From: Candidatus Gastranaerophilales bacterium
Lineage (GTDB): Bacteria > Cyanobacteriota > Vampirovibrionia > Gastranaerophilales > Gastranaerophilaceae
NCBI GenBank assembly: GCA_944325095.1
Contig: CALUYV010000007.1
Location: 1-42,675 of the forward strand
Length of the DNA stretch: 42,675 nucleotides
Reading direction: 5' to 3'
Made by a program: the position numbers and the translations under genes. Below are positions 1 through 42,675 of this stretch, in pieces. Each line of letters opens with the position of its first letter. The stretch's first letter is position 1. The notes beneath the pieces were generated by a model. It was not told the origin of the DNA. It did no database searches and saw only the letters and a program-made list of their open reading frames with translations.

Positions 1-476
1 GCATGACCTATTTCATGAAAAACAGCCGTTCCGAATTTGTCAACATTTACAAAAATTCTATTTTTACCTGAGAAAAAACCTGCATTATTTCCATTCACAT
101 ACGGAGCAAGAACTCTTTTTAAAGTAACCTTTTTTAATTTATTGAAAGACTCCTTCATTGGTATATTTTTTTCCTGCTGACTCAAAAAATCATTGTATAA
201 CTTTTGAATCTCTCGTGGAGTTTTATTTGAAAAATCAAGAATCTTAGTGCCGGTGTTTGAAGAACTTAATGCTTCGTCAATTGCAGCACGCAACTCGTTT
301 TTATCCACATTAGTATTTAGATTTCTGACACCGTTCACATAGAGTCTGCCGACAGGTGTCATCGGTGCAAGAACAATAGCAGAAGCAGCGATGCCGGCTG
401 TTGTAACAGCAGCCCCGCGGCGGGCAATCCCCGGTTTTTTATATTGAGTACCGTCATTTGTTGTAATAATTTTCAT
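1..476 (-). CDS. Putative zinc metallopeptidase, N-terminal part (cut by window edge)
   Basis: The gene runs off the left edge; 158 codons are visible and open. The start is the ATG at 474-476, preceded on the minus strand by AAAGGT. The protein begins MKIITTNDGTQYKKPG, has a hydrophobic alanine/valine-rich stretch at about residues 21-42, then a helical region. The last visible residues read VFHEIGHA, an HExxH zinc-binding and catalytic motif of the kind found in zincin metallopeptidases. The rest of the active site lies outside the window, so family and third ligand cannot be named. The hydrophobic stretch could be a membrane anchor. It lies 98 bp downstream of rex on the same strand but seems to have its own promoter. 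Peptidase activity is inferred from one motif. Confidence 0.65.
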   Translation of the reverse strand, partial: MKIITTNDGTQYKKPGIARRGAAVTTAGIAASAIVLAPMTPVGRLYVNGVRNLNTNVDKNELRAAIDEALSSSNTGTKILDFSNKTPREIQKLYNDFLSQQEKNIPMKESFNKLKKVTLKRVLAPYVNGNNAGFFSGKNRIFVNVDKFGTAVFHEIGH

Positions 477-502
477 AAAGACCTTTCTTTTTCTACATAT
501 CA

Positions 503-530
503 ATTATATCCAGTTATAAAACATGAACAA
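503..530 (-). promoter_or_regulatory. Promoter of the metallopeptidase-like gene
   Basis: On the minus strand a perfect -10 box TATAAT (503-508) lies 16 bp downstream of TTGTTC (525-530), a 4/6 match to the -35 consensus. It sits about 30 bp before the ATG. Upstream, at 546-566, is the inverted repeat TTACATA-N7-TATGTAA, which may be an operator or part of the end of the rex transcript. Confidence 0.5.
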
Positions 531-574
531 AATAAATTTTGCGGGTTACATAGTTAAGATATGTAAAAATTTGA

Positions 575-1189
575 CTAAATATTATATGTAAACTGCAAAA
601 AGTTCCCCATCAGGTTTTCATTCCAAACCTGTACGGTTTCGGGCACTTCAAGAACGGTCGGGGTAAAGTTCCAGATATATTTAATATTTGATTTGACAAT
701 AAGATTTGCTGTCTTTTGCGCAAACATTCCCGGCACGGTAAGTATCGCAATTTCTGTTCCGTCACCGAGAACAGAATCCGGCAGAGAGTTTATATCAAGA
801 ATTTTTTTACCGTTAATTTCGGTACCGATTTTGCTTTTATCATTATCAAATAAACTGATTATATTTAATCCGTAACTTGTAAAATTATCATATTTCGCAA
901 GTGCCATTCCGAGATTTCCCGCCCCGATTATATAGGCTTTTTTAGATTTTTCAAAACCAAGAGTTCTTTCTATTGAAGTTTTTAAATCTTGCACAATGTA
1001 ACCGACTCTTGATTTGCCGGAATAATTCAAAAGATTAATATCTTTTCTCACCTGAGAATCATCTATGCGCAAAAGTGTTGCAATTTGTTTACTTGAAATA
1101 TACTCTTTCCCTTCGTATATATAATCTCGTAAAATGCAGTGATAGAGCGTCAAACGGTTTATTACTTTTTCTGAAAAATATTTATCCAT
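575..1189 (-). CDS. rex: Redox-sensing transcriptional repressor Rex
   Basis: Rex senses the NADH/NAD+ ratio: NAD+-bound Rex sits on DNA and NADH releases it, derepressing fermentation and respiration genes. The N-terminal winged helix is visible (SSKQIATLLRIDDSQVRKD), followed by a Rossmann fold with GAGNLGMALA and a C-terminal segment that swaps between subunits. About 204 residues is normal for the family. The frame opens at an ATG at 1202-1204, but I prefer the ATG at 1187-1189 (MDKYFSEK): a perfect TATAAT box overlaps the first ATG and lies exactly six bases before the second, which would make the mRNA leaderless. No classical Rex operator (TTGTGA-N6-TCACAA type) is visible in this promoter region. 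Confidence 0.9.
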   Translation of the reverse strand: MDKYFSEKVINRLTLYHCILRDYIYEGKEYISSKQIATLLRIDDSQVRKDINLLNYSGKSRVGYIVQDLKTSIERTLGFEKSKKAYIIGAGNLGMALAKYDNFTSYGLNIISLFDNDKSKIGTEINGKKILDINSLPDSVLGDGTEIAILTVPGMFAQKTANLIVKSNIKYIWNFTPTVLEVPETVQVWNENLMGNFLQFTYNI

Positions 1190-1201
1190 ACAAATATTAT
1201 A
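1190..1201 (-). promoter_or_regulatory. -10 box of rex, leaderless arrangement
   Basis: TATAAT at 1196-1201 (minus strand) is followed by six bases, ATTTGT, and then the ATG of rex. Transcription would begin at or next to the A of ATG. No ribosome binding site is present. Confidence 0.55.
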
Positions 1202-1232
1202 CATAAAAGATAATAATTATTAATTTTAATGG

Positions 1233-1244
1233 TATAATTTTTGT
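1233..1244 (+). promoter_or_regulatory. -10 box of the ybgC operon, leaderless arrangement
   Basis: TATAAT at 1233-1238 is followed by TTTTGT and the ATG at 1245. The layout mirrors the divergent rex start (TATAAT-ATTTGT-ATG). No ribosome binding site is seen, and the -35 region is poor. Confidence 0.55.
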
Positions 1245-1667
1245 ATGAAACATATATTTGAACAAAAAGTTTATTATTCCGATACGGATTCATACGGAGT
1301 TGTCTGGCACGGCTCTTATTTAAGATGGCTGGAAATGGGCAGAATTGAATATTGCGAAGATCTTGGTTTAAACTTGATAGATTTGCAAAATCAGGATATA
1401 GTTCTTCCTGTTACAAATATGAACATCAAGTATAAAAGTTCCGCAAAACTTAATGATGATATTATTATTGAAACTGAAATTACGGAATTAAAAAGTTACA
1501 GCGTAACTTTCAAACAATTTATAAAGTCAAAAGAAACACTAAAAACCTTTGTGGAAGCAGATGTGGTTGTAGTAGCCATCAATAATGACGGAAAATTATA
1601 CAGAAAACTTCCGGAAATTCTTTCCAACAAGTTTAATGAGGTTTTGAAATGTCCGGCACTCGTTTAA
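1245..1667 (+). CDS. ybgC: Acyl-CoA thioesterase, YbgC/4HBT hotdog family
   Basis: A hotdog-fold thioesterase expected to hydrolyse acyl-CoA or acyl-carrier-protein thioesters in the cytoplasm. The family signature is at the N-terminus, YSDTDSYGVVWHGSYLRWLE at about residues 10-29, where the Asp of DTD is the catalytic carboxylate and the His of WHGSY is conserved. At 140 residues it has the usual length. It is first in a three-gene plus-strand cluster with the pseudouridine synthase and coaE; its end overlaps the next gene by 19 bp, suggesting coupled translation. The physiological substrate cannot be read from sequence; in proteobacteria homologs act near the Tol-Pal system, but no tol genes are here. 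Confidence 0.85.
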   Translation: MKHIFEQKVYYSDTDSYGVVWHGSYLRWLEMGRIEYCEDLGLNLIDLQNQDIVLPVTNMNIKYKSSAKLNDDIIIETEITELKSYSVTFKQFIKSKETLKTFVEADVVVVAINNDGKLYRKLPEILSNKFNEVLKCPALV

Positions 1668-2386
1668 ATAAATACATTGCCTCTTCAGGATTATGCTCCA
1701 GAAGAAAGGCTGATGAATTAATAGAAAGCGGAGTTGTAGTTGTTAACGGGAAAAAGATTAGTGAACCGGGATATCTTGTACAGCAAAAAGACAAAGTTTT
1801 TGTCAACAATAAACTCATTCATCCCGTAAAACACGAATATTACAGATTTTATAAACCTGCAGGATATATAACGACTGCAGACGATGAAAAAGGGCGCAAA
1901 ACAATATATGACCTGCTGCCTGAAAATCTGCATCACTTAAAACCTGTCGGACGGCTGGATAAGGATTCAACAGGGCTTTTAATACTGACAAATGACGGGG
2001 ATTTAATCAATGCACTTTCCCATCCTTCCGTAAAGGTTCCTAAAATTTACCGGGTAACAATTAATGGGAAAATAACCCAGAACGACATTGATACAATGTA
2101 TAAAGGTATAGAAATTGAACCGGGCAAAATTGCATACGCTGAAGTTGATGTTCTGGAAATTGATTCAAATCACACGGTTATGGAAATCGTACTTTATCAG
2201 GGGCTGAACAGGCAGATAAGAAAAATGTTTGAACATCTGGGACATGAGGTAATTTCTTTGAAACGGACACAGCATGCAATATTAAATCTTGACGGGTTGA
2301 AACGAGGAGAATATAAACCGGTAAAACCGGGACAAATAAAAGATTTGAAAAACTTTTTAAACAGGATAACAAATAAAAATGATTAA
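1649..2386 (+). CDS. rluB: 23S rRNA pseudouridine synthase, RluB/RsuA family
   Basis: Isomerises uridine to pseudouridine in rRNA. An S4 RNA-binding domain occupies about residues 1-60 (RLNKYIASSGLCSRRKADEL), followed by the catalytic domain with the signature GRLDKDSTGLLILTNDG, in which the Asp of RLD is the nucleophile. The conserved C-terminal YQGLNRQIRKMFE motif is also present. The 245-residue length fits RluB/RsuA/RluE/RluF enzymes; RluB (position 2605, E. coli numbering) is the commonest assignment but the exact target is inferred. The start ATG lies inside the preceding gene with GAGGT just upstream, and the stop overlaps coaE by 8 bp. Confidence 0.88.
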   Translation: MSGTRLNKYIASSGLCSRRKADELIESGVVVVNGKKISEPGYLVQQKDKVFVNNKLIHPVKHEYYRFYKPAGYITTADDEKGRKTIYDLLPENLHHLKPVGRLDKDSTGLLILTNDGDLINALSHPSVKVPKIYRVTINGKITQNDIDTMYKGIEIEPGKIAYAEVDVLEIDSNHTVMEIVLYQGLNRQIRKMFEHLGHEVISLKRTQHAILNLDGLKRGEYKPVKPGQIKDLKNFLNRITNKND

Positions 2387-2951
2387 ATTTGCAATTACCG
2401 GCAATATTGCAAGCGGGAAAACCTCCGTTGAAGAAATATTATCAGAACATAATTATCCGGTTTTAGACACGGATAAAGTCTGCCACAAATTATTATTTGA
2501 ATTGGACGAAATAAAAAACGAATTTAAAAATTTCGATGTTTTTGATGCAAATGGGGAAATCTCACGCGAAAAACTCGGACATCTTGTATTTGATAATGAG
2601 AAATTAAAACAAAAACTTGAAAATATATTATACCCGGTTGTACGAATTGAAATAGAAAAATTTTTCAAAAAAAATAAAAATAAGAAAGCGGCATTTGCGG
2701 CTGTTCCTTTATTATTTGAAGCAAAAATGGAGAGTTTATTTGACAAAATATTATTTATCTATTGTGATGATAAAATTCGGCTTAAACGGCTAATGGAAAG
2801 AAACAACTATGACAAAACCTATGCTCAAAAAAGATTAGATTCACAGATGGAACAAAGTTTAAAAATATCAAAATCAGACATAATAATAAATAATAATTCA
2901 GACAAAACAGCACTAAGGCAAGAAGTCGAGGATTTTATAAAAGAATTGTAA
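2379..2951 (+). CDS. coaE: Dephospho-CoA kinase
   Basis: Catalyses the last step of coenzyme A biosynthesis, ATP-dependent phosphorylation of dephospho-CoA. The P-loop is at residues 8-16 (GNIASGKTS), followed by the substrate-binding region VLDTDKVCHKLL and the lid region with RLKRLMERNNY. The 190-residue length is slightly below the usual 200. It overlaps the pseudouridine synthase by 8 bp, with AGGA upstream of the ATG inside that gene. It ends the first plus-strand cluster, 57 bp before the ATP synthase operon. Confidence 0.92.
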   Translation: MIKFAITGNIASGKTSVEEILSEHNYPVLDTDKVCHKLLFELDEIKNEFKNFDVFDANGEISREKLGHLVFDNEKLKQKLENILYPVVRIEIEKFFKKNKNKKAAFAAVPLLFEAKMESLFDKILFIYCDDKIRLKRLMERNNYDKTYAQKRLDSQMEQSLKISKSDIIINNNSDKTALRQEVEDFIKEL

Positions 2952-2959
2952 AAACTATT

Positions 2960-2988
2960 TGCAGAAAAAATTTTTCGGTGATAACATG
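2960..2988 (+). promoter_or_regulatory. Putative promoter of the ATP synthase operon
   Basis: TTGCAG (2960-2965), a 17-bp spacer and TAACAT (2983-2988) preceded by TGA form an extended -10 type promoter ahead of atpB. The match is modest, and read-through from coaE is also possible. Confidence 0.35.
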
Positions 2989-3008
2989 AGATTTGTGAAG
3001 GGAGCAAA

Positions 3009-3698
3009 ATGGAACACTGGACTTATAATTTAAACATATTAGGACATGGTGTAACAATTAATATGGATACATTAATTACAATGTGGTTTACTATGTTGAT
3101 ATTAATTGTTACGGCATTCATAACAACCAGAAATCTAAAAATGGTTCCGGGCAAATTGCAGTTATGCGCAGAAGGTGTAATTAAATATTTCAATAATATT
3201 GCAAAAGCAAGTATGGGAAATGACAATGCGCAAAAGCATATTGCAATAATTCTGACATTATTTATGTTTATCTTAACAGCAAACCTTGTGGGACAATTGC
3301 CGCTCAGGCTTATACACCTTGCAACAGGTGAATTTGCTTCCCCGAATAATGATATAAATATGACTGCTGCAATGGCAATTGTAGTATCTATATATTACAT
3401 ATTCTTTGGAGTAAAGAAAAACGGATTCAAATTCTTTTTCAAAGGTTTCAGTATTGACGGCATAATTATTACTCTGGTAGATTTGCTGGAAATATTTGTA
3501 AGACCGTTTTCGCTTGCACTTCGACTTTTTGCAAATATCCTTGCGGGCGAGTTGCTTGTGGCTACTTTTATAAGTTTATTTGCGCTGGTAATACCTTTGC
3601 CGTTTATGTTATTTGAATTATTCGTAGCATTAATTCAGGCTCTGGTATTTACGCTTTTGTCAACAACATATATATCAATGGCAATACAGGAAGAGTAG
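3009..3698 (+). CDS. atpB: F-type ATP synthase subunit a
   Basis: Integral membrane subunit of F0 that forms the two half-channels delivering ions to the c-ring. Several hydrophobic helices are visible, and the conserved helix contains RPFSLALRLFANILAGELL, whose second Arg (ALRLFAN) is the essential residue facing the c-subunit carboxylate. The length is 229 residues. GGGAG lies just upstream of the ATG. It heads the operon; no atpI is seen before it, although many operons, including cyanobacterial ones, start with atpI. Confidence 0.95.
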   Translation: MEHWTYNLNILGHGVTINMDTLITMWFTMLILIVTAFITTRNLKMVPGKLQLCAEGVIKYFNNIAKASMGNDNAQKHIAIILTLFMFILTANLVGQLPLRLIHLATGEFASPNNDINMTAAMAIVVSIYYIFFGVKKNGFKFFFKGFSIDGIIITLVDLLEIFVRPFSLALRLFANILAGELLVATFISLFALVIPLPFMLFELFVALIQALVFTLLSTTYISMAIQEE

Positions 3699-3724
3699 AA
3701 CTTAAAAATAAAGGAGAGAATAAA

Positions 3725-3961
3725 ATGGCATTAGAACAAACATTAGATTTAGCAAAATTAGGAGCAGGTATTGCAATCGGATTTGGTGCAATCGGCGGAG
3801 GTTTAGGTCTTGGTATAGCAACTAAAGGCGTATTGGATGCAATTGCAAGACAGCCGGAAATCAAAGACGAAGCATTCAAAAACTTCATTATCGGTGCCGG
3901 TCTTGCTGAAGCAACAGCAATTTACGCTTTATTTATCGCAATTATGCTGTTATTCAAATAA
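3725..3961 (+). CDS. atpE: F-type ATP synthase subunit c
   Basis: The c-ring subunit is a 78-residue hairpin of two membrane helices joined by the polar loop ARQPE (residues 41-45). The ion-binding carboxylate is Glu62 in GLAEATAIYA. In Na+-type rings the ligands are a Gln about 33 residues before the Glu and a Ser/Thr directly after it. Here those positions are Leu29 and Ala63, so proton coupling is the better prediction, although the Tyr five residues after the Glu is shared with Na+ rings. AAGGAG precedes the ATG. Confidence 0.95.
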   Translation: MALEQTLDLAKLGAGIAIGFGAIGGGLGLGIATKGVLDAIARQPEIKDEAFKNFIIGAGLAEATAIYALFIAIMLLFK

Positions 3962-3973
3962 GGAATGTTTTAA

Positions 3974-4417
3974 ATGATTGAATTCAATGCTACATTCATA
4001 ATTGCAATGCTGAGTTTTGTAATATTCATATTGATAATGAATGCAATCTTTTATCAGCCTGTACTAAACATCATCAGGAAAAGAGAAGATTACATACAGT
4101 CTAACTATGAAGATTCCGCAAACAGCGAAAAAAATGCAAAACAAATAGATGAAGATAGAGATAAACAGATTAACTCCGTTCAAACAAAGTGCAGAAAAGA
4201 GTTTTATACAGCAGTTAATCAATTGCAGGAAAATGCTGCAGGTAAAATAAAAGATGCAAAAGAAAGCAGCAAAAATGCAATATTGAACGAAAAGAGCAGA
4301 TTATCTCAGGAAGAAGCGGTTTTGCAGCAAAAATTGCAAAGCAGTGTTGTCGAGGATTTGGCAAATTCAATCACCGAAAAACTGTTGAATGCAAATAAAG
4401 TTCATATTAAACAATAA
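3974..4417 (+). CDS. atpF': F-type ATP synthase subunit b' (peripheral stalk)
   Basis: The first of two tandem b-type subunits. One N-terminal membrane helix (about residues 6-27, FIIAMLSFVIFILIMNAIFY) is followed by a long charged coiled coil rich in Glu, Lys and Gln. The length is 147 residues. A second, different b gene follows 12 bp later, so the peripheral stalk is predicted to be a b/b' heterodimer as in cyanobacteria, chloroplasts and some alphaproteobacteria. This is one of the main clues to lineage. Which copy corresponds to b' is inferred from gene order. Confidence 0.85.
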   Translation: MIEFNATFIIAMLSFVIFILIMNAIFYQPVLNIIRKREDYIQSNYEDSANSEKNAKQIDEDRDKQINSVQTKCRKEFYTAVNQLQENAAGKIKDAKESSKNAILNEKSRLSQEEAVLQQKLQSSVVEDLANSITEKLLNANKVHIKQ

Positions 4418-4429
4418 GAGTAATAAAAG

Positions 4430-4942
4430 ATGCAGGAAATTATTTCTATATTAAAAACATTAGCAGAATCAAATACCATAAATTTTATCATAATGGTAAC
4501 ATTGCTCTGGGTAATCGTAAAAAAAATACGGCTTGGAGAATTGTTTGAAAATGCTTCTGAAAAAATCCATAAAAATATAGAAACCTCTGAACAAACAAAA
4601 CAAAAAAGCAGAGAAACTCTTGAATTAAGCAAAAAGAGGATGGAAAATCTACCGGAAGAAATTGCTTCGCTAGAAAAGACCTCAAGAAACAAAATTCAAG
4701 CATTTGAAGATAAAATAAAAAGAAATACAGAGCAGACAATTTCCGATATAAATAAATCAATAAAACGGGTAATGGATATCGAAGAGAAAAAAGTATCAAA
4801 TATTATTACCCAGAAAACATCGAAAGACTCAATTGAACTTGCAAAAAACAAGATTATTGACATACTGAACAAAAATCCGGACTTGCATAATCAATTTATA
4901 CAGCAGAGTTTGGATGAATTAGATAAGGTTAATATACAATGA
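4430..4942 (+). CDS. atpF: F-type ATP synthase subunit b (peripheral stalk)
   Basis: The second b-type subunit, 170 residues: a membrane helix at about residues 18-32 (INFIIMVTLLWVIVKKIRLG) and then a charged coiled coil. It would pair with b' to anchor F1 through the delta subunit. The stop overlaps the atpH start by 4 bp (ATGA), consistent with coupled translation. Confidence 0.88.
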   Translation: MQEIISILKTLAESNTINFIIMVTLLWVIVKKIRLGELFENASEKIHKNIETSEQTKQKSRETLELSKKRMENLPEEIASLEKTSRNKIQAFEDKIKRNTEQTISDINKSIKRVMDIEEKKVSNIITQKTSKDSIELAKNKIIDILNKNPDLHNQFIQQSLDELDKVNIQ

Positions 4943-5478
4943 TAAAAACTTCCGTAATTTCAAAAAACTATGCAAAAGCATTAATAGAAGCAGCAGGAGA
5001 AACCGGTGAATATACAAAATATTACAGCCAGTTGGAAGATGTTTTAAATACTCTTGAAAATTCTCCGGATTTGCAGATTGTTATGGCAAATTCTGCGATT
5101 GCAGTTTCTAAAAAAATTGAAATTATAAACGAAATTTTTGAAAATAAAATAGACCGAAAATTATTGAATTTTTTAAAAATTCTGATACGCAAAAACAGAT
5201 TTAATGAAATAGAGGCAATTAAAGAAATTTTTGAAGATGAAATTTCTAAACTTTCAAACAAAACAAAAGTTGAAATAACCTCGCCGATAGAATTAAATTT
5301 TGAAAACAAAACGGCTATTTTATTTAAACTTGAACATAAATTAAACTGCGAAGTAATTCCGGTATGGAACATTGACGAAAAACTCATTGCAGGATTAATC
5401 TTCAAGATAGGTGATTGCGTAATAGATACAAGCGTAAAAACCAAATTAGAAACATTAAGCAGCGAAATTAACAGGTAA
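4939..5478 (+). CDS. atpH: F-type ATP synthase subunit delta
   Basis: Connects the top of F1 to the peripheral stalk. The N-terminal helical domain begins ISKNYAKALIEAA, a typical OSCP/delta signature, and the C-terminal region has the usual IDTSVKTKLETLSSEI ending (family pattern of D-x-S-x-x-x-x-L near the end). 179 residues is normal. It overlaps atpF by 4 bp and is followed after 9 bp by atpA, with AAGGGGG before that start. Confidence 0.92.
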   Translation: MIKTSVISKNYAKALIEAAGETGEYTKYYSQLEDVLNTLENSPDLQIVMANSAIAVSKKIEIINEIFENKIDRKLLNFLKILIRKNRFNEIEAIKEIFEDEISKLSNKTKVEITSPIELNFENKTAILFKLEHKLNCEVIPVWNIDEKLIAGLIFKIGDCVIDTSVKTKLETLSSEINR

Positions 5479-5487
5479 GGGGGCAGT

Positions 5488-6999
5488 ATGGTATTAATAC
5501 AACCTGAAGAAATAAGTTCAATAATAAAAGATAAAATTGACAACTATGAACTTCAAACAGAAGTTGCAAACACCGGTACGGTTCTGGAAATCGGCGACGG
5601 TATAGCAAGAATTTACGGTTTGCGCAATGTTATGGCAAGCGAACTTGTTATGTTTGAAAACGGCGAAGGTACTCTCGGTATTGCAATGAACCTTGAAGAA
5701 GATAATGTCGGGGTCGTAATACTCGGAGAATATACAAATATTAAAGAAGGAACGGTTGTTAAAACCACCGGAAAAATCGCATCAGTTCCGGTAGGCGAAG
5801 GTCTAATCGGAAGAATTATTGACCCAACAGGCAAACCGCTTGACGGAAAAGGCGAATACAAATATTCAAAAGTTCGTCCTATTGAGCGAGTTGCACCGGG
5901 TATTGTAACAAGAAAATCCGTTCACGAGCCTTTAAAAACAGGTTTAACAGCAATTGATGCGTTAACACCGATTGGCAGAGGTCAAAGAGAACTGATTATC
6001 GGCGACAGACAAACCGGAAAAACCGCAATTGCAATAGATACAATAATCAACCAGAAAGGTAAAGATGTTATATGTATCTATGTTGCAATAGGACAAAAAG
6101 CATCAACAATAGCACACCTTGCCAAAACACTGGAAGATCATGGTGCTATGGATTATTCAATTATTGTATCTTCAACAGCAAACGAATCAGCACCGTTACA
6201 ATATATTGCACCGTTTGCAGGAGTTACAATCGGAGAAGAATTTATGGAACAGGGCAAATCAGTATTGATAATATATGATGACCTGTCAAAACACGCTCAA
6301 GCATACAGAGCAATGAGTCTGCTTTTAAAAAGACCGCCTGGACGTGAAGCTTACCCGGGGGATGTATTCTATCTTCACTCAAGACTTCTTGAAAGAGCGG
6401 TAAAATTAAATGATGAATTAGGCGGCGGCAGCATAACCGCATTACCTATTATTGAAACGCAGGCGGGTGATGTTTCAGCATATATTCCTACAAATGTAAT
6501 TTCTATTACTGACGGGCAGATATTCCTCGAAAGCAACTCATTTAACGCTGGTATCCGTCCGGCTATCAATGCTGGTATTTCTGTATCACGTGTAGGCGGT
6601 GCGGCTCAAACAAAAGCAATTAAACAGGTTGCAGGACAGTTAAGACTTGACCTTGCTCAATACAGAGAACTTGAAGCATTTGCTCAGTTTGCATCTGATC
6701 TTGACGCTATGACTAAAAAACAATTGCTCAGAGGTCAGAAACTTACTGAAGTTTTGAAACAGCAGCAGTACGCTCCGTTGAGTACAGCAGAACAAGTTTC
6801 AATTCTGTTTGCGGCAAATGAAGGAATTTTGGATGATATCGAAAACTCCGACATTGCAAGATTTAAAAAAGAATGGTTTGTATATTTCAACGCAAACTAT
6901 AAAGAATTAATCGAACGGTTAGATGCAGGTTCTGCTTTGTCTGATGAAGATAAAAAGACTCTAACTGAAGGATTAACGGAATTTAAAAGTACTTTCTAA
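5488..6999 (+). CDS. atpA: F-type ATP synthase subunit alpha
   Basis: Non-catalytic nucleotide-binding subunit of the F1 hexamer, 503 residues. The beta-barrel N-terminal domain is followed by the Walker A motif GDRQTGKTA at about residues 171-179, the Walker B region [13 protein letters not shown], and the alpha signature [17 protein letters not shown]. It is full length and highly conserved. It is followed not by atpG directly but by a 68-codon zinc-finger membrane protein. Confidence 0.98.
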
Positions 7000-7016
7000 A
7001 ATAAGGAGAAAAGAGA

Positions 7017-7223
7017 ATGAAATGCTATTACCACCATGACAGAGATGCGTTTGGAGTTTGCAAGGTCTGCGGAAAAGGGCTTTGCCTGGAATGCATGGAT
7101 ACAAAATCCCCTGAAGTTAAATGCAAAACTAAATGCGGCAGCGGGATGAGTTTATATCAAATAGTCACAGCGTTAGCATTTCTGATTATTATAGCCCTTT
7201 TATTGGTTAGTATATTTGAATAA
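7017..7223 (+). CDS. Small B-box-like zinc-finger membrane protein inside the atp operon
   Basis: A 68-residue protein with AAGGAG ahead of its ATG, 17 bp after atpA and 9 bp before atpG, so almost certainly cotranscribed with them. The N-terminal half has a B-box-like metal-binding pattern: Cys3, His6/His7, Cys15, Cys18, Cys23, Cys26 (CKVCGKGLCLEC), with two more Cys at about 36 and 40. The C-terminal half is one membrane helix (about residues 47-66, rich in Leu, Ile and Ala). Predicted topology is a cytosolic zinc finger tethered to the membrane. Its function is unknown; the location suggests a role in assembly or regulation of the ATP synthase, which is inference from position only. Confidence 0.8.
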   Translation: MKCYYHHDRDAFGVCKVCGKGLCLECMDTKSPEVKCKTKCGSGMSLYQIVTALAFLIIIALLLVSIFE

Positions 7224-7232
7224 GGTAAAACA

Positions 7233-8162
7233 ATGGCTAATTTAAAAGAAATAAAAAACAGAATACAGAGTATAGAAAGCACAAAAAAAATTACACGTGC
7301 AATGAAGATGGTTGCAGCGGCAAGAGTAAAAAAATCAGAATCTGCCGTAAAAGCATCCCGTCCATATACTAAAGAACTTGTATCTATGTTTCAAAAACTA
7401 CTGAATTCGGTTCCGGAATTCAGCAAGGACACATTAAAAATCAAATATGCTATTGATGACTATTGCAATTTGCTCGCAAAAAGAGAAATAAAAACAGTCG
7501 GACTGCTGGTTATTACCTCCAATAAAGGACTTGCAGGGGCTTATAATGCAAATGTCGTTAAAGAGACCTTAAAAAAGATAAAAGAATATAAAAAACAAAA
7601 TATAGAAACTGTATTATTCATAGCCGGACAAAAAGGAATTTCTGCCTTGAGAAAGAGATGTCAGGCACTCGGTTGTCCGATAGCAAAAAAATATTTCTCC
7701 GCAATAGATAAGCCTTCTCCTATAGAAGCAAGAGATATTGCAGAAGATATGGCTGAATACTATGTGGAAGGCAAAATTGACAAAGTTGAAATCGTAACCA
7801 CCCGATTCAAAAACATGATGAGTTATTTTGTTGAAGATTGGGCTGTACTGCCTGTTGAAGGTGTAATTGACGAGCACACAAAAATTACGGATAATGTAAT
7901 TGATCCGTTAATGGAATTCATGCCGGATGTACATCATATATTACAAAAAATTGTACCGATGTATATGACAAATATTTTTTATCAGGCTCTTCTGGAGGCT
8001 CAGGCAAGCGAGTTGGCATCTCGTATGACATCTATGTCTGCTGCGACAACAAATGCTGAAAAAATGATTTCCGAATTATCTATCGAATACAACAAAACAA
8101 GACAGTTCAACATCACTCAGGAAATTATTGAAGTCGTTAACGGCGCAAATGCATTGAAATAA
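7233..8162 (+). CDS. atpG: F-type ATP synthase subunit gamma
   Basis: Central rotating shaft of F1, 309 residues. The N-terminal coiled-coil signature (IQSIESTKKITRAMKMVAAA) and the C-terminal signature (SELASRMTSMSAATTNA, ending EIIEVVNGANALK) are clear. The redox-related insertion of roughly 30 residues that cyanobacterial and chloroplast gamma subunits carry in the middle appears absent: the segment after WAVLPVEGVIDEH is as short as in ordinary bacteria. The operon ends here without atpD (beta) and atpC (epsilon), which must lie elsewhere, as they do in cyanobacteria. Confidence 0.96.
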   Translation: MANLKEIKNRIQSIESTKKITRAMKMVAAARVKKSESAVKASRPYTKELVSMFQKLLNSVPEFSKDTLKIKYAIDDYCNLLAKREIKTVGLLVITSNKGLAGAYNANVVKETLKKIKEYKKQNIETVLFIAGQKGISALRKRCQALGCPIAKKYFSAIDKPSPIEARDIAEDMAEYYVEGKIDKVEIVTTRFKNMMSYFVEDWAVLPVEGVIDEHTKITDNVIDPLMEFMPDVHHILQKIVPMYMTNIFYQALLEAQASELASRMTSMSAATTNAEKMISELSIEYNKTRQFNITQEIIEVVNGANALK

Positions 8163-8173
8163 AAAACATTTTC

Positions 8174-9901
8174 TTATTTCAAAATAGCAGCACTTGTAAA
8201 TGCATTCATGTTTTTCAGGAATTTGATGTTTTCCGGTTTTAATGTATTATTTACCTGAGCCGGCTGGTTCTGGGTTTGTACTGCATTTTGATTTTGTGCA
8301 TTCTGTTTTTTCATACGGCGGTTTGTCAGGTATATATTTACTCTTGGAATACCAAAGCCAAGAACTAAACCGGAATACAGATAACCCGCAAGTTGAGCAA
8401 CCTTGATGTGTTTCAATTTGGTCTTTGCCGTATTATCTGCAAGTGAAAGCATTTTCTCGTATGATAATGCTTTGCCGTTTTTATCAAAGGCCTTACTTCC
8501 GAGATTGTCAAACAGAATTTCATCTCTTGTTTTCAATACAGAATTTTTAATCCAGTTGAGAACGCCGGTTCCGTCCCGTTTAATCAACGATTTATCAAGA
8601 CTTTGCGCCACGAGTTTTTGAACAAAATTCCCGAGAAGAAGCCAGTTTGCAAAACCGAGAATATCTTTAAATGTCGATTCTTTTAACTCATTATCATTTC
8701 TTGCTGATAAAAATCTCGACATAATTGTAATACCGTAAATAAACTTAAACTGGTTGATTGTAGGCGACAGACCTTTGAATTGAAGATTTTTAAGAAGATT
8801 TTTAGGGTTGCCGATTGTTGCAAGCACGCCTGCGCCGAATAAAGCGGCAACCAAACTCTTCTTGACTTTAAATGCATTTGATTTATCCTCTTCGCCGCCG
8901 CCAACAAATCCGCTATTGCCTGTTTTCTTTTTGGTTAAATACATGTTAAGCGGCTGTGCAGATACACCGACAGCAGAAGCAATACCGATACCGATTAACG
9001 AACGTTTCAAGTTCATTGATTTCAACGCTTTCAGGAAAGCATTTTCAACAACAGGCTCAGCATTACTTGCAGCATTCTTGAAGGCTTCAATAACAGTATC
9101 TTTCTTAAATACTTTGCCGAGATTAAATAAATTATCTATAATTGAATCAATTGAATATCTTGAAGTATGGAGTTTTTCTCCTTGATTAGCAATAATTCTA
9201 TAATTGTTTTCAACTTTGGAATCAGAGAGTAAAATACTTCTTATCTGGCTGAATGACTCTTTGGACAATTTCTTACCATCCGCTCTGATTTCTTTTTCAA
9301 GAATTTCTGCAGCCTTATCAACAGTCTGCGCATCAAATTTAACCCATTGAGCGTTTTTATCAGGACTTAATGCCTCATAATTTTTCAAGGTTTCTTTTAA
9401 ATATGCCTGCAGAGGATTTGCAGATGGATTATCTTTTGCATTGCGCAGTGCTTCATGGTAAATTTTTCCGTGCATATTTATGGTTTCAGAATCTGCGAAA
9501 ATAGCACTTGCTTTTACATCCTTTTTACCGAATTTATATGCATGATTAATTCCGGCTGCTAGAAGAAGTCCTGCAAGTGTACCGTACAAACCAATCATAG
9601 CGTGGTTGGCGTTACCGGTTCCCTCACGACGAAAAGTTTCCATACCGGCATCAGTATTTCTGGTAAAATCCGTAAGAGTCCTTGGCAGCACCATAAAACC
9701 AAGGTCAACAAAAGTTGCACCCCAGGCTTGGTTGGTGTCCAAAAATCTTAAAAATAAATCTAAGCCGCCTGTAAAATTAGGGGTAGATGTTTTCAGTGAC
9801 GGGGCAGTTGTTTTGCCGGCATTTGCAATTGAATTGTTTACATTTCTGTCTGCCGGAAATTTTTGATTTCTAAAATTTTGTAAGTTGTTGTCTATTTTCA
9901 T
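8174..9901 (-). CDS. Large membrane protein of unknown function, paralog of the next gene
   Basis: 575 residues, unrecognised. AAAGG lies upstream of the ATG. After a disordered N-terminus with PNFTGG at residues 41-46 come FVDLGFMVLPRT (64-75) and ETFRREGTG (88-96), then a hydrophobic helix (about 100-118), an alpha-helical soluble region, and further hydrophobic segments around GIGIASAVGVSAQPLNMYLT, AALFGAGVLATIG, FANWLLLGNFV and LAGYLYSGLVLGFGIP. The tail is rich in Gln and Asn (QNQNAVQTQNQPAQ). The same landmarks occur in the same order in the gene at 9927-11618, so the two are tandem paralogs and probably cotranscribed (25-bp gap). No enzymatic motif was found; a structural membrane protein is a guess. 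Confidence 0.75.
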   Translation of the reverse strand: MKIDNNLQNFRNQKFPADRNVNNSIANAGKTTAPSLKTSTPNFTGGLDLFLRFLDTNQAWGATFVDLGFMVLPRTLTDFTRNTDAGMETFRREGTGNANHAMIGLYGTLAGLLLAAGINHAYKFGKKDVKASAIFADSETINMHGKIYHEALRNAKDNPSANPLQAYLKETLKNYEALSPDKNAQWVKFDAQTVDKAAEILEKEIRADGKKLSKESFSQIRSILLSDSKVENNYRIIANQGEKLHTSRYSIDSIIDNLFNLGKVFKKDTVIEAFKNAASNAEPVVENAFLKALKSMNLKRSLIGIGIASAVGVSAQPLNMYLTKKKTGNSGFVGGGEEDKSNAFKVKKSLVAALFGAGVLATIGNPKNLLKNLQFKGLSPTINQFKFIYGITIMSRFLSARNDNELKESTFKDILGFANWLLLGNFVQKLVAQSLDKSLIKRDGTGVLNWIKNSVLKTRDEILFDNLGSKAFDKNGKALSYEKMLSLADNTAKTKLKHIKVAQLAGYLYSGLVLGFGIPRVNIYLTNRRMKKQNAQNQNAVQTQNQPAQVNNTLKPENIKFLKNMNAFTSAAILK

Positions 9902-9926
9902 TTATTTTGCCTTTTCTTAAATTTGT

Positions 9927-11618
9927 TTAATTAAAAAATGAACTAAATGCCTTAGTATTATTTTTCATTAATTTTTGAGTAAATGTTGTAGCCGCACTGG
10001 CAGCCGTACCCGGTGTCAAACTCGGATTTTGCTGTTTTTGCTGCTGTTTTAACTGATTTTTCTTGTTAGTCTGGGTTCTTGTATAAAGCGGAATGAATAT
10101 ACCGAGAGAAATCAATGAGAATGCAAGATTGCCTATCTGGCAGAAGGCTCTCATATTTTTAGCCTTCGTTCTTAATACATTATCAGCAATTGCTTCCAAT
10201 TCATCCGTTGACTTCATTTTGGTATGCTTAGCCCAATTCCAGAATTTCTGCAATATATTCGCATTATCCGCAGGCTTTTTAAGTTTGTTAATAAGTTTTA
10301 TACCTTCATTATTGTGGTTTTCAAGATATGAAGCAATACCTTTTGCCGCATAATCACCTAAGAAATAGAAACTTGAGAAGGTTGCAATATCTCTTATAGT
10401 ATTTTCTTTCAATTCATTAGAATCTTCAGAAGCAGCAATTCTGCTTGAGAAAGTAGCAGCAGAAATAATCCTTGCCTGATCCATCGTCGGGAAAATATTT
10501 TTAAACTGGAACATTTTTAAACTAGGTCTGTCCATAATCATAGACAGTGCTGCAACACCCATCATAGCAGGAACAGCAAGGAATTTTTGCGCCGTGAGTT
10601 TTACTTTTTCTTCAGGTGTTAAAATACGTTCGGTATCATCATTATAAATAGGTGCACCTTTTTTACCCGACATCTTGTGCGTAATCCATCTGTTAATAGG
10701 CTGCGCAGCAAGAGCAAGAGGAATTATGATGCCAAGCCCCAGAATACTCTTTGAATTGACAAGATGTTTTGCTTTTGAAAAATATTTAGCCAGATTATCG
10801 GCAGATTTAACATTGTCGCCTTCGGCAACAATACCATGCAAGATATCCTGTGCACTTTCACAAAGATGACCCAGTGAACTTGAGAAAAAGCCCTTATCTC
10901 CGGCAAATCGGATATTTTCCGCAATTCCGGTTTTTGAAACCATATATTTATATAAATCAGAAGATGCCTTAGGATTTTCTGAAGCAATATTTTTAGCAGT
11001 CTGCCTTAATACATTAATATAATCACTATCATTTTCGAATATATTTTTAAATTGTTTCAAACCGCCATTATTGATATCACCATCAACACCTTCAATATCA
11101 TTAAACATATTTTTAAGGGTATTAAAGATTTTATCCTCATTTGCAGCACCTTCTGCAGAGTTATAGTATTTTTGAATTTTATTTATAGTATCGCCATTAG
11201 CCCAGCTTTTAAACAAATTAGACTTGTCAAAAACTCCCATAACAGGCTTTTGTAATAAATAAGCAACACCTTTAACTATAAAACTAGGAATGATACAGTT
11301 TATAATAAGCCCAGAAGATTCGCGTCTGAAAGCCTCAAAACCTCCCATAACATTAAGTTTGCGTTCTTTTTCCTCATTCCCGTTTTCATCTTTCTTCTTA
11401 GAACCGATAAATGTTTCAAAGAAAGTTCTCGGAACAATCGCAGTTGCAAGATCAAGAACCGTAACATTGAGCATCGGGTATTCTTCACATTTTTGAACAC
11501 CTTTCAATGCCCAGCCTCCAAGTCCTGAAAAACTCGTCCGGCTGTTATTCCGCAACCCAACTTTATGTGCCGGGGTGTTATTGCTATTTACACTACCTAA
11601 TTCAACTTTATATATCAT
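9927..11618 (-). CDS. Large membrane protein of unknown function, paralog of the previous gene
   Basis: About 563 residues from the ATG at 11616-11618 (MIYKVELGS); the open frame extends to a TTG at 11660, but nothing supports that start. No ribosome binding site is seen; GATAAT lies seven bases before the ATG, suggesting a leaderless mRNA. Landmarks shared with the downstream paralog: TSFSGLGG near the N-terminus, VLDLATAIVPRTFFETF, FEAFRRESSG (about 94-103), LALAAQPINRWITHKMSGK, SNELKENTIRDIATF, and a C-terminal hydrophobic helix followed by a Gln/Lys-rich tail (KKNQLKQQQKQQ). An unusual charged insert, SKKKDENGNEEKERK, interrupts the N-terminal shared block. The function is unknown. Confidence 0.72.
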   Translation of the reverse strand: MIYKVELGSVNSNNTPAHKVGLRNNSRTSFSGLGGWALKGVQKCEEYPMLNVTVLDLATAIVPRTFFETFIGSKKKDENGNEEKERKLNVMGGFEAFRRESSGLIINCIIPSFIVKGVAYLLQKPVMGVFDKSNLFKSWANGDTINKIQKYYNSAEGAANEDKIFNTLKNMFNDIEGVDGDINNGGLKQFKNIFENDSDYINVLRQTAKNIASENPKASSDLYKYMVSKTGIAENIRFAGDKGFFSSSLGHLCESAQDILHGIVAEGDNVKSADNLAKYFSKAKHLVNSKSILGLGIIIPLALAAQPINRWITHKMSGKKGAPIYNDDTERILTPEEKVKLTAQKFLAVPAMMGVAALSMIMDRPSLKMFQFKNIFPTMDQARIISAATFSSRIAASEDSNELKENTIRDIATFSSFYFLGDYAAKGIASYLENHNNEGIKLINKLKKPADNANILQKFWNWAKHTKMKSTDELEAIADNVLRTKAKNMRAFCQIGNLAFSLISLGIFIPLYTRTQTNKKNQLKQQQKQQNPSLTPGTAASAATTFTQKLMKNNTKAFSSFFN

Positions 11619-12037
11619 ATCAATTATTATCTGTGCCGAATGTACCTTTATTATAACCAAGACACATTAATATTAAAAGCGGACAAAATTTTTTTTGCCT
11701 TTATTTCTCCAATTGTAAAAATAATATAAAGATAAATTTTTGCATTTTTATATAAAAATAGAGATTTTTAAACAGATTTTGCAAAAATTTCGGGAAAACA
11801 AGCGAAAAAAAGAGGCAAAAATTAAAAATCGGACTAATTTTTACGAGAAAAAATATTGTAAATTTTTATTAAGAAAATTGATTATTCTGCAAAAAATCCT
11901 GAAAAATACACTTTTGATGGAGCATGACATGCTATGTAAACAATTGTAACAATGATATCTAAAAAATTAAAGTTTTAGAAAAATATTACGATATTAAAAA
12001 TGTGGTTACGAAAATTACAAAACGAAAGAGGTCAACT
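11619..12037. other. AT-rich intergenic region with a 13-bp palindrome
   Basis: About 420 bp of very AT-rich DNA between divergent genes. It holds the start signals of the minus-strand membrane protein (GATAAT at 11626-11631) and, at 11921-11933, the perfect odd-length palindrome AGCATGACATGCT, which stands out in otherwise A/T-only sequence and could be an operator for the small gene at 12038. A 69-codon frame at 11740-11949 is low-complexity Lys/Ile/Phe and is not credible as a gene. I see no RNA gene. Confidence 0.5.
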
Positions 12038-12259
12038 ATGGATTTAGCAAAAGAAGAAAAATTATTTGAATTTACCGACAAAGGATTACAGGAAGCAAGT
12101 TCCGTAATTATGGTATCAAAGAACAAAGCAGTTCAAGATACGGATTTTAACAACATTATTCAAATTATTGACGAACAAGGTGCTGAAGAAGTTTCCTGCA
12201 CAATGAATAAATTTGTTGAAATTTTTGATACAAACGGTTTAGCCGGATTTATTATGTAA
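12038..12259 (+). CDS. Small acidic protein of unknown function (73 aa)
   Basis: The frame opens with a GTG at 12002, but the ATG at 12038 (MDLAKEEKLFEF) has AAAGAGGT ending about 6 bases upstream and is the better start. The 73-residue product is acidic and soluble (QDTDFNNIIQIIDEQGAEEV), with one Cys and no membrane segment or known motif. It is monocistronic, with its own upstream region and a hairpin downstream. The function is unknown. Confidence 0.65.
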   Translation: MDLAKEEKLFEFTDKGLQEASSVIMVSKNKAVQDTDFNNIIQIIDEQGAEEVSCTMNKFVEIFDTNGLAGFIM

Positions 12260-12289
12260 TTTAGGATTCAAATTTAATACAAAAGTTTA

Positions 12290-12315
12290 TGAAGAGGTAA
12301 ATTTTATTACCTCTT
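12290..12315. terminator. Bidirectional hairpin between convergent genes
   Basis: A perfect 10-bp stem, GAAGAGGTAA / TTACCTCTTC, with a 6-base loop lies between the convergent genes ending at 12259 (+) and 12346 (-). The U-tract after it is weak on both strands, so terminator function is probable rather than certain. Confidence 0.6.
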
Positions 12316-12345
12316 CTTGGTTATTAATTTGCAGAACTTATAAAA

Positions 12346-12741
12346 CTAATTTTTACTGCCGTATTTTGCAATAATTACACTCGGGTAAACCCGTTTGAAT
12401 TTAACTTTTTTACCAAATAATTTCCGGAATTTTTCACCAAATTCGGAAAGTTCAATAAACCCGTTAACAGCAGCCTCTTCAGCAGAGTTATGACACTGAT
12501 TAGAAACCGAACGTTTTGCATCGAGCGTAAAGTTTGAAAAAACTTTGCCCGACTTATCAACACCATTAATAATAAGAAGATCGCCGTCGCCTGCTTTGCT
12601 GAGTTTGTACAGCGCATTATCAAGTTCCTGTAATTTACCGTTTTTCGCTGCGTATTTTACAGTTTTTCTAAAGGCTTCGTTCGTAACAATTCTTATCCCG
12701 AAAGATGTATGGTTATTTCCGACATTATTTGTTATTTCCAT
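12346..12741 (-). CDS. Hypothetical protein (131 aa)
   Basis: A soluble basic protein with GGGGG just upstream of the ATG. The N-terminus MEITNNVGNNHTSFGIRIVT carries a short TSFG motif that resembles N-terminal motifs in the two large membrane proteins upstream. It then has alternating helices and strands (LLIINGVDKSGKVFSNFTLD) and a basic end (LFGKKVKFKRVYPSVIIAKYG). No known domain is recognised. It is divergent from rsmH (82 bp between starts). Confidence 0.65.
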   Translation of the reverse strand: MEITNNVGNNHTSFGIRIVTNEAFRKTVKYAAKNGKLQELDNALYKLSKAGDGDLLIINGVDKSGKVFSNFTLDAKRSVSNQCHNSAEEAAVNGFIELSEFGEKFRKLFGKKVKFKRVYPSVIIAKYGSKN

Positions 12742-12808
12742 AAAATATACCCCCTATGGATGATATAATACATGTAAAAAATTTTTTTGCTACCTGAAGA
12801 ATTTTTCG

Positions 12809-12823
12809 TGCTACTATAAACTT
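12809..12823 (+). promoter_or_regulatory. Extended -10 promoter of rsmH, leaderless arrangement
   Basis: TGC-TACTAT (TACTAT at 12812-12817) lies six bases (AAACTT) before the ATG at 12824. No ribosome binding site and no good -35 are present, so this looks like an extended -10 promoter giving a leaderless mRNA. Confidence 0.5.
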
Positions 12824-13756
12824 ATGCAGGAATTTAAACATTATACGGTAATGAAACACGAAGCAGTCGATGCGCTTAATTGCAAAAGCGGCTTGATTTA
12901 TGTTGACTGCACTCTGGGAGGCGGCGGACACAGCGGTTTGATTCTTGATAAAATTTCGCCTGACGGCAGACTTATTGCGTTTGATATTGATCAGGAGGCT
13001 ATTGATGCGGCTTCAGAAAAATTAAAAAACTATAAAAATCTTACAATAGTAAAAAGTTCTTATACAAATATTAAACAGGTGCTGAAAGACCTTAATATAG
13101 AAAAAATTACAGGCGGAGTATTGTTCGATCTGGGGGCTTCATACCACCAACTGACAAAACAGGAACGCGGTTTTTCTTTTTCCAAAGACGCACCGCTTGA
13201 TATGCGGTTTGATACGGATTCTGACTTTTCTGCATACGATATTGTTAATAACTATACCGAAGAGCAACTCGTAAAAATATTCTCGGAATACGGAGAAGAA
13301 AGATTTTCCAAACGAATAGCAAAAGCAATTGTAACTGAGAGAAAACATAAAAAAATACAAACAACATTAGAATTATCACAAATTATTACAAATTCCGTAC
13401 CAAGAATAAAAACTTCAATACACCCTGCAACAAGAGTTTTTCAGGCTATACGAATAGAAGTAAATCAAGAGTTACAAAATGTTAAATCTACATTGAATGA
13501 TGTATTGGACATGTTGGATATTGGTGCTATAATTAGTGTAATAAGTTTTCACTCTCTTGAGGATAGAATAGTCAAACAGTTTATGAAATATCACTCAACG
13601 AAGTGTCATTGCAGTAAAACAGATATGGTTTGTCATTGTCCTCCTCCAAAACTGGAGTTGGTAAACAAGAAACCGATTATGGCAACAGAAGAAGAGATAA
13701 GGGAAAATCCGCCGTCAAGAAGTGCAAAACTTAGAATTGCAAAATGCATACGGTAA
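12824..13756 (+). CDS. rsmH: 16S rRNA (cytosine(1402)-N4)-methyltransferase RsmH
   Basis: SAM-dependent methyltransferase (formerly MraW) that modifies C1402 in the ribosomal decoding site. The SAM-binding motif DCTLGGGGHSGLIL lies at about residues 28-41, and the conserved blocks FDLGASYHQLTKQERGFSF and DAPLDMRFD follow. Normal length, 310 residues. As in many bacteria it stands at the head of a cell-division cluster: an FtsL-like gene follows after 28 bp. The C-terminus has an extra Cys-rich patch (KCHCSKTDMVCHCPP) that is common in the family. Confidence 0.96.
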   Translation: MQEFKHYTVMKHEAVDALNCKSGLIYVDCTLGGGGHSGLILDKISPDGRLIAFDIDQEAIDAASEKLKNYKNLTIVKSSYTNIKQVLKDLNIEKITGGVLFDLGASYHQLTKQERGFSFSKDAPLDMRFDTDSDFSAYDIVNNYTEEQLVKIFSEYGEERFSKRIAKAIVTERKHKKIQTTLELSQIITNSVPRIKTSIHPATRVFQAIRIEVNQELQNVKSTLNDVLDMLDIGAIISVISFHSLEDRIVKQFMKYHSTKCHCSKTDMVCHCPPPKLELVNKKPIMATEEEIRENPPSRSAKLRIAKCIR

Positions 13757-13784
13757 AAGAGTTTATGGGCAGGTAGTTTAGGGA

Positions 13785-14258
13785 ATGAATTTAAATTCAG
13801 CAAGAGTGAGAATAGAACAAACAGAAAAGTACACCGGCAATTATGTATCTGATACAATTATTGCGGAGAACACGGTCATTGAAGGCGGTTTCATACAGGA
13901 AAAACCGATTACCATTCAGGAAATGTTTGTACGAAGAATAAATAAAGCTTTAGGGTTTTGTATTACGGTTGCTATTAGTGTTACATTCATCAGTTATTAT
14001 ACGGCAATGAACTGTGAAGCAAAGTTGAATAAACTTGACAGCGAGATTGTCAGACTGAATGCGGAAAATCAAGATTTGCAGGCAGAACTTGATAAATTTC
14101 AGTCTTTTAACAATGTTGATGATAAAGTTGAAGAATTTAATCTTTTGAAAAAAGCGGATAAAGTTCTTGAAATTACTGCATTAAATACTGATAAAAAAAC
14201 TATTTCTCCGATTAACAAGCCGGTTAATAATAATTTTGACTGGGCTATAGGTTACTAA
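13785..14258 (+). CDS. FtsL-like membrane protein with coiled coil
   Basis: 157 residues: a polar N-terminal cytoplasmic region of about 55 residues, one membrane helix (about 60-80, ALGFCITVAISVTFISYYTA), then a coiled coil (KLNKLDSEIVRLNAENQDLQ) and a short tail. This topology, plus the position directly after rsmH, matches FtsL/DivIC division proteins, which bridge FtsQ and FtsI/FtsW at the septum. Sequence in this family is poorly conserved, so the call depends on topology and synteny. The usual next gene, ftsI, is absent. Confidence 0.6.
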   Translation: MNLNSARVRIEQTEKYTGNYVSDTIIAENTVIEGGFIQEKPITIQEMFVRRINKALGFCITVAISVTFISYYTAMNCEAKLNKLDSEIVRLNAENQDLQAELDKFQSFNNVDDKVEEFNLLKKADKVLEITALNTDKKTISPINKPVNNNFDWAIGY

Positions 14259-14321
14259 AAGCAGCATTAGTTTTTTTATTTAATATTAAGGCTGAGTTTC
14301 CGGCTGAAAATTGTCAGGTTT

Positions 14322-15296
14322 ATGGTTATGGCGGAAGAAATAAAAGAAAAATTCAGCAGAATATACAAAGAGCAGTTTGTACCTTTTTTACAGCCATTAG
14401 AAGATGAGCGTCTAGCTGTTAATAAAAAAGTACAGCCGTTAAAAAATATGATGGGGATTTTCGCCTTATTATGCCTTGCATCTATGTTTAATAAAACAAT
14501 AATATTCAGTGATTATATATTAATCATAAGTTTTTTGGGGCTTTTTATATGCACCGGTATTTCCGGAGGTTATACCAGAAAATGGAATATTGAAATAAAA
14601 CGGAAAATAACCTCTAAACTGCTTCCGTTATTCGGGAATTACCACTTTTCTCAAAATAAAAATTTAATTACTCTTGATGAAATTAAAGTATCAGGTCTAT
14701 TCAAAAGGGCAGATAAAAAAGTAGATGACGATGTAATAATCGGGTACTATAATGGCTGTAATATTGTCATAAATGAGTGCAATATTTGTAATAGCAAAGA
14801 AAAATACGGCGATTATTTTAAAGGAATAATTGTAAAAGCAGCAATGAAAAAGAATTTCAAAGGGCTTACGGTTTTAGGCTCTCCCTATACATTAGCACCT
14901 GTTTCCGGTACAGAAATCGTAGAACTTGAATCGATAGATTTTATGAAAAACAGAAAAATATATTCTACAGATCAGATTGAAGCGCGGTACATTTTAACAA
15001 CCTCGTTTATGGAAAAACTTGACCGGATAGCAGTGATATTTAATGCAAAGGTCTTAAAGGGAAAAAATAATAACGCAAATCTGGAAAAAGGACTTAATAA
15101 TATGAACCTTCGCACAAGTGCTATTTTTTATAAAGGCCATGCATACTTATTTGTTCCTTCTATTAGCAATTTATTTGAATTAAAATTAAATAAAACATTG
15201 TATGATGAGAATACATATTCTGTTATCTTTGAACAATTATCTGCAATTCAGGACATAATTGATTACCTGAATATTGATAAAAATACGGGATTATAA
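14322..15296 (+). CDS. DUF3137 family membrane protein, first of a tandem pair
   Basis: About 324 residues. The N-terminal cytosolic part (IYKEQFVPFLQPLEDERLAV) is followed by two membrane helices (about residues 44-81), then a globular region with the DUF3137-like pattern: VSGLFKRADKKVDDD, a buried FKGIIVKAAMKKNFKGLTVL stretch, and VELESIDFMKNRKIYSTDQ then EARYILTTSFMEKLDRI. Function is not known for the family. The start is ambiguous: ATGs at 14322 and 14328 are both possible and the upstream AGG is weak. A close paralog follows 14 bp downstream. Confidence 0.75.
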   Translation: MVMAEEIKEKFSRIYKEQFVPFLQPLEDERLAVNKKVQPLKNMMGIFALLCLASMFNKTIIFSDYILIISFLGLFICTGISGGYTRKWNIEIKRKITSKLLPLFGNYHFSQNKNLITLDEIKVSGLFKRADKKVDDDVIIGYYNGCNIVINECNICNSKEKYGDYFKGIIVKAAMKKNFKGLTVLGSPYTLAPVSGTEIVELESIDFMKNRKIYSTDQIEARYILTTSFMEKLDRIAVIFNAKVLKGKNNNANLEKGLNNMNLRTSAIFYKGHAYLFVPSISNLFELKLNKTLYDENTYSVIFEQLSAIQDIIDYLNIDKNTGL

Positions 15297-15310
15297 ATAA
15301 GGAGAGTTTA

Positions 15311-16321
15311 ATGACTGAAAACGCAAAAGACGAATTCCATAAAATATACAAAGAGAAAATCGAACCGTTTTTACAGCCTTATGAAGATGAGCGCATAGCA
15401 ATTGATAAAAAAAGTAAAGAATTAAAACCTTTTATAATAATTTCTATTATTTTAATTATCGCTTCTTTTATAATGCCACAAATTATTACATCAGCACTTT
15501 TTATTAGCATCTGCCTCGGAATTGCTGCACTTTTATGCCTTATTATCTGTACAAAAACACTACTGCAGCGCACCGGCAATATGAATAAGAAAGTAAAACA
15601 ACAAATTACCCGCCAGATACTTCACTCATTGGGGGATTATCAATTTTCACAGAACAAAAATTTAATTACTCTTAAAGAAATTCAAAATTACGGGCTATTT
15701 AAAAATACGAACAATATAAAATACTATAAAAATGATGATGATATTATAACCGGAACCTGCAGCGGCTGCAGCATAGTAATTAATGAATGCCAAATAGAAA
15801 CGGATTCATCAAAAAGCGGCAGTTGGTCAAATTTTCGAGGAATAATTATTAAAGCGGCAATGAAAAAGAAATTTTCCGGATTAACCGTTTTCGGCTCTGA
15901 TATTTATATGACTCAAGTACCGGGTACAGAACCGGTTGAGTTAGAATCTATTGATTTTATGCTCAACAGAAAAATTTACACAACCGATCAGGTTGAAGCA
16001 CGGTATATTTTAACAACCGCTTTTATGGAAAAACTCGATAAAATTGCTCAAGTATTTAACTCACAATACCTGACAATTCAAAACAGCAAACTTGACAATC
16101 CAAAAGCTAAAGAAATATATAACAGATTAAATTCTCCGCTTAACGCAGTTTTCTATGAGGGTTATGCATATTTGTTTATTTCCAGTTTTGATAATCTATT
16201 TGAAATAACACCTCAAAAGACTTTTTATGATGAAAAGATATACTATAAAGTATATGAACAACTAATAACAATTCAAGATTTAATTTGTTATCTAAATATT
16301 GATAAAAATACAGGATTATAA
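15311..16321 (+). CDS. DUF3137 family membrane protein, second of a tandem pair
   Basis: 336 residues, preceded by AAGGAG. Collinear with the previous gene throughout: the N-terminal IYKEKIEPFLQPYEDERIAI, two membrane helices (about 44-78), SQNKNLITLKEIQNYGLFK, IIIKAAMKKKFSGLTVFG, VELESIDFMLNRKIYTTDQ, EARYILTTAFMEKLDKI, and an identical end YLNIDKNTGL. It differs by small insertions around residues 135-165. It arose by tandem duplication, with considerable divergence in the N-terminal membrane region. The function is unknown; a paired or hetero-oligomeric role is inference. Confidence 0.78.
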   Translation: MTENAKDEFHKIYKEKIEPFLQPYEDERIAIDKKSKELKPFIIISIILIIASFIMPQIITSALFISICLGIAALLCLIICTKTLLQRTGNMNKKVKQQITRQILHSLGDYQFSQNKNLITLKEIQNYGLFKNTNNIKYYKNDDDIITGTCSGCSIVINECQIETDSSKSGSWSNFRGIIIKAAMKKKFSGLTVFGSDIYMTQVPGTEPVELESIDFMLNRKIYTTDQVEARYILTTAFMEKLDKIAQVFNSQYLTIQNSKLDNPKAKEIYNRLNSPLNAVFYEGYAYLFISSFDNLFEITPQKTFYDEKIYYKVYEQLITIQDLICYLNIDKNTGL

Positions 16322-16800
16322 AAACATGCTCCTAATGCGGGGCTAAGATGCAAAACGACATTGAAACTCTTTCCACATCGGGGATGGATAGGGTAGGGAG
16401 CGGTTACACATTGTCATTTCGGTTGGATTTTCGGTAGGGCGATGAGTGAGCGAATGCGAACCAAGCCCGTAAGGTGGAGGGAAACGATGAGTTTTCCGAC
16501 AACCCGAATAATCCAAATGCGACCCGGAATTGCATAGTTGAACGAATTACAAGTGTTTTTTGTTCCCTCTCCCGATGGGGAGAGAGTTAGAGTGAGGGGT
16601 TGAAATATTTGTCACTCTGAACTCGTTTCAGAGTCGCATAGTTGGACGAATTGCAAAGGACAGAATGAATTTAAAACCCTCTATACTCGTATAGGACTCC
16701 GTGTCAAGCACGGAGTGACACATTGGGAGTAAACCCTTACGGGACACTCCCCATCCCAGCCTTCTGGCAACCTTGACTTAATTCAGTAACTTGCAAAAGA
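16322..16800. repeat. Repeat-dense intergenic region
   Basis: About 480 bp with no credible gene and clearly higher GC than its flanks. It contains a 21-bp direct repeat with 2 mismatches (16532-16552 and 16636-16656, core GCATAGTTG-ACGAATT); a stem CTCTCCC/GGGAGAG (16567-16584) followed by GTTAGAGTGAGGGG; and two hairpins of one repeat family in opposite orientation, 16611-16635 (GTCACTCTGAAC...) and 16694-16719 (minus strand GTCACTCCGTGC...). Such GTCA-C/T-TC hairpins and CCCTCTCCC repeats are widespread as dispersed intergenic repeats in bacteria. An imperfect long inverted repeat may also span about 16402-16506. Confidence 0.6.
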
Positions 16801-16831
16801 ATTTGGACTTCAACTTTAGTCGGAAATTTAC

Positions 16832-16896
16832 CATACTAAAGTATGAAATTTTTGTAAATAAATTAAAGTTTTCAAAATTATTGCCGTATATATAAT
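16832..16896 (+). promoter_or_regulatory. Promoter and palindrome upstream of the HD-GYP-like gene
   Basis: TATAAT at 16891-16896 lies 16 bp after TTTTCA (16869-16874), with the chosen ATG at 16926. The inverted repeat CATACT-AA-AGTATG at 16832-16845, flanked by AAATTT-like arms, sits just upstream and may bind a regulator. Confidence 0.45.
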
Positions 16897-16925
16897 TAAT
16901 AGAAGGCATGCAAAAAGGAAAATTT

Positions 16926-18152
16926 ATGGATAAAGAAGAGAAGAAAACAGGTGTTTCGTTATTCGGACAATCAGAAAACCTGACTCCGATAGAGGAGATG
17001 TTTGCCCTGAATCTGGGTGACTTTATATCTGAAACACTTATCTCAGAAGATTTAGCAAAGAAAATAAGCATTACCGCCAATAAAAAAGACAGACTGAAAA
17101 ATCAGTTATTAGAGTTGATAGAAATCTATTCTTCAAAAAATACTCTGTGCGTTTTGAATTTTACGCAGGGCGAAGAGCAGGCTATATATACTTCAATAGC
17201 ACAATCAATTGTAGAAATGATTGAAGTAAAAAGATGTACGATTTATCTTGTAAAAGACGGGAATCTGACTCCTGTCGGAATGTCAGACGAAATAACAGAA
17301 GAAAATCCGGTGACTTTGCCGGATCTATTACACAATGACACCATAGAAAAAGGAAATCGTTTATTTGTACCAATGAGAGGTGCCGCAACAGCAGCCGGTA
17401 TGATAGAAATTTCAAAAGAAAATTCTTTGGAGGATGATTTCACAGAACTTTTGATAAGTATTGCAAATCTTCTTGGTACAACTATAACGCTCCAAAACGA
17501 AATAGAAAATGTAAACAAAAGGTTAGCAAATCCGGAAACTACCGAAATTGAATTAAAGCAATCAAGAGCAGAATTAACAGCATTAATCGGTGAATTATGC
17601 GACAATCAGCAGAATTTTGTAGAATCTCTTGCCAGTGCAGTTGACAGAAAAGGACAATATACAGTTTCTCACTCAAGAAATACGGCAAAACTTGCAAGAA
17701 ACATTTGCAAAACATTAGGTTTAAACGAAAAAACTACAGATTTAATCTATTATGCAGGATTGCTGCAAAACATAGGTAAAATCGTTCTGCCGGAAAGAAT
17801 TTTCGCAACAAACGGTAAATTAGCACCGGAAGAACTCAAAAAAATACAAAACCACTCAAATATAGGTGTAAATCTGCTGATGAACATCAATTTCTTATCA
17901 GAAGTTGTACCGTATATAACTTACCAGACAGAAAGAGTAGATGGTTCCGGCAAGCCGGAAGGTTTAAAAGGACAATCAATTCCGCTCGGCTCAAGGATTA
18001 TTGCAGTTGCCGATGCGTATTCTGCAATGACATCAGACCGTCCGTACAGAAAAGCAATGACACCTGATGAAGCAATCAGTATTATGACATCAGAAATCAA
18101 TACAAAATGGGATAATGATGTTATAAATGCACTTATAAAAACTGTTAAGTAA
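16926..18152 (+). CDS. GAF-like plus degenerate HD-GYP domain protein
   Basis: 408 residues from the ATG at 16926, chosen because AAGGA lies 7 bases upstream (an ATG at 16908 is also in frame). Order: N-terminal helices, a GAF-like sensor (about 65-190, VLNFTQGEEQAIYTSIAQSI...), a coiled linker, and a C-terminal HD-GYP domain (about 225-408). Active HD-GYP enzymes hydrolyse cyclic di-GMP using metal-binding His and Asp. Here the first His (SHSRN, 249) and the His of NHSNIG (310) remain, but the HD pair is Gln-Asn (LLQNIGK, 281-282), the HHE is YQTE (333-336) and GYP is GKP (342-344). The domain is therefore probably catalytically dead and may act as a sensor or scaffold. The fold is otherwise well kept (VADAYSAMTSDRPYR). 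Confidence 0.85.
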   Translation: MDKEEKKTGVSLFGQSENLTPIEEMFALNLGDFISETLISEDLAKKISITANKKDRLKNQLLELIEIYSSKNTLCVLNFTQGEEQAIYTSIAQSIVEMIEVKRCTIYLVKDGNLTPVGMSDEITEENPVTLPDLLHNDTIEKGNRLFVPMRGAATAAGMIEISKENSLEDDFTELLISIANLLGTTITLQNEIENVNKRLANPETTEIELKQSRAELTALIGELCDNQQNFVESLASAVDRKGQYTVSHSRNTAKLARNICKTLGLNEKTTDLIYYAGLLQNIGKIVLPERIFATNGKLAPEELKKIQNHSNIGVNLLMNINFLSEVVPYITYQTERVDGSGKPEGLKGQSIPLGSRIIAVADAYSAMTSDRPYRKAMTPDEAISIMTSEINTKWDNDVINALIKTVK

Positions 18153-18169
18153 AAAAGACACCAATAAAT

Positions 18170-18201
18170 AAAAAACAGACCATATAAATGGTCTGTTTTT
18201 T
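18170..18201. terminator. Bidirectional rho-independent terminator
   Basis: The stem CAGACCAT / ATGGTCTG (18176-18183 and 18188-18195) with loop ATAA is preceded by a run of A and followed by six T, so it can stop transcription from the HD-GYP-like gene on the plus strand and clpX on the minus strand. Confidence 0.9.
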
Positions 18202-18235
18202 ATTTAAAATTAAATTAAAGTTATGCCGTTTCAAG

Positions 18236-19537
18236 TTATGCCGTGATTTCTTGATCCTTTTTAGTCGGCAATTGTACGATTTCCGCATTTTTACGATTTT
18301 TAACCATATCAGCAGTAACCACAAACTTGTCGATATTTTCTTTTGTTGGAACATCATACATAACATCCAGCATGATTTCCTCAACAATAGAACGCAAAGC
18401 TCTGGCACCGGTTTTTCGTTTAATCGCCTCTTTTGCAATCAAATCAATCGCATCTGGCTCAAATTCAAGATCAACGCCGTCCATTTTTAACAACGCTTGA
18501 TACTGTTTTAATACGGCATTTTTTGGTTCGGTTAAAATCATCTTGAGAGTTTTTTCGTTCAACTGATCAAGCACTGCATAAACAGGCACACGACCGATAA
18601 ACTCAGGAATTAAACCAAACTTGAGTAAATCTTCAGGCTGCAGTTTCTTAAGTAATCTTACAGCATTTGCTTCTTTCTCAGCCTGTGACATTGGTGCTTT
18701 TGCGCCAAAACCGACAGAATTACCTTCACCGGCACGGGCATCAACTATTTTTTCAAGTCCGACAAATGCACCGCCGACAATAAACAATATATTGCTTGTA
18801 TCAATTTCAATAAATTCCTGATGCGGATGCTTTCTGCCGCCCTGCGGCGGAACATGCGCAACAGTACCTTCTATCATTTTTAACAAAGCCTGCTGTACGC
18901 CTTCACCCGAAACATCTCTTGTAATAGAAGTATTTTCAGATTTACGGGAAATTTTGTCAATTTCATCAATGTAAATAATACCTCTTTCGGCCTTTGCAGA
19001 ATCAAATTCCGCATTTTGATACAATCTTAAAAGGATATTTTCTACATCATCACCGACATAACCGGCCTCAGTAAGTGTTGTTGCATCTGCTACCGCAAAC
19101 GGTACATCAAGCATTTTTGCAAGAGTTTGCGCAAGCAATGTCTTACCTGAACCGGTAGGACCTACAAGCAGAATATTAGATTTCTGAATTTCTACAGAAT
19201 CTGTATCATTGTTTTTATTGTGCTTTAACCGTTTGTAGTGGTTGTAAACAGCCACAGACAATACTTTTTTAGCATCATCCTGCCCAACAATATATTTATC
19301 CAAATATTCTTTGATTTCATGCGGTTTTGGAATAGGTGCTTCTTCTTTTTCACCTTTTGCACTCTTTGCAGAATCATCTTTATCTTTTGCTTCAAAAAAT
19401 TCTTCTTCTAAAATTTCGTTGCAAAGTTCGACACATTCATCACAAATATAAACATCAGGGCCGGCAATAAGTTTTTTTACCTGATCCTGGGTTTTACCGC
19501 AAAAAGAACATTTCAATTTATCATCGCTTTTTGGCAT
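18236..19537 (-). CDS. clpX: ATP-dependent Clp protease ATP-binding subunit ClpX
   Basis: AAA+ unfoldase that feeds substrates to ClpP, 433 residues. The N-terminal zinc-binding domain has [14 protein letters not shown] and [12 protein letters not shown]. Next come Walker A ([15 protein letters not shown]), Walker B with [10 protein letters not shown], the [18 protein letters not shown] region and the sensor II region ([14 protein letters not shown]). Pore loop GYVGDD is present. GGAG lies before the ATG. It is the third gene of tig-clpP-clpX, 21 bp after clpP, the classic arrangement. A variable charged linker ([18 protein letters not shown]) separates the zinc and AAA+ domains. Confidence 0.98.
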
Positions 19538-19558
19538 TTAAAAATCTCCGAATTTGTA

Positions 19559-20149
19559 TTATTTAACAATATCTCTTGATATAACTTTATCAATCATACC
19601 GTATTCAAGGGCTTCCTGAGGAGTCATAATATAATCTCTATCAGTATCTTTTTCTATTTTCTTGATAGATTGACCGGTATTAGAAGCCAATATTTCATTC
19701 AACGCTTTCTTAATTCTGATAATTTCAGCAGCTTGAATTTCAATATCGGTAGCCTGACCCTGCGCACCGCCCAGAGGCTGGTGAATTAAAACTCTTGAGT
19801 GAGGCAGAGCCATTCTTTTGCCCTTGGTACCTGAAGAAAGGAGAAAAGCACCCATAGAAGCGGCCTGTCCAAGACATATTGTAGAAACATCCGCTCTGAT
19901 ATGCTGCATTGTATCATAGATTGCAAAACCGGCAGTAACACTTCCGCCAGGGCTGTTTATGTAGAGCATAATATCCTTTTCCGGATTTTCGCTATCCAGA
20001 AGCAGCAACTGCGCTACTACAAGATTTGCCACCATATCATCAATCTGGGTTCCCAAAAAGATGATTCTTTCTCTCAGCAAACGAGAGAAAATATCAAAGG
20101 ATCTTTCTCCGCGGCTTGATTGTTCTATTACTACAGGTACAAAACTCAT
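19559..20149 (-). CDS. clpP: ATP-dependent Clp protease proteolytic subunit ClpP
   Basis: Serine protease that forms tetradecamers with ClpX. 196 residues; the catalytic Ser is in [14 protein letters not shown], the His in [11 protein letters not shown], and the Asp in the DTDRDYIMT segment. The oxyanion region SPGGSVTAG is present. The ATG has AAGGGA upstream. It follows tig by about 40 bp and precedes clpX by 21 bp. The Asp assignment is by alignment from memory. Confidence 0.97.
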
Positions 20150-20190
20150 GATTAATTCCCTTTCTTATTTAACATTATAACTTCTTTGTA

Positions 20191-21513
20191 TTATACTTCA
20201 ACAGCACTTTCTTTAGGCTTTACTTCAACATATTCAACATTATTATTTTCAAACAGATAATCTCTTACCTTTTCGTTAATAATCTGCTGGGTAATTGAAG
20301 ATAAAAAGTCAGGATTTTGACCGAACTGTTTTACGATCTCATTTGCACCGACACCGTACAGGCTTGCCATTTGAGATAATTTTGATTGAAAATCAGCCTG
20401 ATCAACTTTTATATCAACTTCTTTAGATATTTTATCAATTATCAAAGAATTTTTAATTCTTGCAGATGCATCAGCGTCAATATTTGAATCAAAATCATCG
20501 CCCTGAGATGCAACAAAAGAATTCCAATCCAAACCTTGATATGCCATTCTCTGTTTATATTCTTCTTTCAAAGATGCTGCTTCTCTATCTATCATAGATC
20601 TTGGAATTTCAACTGTAGTTGAGTCTATAATAGTTTTGAAAATAGCATTTTCAGCATTTACTTTCTTGATATTCTTTCTCTGCATATCAATATAGTCTTT
20701 GATATCAGCCTTTAATTCATCAACCGTCTGGAACTTACTTACTTTTTTAACAAATTCGTCATTAAGTTCAGGCAGTACTCTTTGCTTGATTTCATTCAAT
20801 TTGATTGCAAATGTAGCCGGCTGGCCTTTTAATTTTTCGTCGTGGTAATCTTCCGGGAAAGTAACCTGAATATCAAATTCATCCTTGATATTATGCCCTG
20901 CAAGTTGCTCAGCAAACCCCGGAATAAAATTAGAATTACCGAGATCAAGTGTATAACCTTTTGCCGCACCGCCTTGAATAGGCTCACCGTTGCAAGTTCC
21001 TTCAAAATCGAAAACTACGGTATCGGTATTATTAGAAGGTCTGTCAAGCACCAGTTCATAAGATGCATGCTGAGCCAGAAATCCGTTCAGAGCCTTATCA
21101 AACGCATTGTCATCTTCTGCCGGAATTTCAACCTTAACATCCAAACCTTTATAAGCACCCAGTGACACTTCCGGCTTTGTTTCAACTTCAAAAGTAACTT
21201 CTACATCCTGACCGTTTTCGAATTTATAATCCGTAATAACCGGCTGGGTAATTACATCAAGTTTATTATCCAAAATTGCCTGATCCAGATATTTCGGAAG
21301 CATAGATTCCAATGCTTCATGGCGGATTCTGTCAACCCCGACATGTCTTTCTACAACAGCCCTTGGAGCCTTTCCTTTTCTGAATCCGTCAATATTTATA
21401 TGTTGAGAAATTCTTGAAGCAGCATTATTATATGCAGCAGAAGCCTCTGATGCAGGAATAGTGAATGTAATTCTTACAAGATTGTCTTTTACGTTAGTTA
21501 ATGTTGTTTCCAT
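20191..21513 (-). CDS. tig: Trigger factor, ribosome-associated chaperone/prolyl isomerase
   Basis: Binds at the ribosomal exit tunnel and shields nascent chains. 440 residues with an N-terminal ribosome-binding domain containing the signature GFRKGKAPRAVVE (residues 41-53), a middle FKBP-type isomerase domain (about 160-245; VVFDFEGTCNGEPIQGG, LAGHNIKDEFDIQVTFPEDY), and the C-terminal helical chaperone domain. AAGGA precedes the ATG. First gene of the tig-clpP-clpX operon, behind a promoter that overlaps an inverted repeat. Confidence 0.96.
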   Translation of the reverse strand: METTLTNVKDNLVRITFTIPASEASAAYNNAASRISQHINIDGFRKGKAPRAVVERHVGVDRIRHEALESMLPKYLDQAILDNKLDVITQPVITDYKFENGQDVEVTFEVETKPEVSLGAYKGLDVKVEIPAEDDNAFDKALNGFLAQHASYELVLDRPSNNTDTVVFDFEGTCNGEPIQGGAAKGYTLDLGNSNFIPGFAEQLAGHNIKDEFDIQVTFPEDYHDEKLKGQPATFAIKLNEIKQRVLPELNDEFVKKVSKFQTVDELKADIKDYIDMQRKNIKKVNAENAIFKTIIDSTTVEIPRSMIDREAASLKEEYKQRMAYQGLDWNSFVASQGDDFDSNIDADASARIKNSLIIDKISKEVDIKVDQADFQSKLSQMASLYGVGANEIVKQFGQNPDFLSSITQQIINEKVRDYLFENNNVEYVEVKPKESAVEV

Positions 21514-21551
21514 CTTTAATATCCTTTTTACTATTTACACATGTATCTGAT

Positions 21552-21585
21552 GTTGATTTTACTGCGAAAAAAGAATAAAATCAAC
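21552..21585 (-). promoter_or_regulatory. Promoter of tig-clpP-clpX built as an inverted repeat
   Basis: On the minus strand TTGATT (21579-21584), a 17-bp spacer and TAAAAT (21556-21561) form a good promoter. The same bases form the perfect inverted repeat GTTGATTTTA-N14-TAAAATCAAC, so each arm covers one promoter element. That could be a repressor or activator site, or chance in AT-rich DNA. It is not the CIRCE element. Confidence 0.5.
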
Positions 21586-21649
21586 TCATACAAATAGCCT
21601 AAATGTACAAAAAATTGAGTTTTTACTTATTGAAACAAACACTTGCAAG

Positions 21650-21655
21650 TATAAT
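21650..21655 (+). promoter_or_regulatory. -10 box for rpsP
   Basis: A perfect TATAAT with a poor -35 candidate, TTATTG (21627-21632), 17 bp upstream. It would give a 5' leader of about 110 bases before rpsP. Confidence 0.5.
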
Positions 21656-21661
21656 GTATTT

Positions 21662-21772
21662 ATGCTTGAATAAAACTACAACCGGCTAATTCCTCTGTTA
21701 TCCGGTTCAGGAAATCAGCAAGCGGCGGCTGATTACCGTAATTGTCAGATTATAAAATAAAGGAAATAAAGA
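21662..21772 (+). promoter_or_regulatory. Structured 5' leader of rpsP
   Basis: The leader contains two inverted repeats: AACCGG/CCGGTT (21680-21685 and 21702-21707) and AATCAGC/GCTGATT (21713-21719 and 21728-21734). They are GC-richer than the surroundings. AAGGA lies close to the ATG. This could be an autogenous control site for ribosomal protein S16 or simply folded leader RNA; I do not recognise a known leader family. Confidence 0.35.
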
Positions 21773-22141
21773 ATGTTAAAAATCAGATTAAAAAGACTGG
21801 GTGCTAAGAAAAACCCGACATACAGAATTATTGTTATCAATTCAACTACAAAAAGAGAAGGTCGTCCTATTCAGGAATTAGGCCACTACAATCCTAAAAC
21901 AAAAGTTATGAAACTGGACAAAGCATCTGCTCTTGATTGGATTTCAAAAGGTGCTCAGCCGACTGAAACTGTTGCTTACCTTATTAAAAATTGCAATGAA
22001 GACGGCACTTTGAACTATGTAAAAAAAGAAACAGTAAAACTTTCTAAAAAAGCACTTGCCAAAAAACAGGCTGAAGAAGAAGCAGCAAAGGCAGCCGCAG
22101 AAGCAGCCGCTCAGGCTGAAGAAGCACCTGCTGAAGCATAA
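21773..22141 (+). CDS. rpsP: 30S ribosomal protein S16
   Basis: Ribosomal small-subunit assembly protein. The first 80 residues are canonical S16 (MLKIRLKRLGAKKNPTYRII, GRPIQELGHYNPKT). The total of 122 residues is longer than the usual 80-90 because of a Lys/Ala/Glu-rich low-complexity C-terminal extension (KKQAEEEAAKAAAEAAAQAE). It is not followed by rimM or trmD, as it is in many bacteria, but by its own terminator. Confidence 0.96.
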   Translation: MLKIRLKRLGAKKNPTYRIIVINSTTKREGRPIQELGHYNPKTKVMKLDKASALDWISKGAQPTETVAYLIKNCNEDGTLNYVKKETVKLSKKALAKKQAEEEAAKAAAEAAAQAEEAPAEA

Positions 22142-22160
22142 TTCTAATATTGAAGTAACA

Positions 22161-22191
22161 AAAAGAGTTCTCATAATGAGAACTCTTTTTT
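22161..22191. terminator. Bidirectional rho-independent terminator
   Basis: A long stem AAAAGAGTTCTCAT / ATGAGAACTCTTTT is followed by T-runs on both strands, between rpsP (ends 22141) and the helicase gene (ends 22200). Confidence 0.88.
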
Positions 22192-22199
22192 GTTATAAA

Positions 22200-24920
22200 T
22201 TACTGCCATTTTGAAAGTTTTTTTGATTTGTCCCGTTTTAATGATGAAAATGCCAAATTCCTTGCCTTTAACAAGATTTTTCTACCTTCGAGATTTCTTG
22301 TATAAATAATTTCGCAATCTCCGATATATTTCTTCCACAACTTTTCAAAAACCTTCACTCCTGCTGCTGAAAAAACAGAAGGAATAGCAAAATAATCTGT
22401 CTGATTAATAAATTTTGCAAATTTTTCGCGTTTAATTAAAATATAACGAGGATTTTCAACAGGATTTAGAAATTCTTTCATAGAATTTATTAACAAATTA
22501 TTTTCTTCAGTCGATAGATTTTTACAGTACACAAATATACTCAATCCTGTTTTACGCACCGTTATGCCGGCATTTTTTAACGAAGTTTTTATATGCCCGA
22601 GATAACTTAAAGTTTCCAGATGAACAATAGCAATCTGTTTTAAAATTGATTCAACCGTGCCTGTTCTGAAATAGTGATAGGCTACATAAATAAAAGAGAG
22701 TAATAAACCTATGAACAAAACAAGACAAGCAAATTTTAAAGAAATATACATCAAACTGTAAAAGACCGCAAAAATAACGCATATTATACTGGATAAAATT
22801 TCTTTATAACCGCTGTAACAAAGAGTTTTTGCCGTTAATTTCGGAATATTAACCCCTGTTGCCATTCTAATTTCAGCATTATTATACCCGGGATTTAAAG
22901 AAGCCTGCCACCATTGTTTTGTCTGCTCTCTGTTTTGTGCAAGTTTCATTGTCATGGTGTTAAGATTCAATAAATGCCCTTCTCCTGAGATTTGCATCAC
23001 TGAATAGTTATTATCTGAAAATACTCTGGATATTCCGTTCATTATTTCATGATTATCAAAATATGACGGGGCTTCAAAACCTTCAAACCTTTTAGTTAAC
23101 TGCTCCAAATCAAAAAGAACGGCTCCGGAAGTATCATCATCAGACACAGCAGATTTAAAAATCTGAATGTCGTTTTCTTTTTTAGGAAGTTTTACAGATG
23201 CAAGATGCCATATATTAGAAACTTTGTCAGGATTATTTTTATCTATTCTTATAGCCCTGCCCCGCATCTGGTTAGACAGCATATAAGAACTTACCGTACT
23301 CGAAAGTATTAAAGAATTTATGGAAGGAGCATCCCAGCCTTCACCCAAAAGAGCCTGAGTTCCGACAAGAACATTAACAAAACCTTTGTTAAACATCTCG
23401 GTAATCAATGCAACAATACAGTGTTTTGCAGATTCTTTAGGAGTAATTTTTATGAAATTATTGTCCTCTTTATACTCGGAAACAGAAATACAATCCCGGG
23501 CAATATTTTCGGTCTTTAAAAGATTGTAAAAAGCCTCTTTTACAGCTGCAGGCAATAAAATAACAGATCCGCACAAAATTCCTATTTTCAAAGTTTTAAA
23601 TTTAGTTTTCAATATTCTCCAGATAGGTATAACTCCAAGATGAGAATTGTCCGTATCATTCGCTCTTATATAATCTGCAAGTATAACCATTCGCAAAGCA
23701 CTTCCGAGATTTTTAGATTCCTGTTCAACAATTTCGACAATAGAATCCAGTTTACCCAGAGAATTTGCAATTTGCTTTTGAATTTTCTCACTATCATCAA
23801 GAACTATTTTCCTATTTTGAACTAATCCTAAATTTCTTGCAAAAGAAAGATATTCCTGAATTTTTCCTTCCATTTCAGGAAATTCAGAAGCCTGTGAACA
23901 TAAAAAACCGTTTAGAAAAATTTTCGCCTGTTTTAAATTAAATCGAGGAAGTTCAAATTCTTTTGCTTCAAATAAATTAAGAAAACTTTTTGGAATTGTA
24001 ACACCTTTCATTTTTAATAAAGAAGCGATTGAAACATAAAATTCAGGATTATCAAGCAATTTTTCAATTTTTATATCTTCATTACATTCTAATACATTTA
24101 TTGATTCGAAATATGAAATCAACTCTTCATCTGCAAAAAGTTTCTCTAAGAATTGAGCAATTTTAGCAGTATATTTATTTATAAATTCATTTTCACCTTC
24201 TCTTAACAGAGAAAAATGTATAAAATCCTGATGAGGGCAAAGATCGCCGTTTTTTACGAGTTCGGGTATTGATATAACCTCATCAATATCACCGCAAAGT
24301 TCTTCATACCGCACCCACTCCGCATAATCAACATCATAAGGCGGAGTCGCCGTCAATGCTACAGTCTGCTCGGGCTGAAGTTCTTCAACTAAATAAGTCA
24401 GAGCCTTCCACCATTCTTTTCTTAAATGATGTGCTTCATCAAAACATAATAAAGAAACCTTTGCGGATTTTAAAATTTTAATAATTTCATCAGCCTTAGA
24501 GGAATTGAATCGTTTAGACGAAACAATTGATTCTTCCTCCTCATCTTCTAAAATTTCAGAATTTTCCTCATCTTCAAAATTATTCTCCTTTGCTCCCGAG
24601 CAAAAAGCGGCAAGCAATGCCTGATATGTGGCAATAGTAACAAAAGATGGTTTTCTTATATTAACAGATACAAGATTATATTCCTCAGGCTCAAGAAAAG
24701 ATGATGTTATTCTTTCTTTCCACTGGTTCTTAATAGTGGTTGTCGGAACTAAAATTAAAACAGGCCTGTTTATACGGGCAATCACCTCAATACCCAAAGT
24801 TGTTTTTCCGGCACCGGGAGCAGCTACAATATGAAGTTTCTTATCCGTCAGGTGAAAATCAAGACTATCTAATATTCTTTTTTGATATACTCTCCATCTG
24901 CCTTTAAATTTTAGTTTCAA
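22200..24920 (-). CDS. SF2 DEAH-box helicase with two C-terminal membrane segments
   Basis: 906 residues. The start is TTG (24918-24920), with GGGGAG seven bases upstream. Helicase motifs in order: motif I AAPGAGKT (33-40), Ia LVPTT, motif II DEAH (161-164), motif III LTATPP (189-194), motif V GTQALLGEGWDAPS (520-533) and motif VI QMRGRAIRID (551-560). An acidic insert (EDEENSEILEDEEEE, about 116-130) and a 300-residue helical insert separate the two RecA lobes. Unusually, two hydrophobic helices follow at about 708-748 (ICVIFAVFYSLMYISLKF, ACLVLFIGLLLSFIYVAYHY), so the protein may be membrane-attached. The core resembles type III restriction (Res-like) helicases and XPB-like translocases. 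No methyltransferase or nuclease gene is nearby. The role in repair, DNA uptake or defence is unknown. Confidence 0.82.
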   Translation of the reverse strand: MKLKFKGRWRVYQKRILDSLDFHLTDKKLHIVAAPGAGKTTLGIEVIARINRPVLILVPTTTIKNQWKERITSSFLEPEEYNLVSVNIRKPSFVTIATYQALLAAFCSGAKENNFEDEENSEILEDEEEESIVSSKRFNSSKADEIIKILKSAKVSLLCFDEAHHLRKEWWKALTYLVEELQPEQTVALTATPPYDVDYAEWVRYEELCGDIDEVISIPELVKNGDLCPHQDFIHFSLLREGENEFINKYTAKIAQFLEKLFADEELISYFESINVLECNEDIKIEKLLDNPEFYVSIASLLKMKGVTIPKSFLNLFEAKEFELPRFNLKQAKIFLNGFLCSQASEFPEMEGKIQEYLSFARNLGLVQNRKIVLDDSEKIQKQIANSLGKLDSIVEIVEQESKNLGSALRMVILADYIRANDTDNSHLGVIPIWRILKTKFKTLKIGILCGSVILLPAAVKEAFYNLLKTENIARDCISVSEYKEDNNFIKITPKESAKHCIVALITEMFNKGFVNVLVGTQALLGEGWDAPSINSLILSSTVSSYMLSNQMRGRAIRIDKNNPDKVSNIWHLASVKLPKKENDIQIFKSAVSDDDTSGAVLFDLEQLTKRFEGFEAPSYFDNHEIMNGISRVFSDNNYSVMQISGEGHLLNLNTMTMKLAQNREQTKQWWQASLNPGYNNAEIRMATGVNIPKLTAKTLCYSGYKEILSSIICVIFAVFYSLMYISLKFACLVLFIGLLLSFIYVAYHYFRTGTVESILKQIAIVHLETLSYLGHIKTSLKNAGITVRKTGLSIFVYCKNLSTEENNLLINSMKEFLNPVENPRYILIKREKFAKFINQTDYFAIPSVFSAAGVKVFEKLWKKYIGDCEIIYTRNLEGRKILLKARNLAFSSLKRDKSKKLSKWQ

Positions 24921-24948
24921 TATTTACTCCCCTGTATATTGAAAAAGA

Positions 24949-25653
24949 TTATGCATCAATATTAAGTTTATACCCGCCGCCGTAGATTGTTTCAATATAT
25001 TTTTTCCCGCCTGAAATTTTATCTATTTTAGATCTCAAGTGTCTTATATGAACCCTGATGGTTTCAATATCATCATCCGGTGAATATCCCCAGACTTCTT
25101 TTAATAATTTTGCCGAAGATACCATATTTCCGTGATTTTGAAATAACAAATTAAATATATCAAATTCGATTGGTGTAAGTTTAACCTGCTTTTCGTTTAT
25201 TTTTACACTGTACTGTTCAGGCAGCAGGGTTATCTCGCCAAGAGTCAGCAAATCTCTGACGGATGCGGATTTCGGTATCTGATTTGTTCGTTTTAACAAA
25301 GCACGCACTCTCACAAGCAGTTCTTCAATTTCAAACGGCTTAACAAGATAATCATCCACGCCTATATTAAAACCGTTAACCTTATCATTTAATTGAGAAA
25401 GTGCAGTCAGCATTATTATCGGAATCTCCGAAGTTTCCTCGTTTTGCCTGATTCTTTTTGCTACAGTAAACCCGTCAACATCCGGCATCATAACATCCAG
25501 AATTACAAGAGAAGGTATTTCCTGTTTGCAAAGTGCAAAACCTTTAACTCCGTCAAATGCCTGCACTACACCGTATCCTGCGAGTTCCAGATTGACTTTA
25601 ATCAATTCGTTTATTGCCTTATCATCATCTATTACTAAAATTTTATTATTCAT
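24949..25653 (-). CDS. OmpR/PhoB-family response regulator (orphan)
   Basis: 234 residues from the ATG at 25651-25653 (MNNKILVIDDD); the frame extends six codons further but TATTAT lies exactly six bases before this ATG. Receiver domain (1-120): acidic pocket Asp9/Asp10, phosphoacceptor Asp53 (VILDVMMPD), conserved Thr of MLTALS and Lys of VKPFE. The C-terminal winged-helix DNA-binding domain (about 135-233) has LTPIEFDIFNLLFQN and VWGYSPDDDIETIRVHIRHL. No histidine kinase gene is adjacent, as for the cyanobacterial regulators RpaA and RpaB; relatedness to those is inference. Confidence 0.93.
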   Translation of the reverse strand: MNNKILVIDDDKAINELIKVNLELAGYGVVQAFDGVKGFALCKQEIPSLVILDVMMPDVDGFTVAKRIRQNEETSEIPIIMLTALSQLNDKVNGFNIGVDDYLVKPFEIEELLVRVRALLKRTNQIPKSASVRDLLTLGEITLLPEQYSVKINEKQVKLTPIEFDIFNLLFQNHGNMVSSAKLLKEVWGYSPDDDIETIRVHIRHLRSKIDKISGGKKYIETIYGGGYKLNIDA

Positions 25654-25665
25654 ACATTTATAATA
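25654..25665 (-). promoter_or_regulatory. -10 box of the response regulator, leaderless arrangement
   Basis: TATTAT (25660-25665, minus strand), then AAATGT, then ATG. No ribosome binding site is present. The layout is the same as at rex and ybgC. Confidence 0.5.
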
Positions 25666-25823
25666 ATACAAACTTGAACCTTGAGGAGTATCTTTACAAA
25701 ACTTAATATTACTAAAAAGGCTGTAAAGAACAGTACAAGTGTATTTGTAACCATTATAAAATATCCGGCAGATTTTGAAGGGAAAATAATAGCAAAAAAA
25801 AATATTTTTTATTATATTATATT

Positions 25824-25854
25824 ATAGTACGAAATATTAAATAGTACGAAATAT
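25824..25854. repeat. Tandem 14-bp direct repeat upstream of speD
   Basis: ATAGTACGAAATAT occurs twice, at 25824-25837 and 25841-25854, with starts 17 bp apart. It lies just after the AT-rich -10 region (TATTATATTATATTATAG) and before the ribosome binding site AAAGGAG (25870-25876). It may be an operator or an RNA-level control element for speD. Confidence 0.6.
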
Positions 25855-25886
25855 ACATTTATTTATAGCAAAAGGAGATAAAAAAA

Positions 25887-26342
25887 TTGATTAATTCACC
25901 TTTAGACATGTTCGAAAGAAATGAGCAAATAGACGAAATCCATTTAGGACAGCACGTACTTGCGGAATTTTTTGAATGTGACCCTAACATCCTTAACAGT
26001 ATTGATAAGGTTGAGAAATACATGATGGATGCAGCATTAGAATGCGGAGCAACCATTGTACAAAAATGCTTCCATATGTTTAGTCCGTATGGAGTTTCTG
26101 GAGTCGTTATTATCTCTGAGAGCCATCTTGCAATTCATACATGGCCGGAATTGGGTTATGCCGCTGTTGATTTATTTACATGCGGTACAAAATGCGACCC
26201 GAAAGTTGCTTACGAATTTTTGAAGAAAAAATTCAGTTCCAAAAGAGCTTCTTTCAGCGAGTTAAAAAGAGGTATAATAACAAGAAAATCAATGAAAGTT
26301 ATTGAAAAACCTTTTGAAATAATGGAACAAATAGCAAGTTAA
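25887..26342 (+). CDS. speD: S-adenosylmethionine decarboxylase proenzyme
   Basis: Makes decarboxylated S-adenosylmethionine, the aminopropyl donor for spermidine. Pyruvoyl-dependent: the chain self-cleaves between Glu78 and Ser79 in SESHLAIHTWPE, and Ser79 becomes the pyruvoyl group. Conserved Cys and His are in DLFTCGTKCDP. 151 residues, a small bacterial type with a C-terminal extension (SFSELKRGIITRKSMKVIE). The start is TTG, supported by AAAGGAG 10 bases upstream; the alternative ATG at 25908 would lose seven residues. No spermidine synthase gene is adjacent. Confidence 0.95.
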   Translation: MINSPLDMFERNEQIDEIHLGQHVLAEFFECDPNILNSIDKVEKYMMDAALECGATIVQKCFHMFSPYGVSGVVIISESHLAIHTWPELGYAAVDLFTCGTKCDPKVAYEFLKKKFSSKRASFSELKRGIITRKSMKVIEKPFEIMEQIAS

Positions 26343-26380
26343 ATTAAAGAACATTAACAATTAAAAGTTAAAAAATTTAA

Positions 26381-26428
26381 ATAGCTTGATAGGAGAGAGT
26401 CAAAATAAATATTATCCTGTCAGGCTAT
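26381..26428 (+). terminator. Strong RNA hairpin between speD and the small gene (terminator or small RNA)
   Basis: ATAGCTTGATAGGA (26381-26394) pairs with TCCTGTCAGGCTAT (26415-26428), 14 pairs of which two are G-U wobbles, around a 20-base loop; TATATTTTCT follows. The wobble positions favour RNA rather than DNA function. It could be the speD terminator, a leader of the next gene, or part of a small RNA. Confidence 0.5.
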
Positions 26429-26511
26429 ATATTTTCTAAAATCAACAGATTTAATAGAATAATACAGTACAAAAGACTCAATAAAAAGTAAAAGTAGAAA
26501 AGGAGAAAAAA

Positions 26512-26739
26512 ATGAAAATTAATCAAGTATTACCAAGCACACATCTTATTGAAAAAACAGCAGCAAAAAATGTTAAAAAAACATTCTTAGATATAACAAA
26601 AGAATTAAATATTAAACCTTTACCAGTAGAAGAAAATATCAGTGAAGCATTAAAAATTAAATCTAACAACGATTTTTATTTTGACAGCAAAACCCCTACA
26701 GGTGCTGTAGAACTTCCGAAAATTGATTTTACTGTATAG
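26512..26739 (+). CDS. Small hypothetical protein (75 aa)
   Basis: A strong AAAAGGAG precedes the ATG. The 75-residue product is basic at the N-terminus (MKINQVLPSTHLIEKTAAKN), soluble, and without cysteine or membrane segment. No family is recognised. It lies 170 bp after speD, separated by a hairpin, and its end overlaps the convergent nnrD by 11 bp. Confidence 0.6.
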   Translation: MKINQVLPSTHLIEKTAAKNVKKTFLDITKELNIKPLPVEENISEALKIKSNNDFYFDSKTPTGAVELPKIDFTV

Positions 26740-27559
26740 TTTTTGATAACAAATTTTGTATAGCATAAGGGATAAAACTTACCAAATCTTCAGCCATTAC
26801 TGAGTATGCGGTAAGTTTTTCCTTTGCTAAATCTCCGCAAAGCCCGTGCAAATAAACCCCGAGGCATGAGGCTTCAAAAATATCTTTTCCCTGAGCAATC
26901 AGCCCTGTTATCATGCCGGCAAGCACATCTCCGGAACCTGCTTTCGCCATTGAATTATTACCTGTGGTATTTTCATAAAACTTACCATCAGAGGTTGTTA
27001 CAATAGTTTTATGTGTTTTCAAAACTGTAACACAATTGTATTTTTGTGAAATTCTTTCCGAACAGCCTTTTATATCTGATAAAATATCATCCAATGAACA
27101 GCCCAAAAGTCTTGCCGCTTCGCCCGGGTGAGGGGTAAATACGACATTTTTAAGATTTTGTTTGAGAAAAATATCAGGATTTTGCGAAATTATATTCAGT
27201 CCGTCAGCATCAATCAGCAAAGGGGTATTTTTATTTAGCGAACATAATAACTTTACAAACAAACTTTTATATTCTTCCCCCTGCGACAAGCCGCAGCCGG
27301 CTTCAACAACATCATAGGATTCAAGATTATCAAGAAGTCTTGAATGCGGGAGAAATACAATATTATGAGTTTGCGAAGCTACAATATCAATAACTCTGTC
27401 TGTTGAACACAAAAAACAGTATCCGCATCCGATTTTTAGGGTTGAAACACTTGATAAATAAGCAGCACCGGGCATATAGTCAGAACCTGCAAAATTCAAA
27501 ACTCTGCCATAGGTGCCTTTATTTGAAATTTCTTTTCTTTCCGGTAATTTATAATCCAT
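26729..27559 (-). CDS. nnrD: ADP-dependent (S)-NAD(P)H-hydrate dehydratase
   Basis: Repairs damaged NADH and NADPH by dehydrating the S-hydrate forms, using ADP (CARKD family, ribokinase-like fold). Signatures: NKGTYGRVLNFAGSDYMPGA near the N-terminus, the FTPHPGEAARLLG substrate motif and the nucleotide-binding NSMAKAGSGDVLAGMITGL. 276 residues, so it lacks the N-terminal epimerase domain (NnrE) often fused in other bacteria, and no separate nnrE is in view. The start overlaps trmL by 11 bp. It is the last gene of an eight-gene minus-strand run. Confidence 0.93.
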   Translation of the reverse strand: MDYKLPERKEISNKGTYGRVLNFAGSDYMPGAAYLSSVSTLKIGCGYCFLCSTDRVIDIVASQTHNIVFLPHSRLLDNLESYDVVEAGCGLSQGEEYKSLFVKLLCSLNKNTPLLIDADGLNIISQNPDIFLKQNLKNVVFTPHPGEAARLLGCSLDDILSDIKGCSERISQKYNCVTVLKTHKTIVTTSDGKFYENTTGNNSMAKAGSGDVLAGMITGLIAQGKDIFEASCLGVYLHGLCGDLAKEKLTAYSVMAEDLVSFIPYAIQNLLSKTIQ

Positions 27560-28001
27560 TTTGTCTTATCGCCTCATAAGCAACTATTGCCACAGAATTT
27601 GATAAATTTAAACTCCTCTGTCCGTCCTTCATCGGGATAGTTCTTGCATGGGAATCTTTTACATATTTTTCCGGCAGTCCTCTTGTTTCCGGCCCGAATA
27701 CAATAAAATCACCGTCTTTAAATTTGATATCCGTATATAATTTATCAGTTTTGGTCGTCAAATAATAAAAAGTACCTTCCGGAAACTCTTTATATAAATC
27801 TTCCATAGAATCGACCTTATGCAAATCCACGCTGTCCCAGTAATCCAAACCGGCCCGTTTTGTGTATTTGCTGCTCAATGAAAATCCGAGTTTCCCGACA
27901 AGATATAAACTTGCACCGCAGCAGGCGCATAACCTTGCGATATTTCCGGTATTCTGCGGGATTTCCGGTTCATAAAGAACAATATTGAGTTTACTTGCCA
28001 T
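27549..28001 (-). CDS. trmL: tRNA (cytidine/uridine-2'-O-)-methyltransferase TrmL
   Basis: SPOUT-family enzyme that methylates the wobble nucleotide 34 of tRNA-Leu isoacceptors. I start at the ATG at 27999-28001 (MASKLNIVLYEPEIPQNTGN), giving 150 residues; the frame extends 10 codons into the upstream gene, which is unlikely. SPOUT knot motifs: FGPETRGLPEKYV and the end of the knot RTIPMKDGQRSLNLSNSVAI. Overlaps the neighbouring genes on both sides by 11 bp. Confidence 0.92.
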   Translation of the reverse strand: MASKLNIVLYEPEIPQNTGNIARLCACCGASLYLVGKLGFSLSSKYTKRAGLDYWDSVDLHKVDSMEDLYKEFPEGTFYYLTTKTDKLYTDIKFKDGDFIVFGPETRGLPEKYVKDSHARTIPMKDGQRSLNLSNSVAIVAYEAIRQNGL

Positions 28002-28608
28002 CGTTAAACAACTTTCCGCTTTCCGCAACAACAGGAATTGCTCGAACTACACAGAAAATAATTGCAATCCACGCAAGAATTTCGGCAACAATTCGTATAA
28101 TATTTGCAGCTTCCAGATTTAAATCAGGGATATAGGCGGTAATTATCAAAACAAATGCCGCAACTTTTGCAACAGCATAACTTATTCTCATAAATTTTGA
28201 AGCGCATATAAATTTACCCCAGGCAGTTGACTGCATGGATTTTTCGCCGAATGCCGTCATACCCTTTGACAGTGCAACACTTCTTATCCCGTCAGTTGTG
28301 AATGCTCTTGCGATACATACAATAGGAAATAAAATATTTAACCAGCCCATAACCGCAAACGCAATCCAGTAAGAAGCCTCTACAATTCTATCGCCCATAA
28401 TATCAAGCACAGAACCCCATTCTGAAGATTGGTTGTATTTACGGGCAATATATCCGTCAACACCGTCCATTGCAAATGCTATAATAGTTAACACAACCGA
28501 TGCAATATAAGCAGGCATTGTTTCCGCATATAACAAACCGATTGCCGCAAAAGCAACAAAAACTCTGGTTACGGAAACAATATTCGCTGTATTATTTTTT
28601 ATATCCAT
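27991..28608 (-). CDS. CDP-alcohol phosphatidyltransferase family protein
   Basis: Membrane enzyme that transfers a phosphatidyl group from CDP-diacylglycerol to an alcohol. The full signature D-x2-DG-x2-AR-x8-G-x3-D-x3-D is present at about residues 48-71 (DGVDGYIAR then GSVLDIMGD). 205 residues with around five or six hydrophobic segments. It might be a phosphatidylglycerophosphate synthase (PgsA) or a related enzyme; the alcohol cannot be told from sequence. AGAGGT lies about 11 bases before the ATG. Cotranscribed with trmL and the Gfo/Idh gene. Confidence 0.85.
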   Translation of the reverse strand: MDIKNNTANIVSVTRVFVAFAAIGLLYAETMPAYIASVVLTIIAFAMDGVDGYIARKYNQSSEWGSVLDIMGDRIVEASYWIAFAVMGWLNILFPIVCIARAFTTDGIRSVALSKGMTAFGEKSMQSTAWGKFICASKFMRISYAVAKVAAFVLIITAYIPDLNLEAANIIRIVAEILAWIAIIFCVVRAIPVVAESGKLFNDGK

Positions 28609-28632
28609 TATTAACTTATACCTCTTTCTTAT

Positions 28633-29637
28633 TTACTTAATTTTCTTTGATCTTGATAATGCAAAATTCATGTGATCAAGATTACGAACTCTGTCGCCAA
28701 GCATAATTTTTTCAGCTTCTTCAAGAATACTTACAACAATAAACCCGTTTTCTCCATCCGAGCGGGCTTTTTTGCCTGTTTCGCAGCAACTGATGAAATG
28801 CTGGCACTCAAGTTTGAGAGGCTCTATTTCCAGATAATCTAACTGGACATTTTCAATTGTTCCTGCTTTATAGTTATCATAAATTGTCAATTTATGTTCA
28901 GGCACGGTATCATCAAGAATAGCAGTGGCTTTTGTACCACGCACAAGCAGTTGTACATGTTTTCTCGGAGTAATCCAACTGTCCGTAATATGCGCAATAG
29001 CACCGCCTTCCATCAAAATTCCGATATGGGTAATATCCATAATGTCGTTTCCGTCAGATGAACATCCGATTGCCGAAATTACCCGCTGCGGATTCTTGCC
29101 GAGAACATAACTTATCATTGAAACATCATGAGGAGCCAAATCCCACATGACACTTCTGTCATTTTTGAAATAATTTATATTAAGTCTGTCGCTCTGGGCA
29201 TAAACAATATCACCAAGAACACCCTCTTCAACAAGCATTTTTAATCTGTTTACCGCCGGATGATATAAAAGCAGATGACCGACCATTAAAACAAGACCTT
29301 TGCTGTCTGCAAGTTCTTTTAAATCTTTTGCTTCCTGCGCAACTGTCGATATAGGCTTTTCTACATACACATGTTTTCCGGCTTCCAGCATTGCCTTTAC
29401 AAATTTAAAATGCGTATGGCTCGGGGTAACAACGACAACACCCATAATTTCATCATTATTCAAAATATCGTGAAAATCTTTTGTTGTCTTTACATTCGGA
29501 TACTGTTCCCTTACTTTTGCAAGATTATCATCATCCAAATCACAGACCATACCCAGCGCATTCAAATTGTAAAAATTACGGACAATATTTCTTCCCCATA
29601 AACCGCAACCTAAAACTGCTATTTTTTTCTCACCCAT
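28633..29637 (-). CDS. Gfo/Idh/MocA family NAD(P)-dependent dehydrogenase
   Basis: An oxidoreductase of sugar or sugar-nucleotide type, 334 residues. The N-terminal Rossmann fold has LGCGLWGRNIVRNF; the family catalytic motif EKP is in HVYVEKPIS (about residues 93-101); MVGHLLLYHPAVNRLK and WDLAPHDVSMISYVLG follow. The last two resemble the WlbA/WbpB-type dehydrogenases acting on UDP-N-acetyl sugars, which would fit the adjacent glycosyltransferase and a surface-polysaccharide role, but the substrate is inferred. AGGGA precedes the ATG. Confidence 0.85.
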   Translation of the reverse strand: MGEKKIAVLGCGLWGRNIVRNFYNLNALGMVCDLDDDNLAKVREQYPNVKTTKDFHDILNNDEIMGVVVVTPSHTHFKFVKAMLEAGKHVYVEKPISTVAQEAKDLKELADSKGLVLMVGHLLLYHPAVNRLKMLVEEGVLGDIVYAQSDRLNINYFKNDRSVMWDLAPHDVSMISYVLGKNPQRVISAIGCSSDGNDIMDITHIGILMEGGAIAHITDSWITPRKHVQLLVRGTKATAILDDTVPEHKLTIYDNYKAGTIENVQLDYLEIEPLKLECQHFISCCETGKKARSDGENGFIVVSILEEAEKIMLGDRVRNLDHMNFALSRSKKIK

Positions 29638-29740
29638 ATTTCCCTAACTTTCTTATATAAAACTAAACTATATCTTAATTATAAACGCGAAAGATTAATA
29701 AGCAAACTGTTTACACGAAACATTAAAAACAAATTTACAA

Positions 29741-30610
29741 TTATCTTTGCTGCGCTCTCTGGTTTCTGACGGCTTCCAAACGCAGATTATACATCTGTTG
29801 ATAACGTTCATAAAACAAATCATGATCTTCTTCCGGAAAACACTGCACAAGTTTGTCAAGCAGCGGCTTCGGGATTTCCGAAAGTTTAACCATTCTGTCC
29901 AAAATTTCATTATTAACAGGATAAAAAGGTTTGTAATTTTTATAAAAAATATGATTACATTCCGCTTCTGCCTGAACAGAATGCTTAACAGCCTCAACAC
30001 CCATTTTATAAGTCACAACAGTGTTGTCAAACAAAACCCCCTTGTATCCCTGCAATACAAGCCTTATAATTAAATCGTAATCAGCCAGAAGTTTAAATTT
30101 TTCGTCAAATCCCCGTAATTCATTGAGCACGGATTTTTTATAAATAACGGCCTGCCTTGCACAAGGCGCAACCTGAAAAACATTGAGCATAGCAGGAACA
30201 AATTGAAATACCGAGCCATCCGGCTGGCAGCAATATGCAGGAAAGAAACAAAAATCAGCGTCCTCTGCTTCCATAACACTTACAATATCCGCAATAGCGG
30301 TTATATCATGATAAAAATCATCACAACTCAAAAACCCGACATATTTGCCTTTTGCACGAAGAAGCCCCTTATTCATTGCATCAAATTTTCCTCTGTCCGG
30401 TTCTGAGAAAAAATTTAAAAATCCGGCATTTTTATATTCTTTCAAAATAACCTGAGTTCCGTCAGATGATGCATTATCAATAACAAGATGTTCGATATAT
30501 TCATAAGACTGTCTGTCAAGCAGATTTATAAGCAGGGTAAAATCATCAGACTGCCCCTGTTCTACAATATTATAGGTAGGTGTTATTATTGTTACTTCCG
30601 GTTCATACAT
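29741..30610 (-). CDS. Family 2 glycosyltransferase
   Basis: GT-A fold inverting glycosyltransferase, 289 residues, with EVTIITPTYNIVEQG at the start, EHLVIDNASSDGTQVI, EPDRGKFDAMNKGLLRAKG and the metal-binding FLSCDDFY. The acceptor side contains FKLLADYDLIIRLVLQGY. It resembles GT2 enzymes of the kind used for polysaccharide assembly. Cytosolic, no membrane segment. AAGGA lies upstream of the ATG. Lies between dacB and the dehydrogenase on the same strand. Confidence 0.88.
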   Translation of the reverse strand: MYEPEVTIITPTYNIVEQGQSDDFTLLINLLDRQSYEYIEHLVIDNASSDGTQVILKEYKNAGFLNFFSEPDRGKFDAMNKGLLRAKGKYVGFLSCDDFYHDITAIADIVSVMEAEDADFCFFPAYCCQPDGSVFQFVPAMLNVFQVAPCARQAVIYKKSVLNELRGFDEKFKLLADYDLIIRLVLQGYKGVLFDNTVVTYKMGVEAVKHSVQAEAECNHIFYKNYKPFYPVNNEILDRMVKLSEIPKPLLDKLVQCFPEEDHDLFYERYQQMYNLRLEAVRNQRAQQR

Positions 30611-30628
30611 AATGTAATATCCTTATTT

Positions 30629-31975
30629 TTAATAATTCATATACAAATTACGAAGAATCTGCTCTTCAATATTAGCCTTATCTGCAGCAGAAGTTCTTGC
30701 ATCATTTATCATAATATCAAAAGCATACAACTTGCCCCGTTTTGAAGTCAAATAACCGGCAATAGCACTTGTATCAGCTAAAGTTCCTGTTTTTGCATAC
30801 AAGTTGCCTTTAAAATACAGCATCCTGTTTTTCAAAGTACCTTCAGACGGAGTCGGTAAAAGTTCCTTAAATTCTTCAAATTCTTCTGATAATGCTCTAT
30901 TCATAAGAAATTCCGTCATAAATTCAGATGTCATAAGGTTGTTTTTGGAAACCCCGCTGCCATCAACAATTTTAATATCCCGCGGAGTTATATCCAATTT
31001 TTCAAAATAAGCATTAACCATTTTTAAAGAATTTTCAAAAGAACCCTGCGCATTAGCATACACTGCGCCGCTCATTTTAAACAGAGTTTCTGCCGCAAGA
31101 TTGTCGCTGCTTTTCAATATCAATGGAAGAATTTTATCAAGTCCGTGCTCAACTTCACCCACAAGATAAACATCTTTAGCAGGAAGTTTTGCCGGAGTTA
31201 TTTTTGAATAATATTCAAAATTTTCATCTCTGATTACATCTTCAAGACTTAAAATAAAATTCAATCTCGGACTTGCAATAGGTACGGCAAGCGACATTTT
31301 TTTCGATACGGTACCTGCGATATTCAACATATTAGGAATTTCGGTATTTTTAGACACTCCTACATTAGAAGAGGCTGAACGATTTGTCTTGGTATAATTC
31401 ATGAAAGTCAGCGGATAATTTGACCGCATTGCAATATTTGCAGGGCTTTGATTAACCGACGGATCAATATCAAAATAAACAAGATTCTTATCCAGATTAT
31501 ACACACTGAACTTCGGCATCGCAGGATTTAAAGAATCATCCCACTGCCAGCCTTCGCCCCATTCGTGCTTATCAAAAACGGAATCATCAATATATATATT
31601 CTTAGGAGTTATTTTTTTTGCCTTTGCCGCACGGATAAGTTTTGCAAGATCCCCCGACTTTAAAAGCGGATCTCCGGACAATTTAAAATATAAGTCATTG
31701 TTAGTGCTTTTATATAAACCGGTTTTAAAATTATAATCAGCACCGAGAGCATCAACGGCAGCTGCTGCTGTAATCAATTTGAGTGTTGAAGCCGGATACA
31801 TTGGAGATGTTTCATTGAGCGAATATACAGTGTCGCCGGTTTGAACATTTTTTATCATAACCGAAACAGCCCCTTTATTAACGCCCATTTTATCAAGCAT
31901 CTTATTTATCGACTCGGCATAACCTGCAGTAATTGATAACATAAGAACAACTATTAAACAAACTAGTTTTTGCAT
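30629..31975 (-). CDS. dacB: D-alanyl-D-alanine carboxypeptidase/endopeptidase, PBP4 type (peptidase S13)
   Basis: Trims and cuts peptidoglycan stem peptides outside the cytoplasmic membrane. A signal peptide covers residues 1-20 (LVCLIVVLMLSITAGYA). Penicillin-binding motifs: SxxK at 63-66 (PASTLKLI), SxN as SSDNLAAETL, and KTG in LYAKTGTLAD. 448 residues fits DacB/PBP4. Its start overlaps the nitrilase gene by 13 bp with GAGGTGA upstream. Confidence 0.92.
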   Translation of the reverse strand: MQKLVCLIVVLMLSITAGYAESINKMLDKMGVNKGAVSVMIKNVQTGDTVYSLNETSPMYPASTLKLITAAAAVDALGADYNFKTGLYKSTNNDLYFKLSGDPLLKSGDLAKLIRAAKAKKITPKNIYIDDSVFDKHEWGEGWQWDDSLNPAMPKFSVYNLDKNLVYFDIDPSVNQSPANIAMRSNYPLTFMNYTKTNRSASSNVGVSKNTEIPNMLNIAGTVSKKMSLAVPIASPRLNFILSLEDVIRDENFEYYSKITPAKLPAKDVYLVGEVEHGLDKILPLILKSSDNLAAETLFKMSGAVYANAQGSFENSLKMVNAYFEKLDITPRDIKIVDGSGVSKNNLMTSEFMTEFLMNRALSEEFEEFKELLPTPSEGTLKNRMLYFKGNLYAKTGTLADTSAIAGYLTSKRGKLYAFDIMINDARTSAADKANIEEQILRNLYMNY

Positions 31976-32787
31976 AATAATTTCACCTCGTAATTATCTC
32001 TGATATCTCTCAATGTCGGGGATTTTGTTCTGAATTCGTACATCATTTCCAAATCCAAAACTCCTGAAACAATGCCTTCGCCCGACAAAATAGAAACAAC
32101 TTCTTTTCCTTCGTAATCAATAATTCTTGATTCTCCAAGATTATATTCATTGTTTTTAATATAACCTGATTGAGTAAGGGCAACCATATAACACTGATTT
32201 TCTACAGCCCTAGATTTTGTCATAATTTCCCATGGAACGGCTTTTTTAAAGCCCCATGCAGCGCAGTTTATTAAAACATCTGCACCTGCCTTCATATACG
32301 CTCTGTATATTTCCGGGAATCTAATATCATAACAGATAGTCAACCCGAATTTTACATCGTCCAATTCGACCATAACAGGAGAATCGCCTGCTGATACATA
32401 TTTATCTTCATCACAGCCGTAATAAGAATATAAATGATTTTTTGAATAAGCAGCAATAAGATTGCCGCTCCTGTCATAAACAGGGCAAGTATTATAATAT
32501 TTCCCGTCTTTAATTGTAATGTAACTTCCGCCGATAATATTTATTGAATTCTTTTTTGCAATATAAGAAAGAAAATCATGAACGGAACCCTCTCCGAGAG
32601 TTTGAGCAGAAGCCCTGAACGAAGCACAATCCCACCCGACCGTCCAGACTTCCGGAAGCACGAGTACATCAGAATCTGAAGGAAGTCTGTATTCTAACAA
32701 ATCCTTTACCTTGTTAATATTTGCTTCGACTTCACCAATAATTGATGACATCTGAAGCATAGAAATTTTTACTTCTTTTTTTGCCAT
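31963..32787 (-). CDS. Carbon-nitrogen hydrolase (nitrilase superfamily)
   Basis: 274 residues with the Glu-Lys-Cys triad: Glu in VLPEVWTVG, Lys in AYSKNHLYSYYG and Cys in FGLTICYDIRFPEIYR. These segments resemble omega-amidase/Nit2-type enzymes that clear deaminated glutamine, but deaminated glutathione amidase is also possible; substrate is not certain. The start overlaps the preceding acyltransferase gene by 19 bp, and its end overlaps dacB. Confidence 0.9.
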   Translation of the reverse strand: MAKKEVKISMLQMSSIIGEVEANINKVKDLLEYRLPSDSDVLVLPEVWTVGWDCASFRASAQTLGEGSVHDFLSYIAKKNSINIIGGSYITIKDGKYYNTCPVYDRSGNLIAAYSKNHLYSYYGCDEDKYVSAGDSPVMVELDDVKFGLTICYDIRFPEIYRAYMKAGADVLINCAAWGFKKAVPWEIMTKSRAVENQCYMVALTQSGYIKNNEYNLGESRIIDYEGKEVVSILSGEGIVSGVLDLEMMYEFRTKSPTLRDIRDNYEVKLLCKN

Positions 32788-33437
32788 AACTTTAACTTCT
32801 TTGCTTCTTTGTAGCGATCCGCTGCCAGTTTTTGCAGGTTTAACAAAGATTCTTTAATTTCTTCTGCCACCTGTTCATCCGTTTTACCGTCAGTATAAAT
32901 AGGCTCGCCGTATGTATTTAAAAGCCATGTAGGCCCAAACGGACAGGTCATTTTATCCCAAGTCGGAAATCTCAGAAATGTCAAATTGTCAGAATACCAG
33001 TCAACCGGTACAATAGGAACACCTGCTTCCCTCGCAAGAGTAATTGCACCATGTTTTACTGAATGCAAAGGACCTTTTGGCCCGTCAACCATAATTGCAA
33101 TATTTTCACCGTTTTTTAACTTTGTAATCATTTGCAAAGTCCCCGATACTGAACCACGGCGGCCAGATGAACCTCTGCAGGTCTGGTATCCGAGTTTTCT
33201 TGCTATAGCAGAAATTATTTCCCCGTCAATTGATGTGCTGATTAAAATATTAACATTCCCGCGGTCAGGCAAACCGTGTACGCAAAACTGGTTTCCATGC
33301 CACATTACATAAATACACGGAGAAATTCCGGGATTATTATATTCCGCAATATAAGTCAACTTATCCTGAATTCTCATCCAGGAATATACCCCGTCTGCAA
33401 CTTTTGACATGTTTTTCTTATTAATCAGCCTGACCAT
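32769..33437 (-). CDS. DUF374 lysophospholipid acyltransferase-like protein
   Basis: 222 residues of the DUF374/LPLAT family: MWHGNQF (substrate or acyltransferase-type His, residues about 49-55), ISTSIDGEIISAIA, TCRGSSGRRGSVSG and MVDGPKGPLHSVKHG. The family resembles LpxL-type acyltransferases but its substrate is not known. First gene of the eight-gene run. No ribosome binding site is visible; TATAAT (33447-33452, minus strand) is 9 bases before the ATG, leaving at most a leader of a few bases. Confidence 0.85.
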   Translation of the reverse strand: MVRLINKKNMSKVADGVYSWMRIQDKLTYIAEYNNPGISPCIYVMWHGNQFCVHGLPDRGNVNILISTSIDGEIISAIARKLGYQTCRGSSGRRGSVSGTLQMITKLKNGENIAIMVDGPKGPLHSVKHGAITLAREAGVPIVPVDWYSDNLTFLRFPTWDKMTCPFGPTWLLNTYGEPIYTDGKTDEQVAEEIKESLLNLQKLAADRYKEAKKLKLWQKKK

Positions 33438-33446
33438 AATATGCTA

Positions 33447-33452
33447 ATTATA
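33447..33452 (-). promoter_or_regulatory. -10 box of the eight-gene minus-strand operon
   Basis: A perfect TATAAT nine bases before the first ATG (DUF374 gene), implying a leader of about three bases. No Shine-Dalgarno sequence. Confidence 0.5.
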
Positions 33453-33611
33453 ACACACAAATAGGGATAAAATAAAACAAAATTTACAAAACGATTGACT
33501 TTAAAAAACTTTTATCTTAGGATAGAAGAGCAGATGAAAATTTGCAGGGCAGGAATCCAAAAACTGCAATATCTCGTAGTTTATCAAAAGGATTACCGCC
33601 GGCCCCGTTAA

Positions 33612-33688
33612 CGGGATGTAGCGCAGTTTGGTAGCGCACCTCGCTTGGGACGAGGGGGTCGCACGTTCAAATCGTGTCATCCCGACCA
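33612..33688 (+). tRNA. tRNA-Pro (anticodon UGG)
   Basis: Acceptor stem CGGGATG (33612-33618) pairs with CATCCCG (33678-33684), followed by discriminator A and an encoded CCA (33686-33688). The anticodon stem CCTCG/CGAGG encloses loop CTTGGGA with TGG, so it reads proline codons. The T loop reads TTCAAAT. D-arm GCGC-AGTTTGGTA-GCGC is present. The molecule is 77 bases, with a terminator just downstream. Confidence 0.97.
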
Positions 33689-33693
33689 TTTTT

Positions 33694-33721
33694 AAAAGAA
33701 CCGCTATGCGGTTCTTTTTTT
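33694..33721 (+). terminator. Rho-independent terminator of the tRNA-Pro gene
   Basis: GAACCGC/GCGGTTC stem (33698-33704, 33708-33714), a TAT loop, then seven T (33715-33721). It lies six bases after the tRNA. Confidence 0.9.
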
Positions 33722-33826
33722 GTCGGTTTAGAGTGCCATTTCAAGGTCTGAATATTTCTTTGCACACAAAACCGCATGCAGCCTGCTCAAACCATACTCC
33801 CAATCTGATACCGATTAAACCGGAGG

Positions 33827-34732
33827 TTATTTTCCCATCCATAAAGTTAAACGTTTTGCCTCAAATTCTTTAAATGCGGCAGGAAAATCCATTTCTATCA
33901 GCAAATCGTGTATTTGAGTAATAATATATCGTCTGCGGTGAGTAATAGAAACTATTTTTCTTGCGGTTTTGCCGATAAGGTTCAGGAAAAACTTTCTGAA
34001 ATTTTTGTCATACCCGTTATCTCTGGCATAAATATACATATTTCTCAACACCACTAATTCATCTACAATTCTTTCCTGAACATTATCTGCCGTGGTATAA
34101 GAGCCTTCTCTTTCTCGTCTGTAATCGTAAAGAGGTTCATCTATTACAAAAATACTGTCAATTTGAGAGCAAACCTCAAATGTAAACTGCGAATCTTCCA
34201 CAATCAAACCGACCGGAAAACGAGGTTTTAAACGATCAATAAGAGATTTTCTATATATTCTGTTCCAGCAGACTCCGATAAATCCGCTGAGTGCATCGTC
34301 AATAATCTTTACGGTTCTGTCACCTTCTTTATCTTCATCCTGCAATTTTTTTGTTCCGTCTGCATTGACATTATACAAATTAAACATTATAACTTCGCAC
34401 TGAGTTTTATTTAATTTGTCAACAAGAATTTCAAGAGCATTTGGTTCAATCCAGTCATCTGAATCAACAAACATTATAATATCACCTGCTGCAGCATCAA
34501 GCCCCGTATTTCTTGCTGCGGAAACTCCGCTGTTATGCTCGTGTGTTAAAATTTTAAATCTTGAATCTTCTGCTGCGAACTCACGGACAATATCCATTGA
34601 AGAATCTTTCCCGCAGTCATCAACACACAGAACCTCGAAATCATTATAAGTCTGATTTTTGATACTGTCTAAACATTCTCTTATTTCTTTTTCAACATTA
34701 TAAACCGGTACAATAATAGAAAATTTTGTCAT
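33827..34732 (-). CDS. Family 2 glycosyltransferase
   Basis: 301 residues. The GT-A domain begins KFSIIVPVYNVEKEIRECLD and continues with VLCVDDCGKDSSMDIV and the metal-binding MFVDSDDWIEP (around residue 95). The C-terminus is basic and helical. It starts at an ATG overlapping the stop of the TPR-like gene by one base (TAATG), with GGAGG upstream. The acceptor is unknown. Together the two genes form a small operon. Confidence 0.88.
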   Translation of the reverse strand: MTKFSIIVPVYNVEKEIRECLDSIKNQTYNDFEVLCVDDCGKDSSMDIVREFAAEDSRFKILTHEHNSGVSAARNTGLDAAAGDIIMFVDSDDWIEPNALEILVDKLNKTQCEVIMFNLYNVNADGTKKLQDEDKEGDRTVKIIDDALSGFIGVCWNRIYRKSLIDRLKPRFPVGLIVEDSQFTFEVCSQIDSIFVIDEPLYDYRREREGSYTTADNVQERIVDELVVLRNMYIYARDNGYDKNFRKFFLNLIGKTARKIVSITHRRRYIITQIHDLLIEMDFPAAFKEFEAKRLTLWMGK

Positions 34733-35640
34733 TACACACCTGCCTCCGGAGTTTCTTCCTCCGGCTCACTTAACTCAATATCAATTGCTTTTTGCAAACA
34801 CAATACCTGTTTGTAATAATTCTTCTTGTGCCGGTAAATATCCGAAAATTGATACCAGTAATCCTTATTCTCTTTCATTTTGGATTCACATTCTTTATAA
34901 ATCTTTATTGCTTTGGAATGGTTTTCCTTACAGATTGCAAAAATATTTGCAATATCAAGTTTGTACTGGTAATTATCCGTTAACTTAAATAATTTTTCAT
35001 CAATTTTTATTGCCTCATCATATTTTTTATCATCTATGAGTTTTTGAACTTTTGACTTCAACTCATAAATTTCTTTTTGTTTAAGGCAATATTTTTGTTT
35101 TTCTTTGTCTTCGTATTCTGCGCAAATTTCAGCATAATTATTCCAGTATTCGGCATCTTTCGGGTTTTCTTTTTCTATTTCCTGATAAATTTCCCGTGCC
35201 TGCTTAAAGTTTTTATATTTTTGATACAAAATATCCGCTATATTTTTACGATAAATATATCTTTTTGAAAATACATACATCTGCTCGTTTAAATTAATTA
35301 ACTCGGGATAATTTTCTTCTTTCTTGAACATTTCAAGACGCTTTTTGTACTCATCAAAAAGTTTGGTTATAAGCAGCGGAACCAACTGAAGCGCGCTGTA
35401 TCGCCCTCTTATTTTGTCAACATAATTATATGCAACCTGCTTTGTTAATACCATATAAGTTGATTTATCGCAATTTTCAGGATGCTTTAATATCATACCT
35501 CTTATGGAATTTCCTTCATTTATCAAAGCACAGTATTCAAGTTCCATTTGTTTAAAATCAGGATAATCTTCAACAGTCTTTTTTATAGTATTTTCTGCTT
35601 TTTGCTTAAATTGTTCCAGTAAATTATCTATCTCATCCAT
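34732..35640 (-). CDS. Tetratricopeptide-like helical protein
   Basis: 302 residues of charged helices (Lys/Glu/Tyr-rich) with a repeating pattern such as YPELINLNEQMYVFSKRY, NFKQAREIYQEIEKEN and YDEAIKIDEKLFKLTDN, spaced by about 34 residues, which points to a TPR-type solenoid in the C-terminal half. No enzyme motif is seen. AGGGA precedes the ATG. Coupled with the glycosyltransferase, so a role in glycan assembly is possible but not shown. Confidence 0.6.
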   Translation of the reverse strand: MDEIDNLLEQFKQKAENTIKKTVEDYPDFKQMELEYCALINEGNSIRGMILKHPENCDKSTYMVLTKQVAYNYVDKIRGRYSALQLVPLLITKLFDEYKKRLEMFKKEENYPELINLNEQMYVFSKRYIYRKNIADILYQKYKNFKQAREIYQEIEKENPKDAEYWNNYAEICAEYEDKEKQKYCLKQKEIYELKSKVQKLIDDKKYDEAIKIDEKLFKLTDNYQYKLDIANIFAICKENHSKAIKIYKECESKMKENKDYWYQFSDIYRHKKNYYKQVLCLQKAIDIELSEPEEETPEAGV

Positions 35641-35723
35641 ATTATTTTCCCTGCAATCTCTTTATATATCATACGATACGGCAGTAAAAAAAGCAAACCT
35701 GACTGTTTTGCCGAAATATTTAA

Positions 35724-36968
35724 CTACACGCATTGAACATATTTATCTATTTCATCATCAGAATTCATCTCTGTTGCCGCAACAAGAATCCTGTGCTCAT
35801 CAAGTTTTATTCCGCCGATGATTTTATTTTCTCTTAATTTTGCAAGAAATTTATCACTGTCTGCAACTTCAATTGTAAATTCATTGAAGAAATTTTTATT
35901 AAGAGTTTTTATACCTTTTGTTTTTAATTTTTCGGACAAATTATGAGCATTTATAGCAGACAATGCACCTGCCTGTTTAAAACCTTTCTCTCCGGTTACA
36001 GAAAGATACAACGCAGCACATAGCCCTATTAATGCTTGATTTGAACAGATATTACTTGTAGCTTTTTCTCTTTTAATATGCTGTTCTCTTGTCTGAATTG
36101 TTAAACAAAAAGCTTGATTTCCATCAGCATCAACCGTTCTGCCGGATAACCTTCCCGGCAACTGGCGCATATATTTTTCGCGGCAAGCCATAAACCCTGC
36201 ACTCGGACCGCCGTAGTTCATCGGAACTCCAAGAGTTTGAACATCACCTACTACAATATCGGCACCGTACTCTGACGGAGGTTTTAAAATTGACAGGGTT
36301 GAAATATCACAGCATACAACAAGCAGACAGTCCGCAGCAGGCGGAGTGATAATTTCGCCGTAATAATCAGGAGTCTGCACAAGTACACACGCATAATCCG
36401 ATGTATTTTGCGGAACTTCGTCCACCCAGTCAACTTCAATGGCTTGTGAATATGTATAAGTTTTTATTACCTGCTTATATTCAGGATTTATAGAATTAAA
36501 AACACAAACTTTATGTTTTTTAGAGATTCTGCAAGCCATAAGAATTGCCTCGGCACAAGCCGTACCTGCATCATAAACGGTTGCATTTGCGACATCCATA
36601 CCGGTCAGCCTGCAAATCATTGTCTGAAATTCGTACATAACCTGCAAAGTTCCCTGCGAAATTTCCGGCTGATAAGGAGTGTATGCCGTAGTGAACTCAA
36701 ACCTTCCGGCAACCTGTGCAATACAAGCAGGAACATACTTGTTATAAATACCTCCGCCTGCAAATATTGCATAGTCTGATTTATTCTTATTTGCCAGAGA
36801 TTTAATAACATTTCTGACTTCAAGTTCACTCAAACCGTCTGCCAAATCAAGTTTTTCCATTCTGACATCAGCAGGAATCTGTCCGAACAAATCCTCAACT
36901 CTTTCCACCCCTGCGGCTTTACACATTTCGCATACGGTTTCTTCGTTATGTACTAAAAAATTATTCAT
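35724..36968 (-). CDS. gcvPA: Glycine dehydrogenase (decarboxylating) subunit 1 (P1)
   Basis: Part of the P-protein of the glycine cleavage system, which decarboxylates glycine using pyridoxal phosphate. 414 residues, a bit shorter than the usual 440. Signature segments include AGGGIYNKYVPACI, FTTAYTPYQPEISQGTLQ, NATVYDAGTACAEAILMA and LGVPMNYGGPSAGFMACRE. The lysine that binds PLP lies on the P2 subunit, which is not in this window. GGAG precedes the ATG. One base separates it from gcvH. Confidence 0.93.
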   Translation of the reverse strand: MNNFLVHNEETVCEMCKAAGVERVEDLFGQIPADVRMEKLDLADGLSELEVRNVIKSLANKNKSDYAIFAGGGIYNKYVPACIAQVAGRFEFTTAYTPYQPEISQGTLQVMYEFQTMICRLTGMDVANATVYDAGTACAEAILMACRISKKHKVCVFNSINPEYKQVIKTYTYSQAIEVDWVDEVPQNTSDYACVLVQTPDYYGEIITPPAADCLLVVCCDISTLSILKPPSEYGADIVVGDVQTLGVPMNYGGPSAGFMACREKYMRQLPGRLSGRTVDADGNQAFCLTIQTREQHIKREKATSNICSNQALIGLCAALYLSVTGEKGFKQAGALSAINAHNLSEKLKTKGIKTLNKNFFNEFTIEVADSDKFLAKLRENKIIGGIKLDEHRILVAATEMNSDDEIDKYVQCV

Positions 36969-36969
36969 A

Positions 36970-37347
36970 TTACTCCACTTCTTCTTTATATTCTGTATAA
37001 GTTAACAAATCGGCAAACTCATCTTCATCTCCGGTCGGTTCAATTTTTACAAGCCAGCCGTTTTCATAAGTATCTTCGTTCAAGGCTTCAGGAGATTCAA
37101 TTAATGCGGTGTTTACTTCTGCAATCTTTCCGCTGACCGGCATATAAATTTCAGAAGCGGCCTTGACTGATTCTATATTTGCAAAAACATCCCCTTTGGC
37201 AAATTCATCCCCGACTTCAGGAAGTTCTAAAAATACAATATCTCCTAATTGGTCAATCGCATAATCTGTTAAACCCACAGTGCACAAATCACCCTTCAAG
37301 ATGTATTCATGAGATTTTGTACATAAAATATCTTCTGAAAAATCCAT
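36970..37347 (-). CDS. gcvH: Glycine cleavage system H protein
   Basis: Lipoyl carrier that shuttles the aminomethyl group between P and T proteins. 125 residues. The lipoylated Lys is in NIESVKAASEIYMPVSG. The C-terminal KIEPTGDEDEFADLLT region is typical. AAGGAG lies before the ATG, 30 bp after gcvT. Confidence 0.95.
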   Translation of the reverse strand: MDFSEDILCTKSHEYILKGDLCTVGLTDYAIDQLGDIVFLELPEVGDEFAKGDVFANIESVKAASEIYMPVSGKIAEVNTALIESPEALNEDTYENGWLVKIEPTGDEDEFADLLTYTEYKEEVE

Positions 37348-37377
37348 TTGTTATTCTCCTTTTCATAATATATTAAA

Positions 37378-38481
37378 CTACTTTACTCTGTTTCTTTTTT
37401 GTACAAACGGCCGTTTTACAACCCGTGCATCATGTAATTTTTCCCTTATCATAACCTGAACAACAGCATCTGTACAAATTTCTTTGATATTTTTTACATA
37501 CGCAAGCGCGATATTTTTTCCGGTACTCGGAGAAACGCATCCGCTTGTAATATGTCCGGCTTTTTCTCCGTTAAAGTAAACATCATAACCGTGTCTTGCA
37601 ATATTTTTATCCAGCATTGCCAGCCCGACAAGTTTTTTTGATACTCCGTTTGCAATCTGGCTCATAATAATTTCTTTGCCGTTATAATCAGCAGTTTTAT
37701 CTTTAGGAATAGACCAGGATAAACCGGCTTCAACAGGTGTTGTATTTTCATCAAGATCATTTCCGTAAAGATGAAGAGCAGCCTCAAGCCTCAATGTATC
37801 TCTTGCACCCAGCCCGATAGGTTTAATCCCGAACTCTTTCCCCTCTTCCAAAATTTTATCCCATAAAAATTCGGAATATTCATTTTCCACAAGCAGTTCA
37901 AATCCGTCCTCACCGGTATAGCCGGTACGGGAAGCCAAAAGTTTTATACCTTCAATAATTGCGGGTTTTATGGTGAATGACTGCTGGGATGGTATGTTAT
38001 ACCCCATTTTTCTGACTAAATCAATTGCTCTTGGTCCTTGAATTGCAAGCAGTGAATAATTATGAGATTGGTTATCTATTTTTACATTCATTCCCCTTTT
38101 ATTTCTAACGAGCCAATTCAAATCTTCATCAATTCTTGAGGCGTTGCAAATTACAAGATAATACTCAATCCCGAGTTTATATATTATCAAATCATCTATA
38201 AGACCGCCGTTTTTATTCGGGAGCTGACAATATACAGCCTTTTCATAAGCAAGTTTTTCAATATCCTGCGGAACAACTTTATTCAAAAAAGCAGTAGCAT
38301 CCTTCCCTGATACAAAAACTTCTCCCATATGAGAAACATCAAACAATCCGACATTTTCTCTGACAGTTTTATGCTCTTCTATGATTGATGAGTATTGAAC
38401 AGGCATATGCCATCCGGCAAAATCAACCATTTTAGCACCGAGCGCAACGTGTTTATCATGCAAGTATGTTTCCTTAACCAT
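37378..38481 (-). CDS. gcvT: Glycine cleavage system T protein (aminomethyltransferase)
   Basis: Transfers a methylene group from the lipoyl arm to tetrahydrofolate and releases ammonia. 367 residues, with MVDFAGWHMPVQYSSIIEEH, NVGLFDVSHMGEVFV, the substrate region SRTGYTGEDGFELLV and PIGLGARDTLRLEAALHLYG. The catalytic Asp is in FDVSHMG-type context. First gene of gcvT-gcvH-gcvPA. A GGGGGGA ribosome binding site is present. No glycine riboswitch is seen upstream. Confidence 0.96.
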   Translation of the reverse strand: MVKETYLHDKHVALGAKMVDFAGWHMPVQYSSIIEEHKTVRENVGLFDVSHMGEVFVSGKDATAFLNKVVPQDIEKLAYEKAVYCQLPNKNGGLIDDLIIYKLGIEYYLVICNASRIDEDLNWLVRNKRGMNVKIDNQSHNYSLLAIQGPRAIDLVRKMGYNIPSQQSFTIKPAIIEGIKLLASRTGYTGEDGFELLVENEYSEFLWDKILEEGKEFGIKPIGLGARDTLRLEAALHLYGNDLDENTTPVEAGLSWSIPKDKTADYNGKEIIMSQIANGVSKKLVGLAMLDKNIARHGYDVYFNGEKAGHITSGCVSPSTGKNIALAYVKNIKEICTDAVVQVMIREKLHDARVVKRPFVQKRNRVK

Positions 38482-38505
38482 AAATCCCCCCGTAAACTAT
38501 ACCCT

Positions 38506-38581
38506 ATTTTTCCACGTAAACCCGCATTTTGTCAATAATATATTTAGATAAGCTAATACTTATCAATGTAAATAATCTAAA
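38506..38581 (-). promoter_or_regulatory. Promoter and overlapping palindromes upstream of gcvT
   Basis: TTGACA (38530-38535, minus strand), an 18-bp spacer and a weak -10 AAAAAT (38506-38511) preceded by TGG. Just upstream of the -35 are nested inverted repeats: TTTAGAT/ATCTAAA (38543-38549, 38575-38581) and GATAAG/CTTATC (38547-38552, 38559-38564). They may form an activator or repressor site. Confidence 0.4.
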
Positions 38582-38682
38582 TTTCCCTTCTGTATAACAT
38601 AATATGCGCATCCGTATCCTGTTGAAGTTTTGAATAAAAAAGTTTTTACATCGTGATTTTACTCTTTTCTATTGCCTTTATT

Positions 38683-38715
38683 AAAAAAAAGGACTTTATC
38701 CAAGTCCTTTTTTTT
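38683..38715 (-). terminator. Rho-independent terminator of dnaJ
   Basis: AAAAAAAAGGACTT/AAGTCCTTTTTTTT stem (38683-38696, 38702-38715) with loop TATCC. Read on the minus strand it ends in a U-run and starts at the dnaJ stop codon. Confidence 0.88.
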
Positions 38716-39766
38716 ATTTTGCCAGTTGTTTGTATAAATCAATTTCTTTTTGCGATAATTTGTCAGGCAGAACAATTTTTATTCTGGCATTCAAATTGCC
38801 GTAACCTCCGGATTTTTTCGGGAGCCCAAGATTTTTGAGCCTTAGCATTTTACCTGATGAGGTCATCTTCGGTATCTTAATAGAAATTGCACCGTGAAGG
38901 GTTTTTATTTCTTTCTGACAGCCCAATACGGCCTCAGGCGGGGTAATTTCGACATCTTTGGTTAAATCTGAACCGGAAATCTGATACTCGTTATCAACAG
39001 GATGTATTATAAGGTACAAATCACCCTTTTGACCGTATGCATCAGTTTTCCCTTCGCCTTTCAGTCGAATTTTCTGACCTTCTTTTACTTCTTTTGGCAG
39101 TTTAACCTTCAATGAACGGGTTTCATTTATAATACCCGTGCCGCCGCAGGCACTGCAATATCCTCCGCCCGGCGGGCACTGGGTACATTTTCTCATATCA
39201 TTGAATTTGACAGCAACAGGGGATTCGGAAAACAAATCCTGAGCAGTTACATTTAGAGTTTTTGTAACATCCAAATCTTCAGGTTTTGTTTTTGCGGAGC
39301 GTCTGCCGCCGCCGGTTGAATATGCTCTTGAAAAATCTTGAGCCCCCATGCCGGAATCAAAATCAAAACCCGAAAAACGGCTTCTTGTTCCGGAAGATGA
39401 GCCTGCACCCATCATATCTCCGAACAAAGAACTAAAGAAATCGGAAAAACCGCCCATATCCTGCCCGTTGAAATTGAAGGTTTGATAATTGCCTCCGCCG
39501 AAGTTAAAGTTTTCAAAACCAGGAGGCGGAGTATAGTCAGCACCGCCCTGCCAGTTGGAACCTAAACTGTCATATCTTTGCCGTTTCTGTTTATCACCTA
39601 AAACTTCGTATGCTTCATTTATTTCTTTAAATTTTTCTTCCGCTTCTTTTGTTTTATTTACATCGGGATGGTATTTACGCGCCAGTTTTCTGAATGCGGA
39701 TTTTATTTCCGCTTCCGAGGCATCTCGTTTCACTCCCAAGGTTTCGTAATAGTCTTTATATTTCAT
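38714..39766 (-). CDS. dnaJ: DnaJ-type co-chaperone with a half zinc finger
   Basis: 350 residues. J domain (1-70) with HPD in [11 protein letters not shown], then a Gly/Phe-rich region (about 85-150: [31 protein letters not shown]) and C-terminal substrate-binding domains ([20 protein letters not shown]). Canonical DnaJ has four CxxCxGxG repeats; here only two short Cys pairs, CTQC and CSACGGTG, remain (about residues 202-220), enough for one zinc site. So it lies between class A DnaJ and class B CbpA. AGGAG precedes the ATG. It probably stimulates DnaK; no dnaK or grpE is near. Confidence 0.9.
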
Positions 39767-39847
39767 AATAGTATCTCCTGCTATTATAATAATATAAAAC
39801 TATTAAAAAGTTTGAAATTTTAATTATTTTTTAATGAATAGAAAACT

Positions 39848-40255
39848 TTATTTCTCTTTTAGATTTTCGCTCATTTCGGAAAGATTTGTTTTTATCAATG
39901 CAGTAATATCATTCCTCTGCAAAAAATCGAGAATTTCTTTTTTGCTGCCGGCAGCAAGAGTCCTTGATGTTTGAATTTTCATCTGCGGATGAAGCATATT
40001 CAATGAAAGAAAATGCCGCCCTGAATTGTCCGGAGTCTGCTCTACAGACAAACCAAAGGCTTTGCAGTATAACTTATCCGATTCGTTTCTTACACTTTGA
40101 TCAATACTGCGATAGTATTGAGAATCGGAAACATAATTTGCCGCTTCTTGCTTTAGATTATTTACTAAATTTACTATTGATTTATTAATATCCATTTTTG
40201 GTTTTTCTTGGGTTTTAAAAACTTTCATAAATTCATTTTTTTCTAATTTTATCAT
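39848..40255 (-). CDS. Small partner protein of the RelA/SpoT-like gene (135 aa)
   Basis: A helical, soluble protein with no known domain. GAGG precedes the ATG. The N-terminus (MIKLEKNEFMKVFKTQEKPK) is followed by NLKQEAANYVSDSQYYRSID and a compact region FLSLNMLHPQMKIQTSRTL. It starts 22 bp after the RelA/SpoT-like gene on the same strand, so the two are probably cotranscribed. It could be an antitoxin, chaperone or unrelated partner; no motif decides this. Confidence 0.6.
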   Translation of the reverse strand: MIKLEKNEFMKVFKTQEKPKMDINKSIVNLVNNLKQEAANYVSDSQYYRSIDQSVRNESDKLYCKAFGLSVEQTPDNSGRHFLSLNMLHPQMKIQTSRTLAAGSKKEILDFLQRNDITALIKTNLSEMSENLKEK

Positions 40256-40277
40256 ATTTACCTCAATTAATCTATTG

Positions 40278-41696
40278 TTATGCTGCTATACTAATATGCG
40301 GAACAAATCCGGCCTTTTTCGCTGTCTGCTGTGCATCATCTATTGCATGCAATCTTATCATATTATCTTCACTCAAGATAGGGTTAAATTTTGCAGGTAA
40401 CTGCGGTTTTGCCGCCTGAATACCCAGTTCCAGATCCCGATAATAATCATAACACGCACTCAAGTATTTATTATATTCATTATATTCATCCGGAGATAGA
40501 CCTTTTGCTGCGGCTTGATATTCATCATAGACTGCCCCTAAAGTATTTTTATTACGTCTTGAATCATATGCAATATGTTCAACTTCACCAAACGGCCCTT
40601 TGCCTCTGACCTGTATTTCAGCAAGCGTACCGTCTGAAAGTTCCACATTGAATTGAGATGTTGTATATCCGGAATCCTTTAACGCCTGCTGCTCAAGAGG
40701 AGTAAGCGATTGGCTGAATCTTCTTGCCTCAGAACAAGTTACAATATCAAAATTGTTACCAGTAACAAGCTGCATTTCTCTAAATTGTGCAATCTGTTTA
40801 TCAGAAAAATACGGTATGCCATTATGTCCCGTATAATTTTCAAGTTCGGTAATCTTCATCGGTTTAATCTTGTTATAATTCAATTTTAATTCCTTAACAA
40901 TGGCAGGACTTACCCCGCTTTTTTCTATTTGCTCTATTGTTGCTGCACCTGTTTCGACAGCATGCTTTAGTGAAGAAAGCATAACCTGATTAAACACCGG
41001 TGCTGATTGTTTTTCTGCCAGTGCAAGTTTCACTGTTCTGGAATATTTTTGCGCAATCTTGAGTTCTGCTTGCGTTAACGGTTCAAGATTAAAAAATTTC
41101 ATCATGATTTTTTGTTCGTCAGCAGTTAATGCTTTATTATCAATTTTAATTGTTTTTAAAGTATCAACAATATCTGCAGTTGTAAGATTTTTCATCGTAA
41201 TCCTGCCGCCTATTGCATCCCTGATCATAGAACTTGCGACTGAATCAGAACGAATAACCTTGCCTTTTAAAACTTTCTTTTCTAACTTTGAATAAACAGA
41301 ATTGGCCCCTTTTGCCCTGACTGAAATATCACTCCCAGGAAATATTTCCTGAATTTCTTTCTTTGCATCCGGTAAAATATCTTTGTACCGTTTGGCAAGC
41401 CTTATAGAAACATTGCCGAGTTCCCCTTTTACAGGTTCATCAAGTTTATCCGTCAGATAATTTTTCCTTATTCTGATAACCGGTTTTGAACCGTTCAATG
41501 TTAAAGGCGCAACCGGCATTGTAATATCAGGCTTTACATTATATTGAACGGCCGTTGTTGAAAAGTTCACAGACTTTTTTGCCTCATCAAACGGAAGATA
41601 ATCGTTTCCTAATTTTACCTTAACTTTCGGTTTGCATTTAAATGCGCTCCTGACAGGCTTCGCCGCCGCAGACAAGACCTTTGAAATTAATCCCAT
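40278..41696 (-). CDS. RelA/SpoT-like nucleotidyltransferase-fold protein
   Basis: 472 residues; AGGAG lies 10 bases before the ATG. Motifs in family order: ISVRAKGANSVYSKLEKKV (about 124-142; compare the R-x-K-x-x-x-S-x-x-x-K pattern), SMIRDAIGGRIT (156-167; compare DLIGIRI, catalytic-type Asp160), and LSDGTLAEIQVRGKGPFGEV (353-371; compare VEVQIRT, Glu360) followed by EHIAYD. A 180-residue helical insert (170-350), larger than in RelA/SpoT, separates the second and third blocks. The N-terminus (1-70) is basic and low in hydrophobicity. No HD hydrolase, TGS or ACT domain is evident. So it could be a small alarmone synthetase or a toxin of that fold, or a lineage-specific derivative. Activity is not proven. 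Confidence 0.6.
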   Translation of the reverse strand: MGLISKVLSAAAKPVRSAFKCKPKVKVKLGNDYLPFDEAKKSVNFSTTAVQYNVKPDITMPVAPLTLNGSKPVIRIRKNYLTDKLDEPVKGELGNVSIRLAKRYKDILPDAKKEIQEIFPGSDISVRAKGANSVYSKLEKKVLKGKVIRSDSVASSMIRDAIGGRITMKNLTTADIVDTLKTIKIDNKALTADEQKIMMKFFNLEPLTQAELKIAQKYSRTVKLALAEKQSAPVFNQVMLSSLKHAVETGAATIEQIEKSGVSPAIVKELKLNYNKIKPMKITELENYTGHNGIPYFSDKQIAQFREMQLVTGNNFDIVTCSEARRFSQSLTPLEQQALKDSGYTTSQFNVELSDGTLAEIQVRGKGPFGEVEHIAYDSRRNKNTLGAVYDEYQAAAKGLSPDEYNEYNKYLSACYDYYRDLELGIQAAKPQLPAKFNPILSEDNMIRLHAIDDAQQTAKKAGFVPHISIAA

Positions 41697-41765
41697 TCTT
41701 CATTTTCTCCTTGATAAATATATCCCCTATATACGATATAAAAAATTTTTCATACCGAAATTGAC

Positions 41766-41809
41766 AAAAAAAAGAGATACATTACAAATCTGTAACATAT
41801 CTCTTTTTT
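41766..41809. terminator. Terminator hairpin, usable on both strands
   Basis: An A-run, then AGAGATA and TTACA paired across AATC with TGTAA and TATCTCT, followed by seven T. It lies downstream of the winged-helix gene (minus strand, stop at 41826). Confidence 0.8.
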
Positions 41810-41825
41810 TAATTGTTAAATCTTA

Positions 41826-42050
41826 CTATCTTAGACTTACCTTAACTGCAGGTCCTTTTTGAGAAATTTCAACTTTGTTTTCTCTTGCTAACCAGCCTAA
41901 ACCTAAATCTGCAAAATTACCTTTTAAGTCCAATTCTTTTTTCATTTTTGCAAATGTAGTAGTTCCGTTTGCACTGAGGTAGTTGTAGATTTCCCCAGCT
42001 GAAAATCCGATTTGTTCTTCCAGTGTTAATGATGCTCTTTTTGTTGCCAT
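41826..42050 (-). CDS. Winged helix-turn-helix domain protein (DUF2582-like)
   Basis: A 74-residue protein made of a single winged helix: EEQIGFSAGEIYNYLSANG, a recognition-helix segment TFAKMKKELDLK, and the wing KVEISQKGPAVKVSLR, with the family's LGLGWLARENKVE pattern. AAGAGGAG lies upstream of the ATG. Proteins of this kind are suspected DNA-binding regulators, and a perfect palindrome lies between it and the divergent gene, but neither target nor function is known. Confidence 0.8.
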   Translation of the reverse strand: MATKRASLTLEEQIGFSAGEIYNYLSANGTTTFAKMKKELDLKGNFADLGLGWLARENKVEISQKGPAVKVSLR

Positions 42051-42108
42051 AGTCGTTGCTCCTCTTTTTTATTGTATAAACTACACCTTTTCGGTATCTT
42101 GATAGTAC

Positions 42109-42126
42109 AATATTTTGCAAAATATT
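42109..42126. promoter_or_regulatory. Perfect 18-bp palindrome in the divergent promoter region
   Basis: AATATTTTGCAAAATATT is self-complementary with a central GC. It sits between the winged-helix gene (starts 42050, minus) and the UvrD-like gene (plus). It could be the operator of the winged-helix protein. Confidence 0.5.
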
Positions 42127-42193
42127 AAATCATATTTGAGCTGTAGATTTTTATATTATTATGCTAGAATATAGTCCGGAAGGAGTATTGAAA

Positions 42194-42675
42194 TTGTTTA
42201 TTGAAGGGAGCCTGGCATCTGACAAGACCGAAATTCTTACCGGTAAATATTCAGGACTTTTAAATCATGGGATAAAAGCCTCTGAAATTCTTGTTCTTGT
42301 TCAAAACTCCACACTCAAACAGCAGTTTATAGATAAAACATTGGAAAAATTAACAATTCCGGGATTTGAAAAACTGCAGGTTCATTCATTTTTTTCGCTG
42401 GTTTATAACACTATTTCCGACAACTGGGCTTTTCTTGAAGACAGAAATATTTTTGATAATCCGGCAATACTGCCAAATCTCGCAGGGCTAGAGGTTTCGC
42501 AGTTCATTTTAAAAGACATCCTCAAAGAGGTAAAATTTAAAGGTTACAATTCCCGTTTATCTCTGCTGCACCAGATTTTCAGACGATATTCTCTTATTGT
42601 CCAGAATAATTTGTCACAATCAGAAGTCGATGAAAGAGCAAAAATATTAAAAGAAGGATTTTCTGATGATGCAAA
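42194..42675 (+). CDS. UvrD/Rep-like helicase, N-terminal part (cut by window edge)
   Basis: Open to the window end. The frame opens with an ATG at 42161, but AGGAG at 42181-42185 is 8 bases before a TTG at 42194, and TGC-TAGAAT (42165-42170) looks like an extended -10, so the TTG is the likelier start. The sequence resembles the first lobe of UvrD/PcrA/AddA helicases: IEGSLASDKTEILTGKYSGL, LLNHGIKASEILVLVQNS and KLQVHSFFSLVYNTI (motifs I, Ia and Ic). The Walker A reads G-SLAS-DKT, with Asp in place of the usual Gly before Lys. It may be an AddB/RecB-like or lineage-specific repair protein. The call rests on the N-terminus only. Confidence 0.6.
   Translation, partial: MFIEGSLASDKTEILTGKYSGLLNHGIKASEILVLVQNSTLKQQFIDKTLEKLTIPGFEKLQVHSFFSLVYNTISDNWAFLEDRNIFDNPAILPNLAGLEVSQFILKDILKEVKFKGYNSRLSLLHQIFRRYSLIVQNNLSQSEVDERAKILKEGFSDDA

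Follow-up and report, generated by a model that had tools for sequence, protein, structure and literature searches.

The protein encoded at positions 16926-18152 of the window, as we call the whole 42,675-nucleotide stretch of DNA analyzed here (contig CALUYV010000007.1 of a Candidatus Gastranaerophilales bacterium), combines a GAF domain with a degenerate HD-GYP domain that has almost certainly lost c-di-GMP phosphodiesterase activity. The retained c-di-GMP contacts, together with the precedent of the metal-free protein DvhD, favor the reading that this dead HD-GYP protein is soluble and dimeric and acts as a receptor for c-di-GMP or a closely related nucleotide such as 3'3'-cGAMP, a reading to which we assign about an even chance. 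An entire order of gut bacteria shares this loss as a fixed trait, and the gene that carries it appears to belong to the core set.

The gene (plus strand) and its parts are as follows.
16869..16896, +: promoter-like site TTTTCA-16-TATAAT; 10/12 consensus matches, a weak signal (10 sites against 7.0 expected in shuffles)
16926..18152, +: pseudo-HD-GYP coding sequence, 408 amino acids; alternative start at 16908, AAAAGGA just 5' of the ATG at 16926
16974..17075, +: clade-specific N-terminal helical motif, residues 17-50, consensus DPxEEIFALNLGDFxSEHLISEDLAxKI
17142..17513, +: GAF domain with a shortened core, residues about 73-196; from profile and structural Z of 8-10 to GAF domains
17433..17651, +: stalk helices that link the GAF and HD-GYP domains, residues 170-201 and 207-242; assigned from secondary structure in the AlphaFold2 model
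17610..18149, +: degenerate HD-GYP domain, residues 229-408; from Pfam and the HD domain model (pLDDT 90.5)
17766..17771, +: Q281-N282, replacing the HD diad (PmGH H221, D222) in the alignment
17925..17930, +: Q334-T335, replacing the metal-binding HH pair (PmGH H276, H277) in the alignment
17952..17954, +: K343, replacing the GYP tyrosine (PmGH Y285, DvhD Y621); conservation rank 338 of 408
18039..18050, +: R372-P-Y374-R375, guanine/phosphate-contact residues kept (PmGH R314, Y316, K317; DvhD R650, Y652, R653)
18093..18095, +: E390 (DvhD E668, base-specificity contact); acidic in 83/83 pseudo rows

A second in-frame ATG lies upstream, at 16908, but 16926 is the better start because it is preceded by AAAAGGA and because the nearest orthologues begin with MDKEEKK or MDREEKK. 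The consensus match at 16869..16896 weakly suggests that the gene may have its own promoter. The HD-GYP assignment comes from the Pfam profile HD_5 (E=1.4e-42); GAF_3 matches at 7e-5, under its cut-off, and the GAF domain was confirmed with a profile built from the orthologues, of which 39/83 match PF01590. These are the only two domains in the 408-residue protein. The best NCBIfam match is the NosR family NF053512, at 138.2 bits against a cut-off of 400, which places the protein outside that family, and neither Pfam nor NCBIfam names a separate family for its clade.

In PmGH of Persephonella marina, a tri-iron phosphodiesterase, the iron ligands are E185, H189, H221, D222, H250, H276, H277 and D305; alanine mutations of these residues abolish activity, or strongly reduce it in the case of E185 and D305, mutants of D183, D308 and K225 have an effect similar to that of the ligand mutants, and Y285A, R314A and K317A hardly affect catalysis (PMC4159591). 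At the eight ligand positions, in the same order, the alignment gives Y, H, Q, N, H, Q, T and D for the window protein. Tyrosine at the E185 position is usual in the bimetal subgroup of HD-GYP domains, so the real losses are the four metal ligands H221 (to Q), D222 (N), H276 (Q) and H277 (T), plus D183 (G), D308 (S) and Y285 (K); H189, H250, D305, K225 and R314 are kept, and the K317 position holds an arginine. The original prediction had read the HD pair as Gln-Asn and GYP as GKP, and both readings hold, all of the motifs that it quoted being encoded by the open reading frame on the plus strand (LLQNIGK, YITYQTERVDGSGKP, SHSRN, NHSNIG and VADAYSAMTSDRPYR). Its equation of the HHE motif with YQTE is right in that the HH pair is replaced by Q and T, but the four residues align as Y-Q-T-E with the glutamate kept. 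The prediction that several metal ligands are gone is borne out by the four losses, to which D183G and D308S, at positions needed by PmGH and missed previously, have to be added. Since H221, D222, H276, H277, D183 and D308, at each of which a single alanine change cripples PmGH, are all replaced, the loss of phosphodiesterase activity that had been proposed is the expected outcome.

The pattern of residue loss is far beyond chance. The motifs were read in 83 distinct aligned orthologue sequences, as distinct from every genome, and compared with a control set of 53 HD-GYP domains drawn largely from the phylum of the window protein and chosen to be intact at H221, D222, H276 and H277, with Y285 and the remaining columns playing no part in the choice. 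Each of these five residues is 100% conserved in the control domains; in the orthologues, H221 is kept in 6%, D222 in 0%, H276 in 34%, H277 in 1% and Y285 in 0%. The other columns that are at least 90% conserved in the control and largely lost in the pseudo clade are L233 and K235 (34% kept), the latter being 98% conserved in intact enzymes and corresponding to T295 of the window protein; E243 is kept in half of the clade and is otherwise mostly D. The remaining columns of this class, including R314, D305, H189, H250 and L239, are 87-100% kept. This contrast indicates that the loss is focused on the metal site and its neighbors while the fold residues stay.

Other HD-GYP variants occur in the phylum (L195, L186, L188 and L172), in which H189 and the HD histidine are changed (RCD, RSD) and HH and GYP are kept; one aligned row within this group differs at nearly all ligands. 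These variants suggest that HD-GYP domains have degenerated repeatedly within the phylum.

A strong orthologue was found in 140/146 Gastranaerophilaceae genomes searched, the other six all being less than 90% complete, and orthologues also occur in the remaining families of Gastranaerophilales as well as in two families of the class outside that order; the photosynthetic cyanobacteria searched yielded just much weaker, generic HD-GYP matches. An intact relative was sought among the orthologues, and D222 is present in 0/83 rows. The substitutions are fixed in the relatives: D222 is replaced in 83/83 rows, by N in 75/75 rows from Gastranaerophilales and by S, T, N or H in the eight rows from the two outer families, and the GYP tyrosine occurs in 0/83. 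H276 is kept in 26/33 outer Gastranaerophilales rows (YHKE) and lost in the subclade of the window protein (YQTE or YQKE), so the decay of the metal site probably went in steps. The partial site invites the question of whether a hydrolase persists on fewer metal ligands, namely H249, H310 and D363, plus the H276 equivalent where kept. Although the equivalents of H189, H250 and D305 are retained in 93-99% of the pseudo rows and that of H276 in most of the outer ones, the equivalents of D222 and H277 are gone in essentially all rows, PmGH is inactive without either, and DvhD, which lacks a similar set, hydrolyzes nothing with any ion tested; we regard residual hydrolysis as very unlikely.

The window comes from a fragmented draft assembly (1.79 Mb, 113 contigs, 89% complete), which could raise the suspicion of a sequencing or assembly error, a lone case or a decaying pseudogene. 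Such explanations are ruled out, to the point of having hardly any probability left, by three full-length orthologues from independent assemblies (L036, L037 and L038) that are 82-85% identical and carry the same substitutions, by orthologue reading frames that are open, without stops, and by a dN/dS far below 1 (about 0.03-0.07 for the HD domain against the closest relatives, with synonymous sites near saturation). These substitution rates point to strong purifying selection on the HD domain.

In the domain tree, the 83 pseudo domains fall on one side of a branch (SH-aLRT 98), and the grouping persists, with support of 66, when the active-site columns are removed; a single origin of the clade is likely. 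The N-terminal segment (residues about 17-110) is found only in this protein among 146 genomes of the class, and an intact relative sharing this module was not found among the same 146 genomes. The N-terminal part, described earlier as a GAF-like sensor, does have that fold (structural Z of 8-10 against GAF domains), but a sensory pocket is doubtful because the GAF core (C104-G158) is shortened to about 55 residues in the genus of the window protein; in most other Gastranaerophilales genera and in deeper members it spans about 89-102 residues.

The full-length AlphaFold2 model is mediocre (pLDDT 69.8), with the GAF domain, stalk helices and HD-GYP domain visible; the HD domain was therefore also considered as modeled alone with a deeper alignment (pLDDT 90.5). 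The top match of the latter model is c-di-GMP-bound DvhD (9rbz; Z 23.2, rmsd 3.1 over 193 residues, 31% identity), with PA4781 (4r8z; Z 23.0) and PmGH (4mcw; Z 22.6, 197 residues) next to it and Bd1817 further off (Z 16.6, rmsd 6.3). The matches to inactive and active HD-GYP structures are tied, and the modeled structure alone chooses neither.

DvhD, in which HD is replaced by SQ and HH by MN, binds no metal and hydrolyzes nothing with any ion tested, yet it binds c-di-GMP metal-free with a Kd of 99 nM through Y523, L577, K582, Y621, M646, R650, Y652 and E668; R650A or Y652A/R653A impairs stabilization by c-di-GMP, and the protein also takes 3'3'-cGAMP (501 nM) and, weakly, pGpG (PMC13090378). 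The equivalents in the window protein are, in the same order, Y245, L299, L304, K343, M368, R372, Y374 and E390. Six of these eight contacts are identical, as is R375 at the position of R653; the two that are not kept, K582 (L304) and Y621 (K343), are both phosphate contacts. R372 and R375 are invariant (83/83 rows), and L299 is nearly fully retained. At the E390 position each of the 83 pseudo rows has an acidic residue (78 E, 5 D), against E in 5/53 intact domains, and in a second alignment the position is acidic in 57/57 pseudo against 6/48 intact domains, a contrast that represents one event in one clade, such that a Fisher p-value overstates independence. The invariance of R372 and R375, equivalents of which hardly matter for catalysis in PmGH, is consistent with retention of the ligand and not of the chemistry. 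In PmGH, too, the GYP tyrosine contacts phosphate; its position is unconstrained in the clade and often holds Glu, which would repel phosphate; the loss of this tyrosine and of the K582 equivalent argues for an altered or weaker putative site. DvhD does not group with the pseudo clade, 9rbz joining another sequence on long branches (support 88), and because it falls elsewhere in the domain tree, the ligand losses in DvhD and in the clade of the window protein look independent.

Two other accounts of the conserved residues have to be weighed against a c-di-GMP receptor. A ligand-free pseudoenzyme scaffold, in which the dead HD-GYP domain binds and regulates a GGDEF cyclase or an intact HD-GYP protein without any nucleotide, is a serious if somewhat unlikely alternative: HnoD, which suppresses the phosphodiesterase HnoB, is a precedent, a similar role has been proposed for NosR, and possible partners, several GGDEF proteins and intact HD-GYP proteins, are encoded in the genome. 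A set of almost invariant clade-specific residues that differ from intact HD-GYP domains (N267, K269, T270, D272, Y275, N312, V315, N322, F323, Y330, S351 and K394) could form an interface, and the loss of the phosphate-contact tyrosine at a now unconstrained position also speaks for a scaffold. A scaffold leaves unexplained why, among the nucleotide-contact positions, R372 and R375 are fully retained, L299 is almost always kept and residue 390 is acidic throughout the clade. The other account is that the ancestral pocket now receives a different ligand (pGpG, GMP, 3'3'-cGAMP or some other nucleotide), having been re-tuned following loss of the tyrosine that binds phosphate. In its favor, the base contacts are kept amid changes at the metal ligands, at the GYP tyrosine and at the positions of K235 and K582, and the tolerance of DvhD for 3'3'-cGAMP and pGpG points the same way. 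The GGDEF proteins of the genome, however, make c-di-GMP the obvious ligand, and we consider a re-tuned pocket of this kind distinctly unlikely.

If the protein is a c-di-GMP receptor, it would, without a metal centre, leave c-di-GMP unhydrolyzed, and the nucleotide would dock between the two claws through Y245, L299, M368, R372, Y374/R375 and E390. Binding might then splay or lock the stalk helices of the dimer, as in DvhD, and the change in the stalk could alter the presentation of the shortened GAF domain and the N-terminal helical motif to a partner.

The genome contains eight matches to GGDEF (six strong), one PilZ domain, MshEN domains and further HD-GYP proteins, two of which seem intact; no EAL domain was detected in it. 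Given the GGDEF, intact HD-GYP, PilZ and MshEN domains, c-di-GMP is probably made in this bacterium, and a receptor would have something to read. A second degenerate HD-GYP protein in the same genome (L003, G000:C23:17709-18836) has the architecture GAF-GGDEF-HD-GYP; in it YD (YDIGN) replaces HD but HH and GYP are unchanged, and two other genera (L208 and L209) show this H-to-Y change as well.

Upstream of the HD-GYP gene lie rsmH, an ftsL-like gene, two DUF3137 genes and then a 590-base gap that holds a dispersed repeat and the promoter-like site.
13785-14258: short protein after rsmH with a weak match to DivIC (septum formation initiator), probably FtsL-like
14322-15296 and 15311-16321: pair of tandem DUF3137 genes, lying between the ftsL-like and HD-GYP genes
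The related loci L036-L038 lack DUF3137 genes at that place. No named RNA element was found in the 590-base gap at Rfam gathering thresholds. The dispersed intergenic repeat (16640-16790) has 24 matches in the genome, mostly partial, and probably breaks the assembly, since several of the matches lie at contig ends. A conserved operon partner was considered and rejected: rsmH and the ftsL-like gene are upstream only in the subclade of the window protein, and elsewhere in the clade the neighbors differ (metX/metW-like, ABC transporter and lipoate-ligase-like, or dnaG/rpoD-like genes, named by eye from sequence), such that no conserved neighbor names a partner across the clade.

The broadest version of the receptor reading holds that a core gene found throughout Gastranaerophilales, with relatives in two other families of the class, arose once and codes for a c-di-GMP receptor that works without metal and derives from a GAF/HD-GYP enzyme. 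Lacking the GYP tyrosine, the receptor would bind by way of an acidic base contact specific to the clade, and it would signal through the N-terminal helical module, possibly to cell division. The last element is conceivable because the gene follows rsmH and the ftsL-like gene in the subclade of the window protein; taken as a whole, this version is rather doubtful. The protein is a first candidate c-di-GMP output for Gastranaerophilales; the literature collection searched contained no paper on HD-GYP in Melainabacteria, and a full-text search of it found none naming both Gastranaerophilales and c-di-GMP. The clade also provides a large natural data set on which HD-GYP residues serve sensing as opposed to hydrolysis, the metal ligands and the GYP tyrosine going and the arginines and the acidic base contact staying.

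Among known systems, PmGH (4mcw; PMC4159591) shares the GAF-stalk-HD-GYP architecture with the window protein but is an active tri-iron phosphodiesterase in which H221, D222, H276, H277, Y285, D183 and D308 are all present. PA2572 of Pseudomonas aeruginosa resembles the window protein in that HD is replaced, with N at the aspartate, and it has no detectable activity but still regulates phenotype (PMC3411652); it differs in having a receiver domain instead of GAF and, being described as YN-GYP, in keeping the GYP motif. HnoD and NosR (PMC6335343, PMC12570481) are likewise degenerate HD-GYP proteins, thought to act on other c-di-GMP enzymes, but they are response regulators with other motif changes, and the score of the window protein against the NosR family, its best NCBIfam match, is 138 for a cut-off of 400. 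Bd1817 (3tm8, 3tmc; PMC4159591), itself an inactive HD-GYP protein, also lacks the GYP tyrosine, but it differs in its retained di-iron centre and closed lid. DvhD (9rbz, 9rc0; PMC13090378) shares with the window protein a degenerate HD-GYP domain and the contacts Y523, L577, M646, R650, Y652, E668 and R653; unlike the window protein, it is a membrane protein with a periplasmic dCache and a cytoplasmic PAS domain and keeps the GYP tyrosine, whereas the window protein has a GAF domain and neither that tyrosine nor K582. Among the inactive HD-GYP proteins found, DvhD (2026) is the only one for which a structure demonstrates a non-enzymatic role as a receptor for c-di-GMP. Inactive HD-GYP proteins are thus already known (PA2572, HnoD, NosR, Bd1817 and DvhD), and the clade of the window protein is a distinct, previously undescribed, lineage-wide variant.
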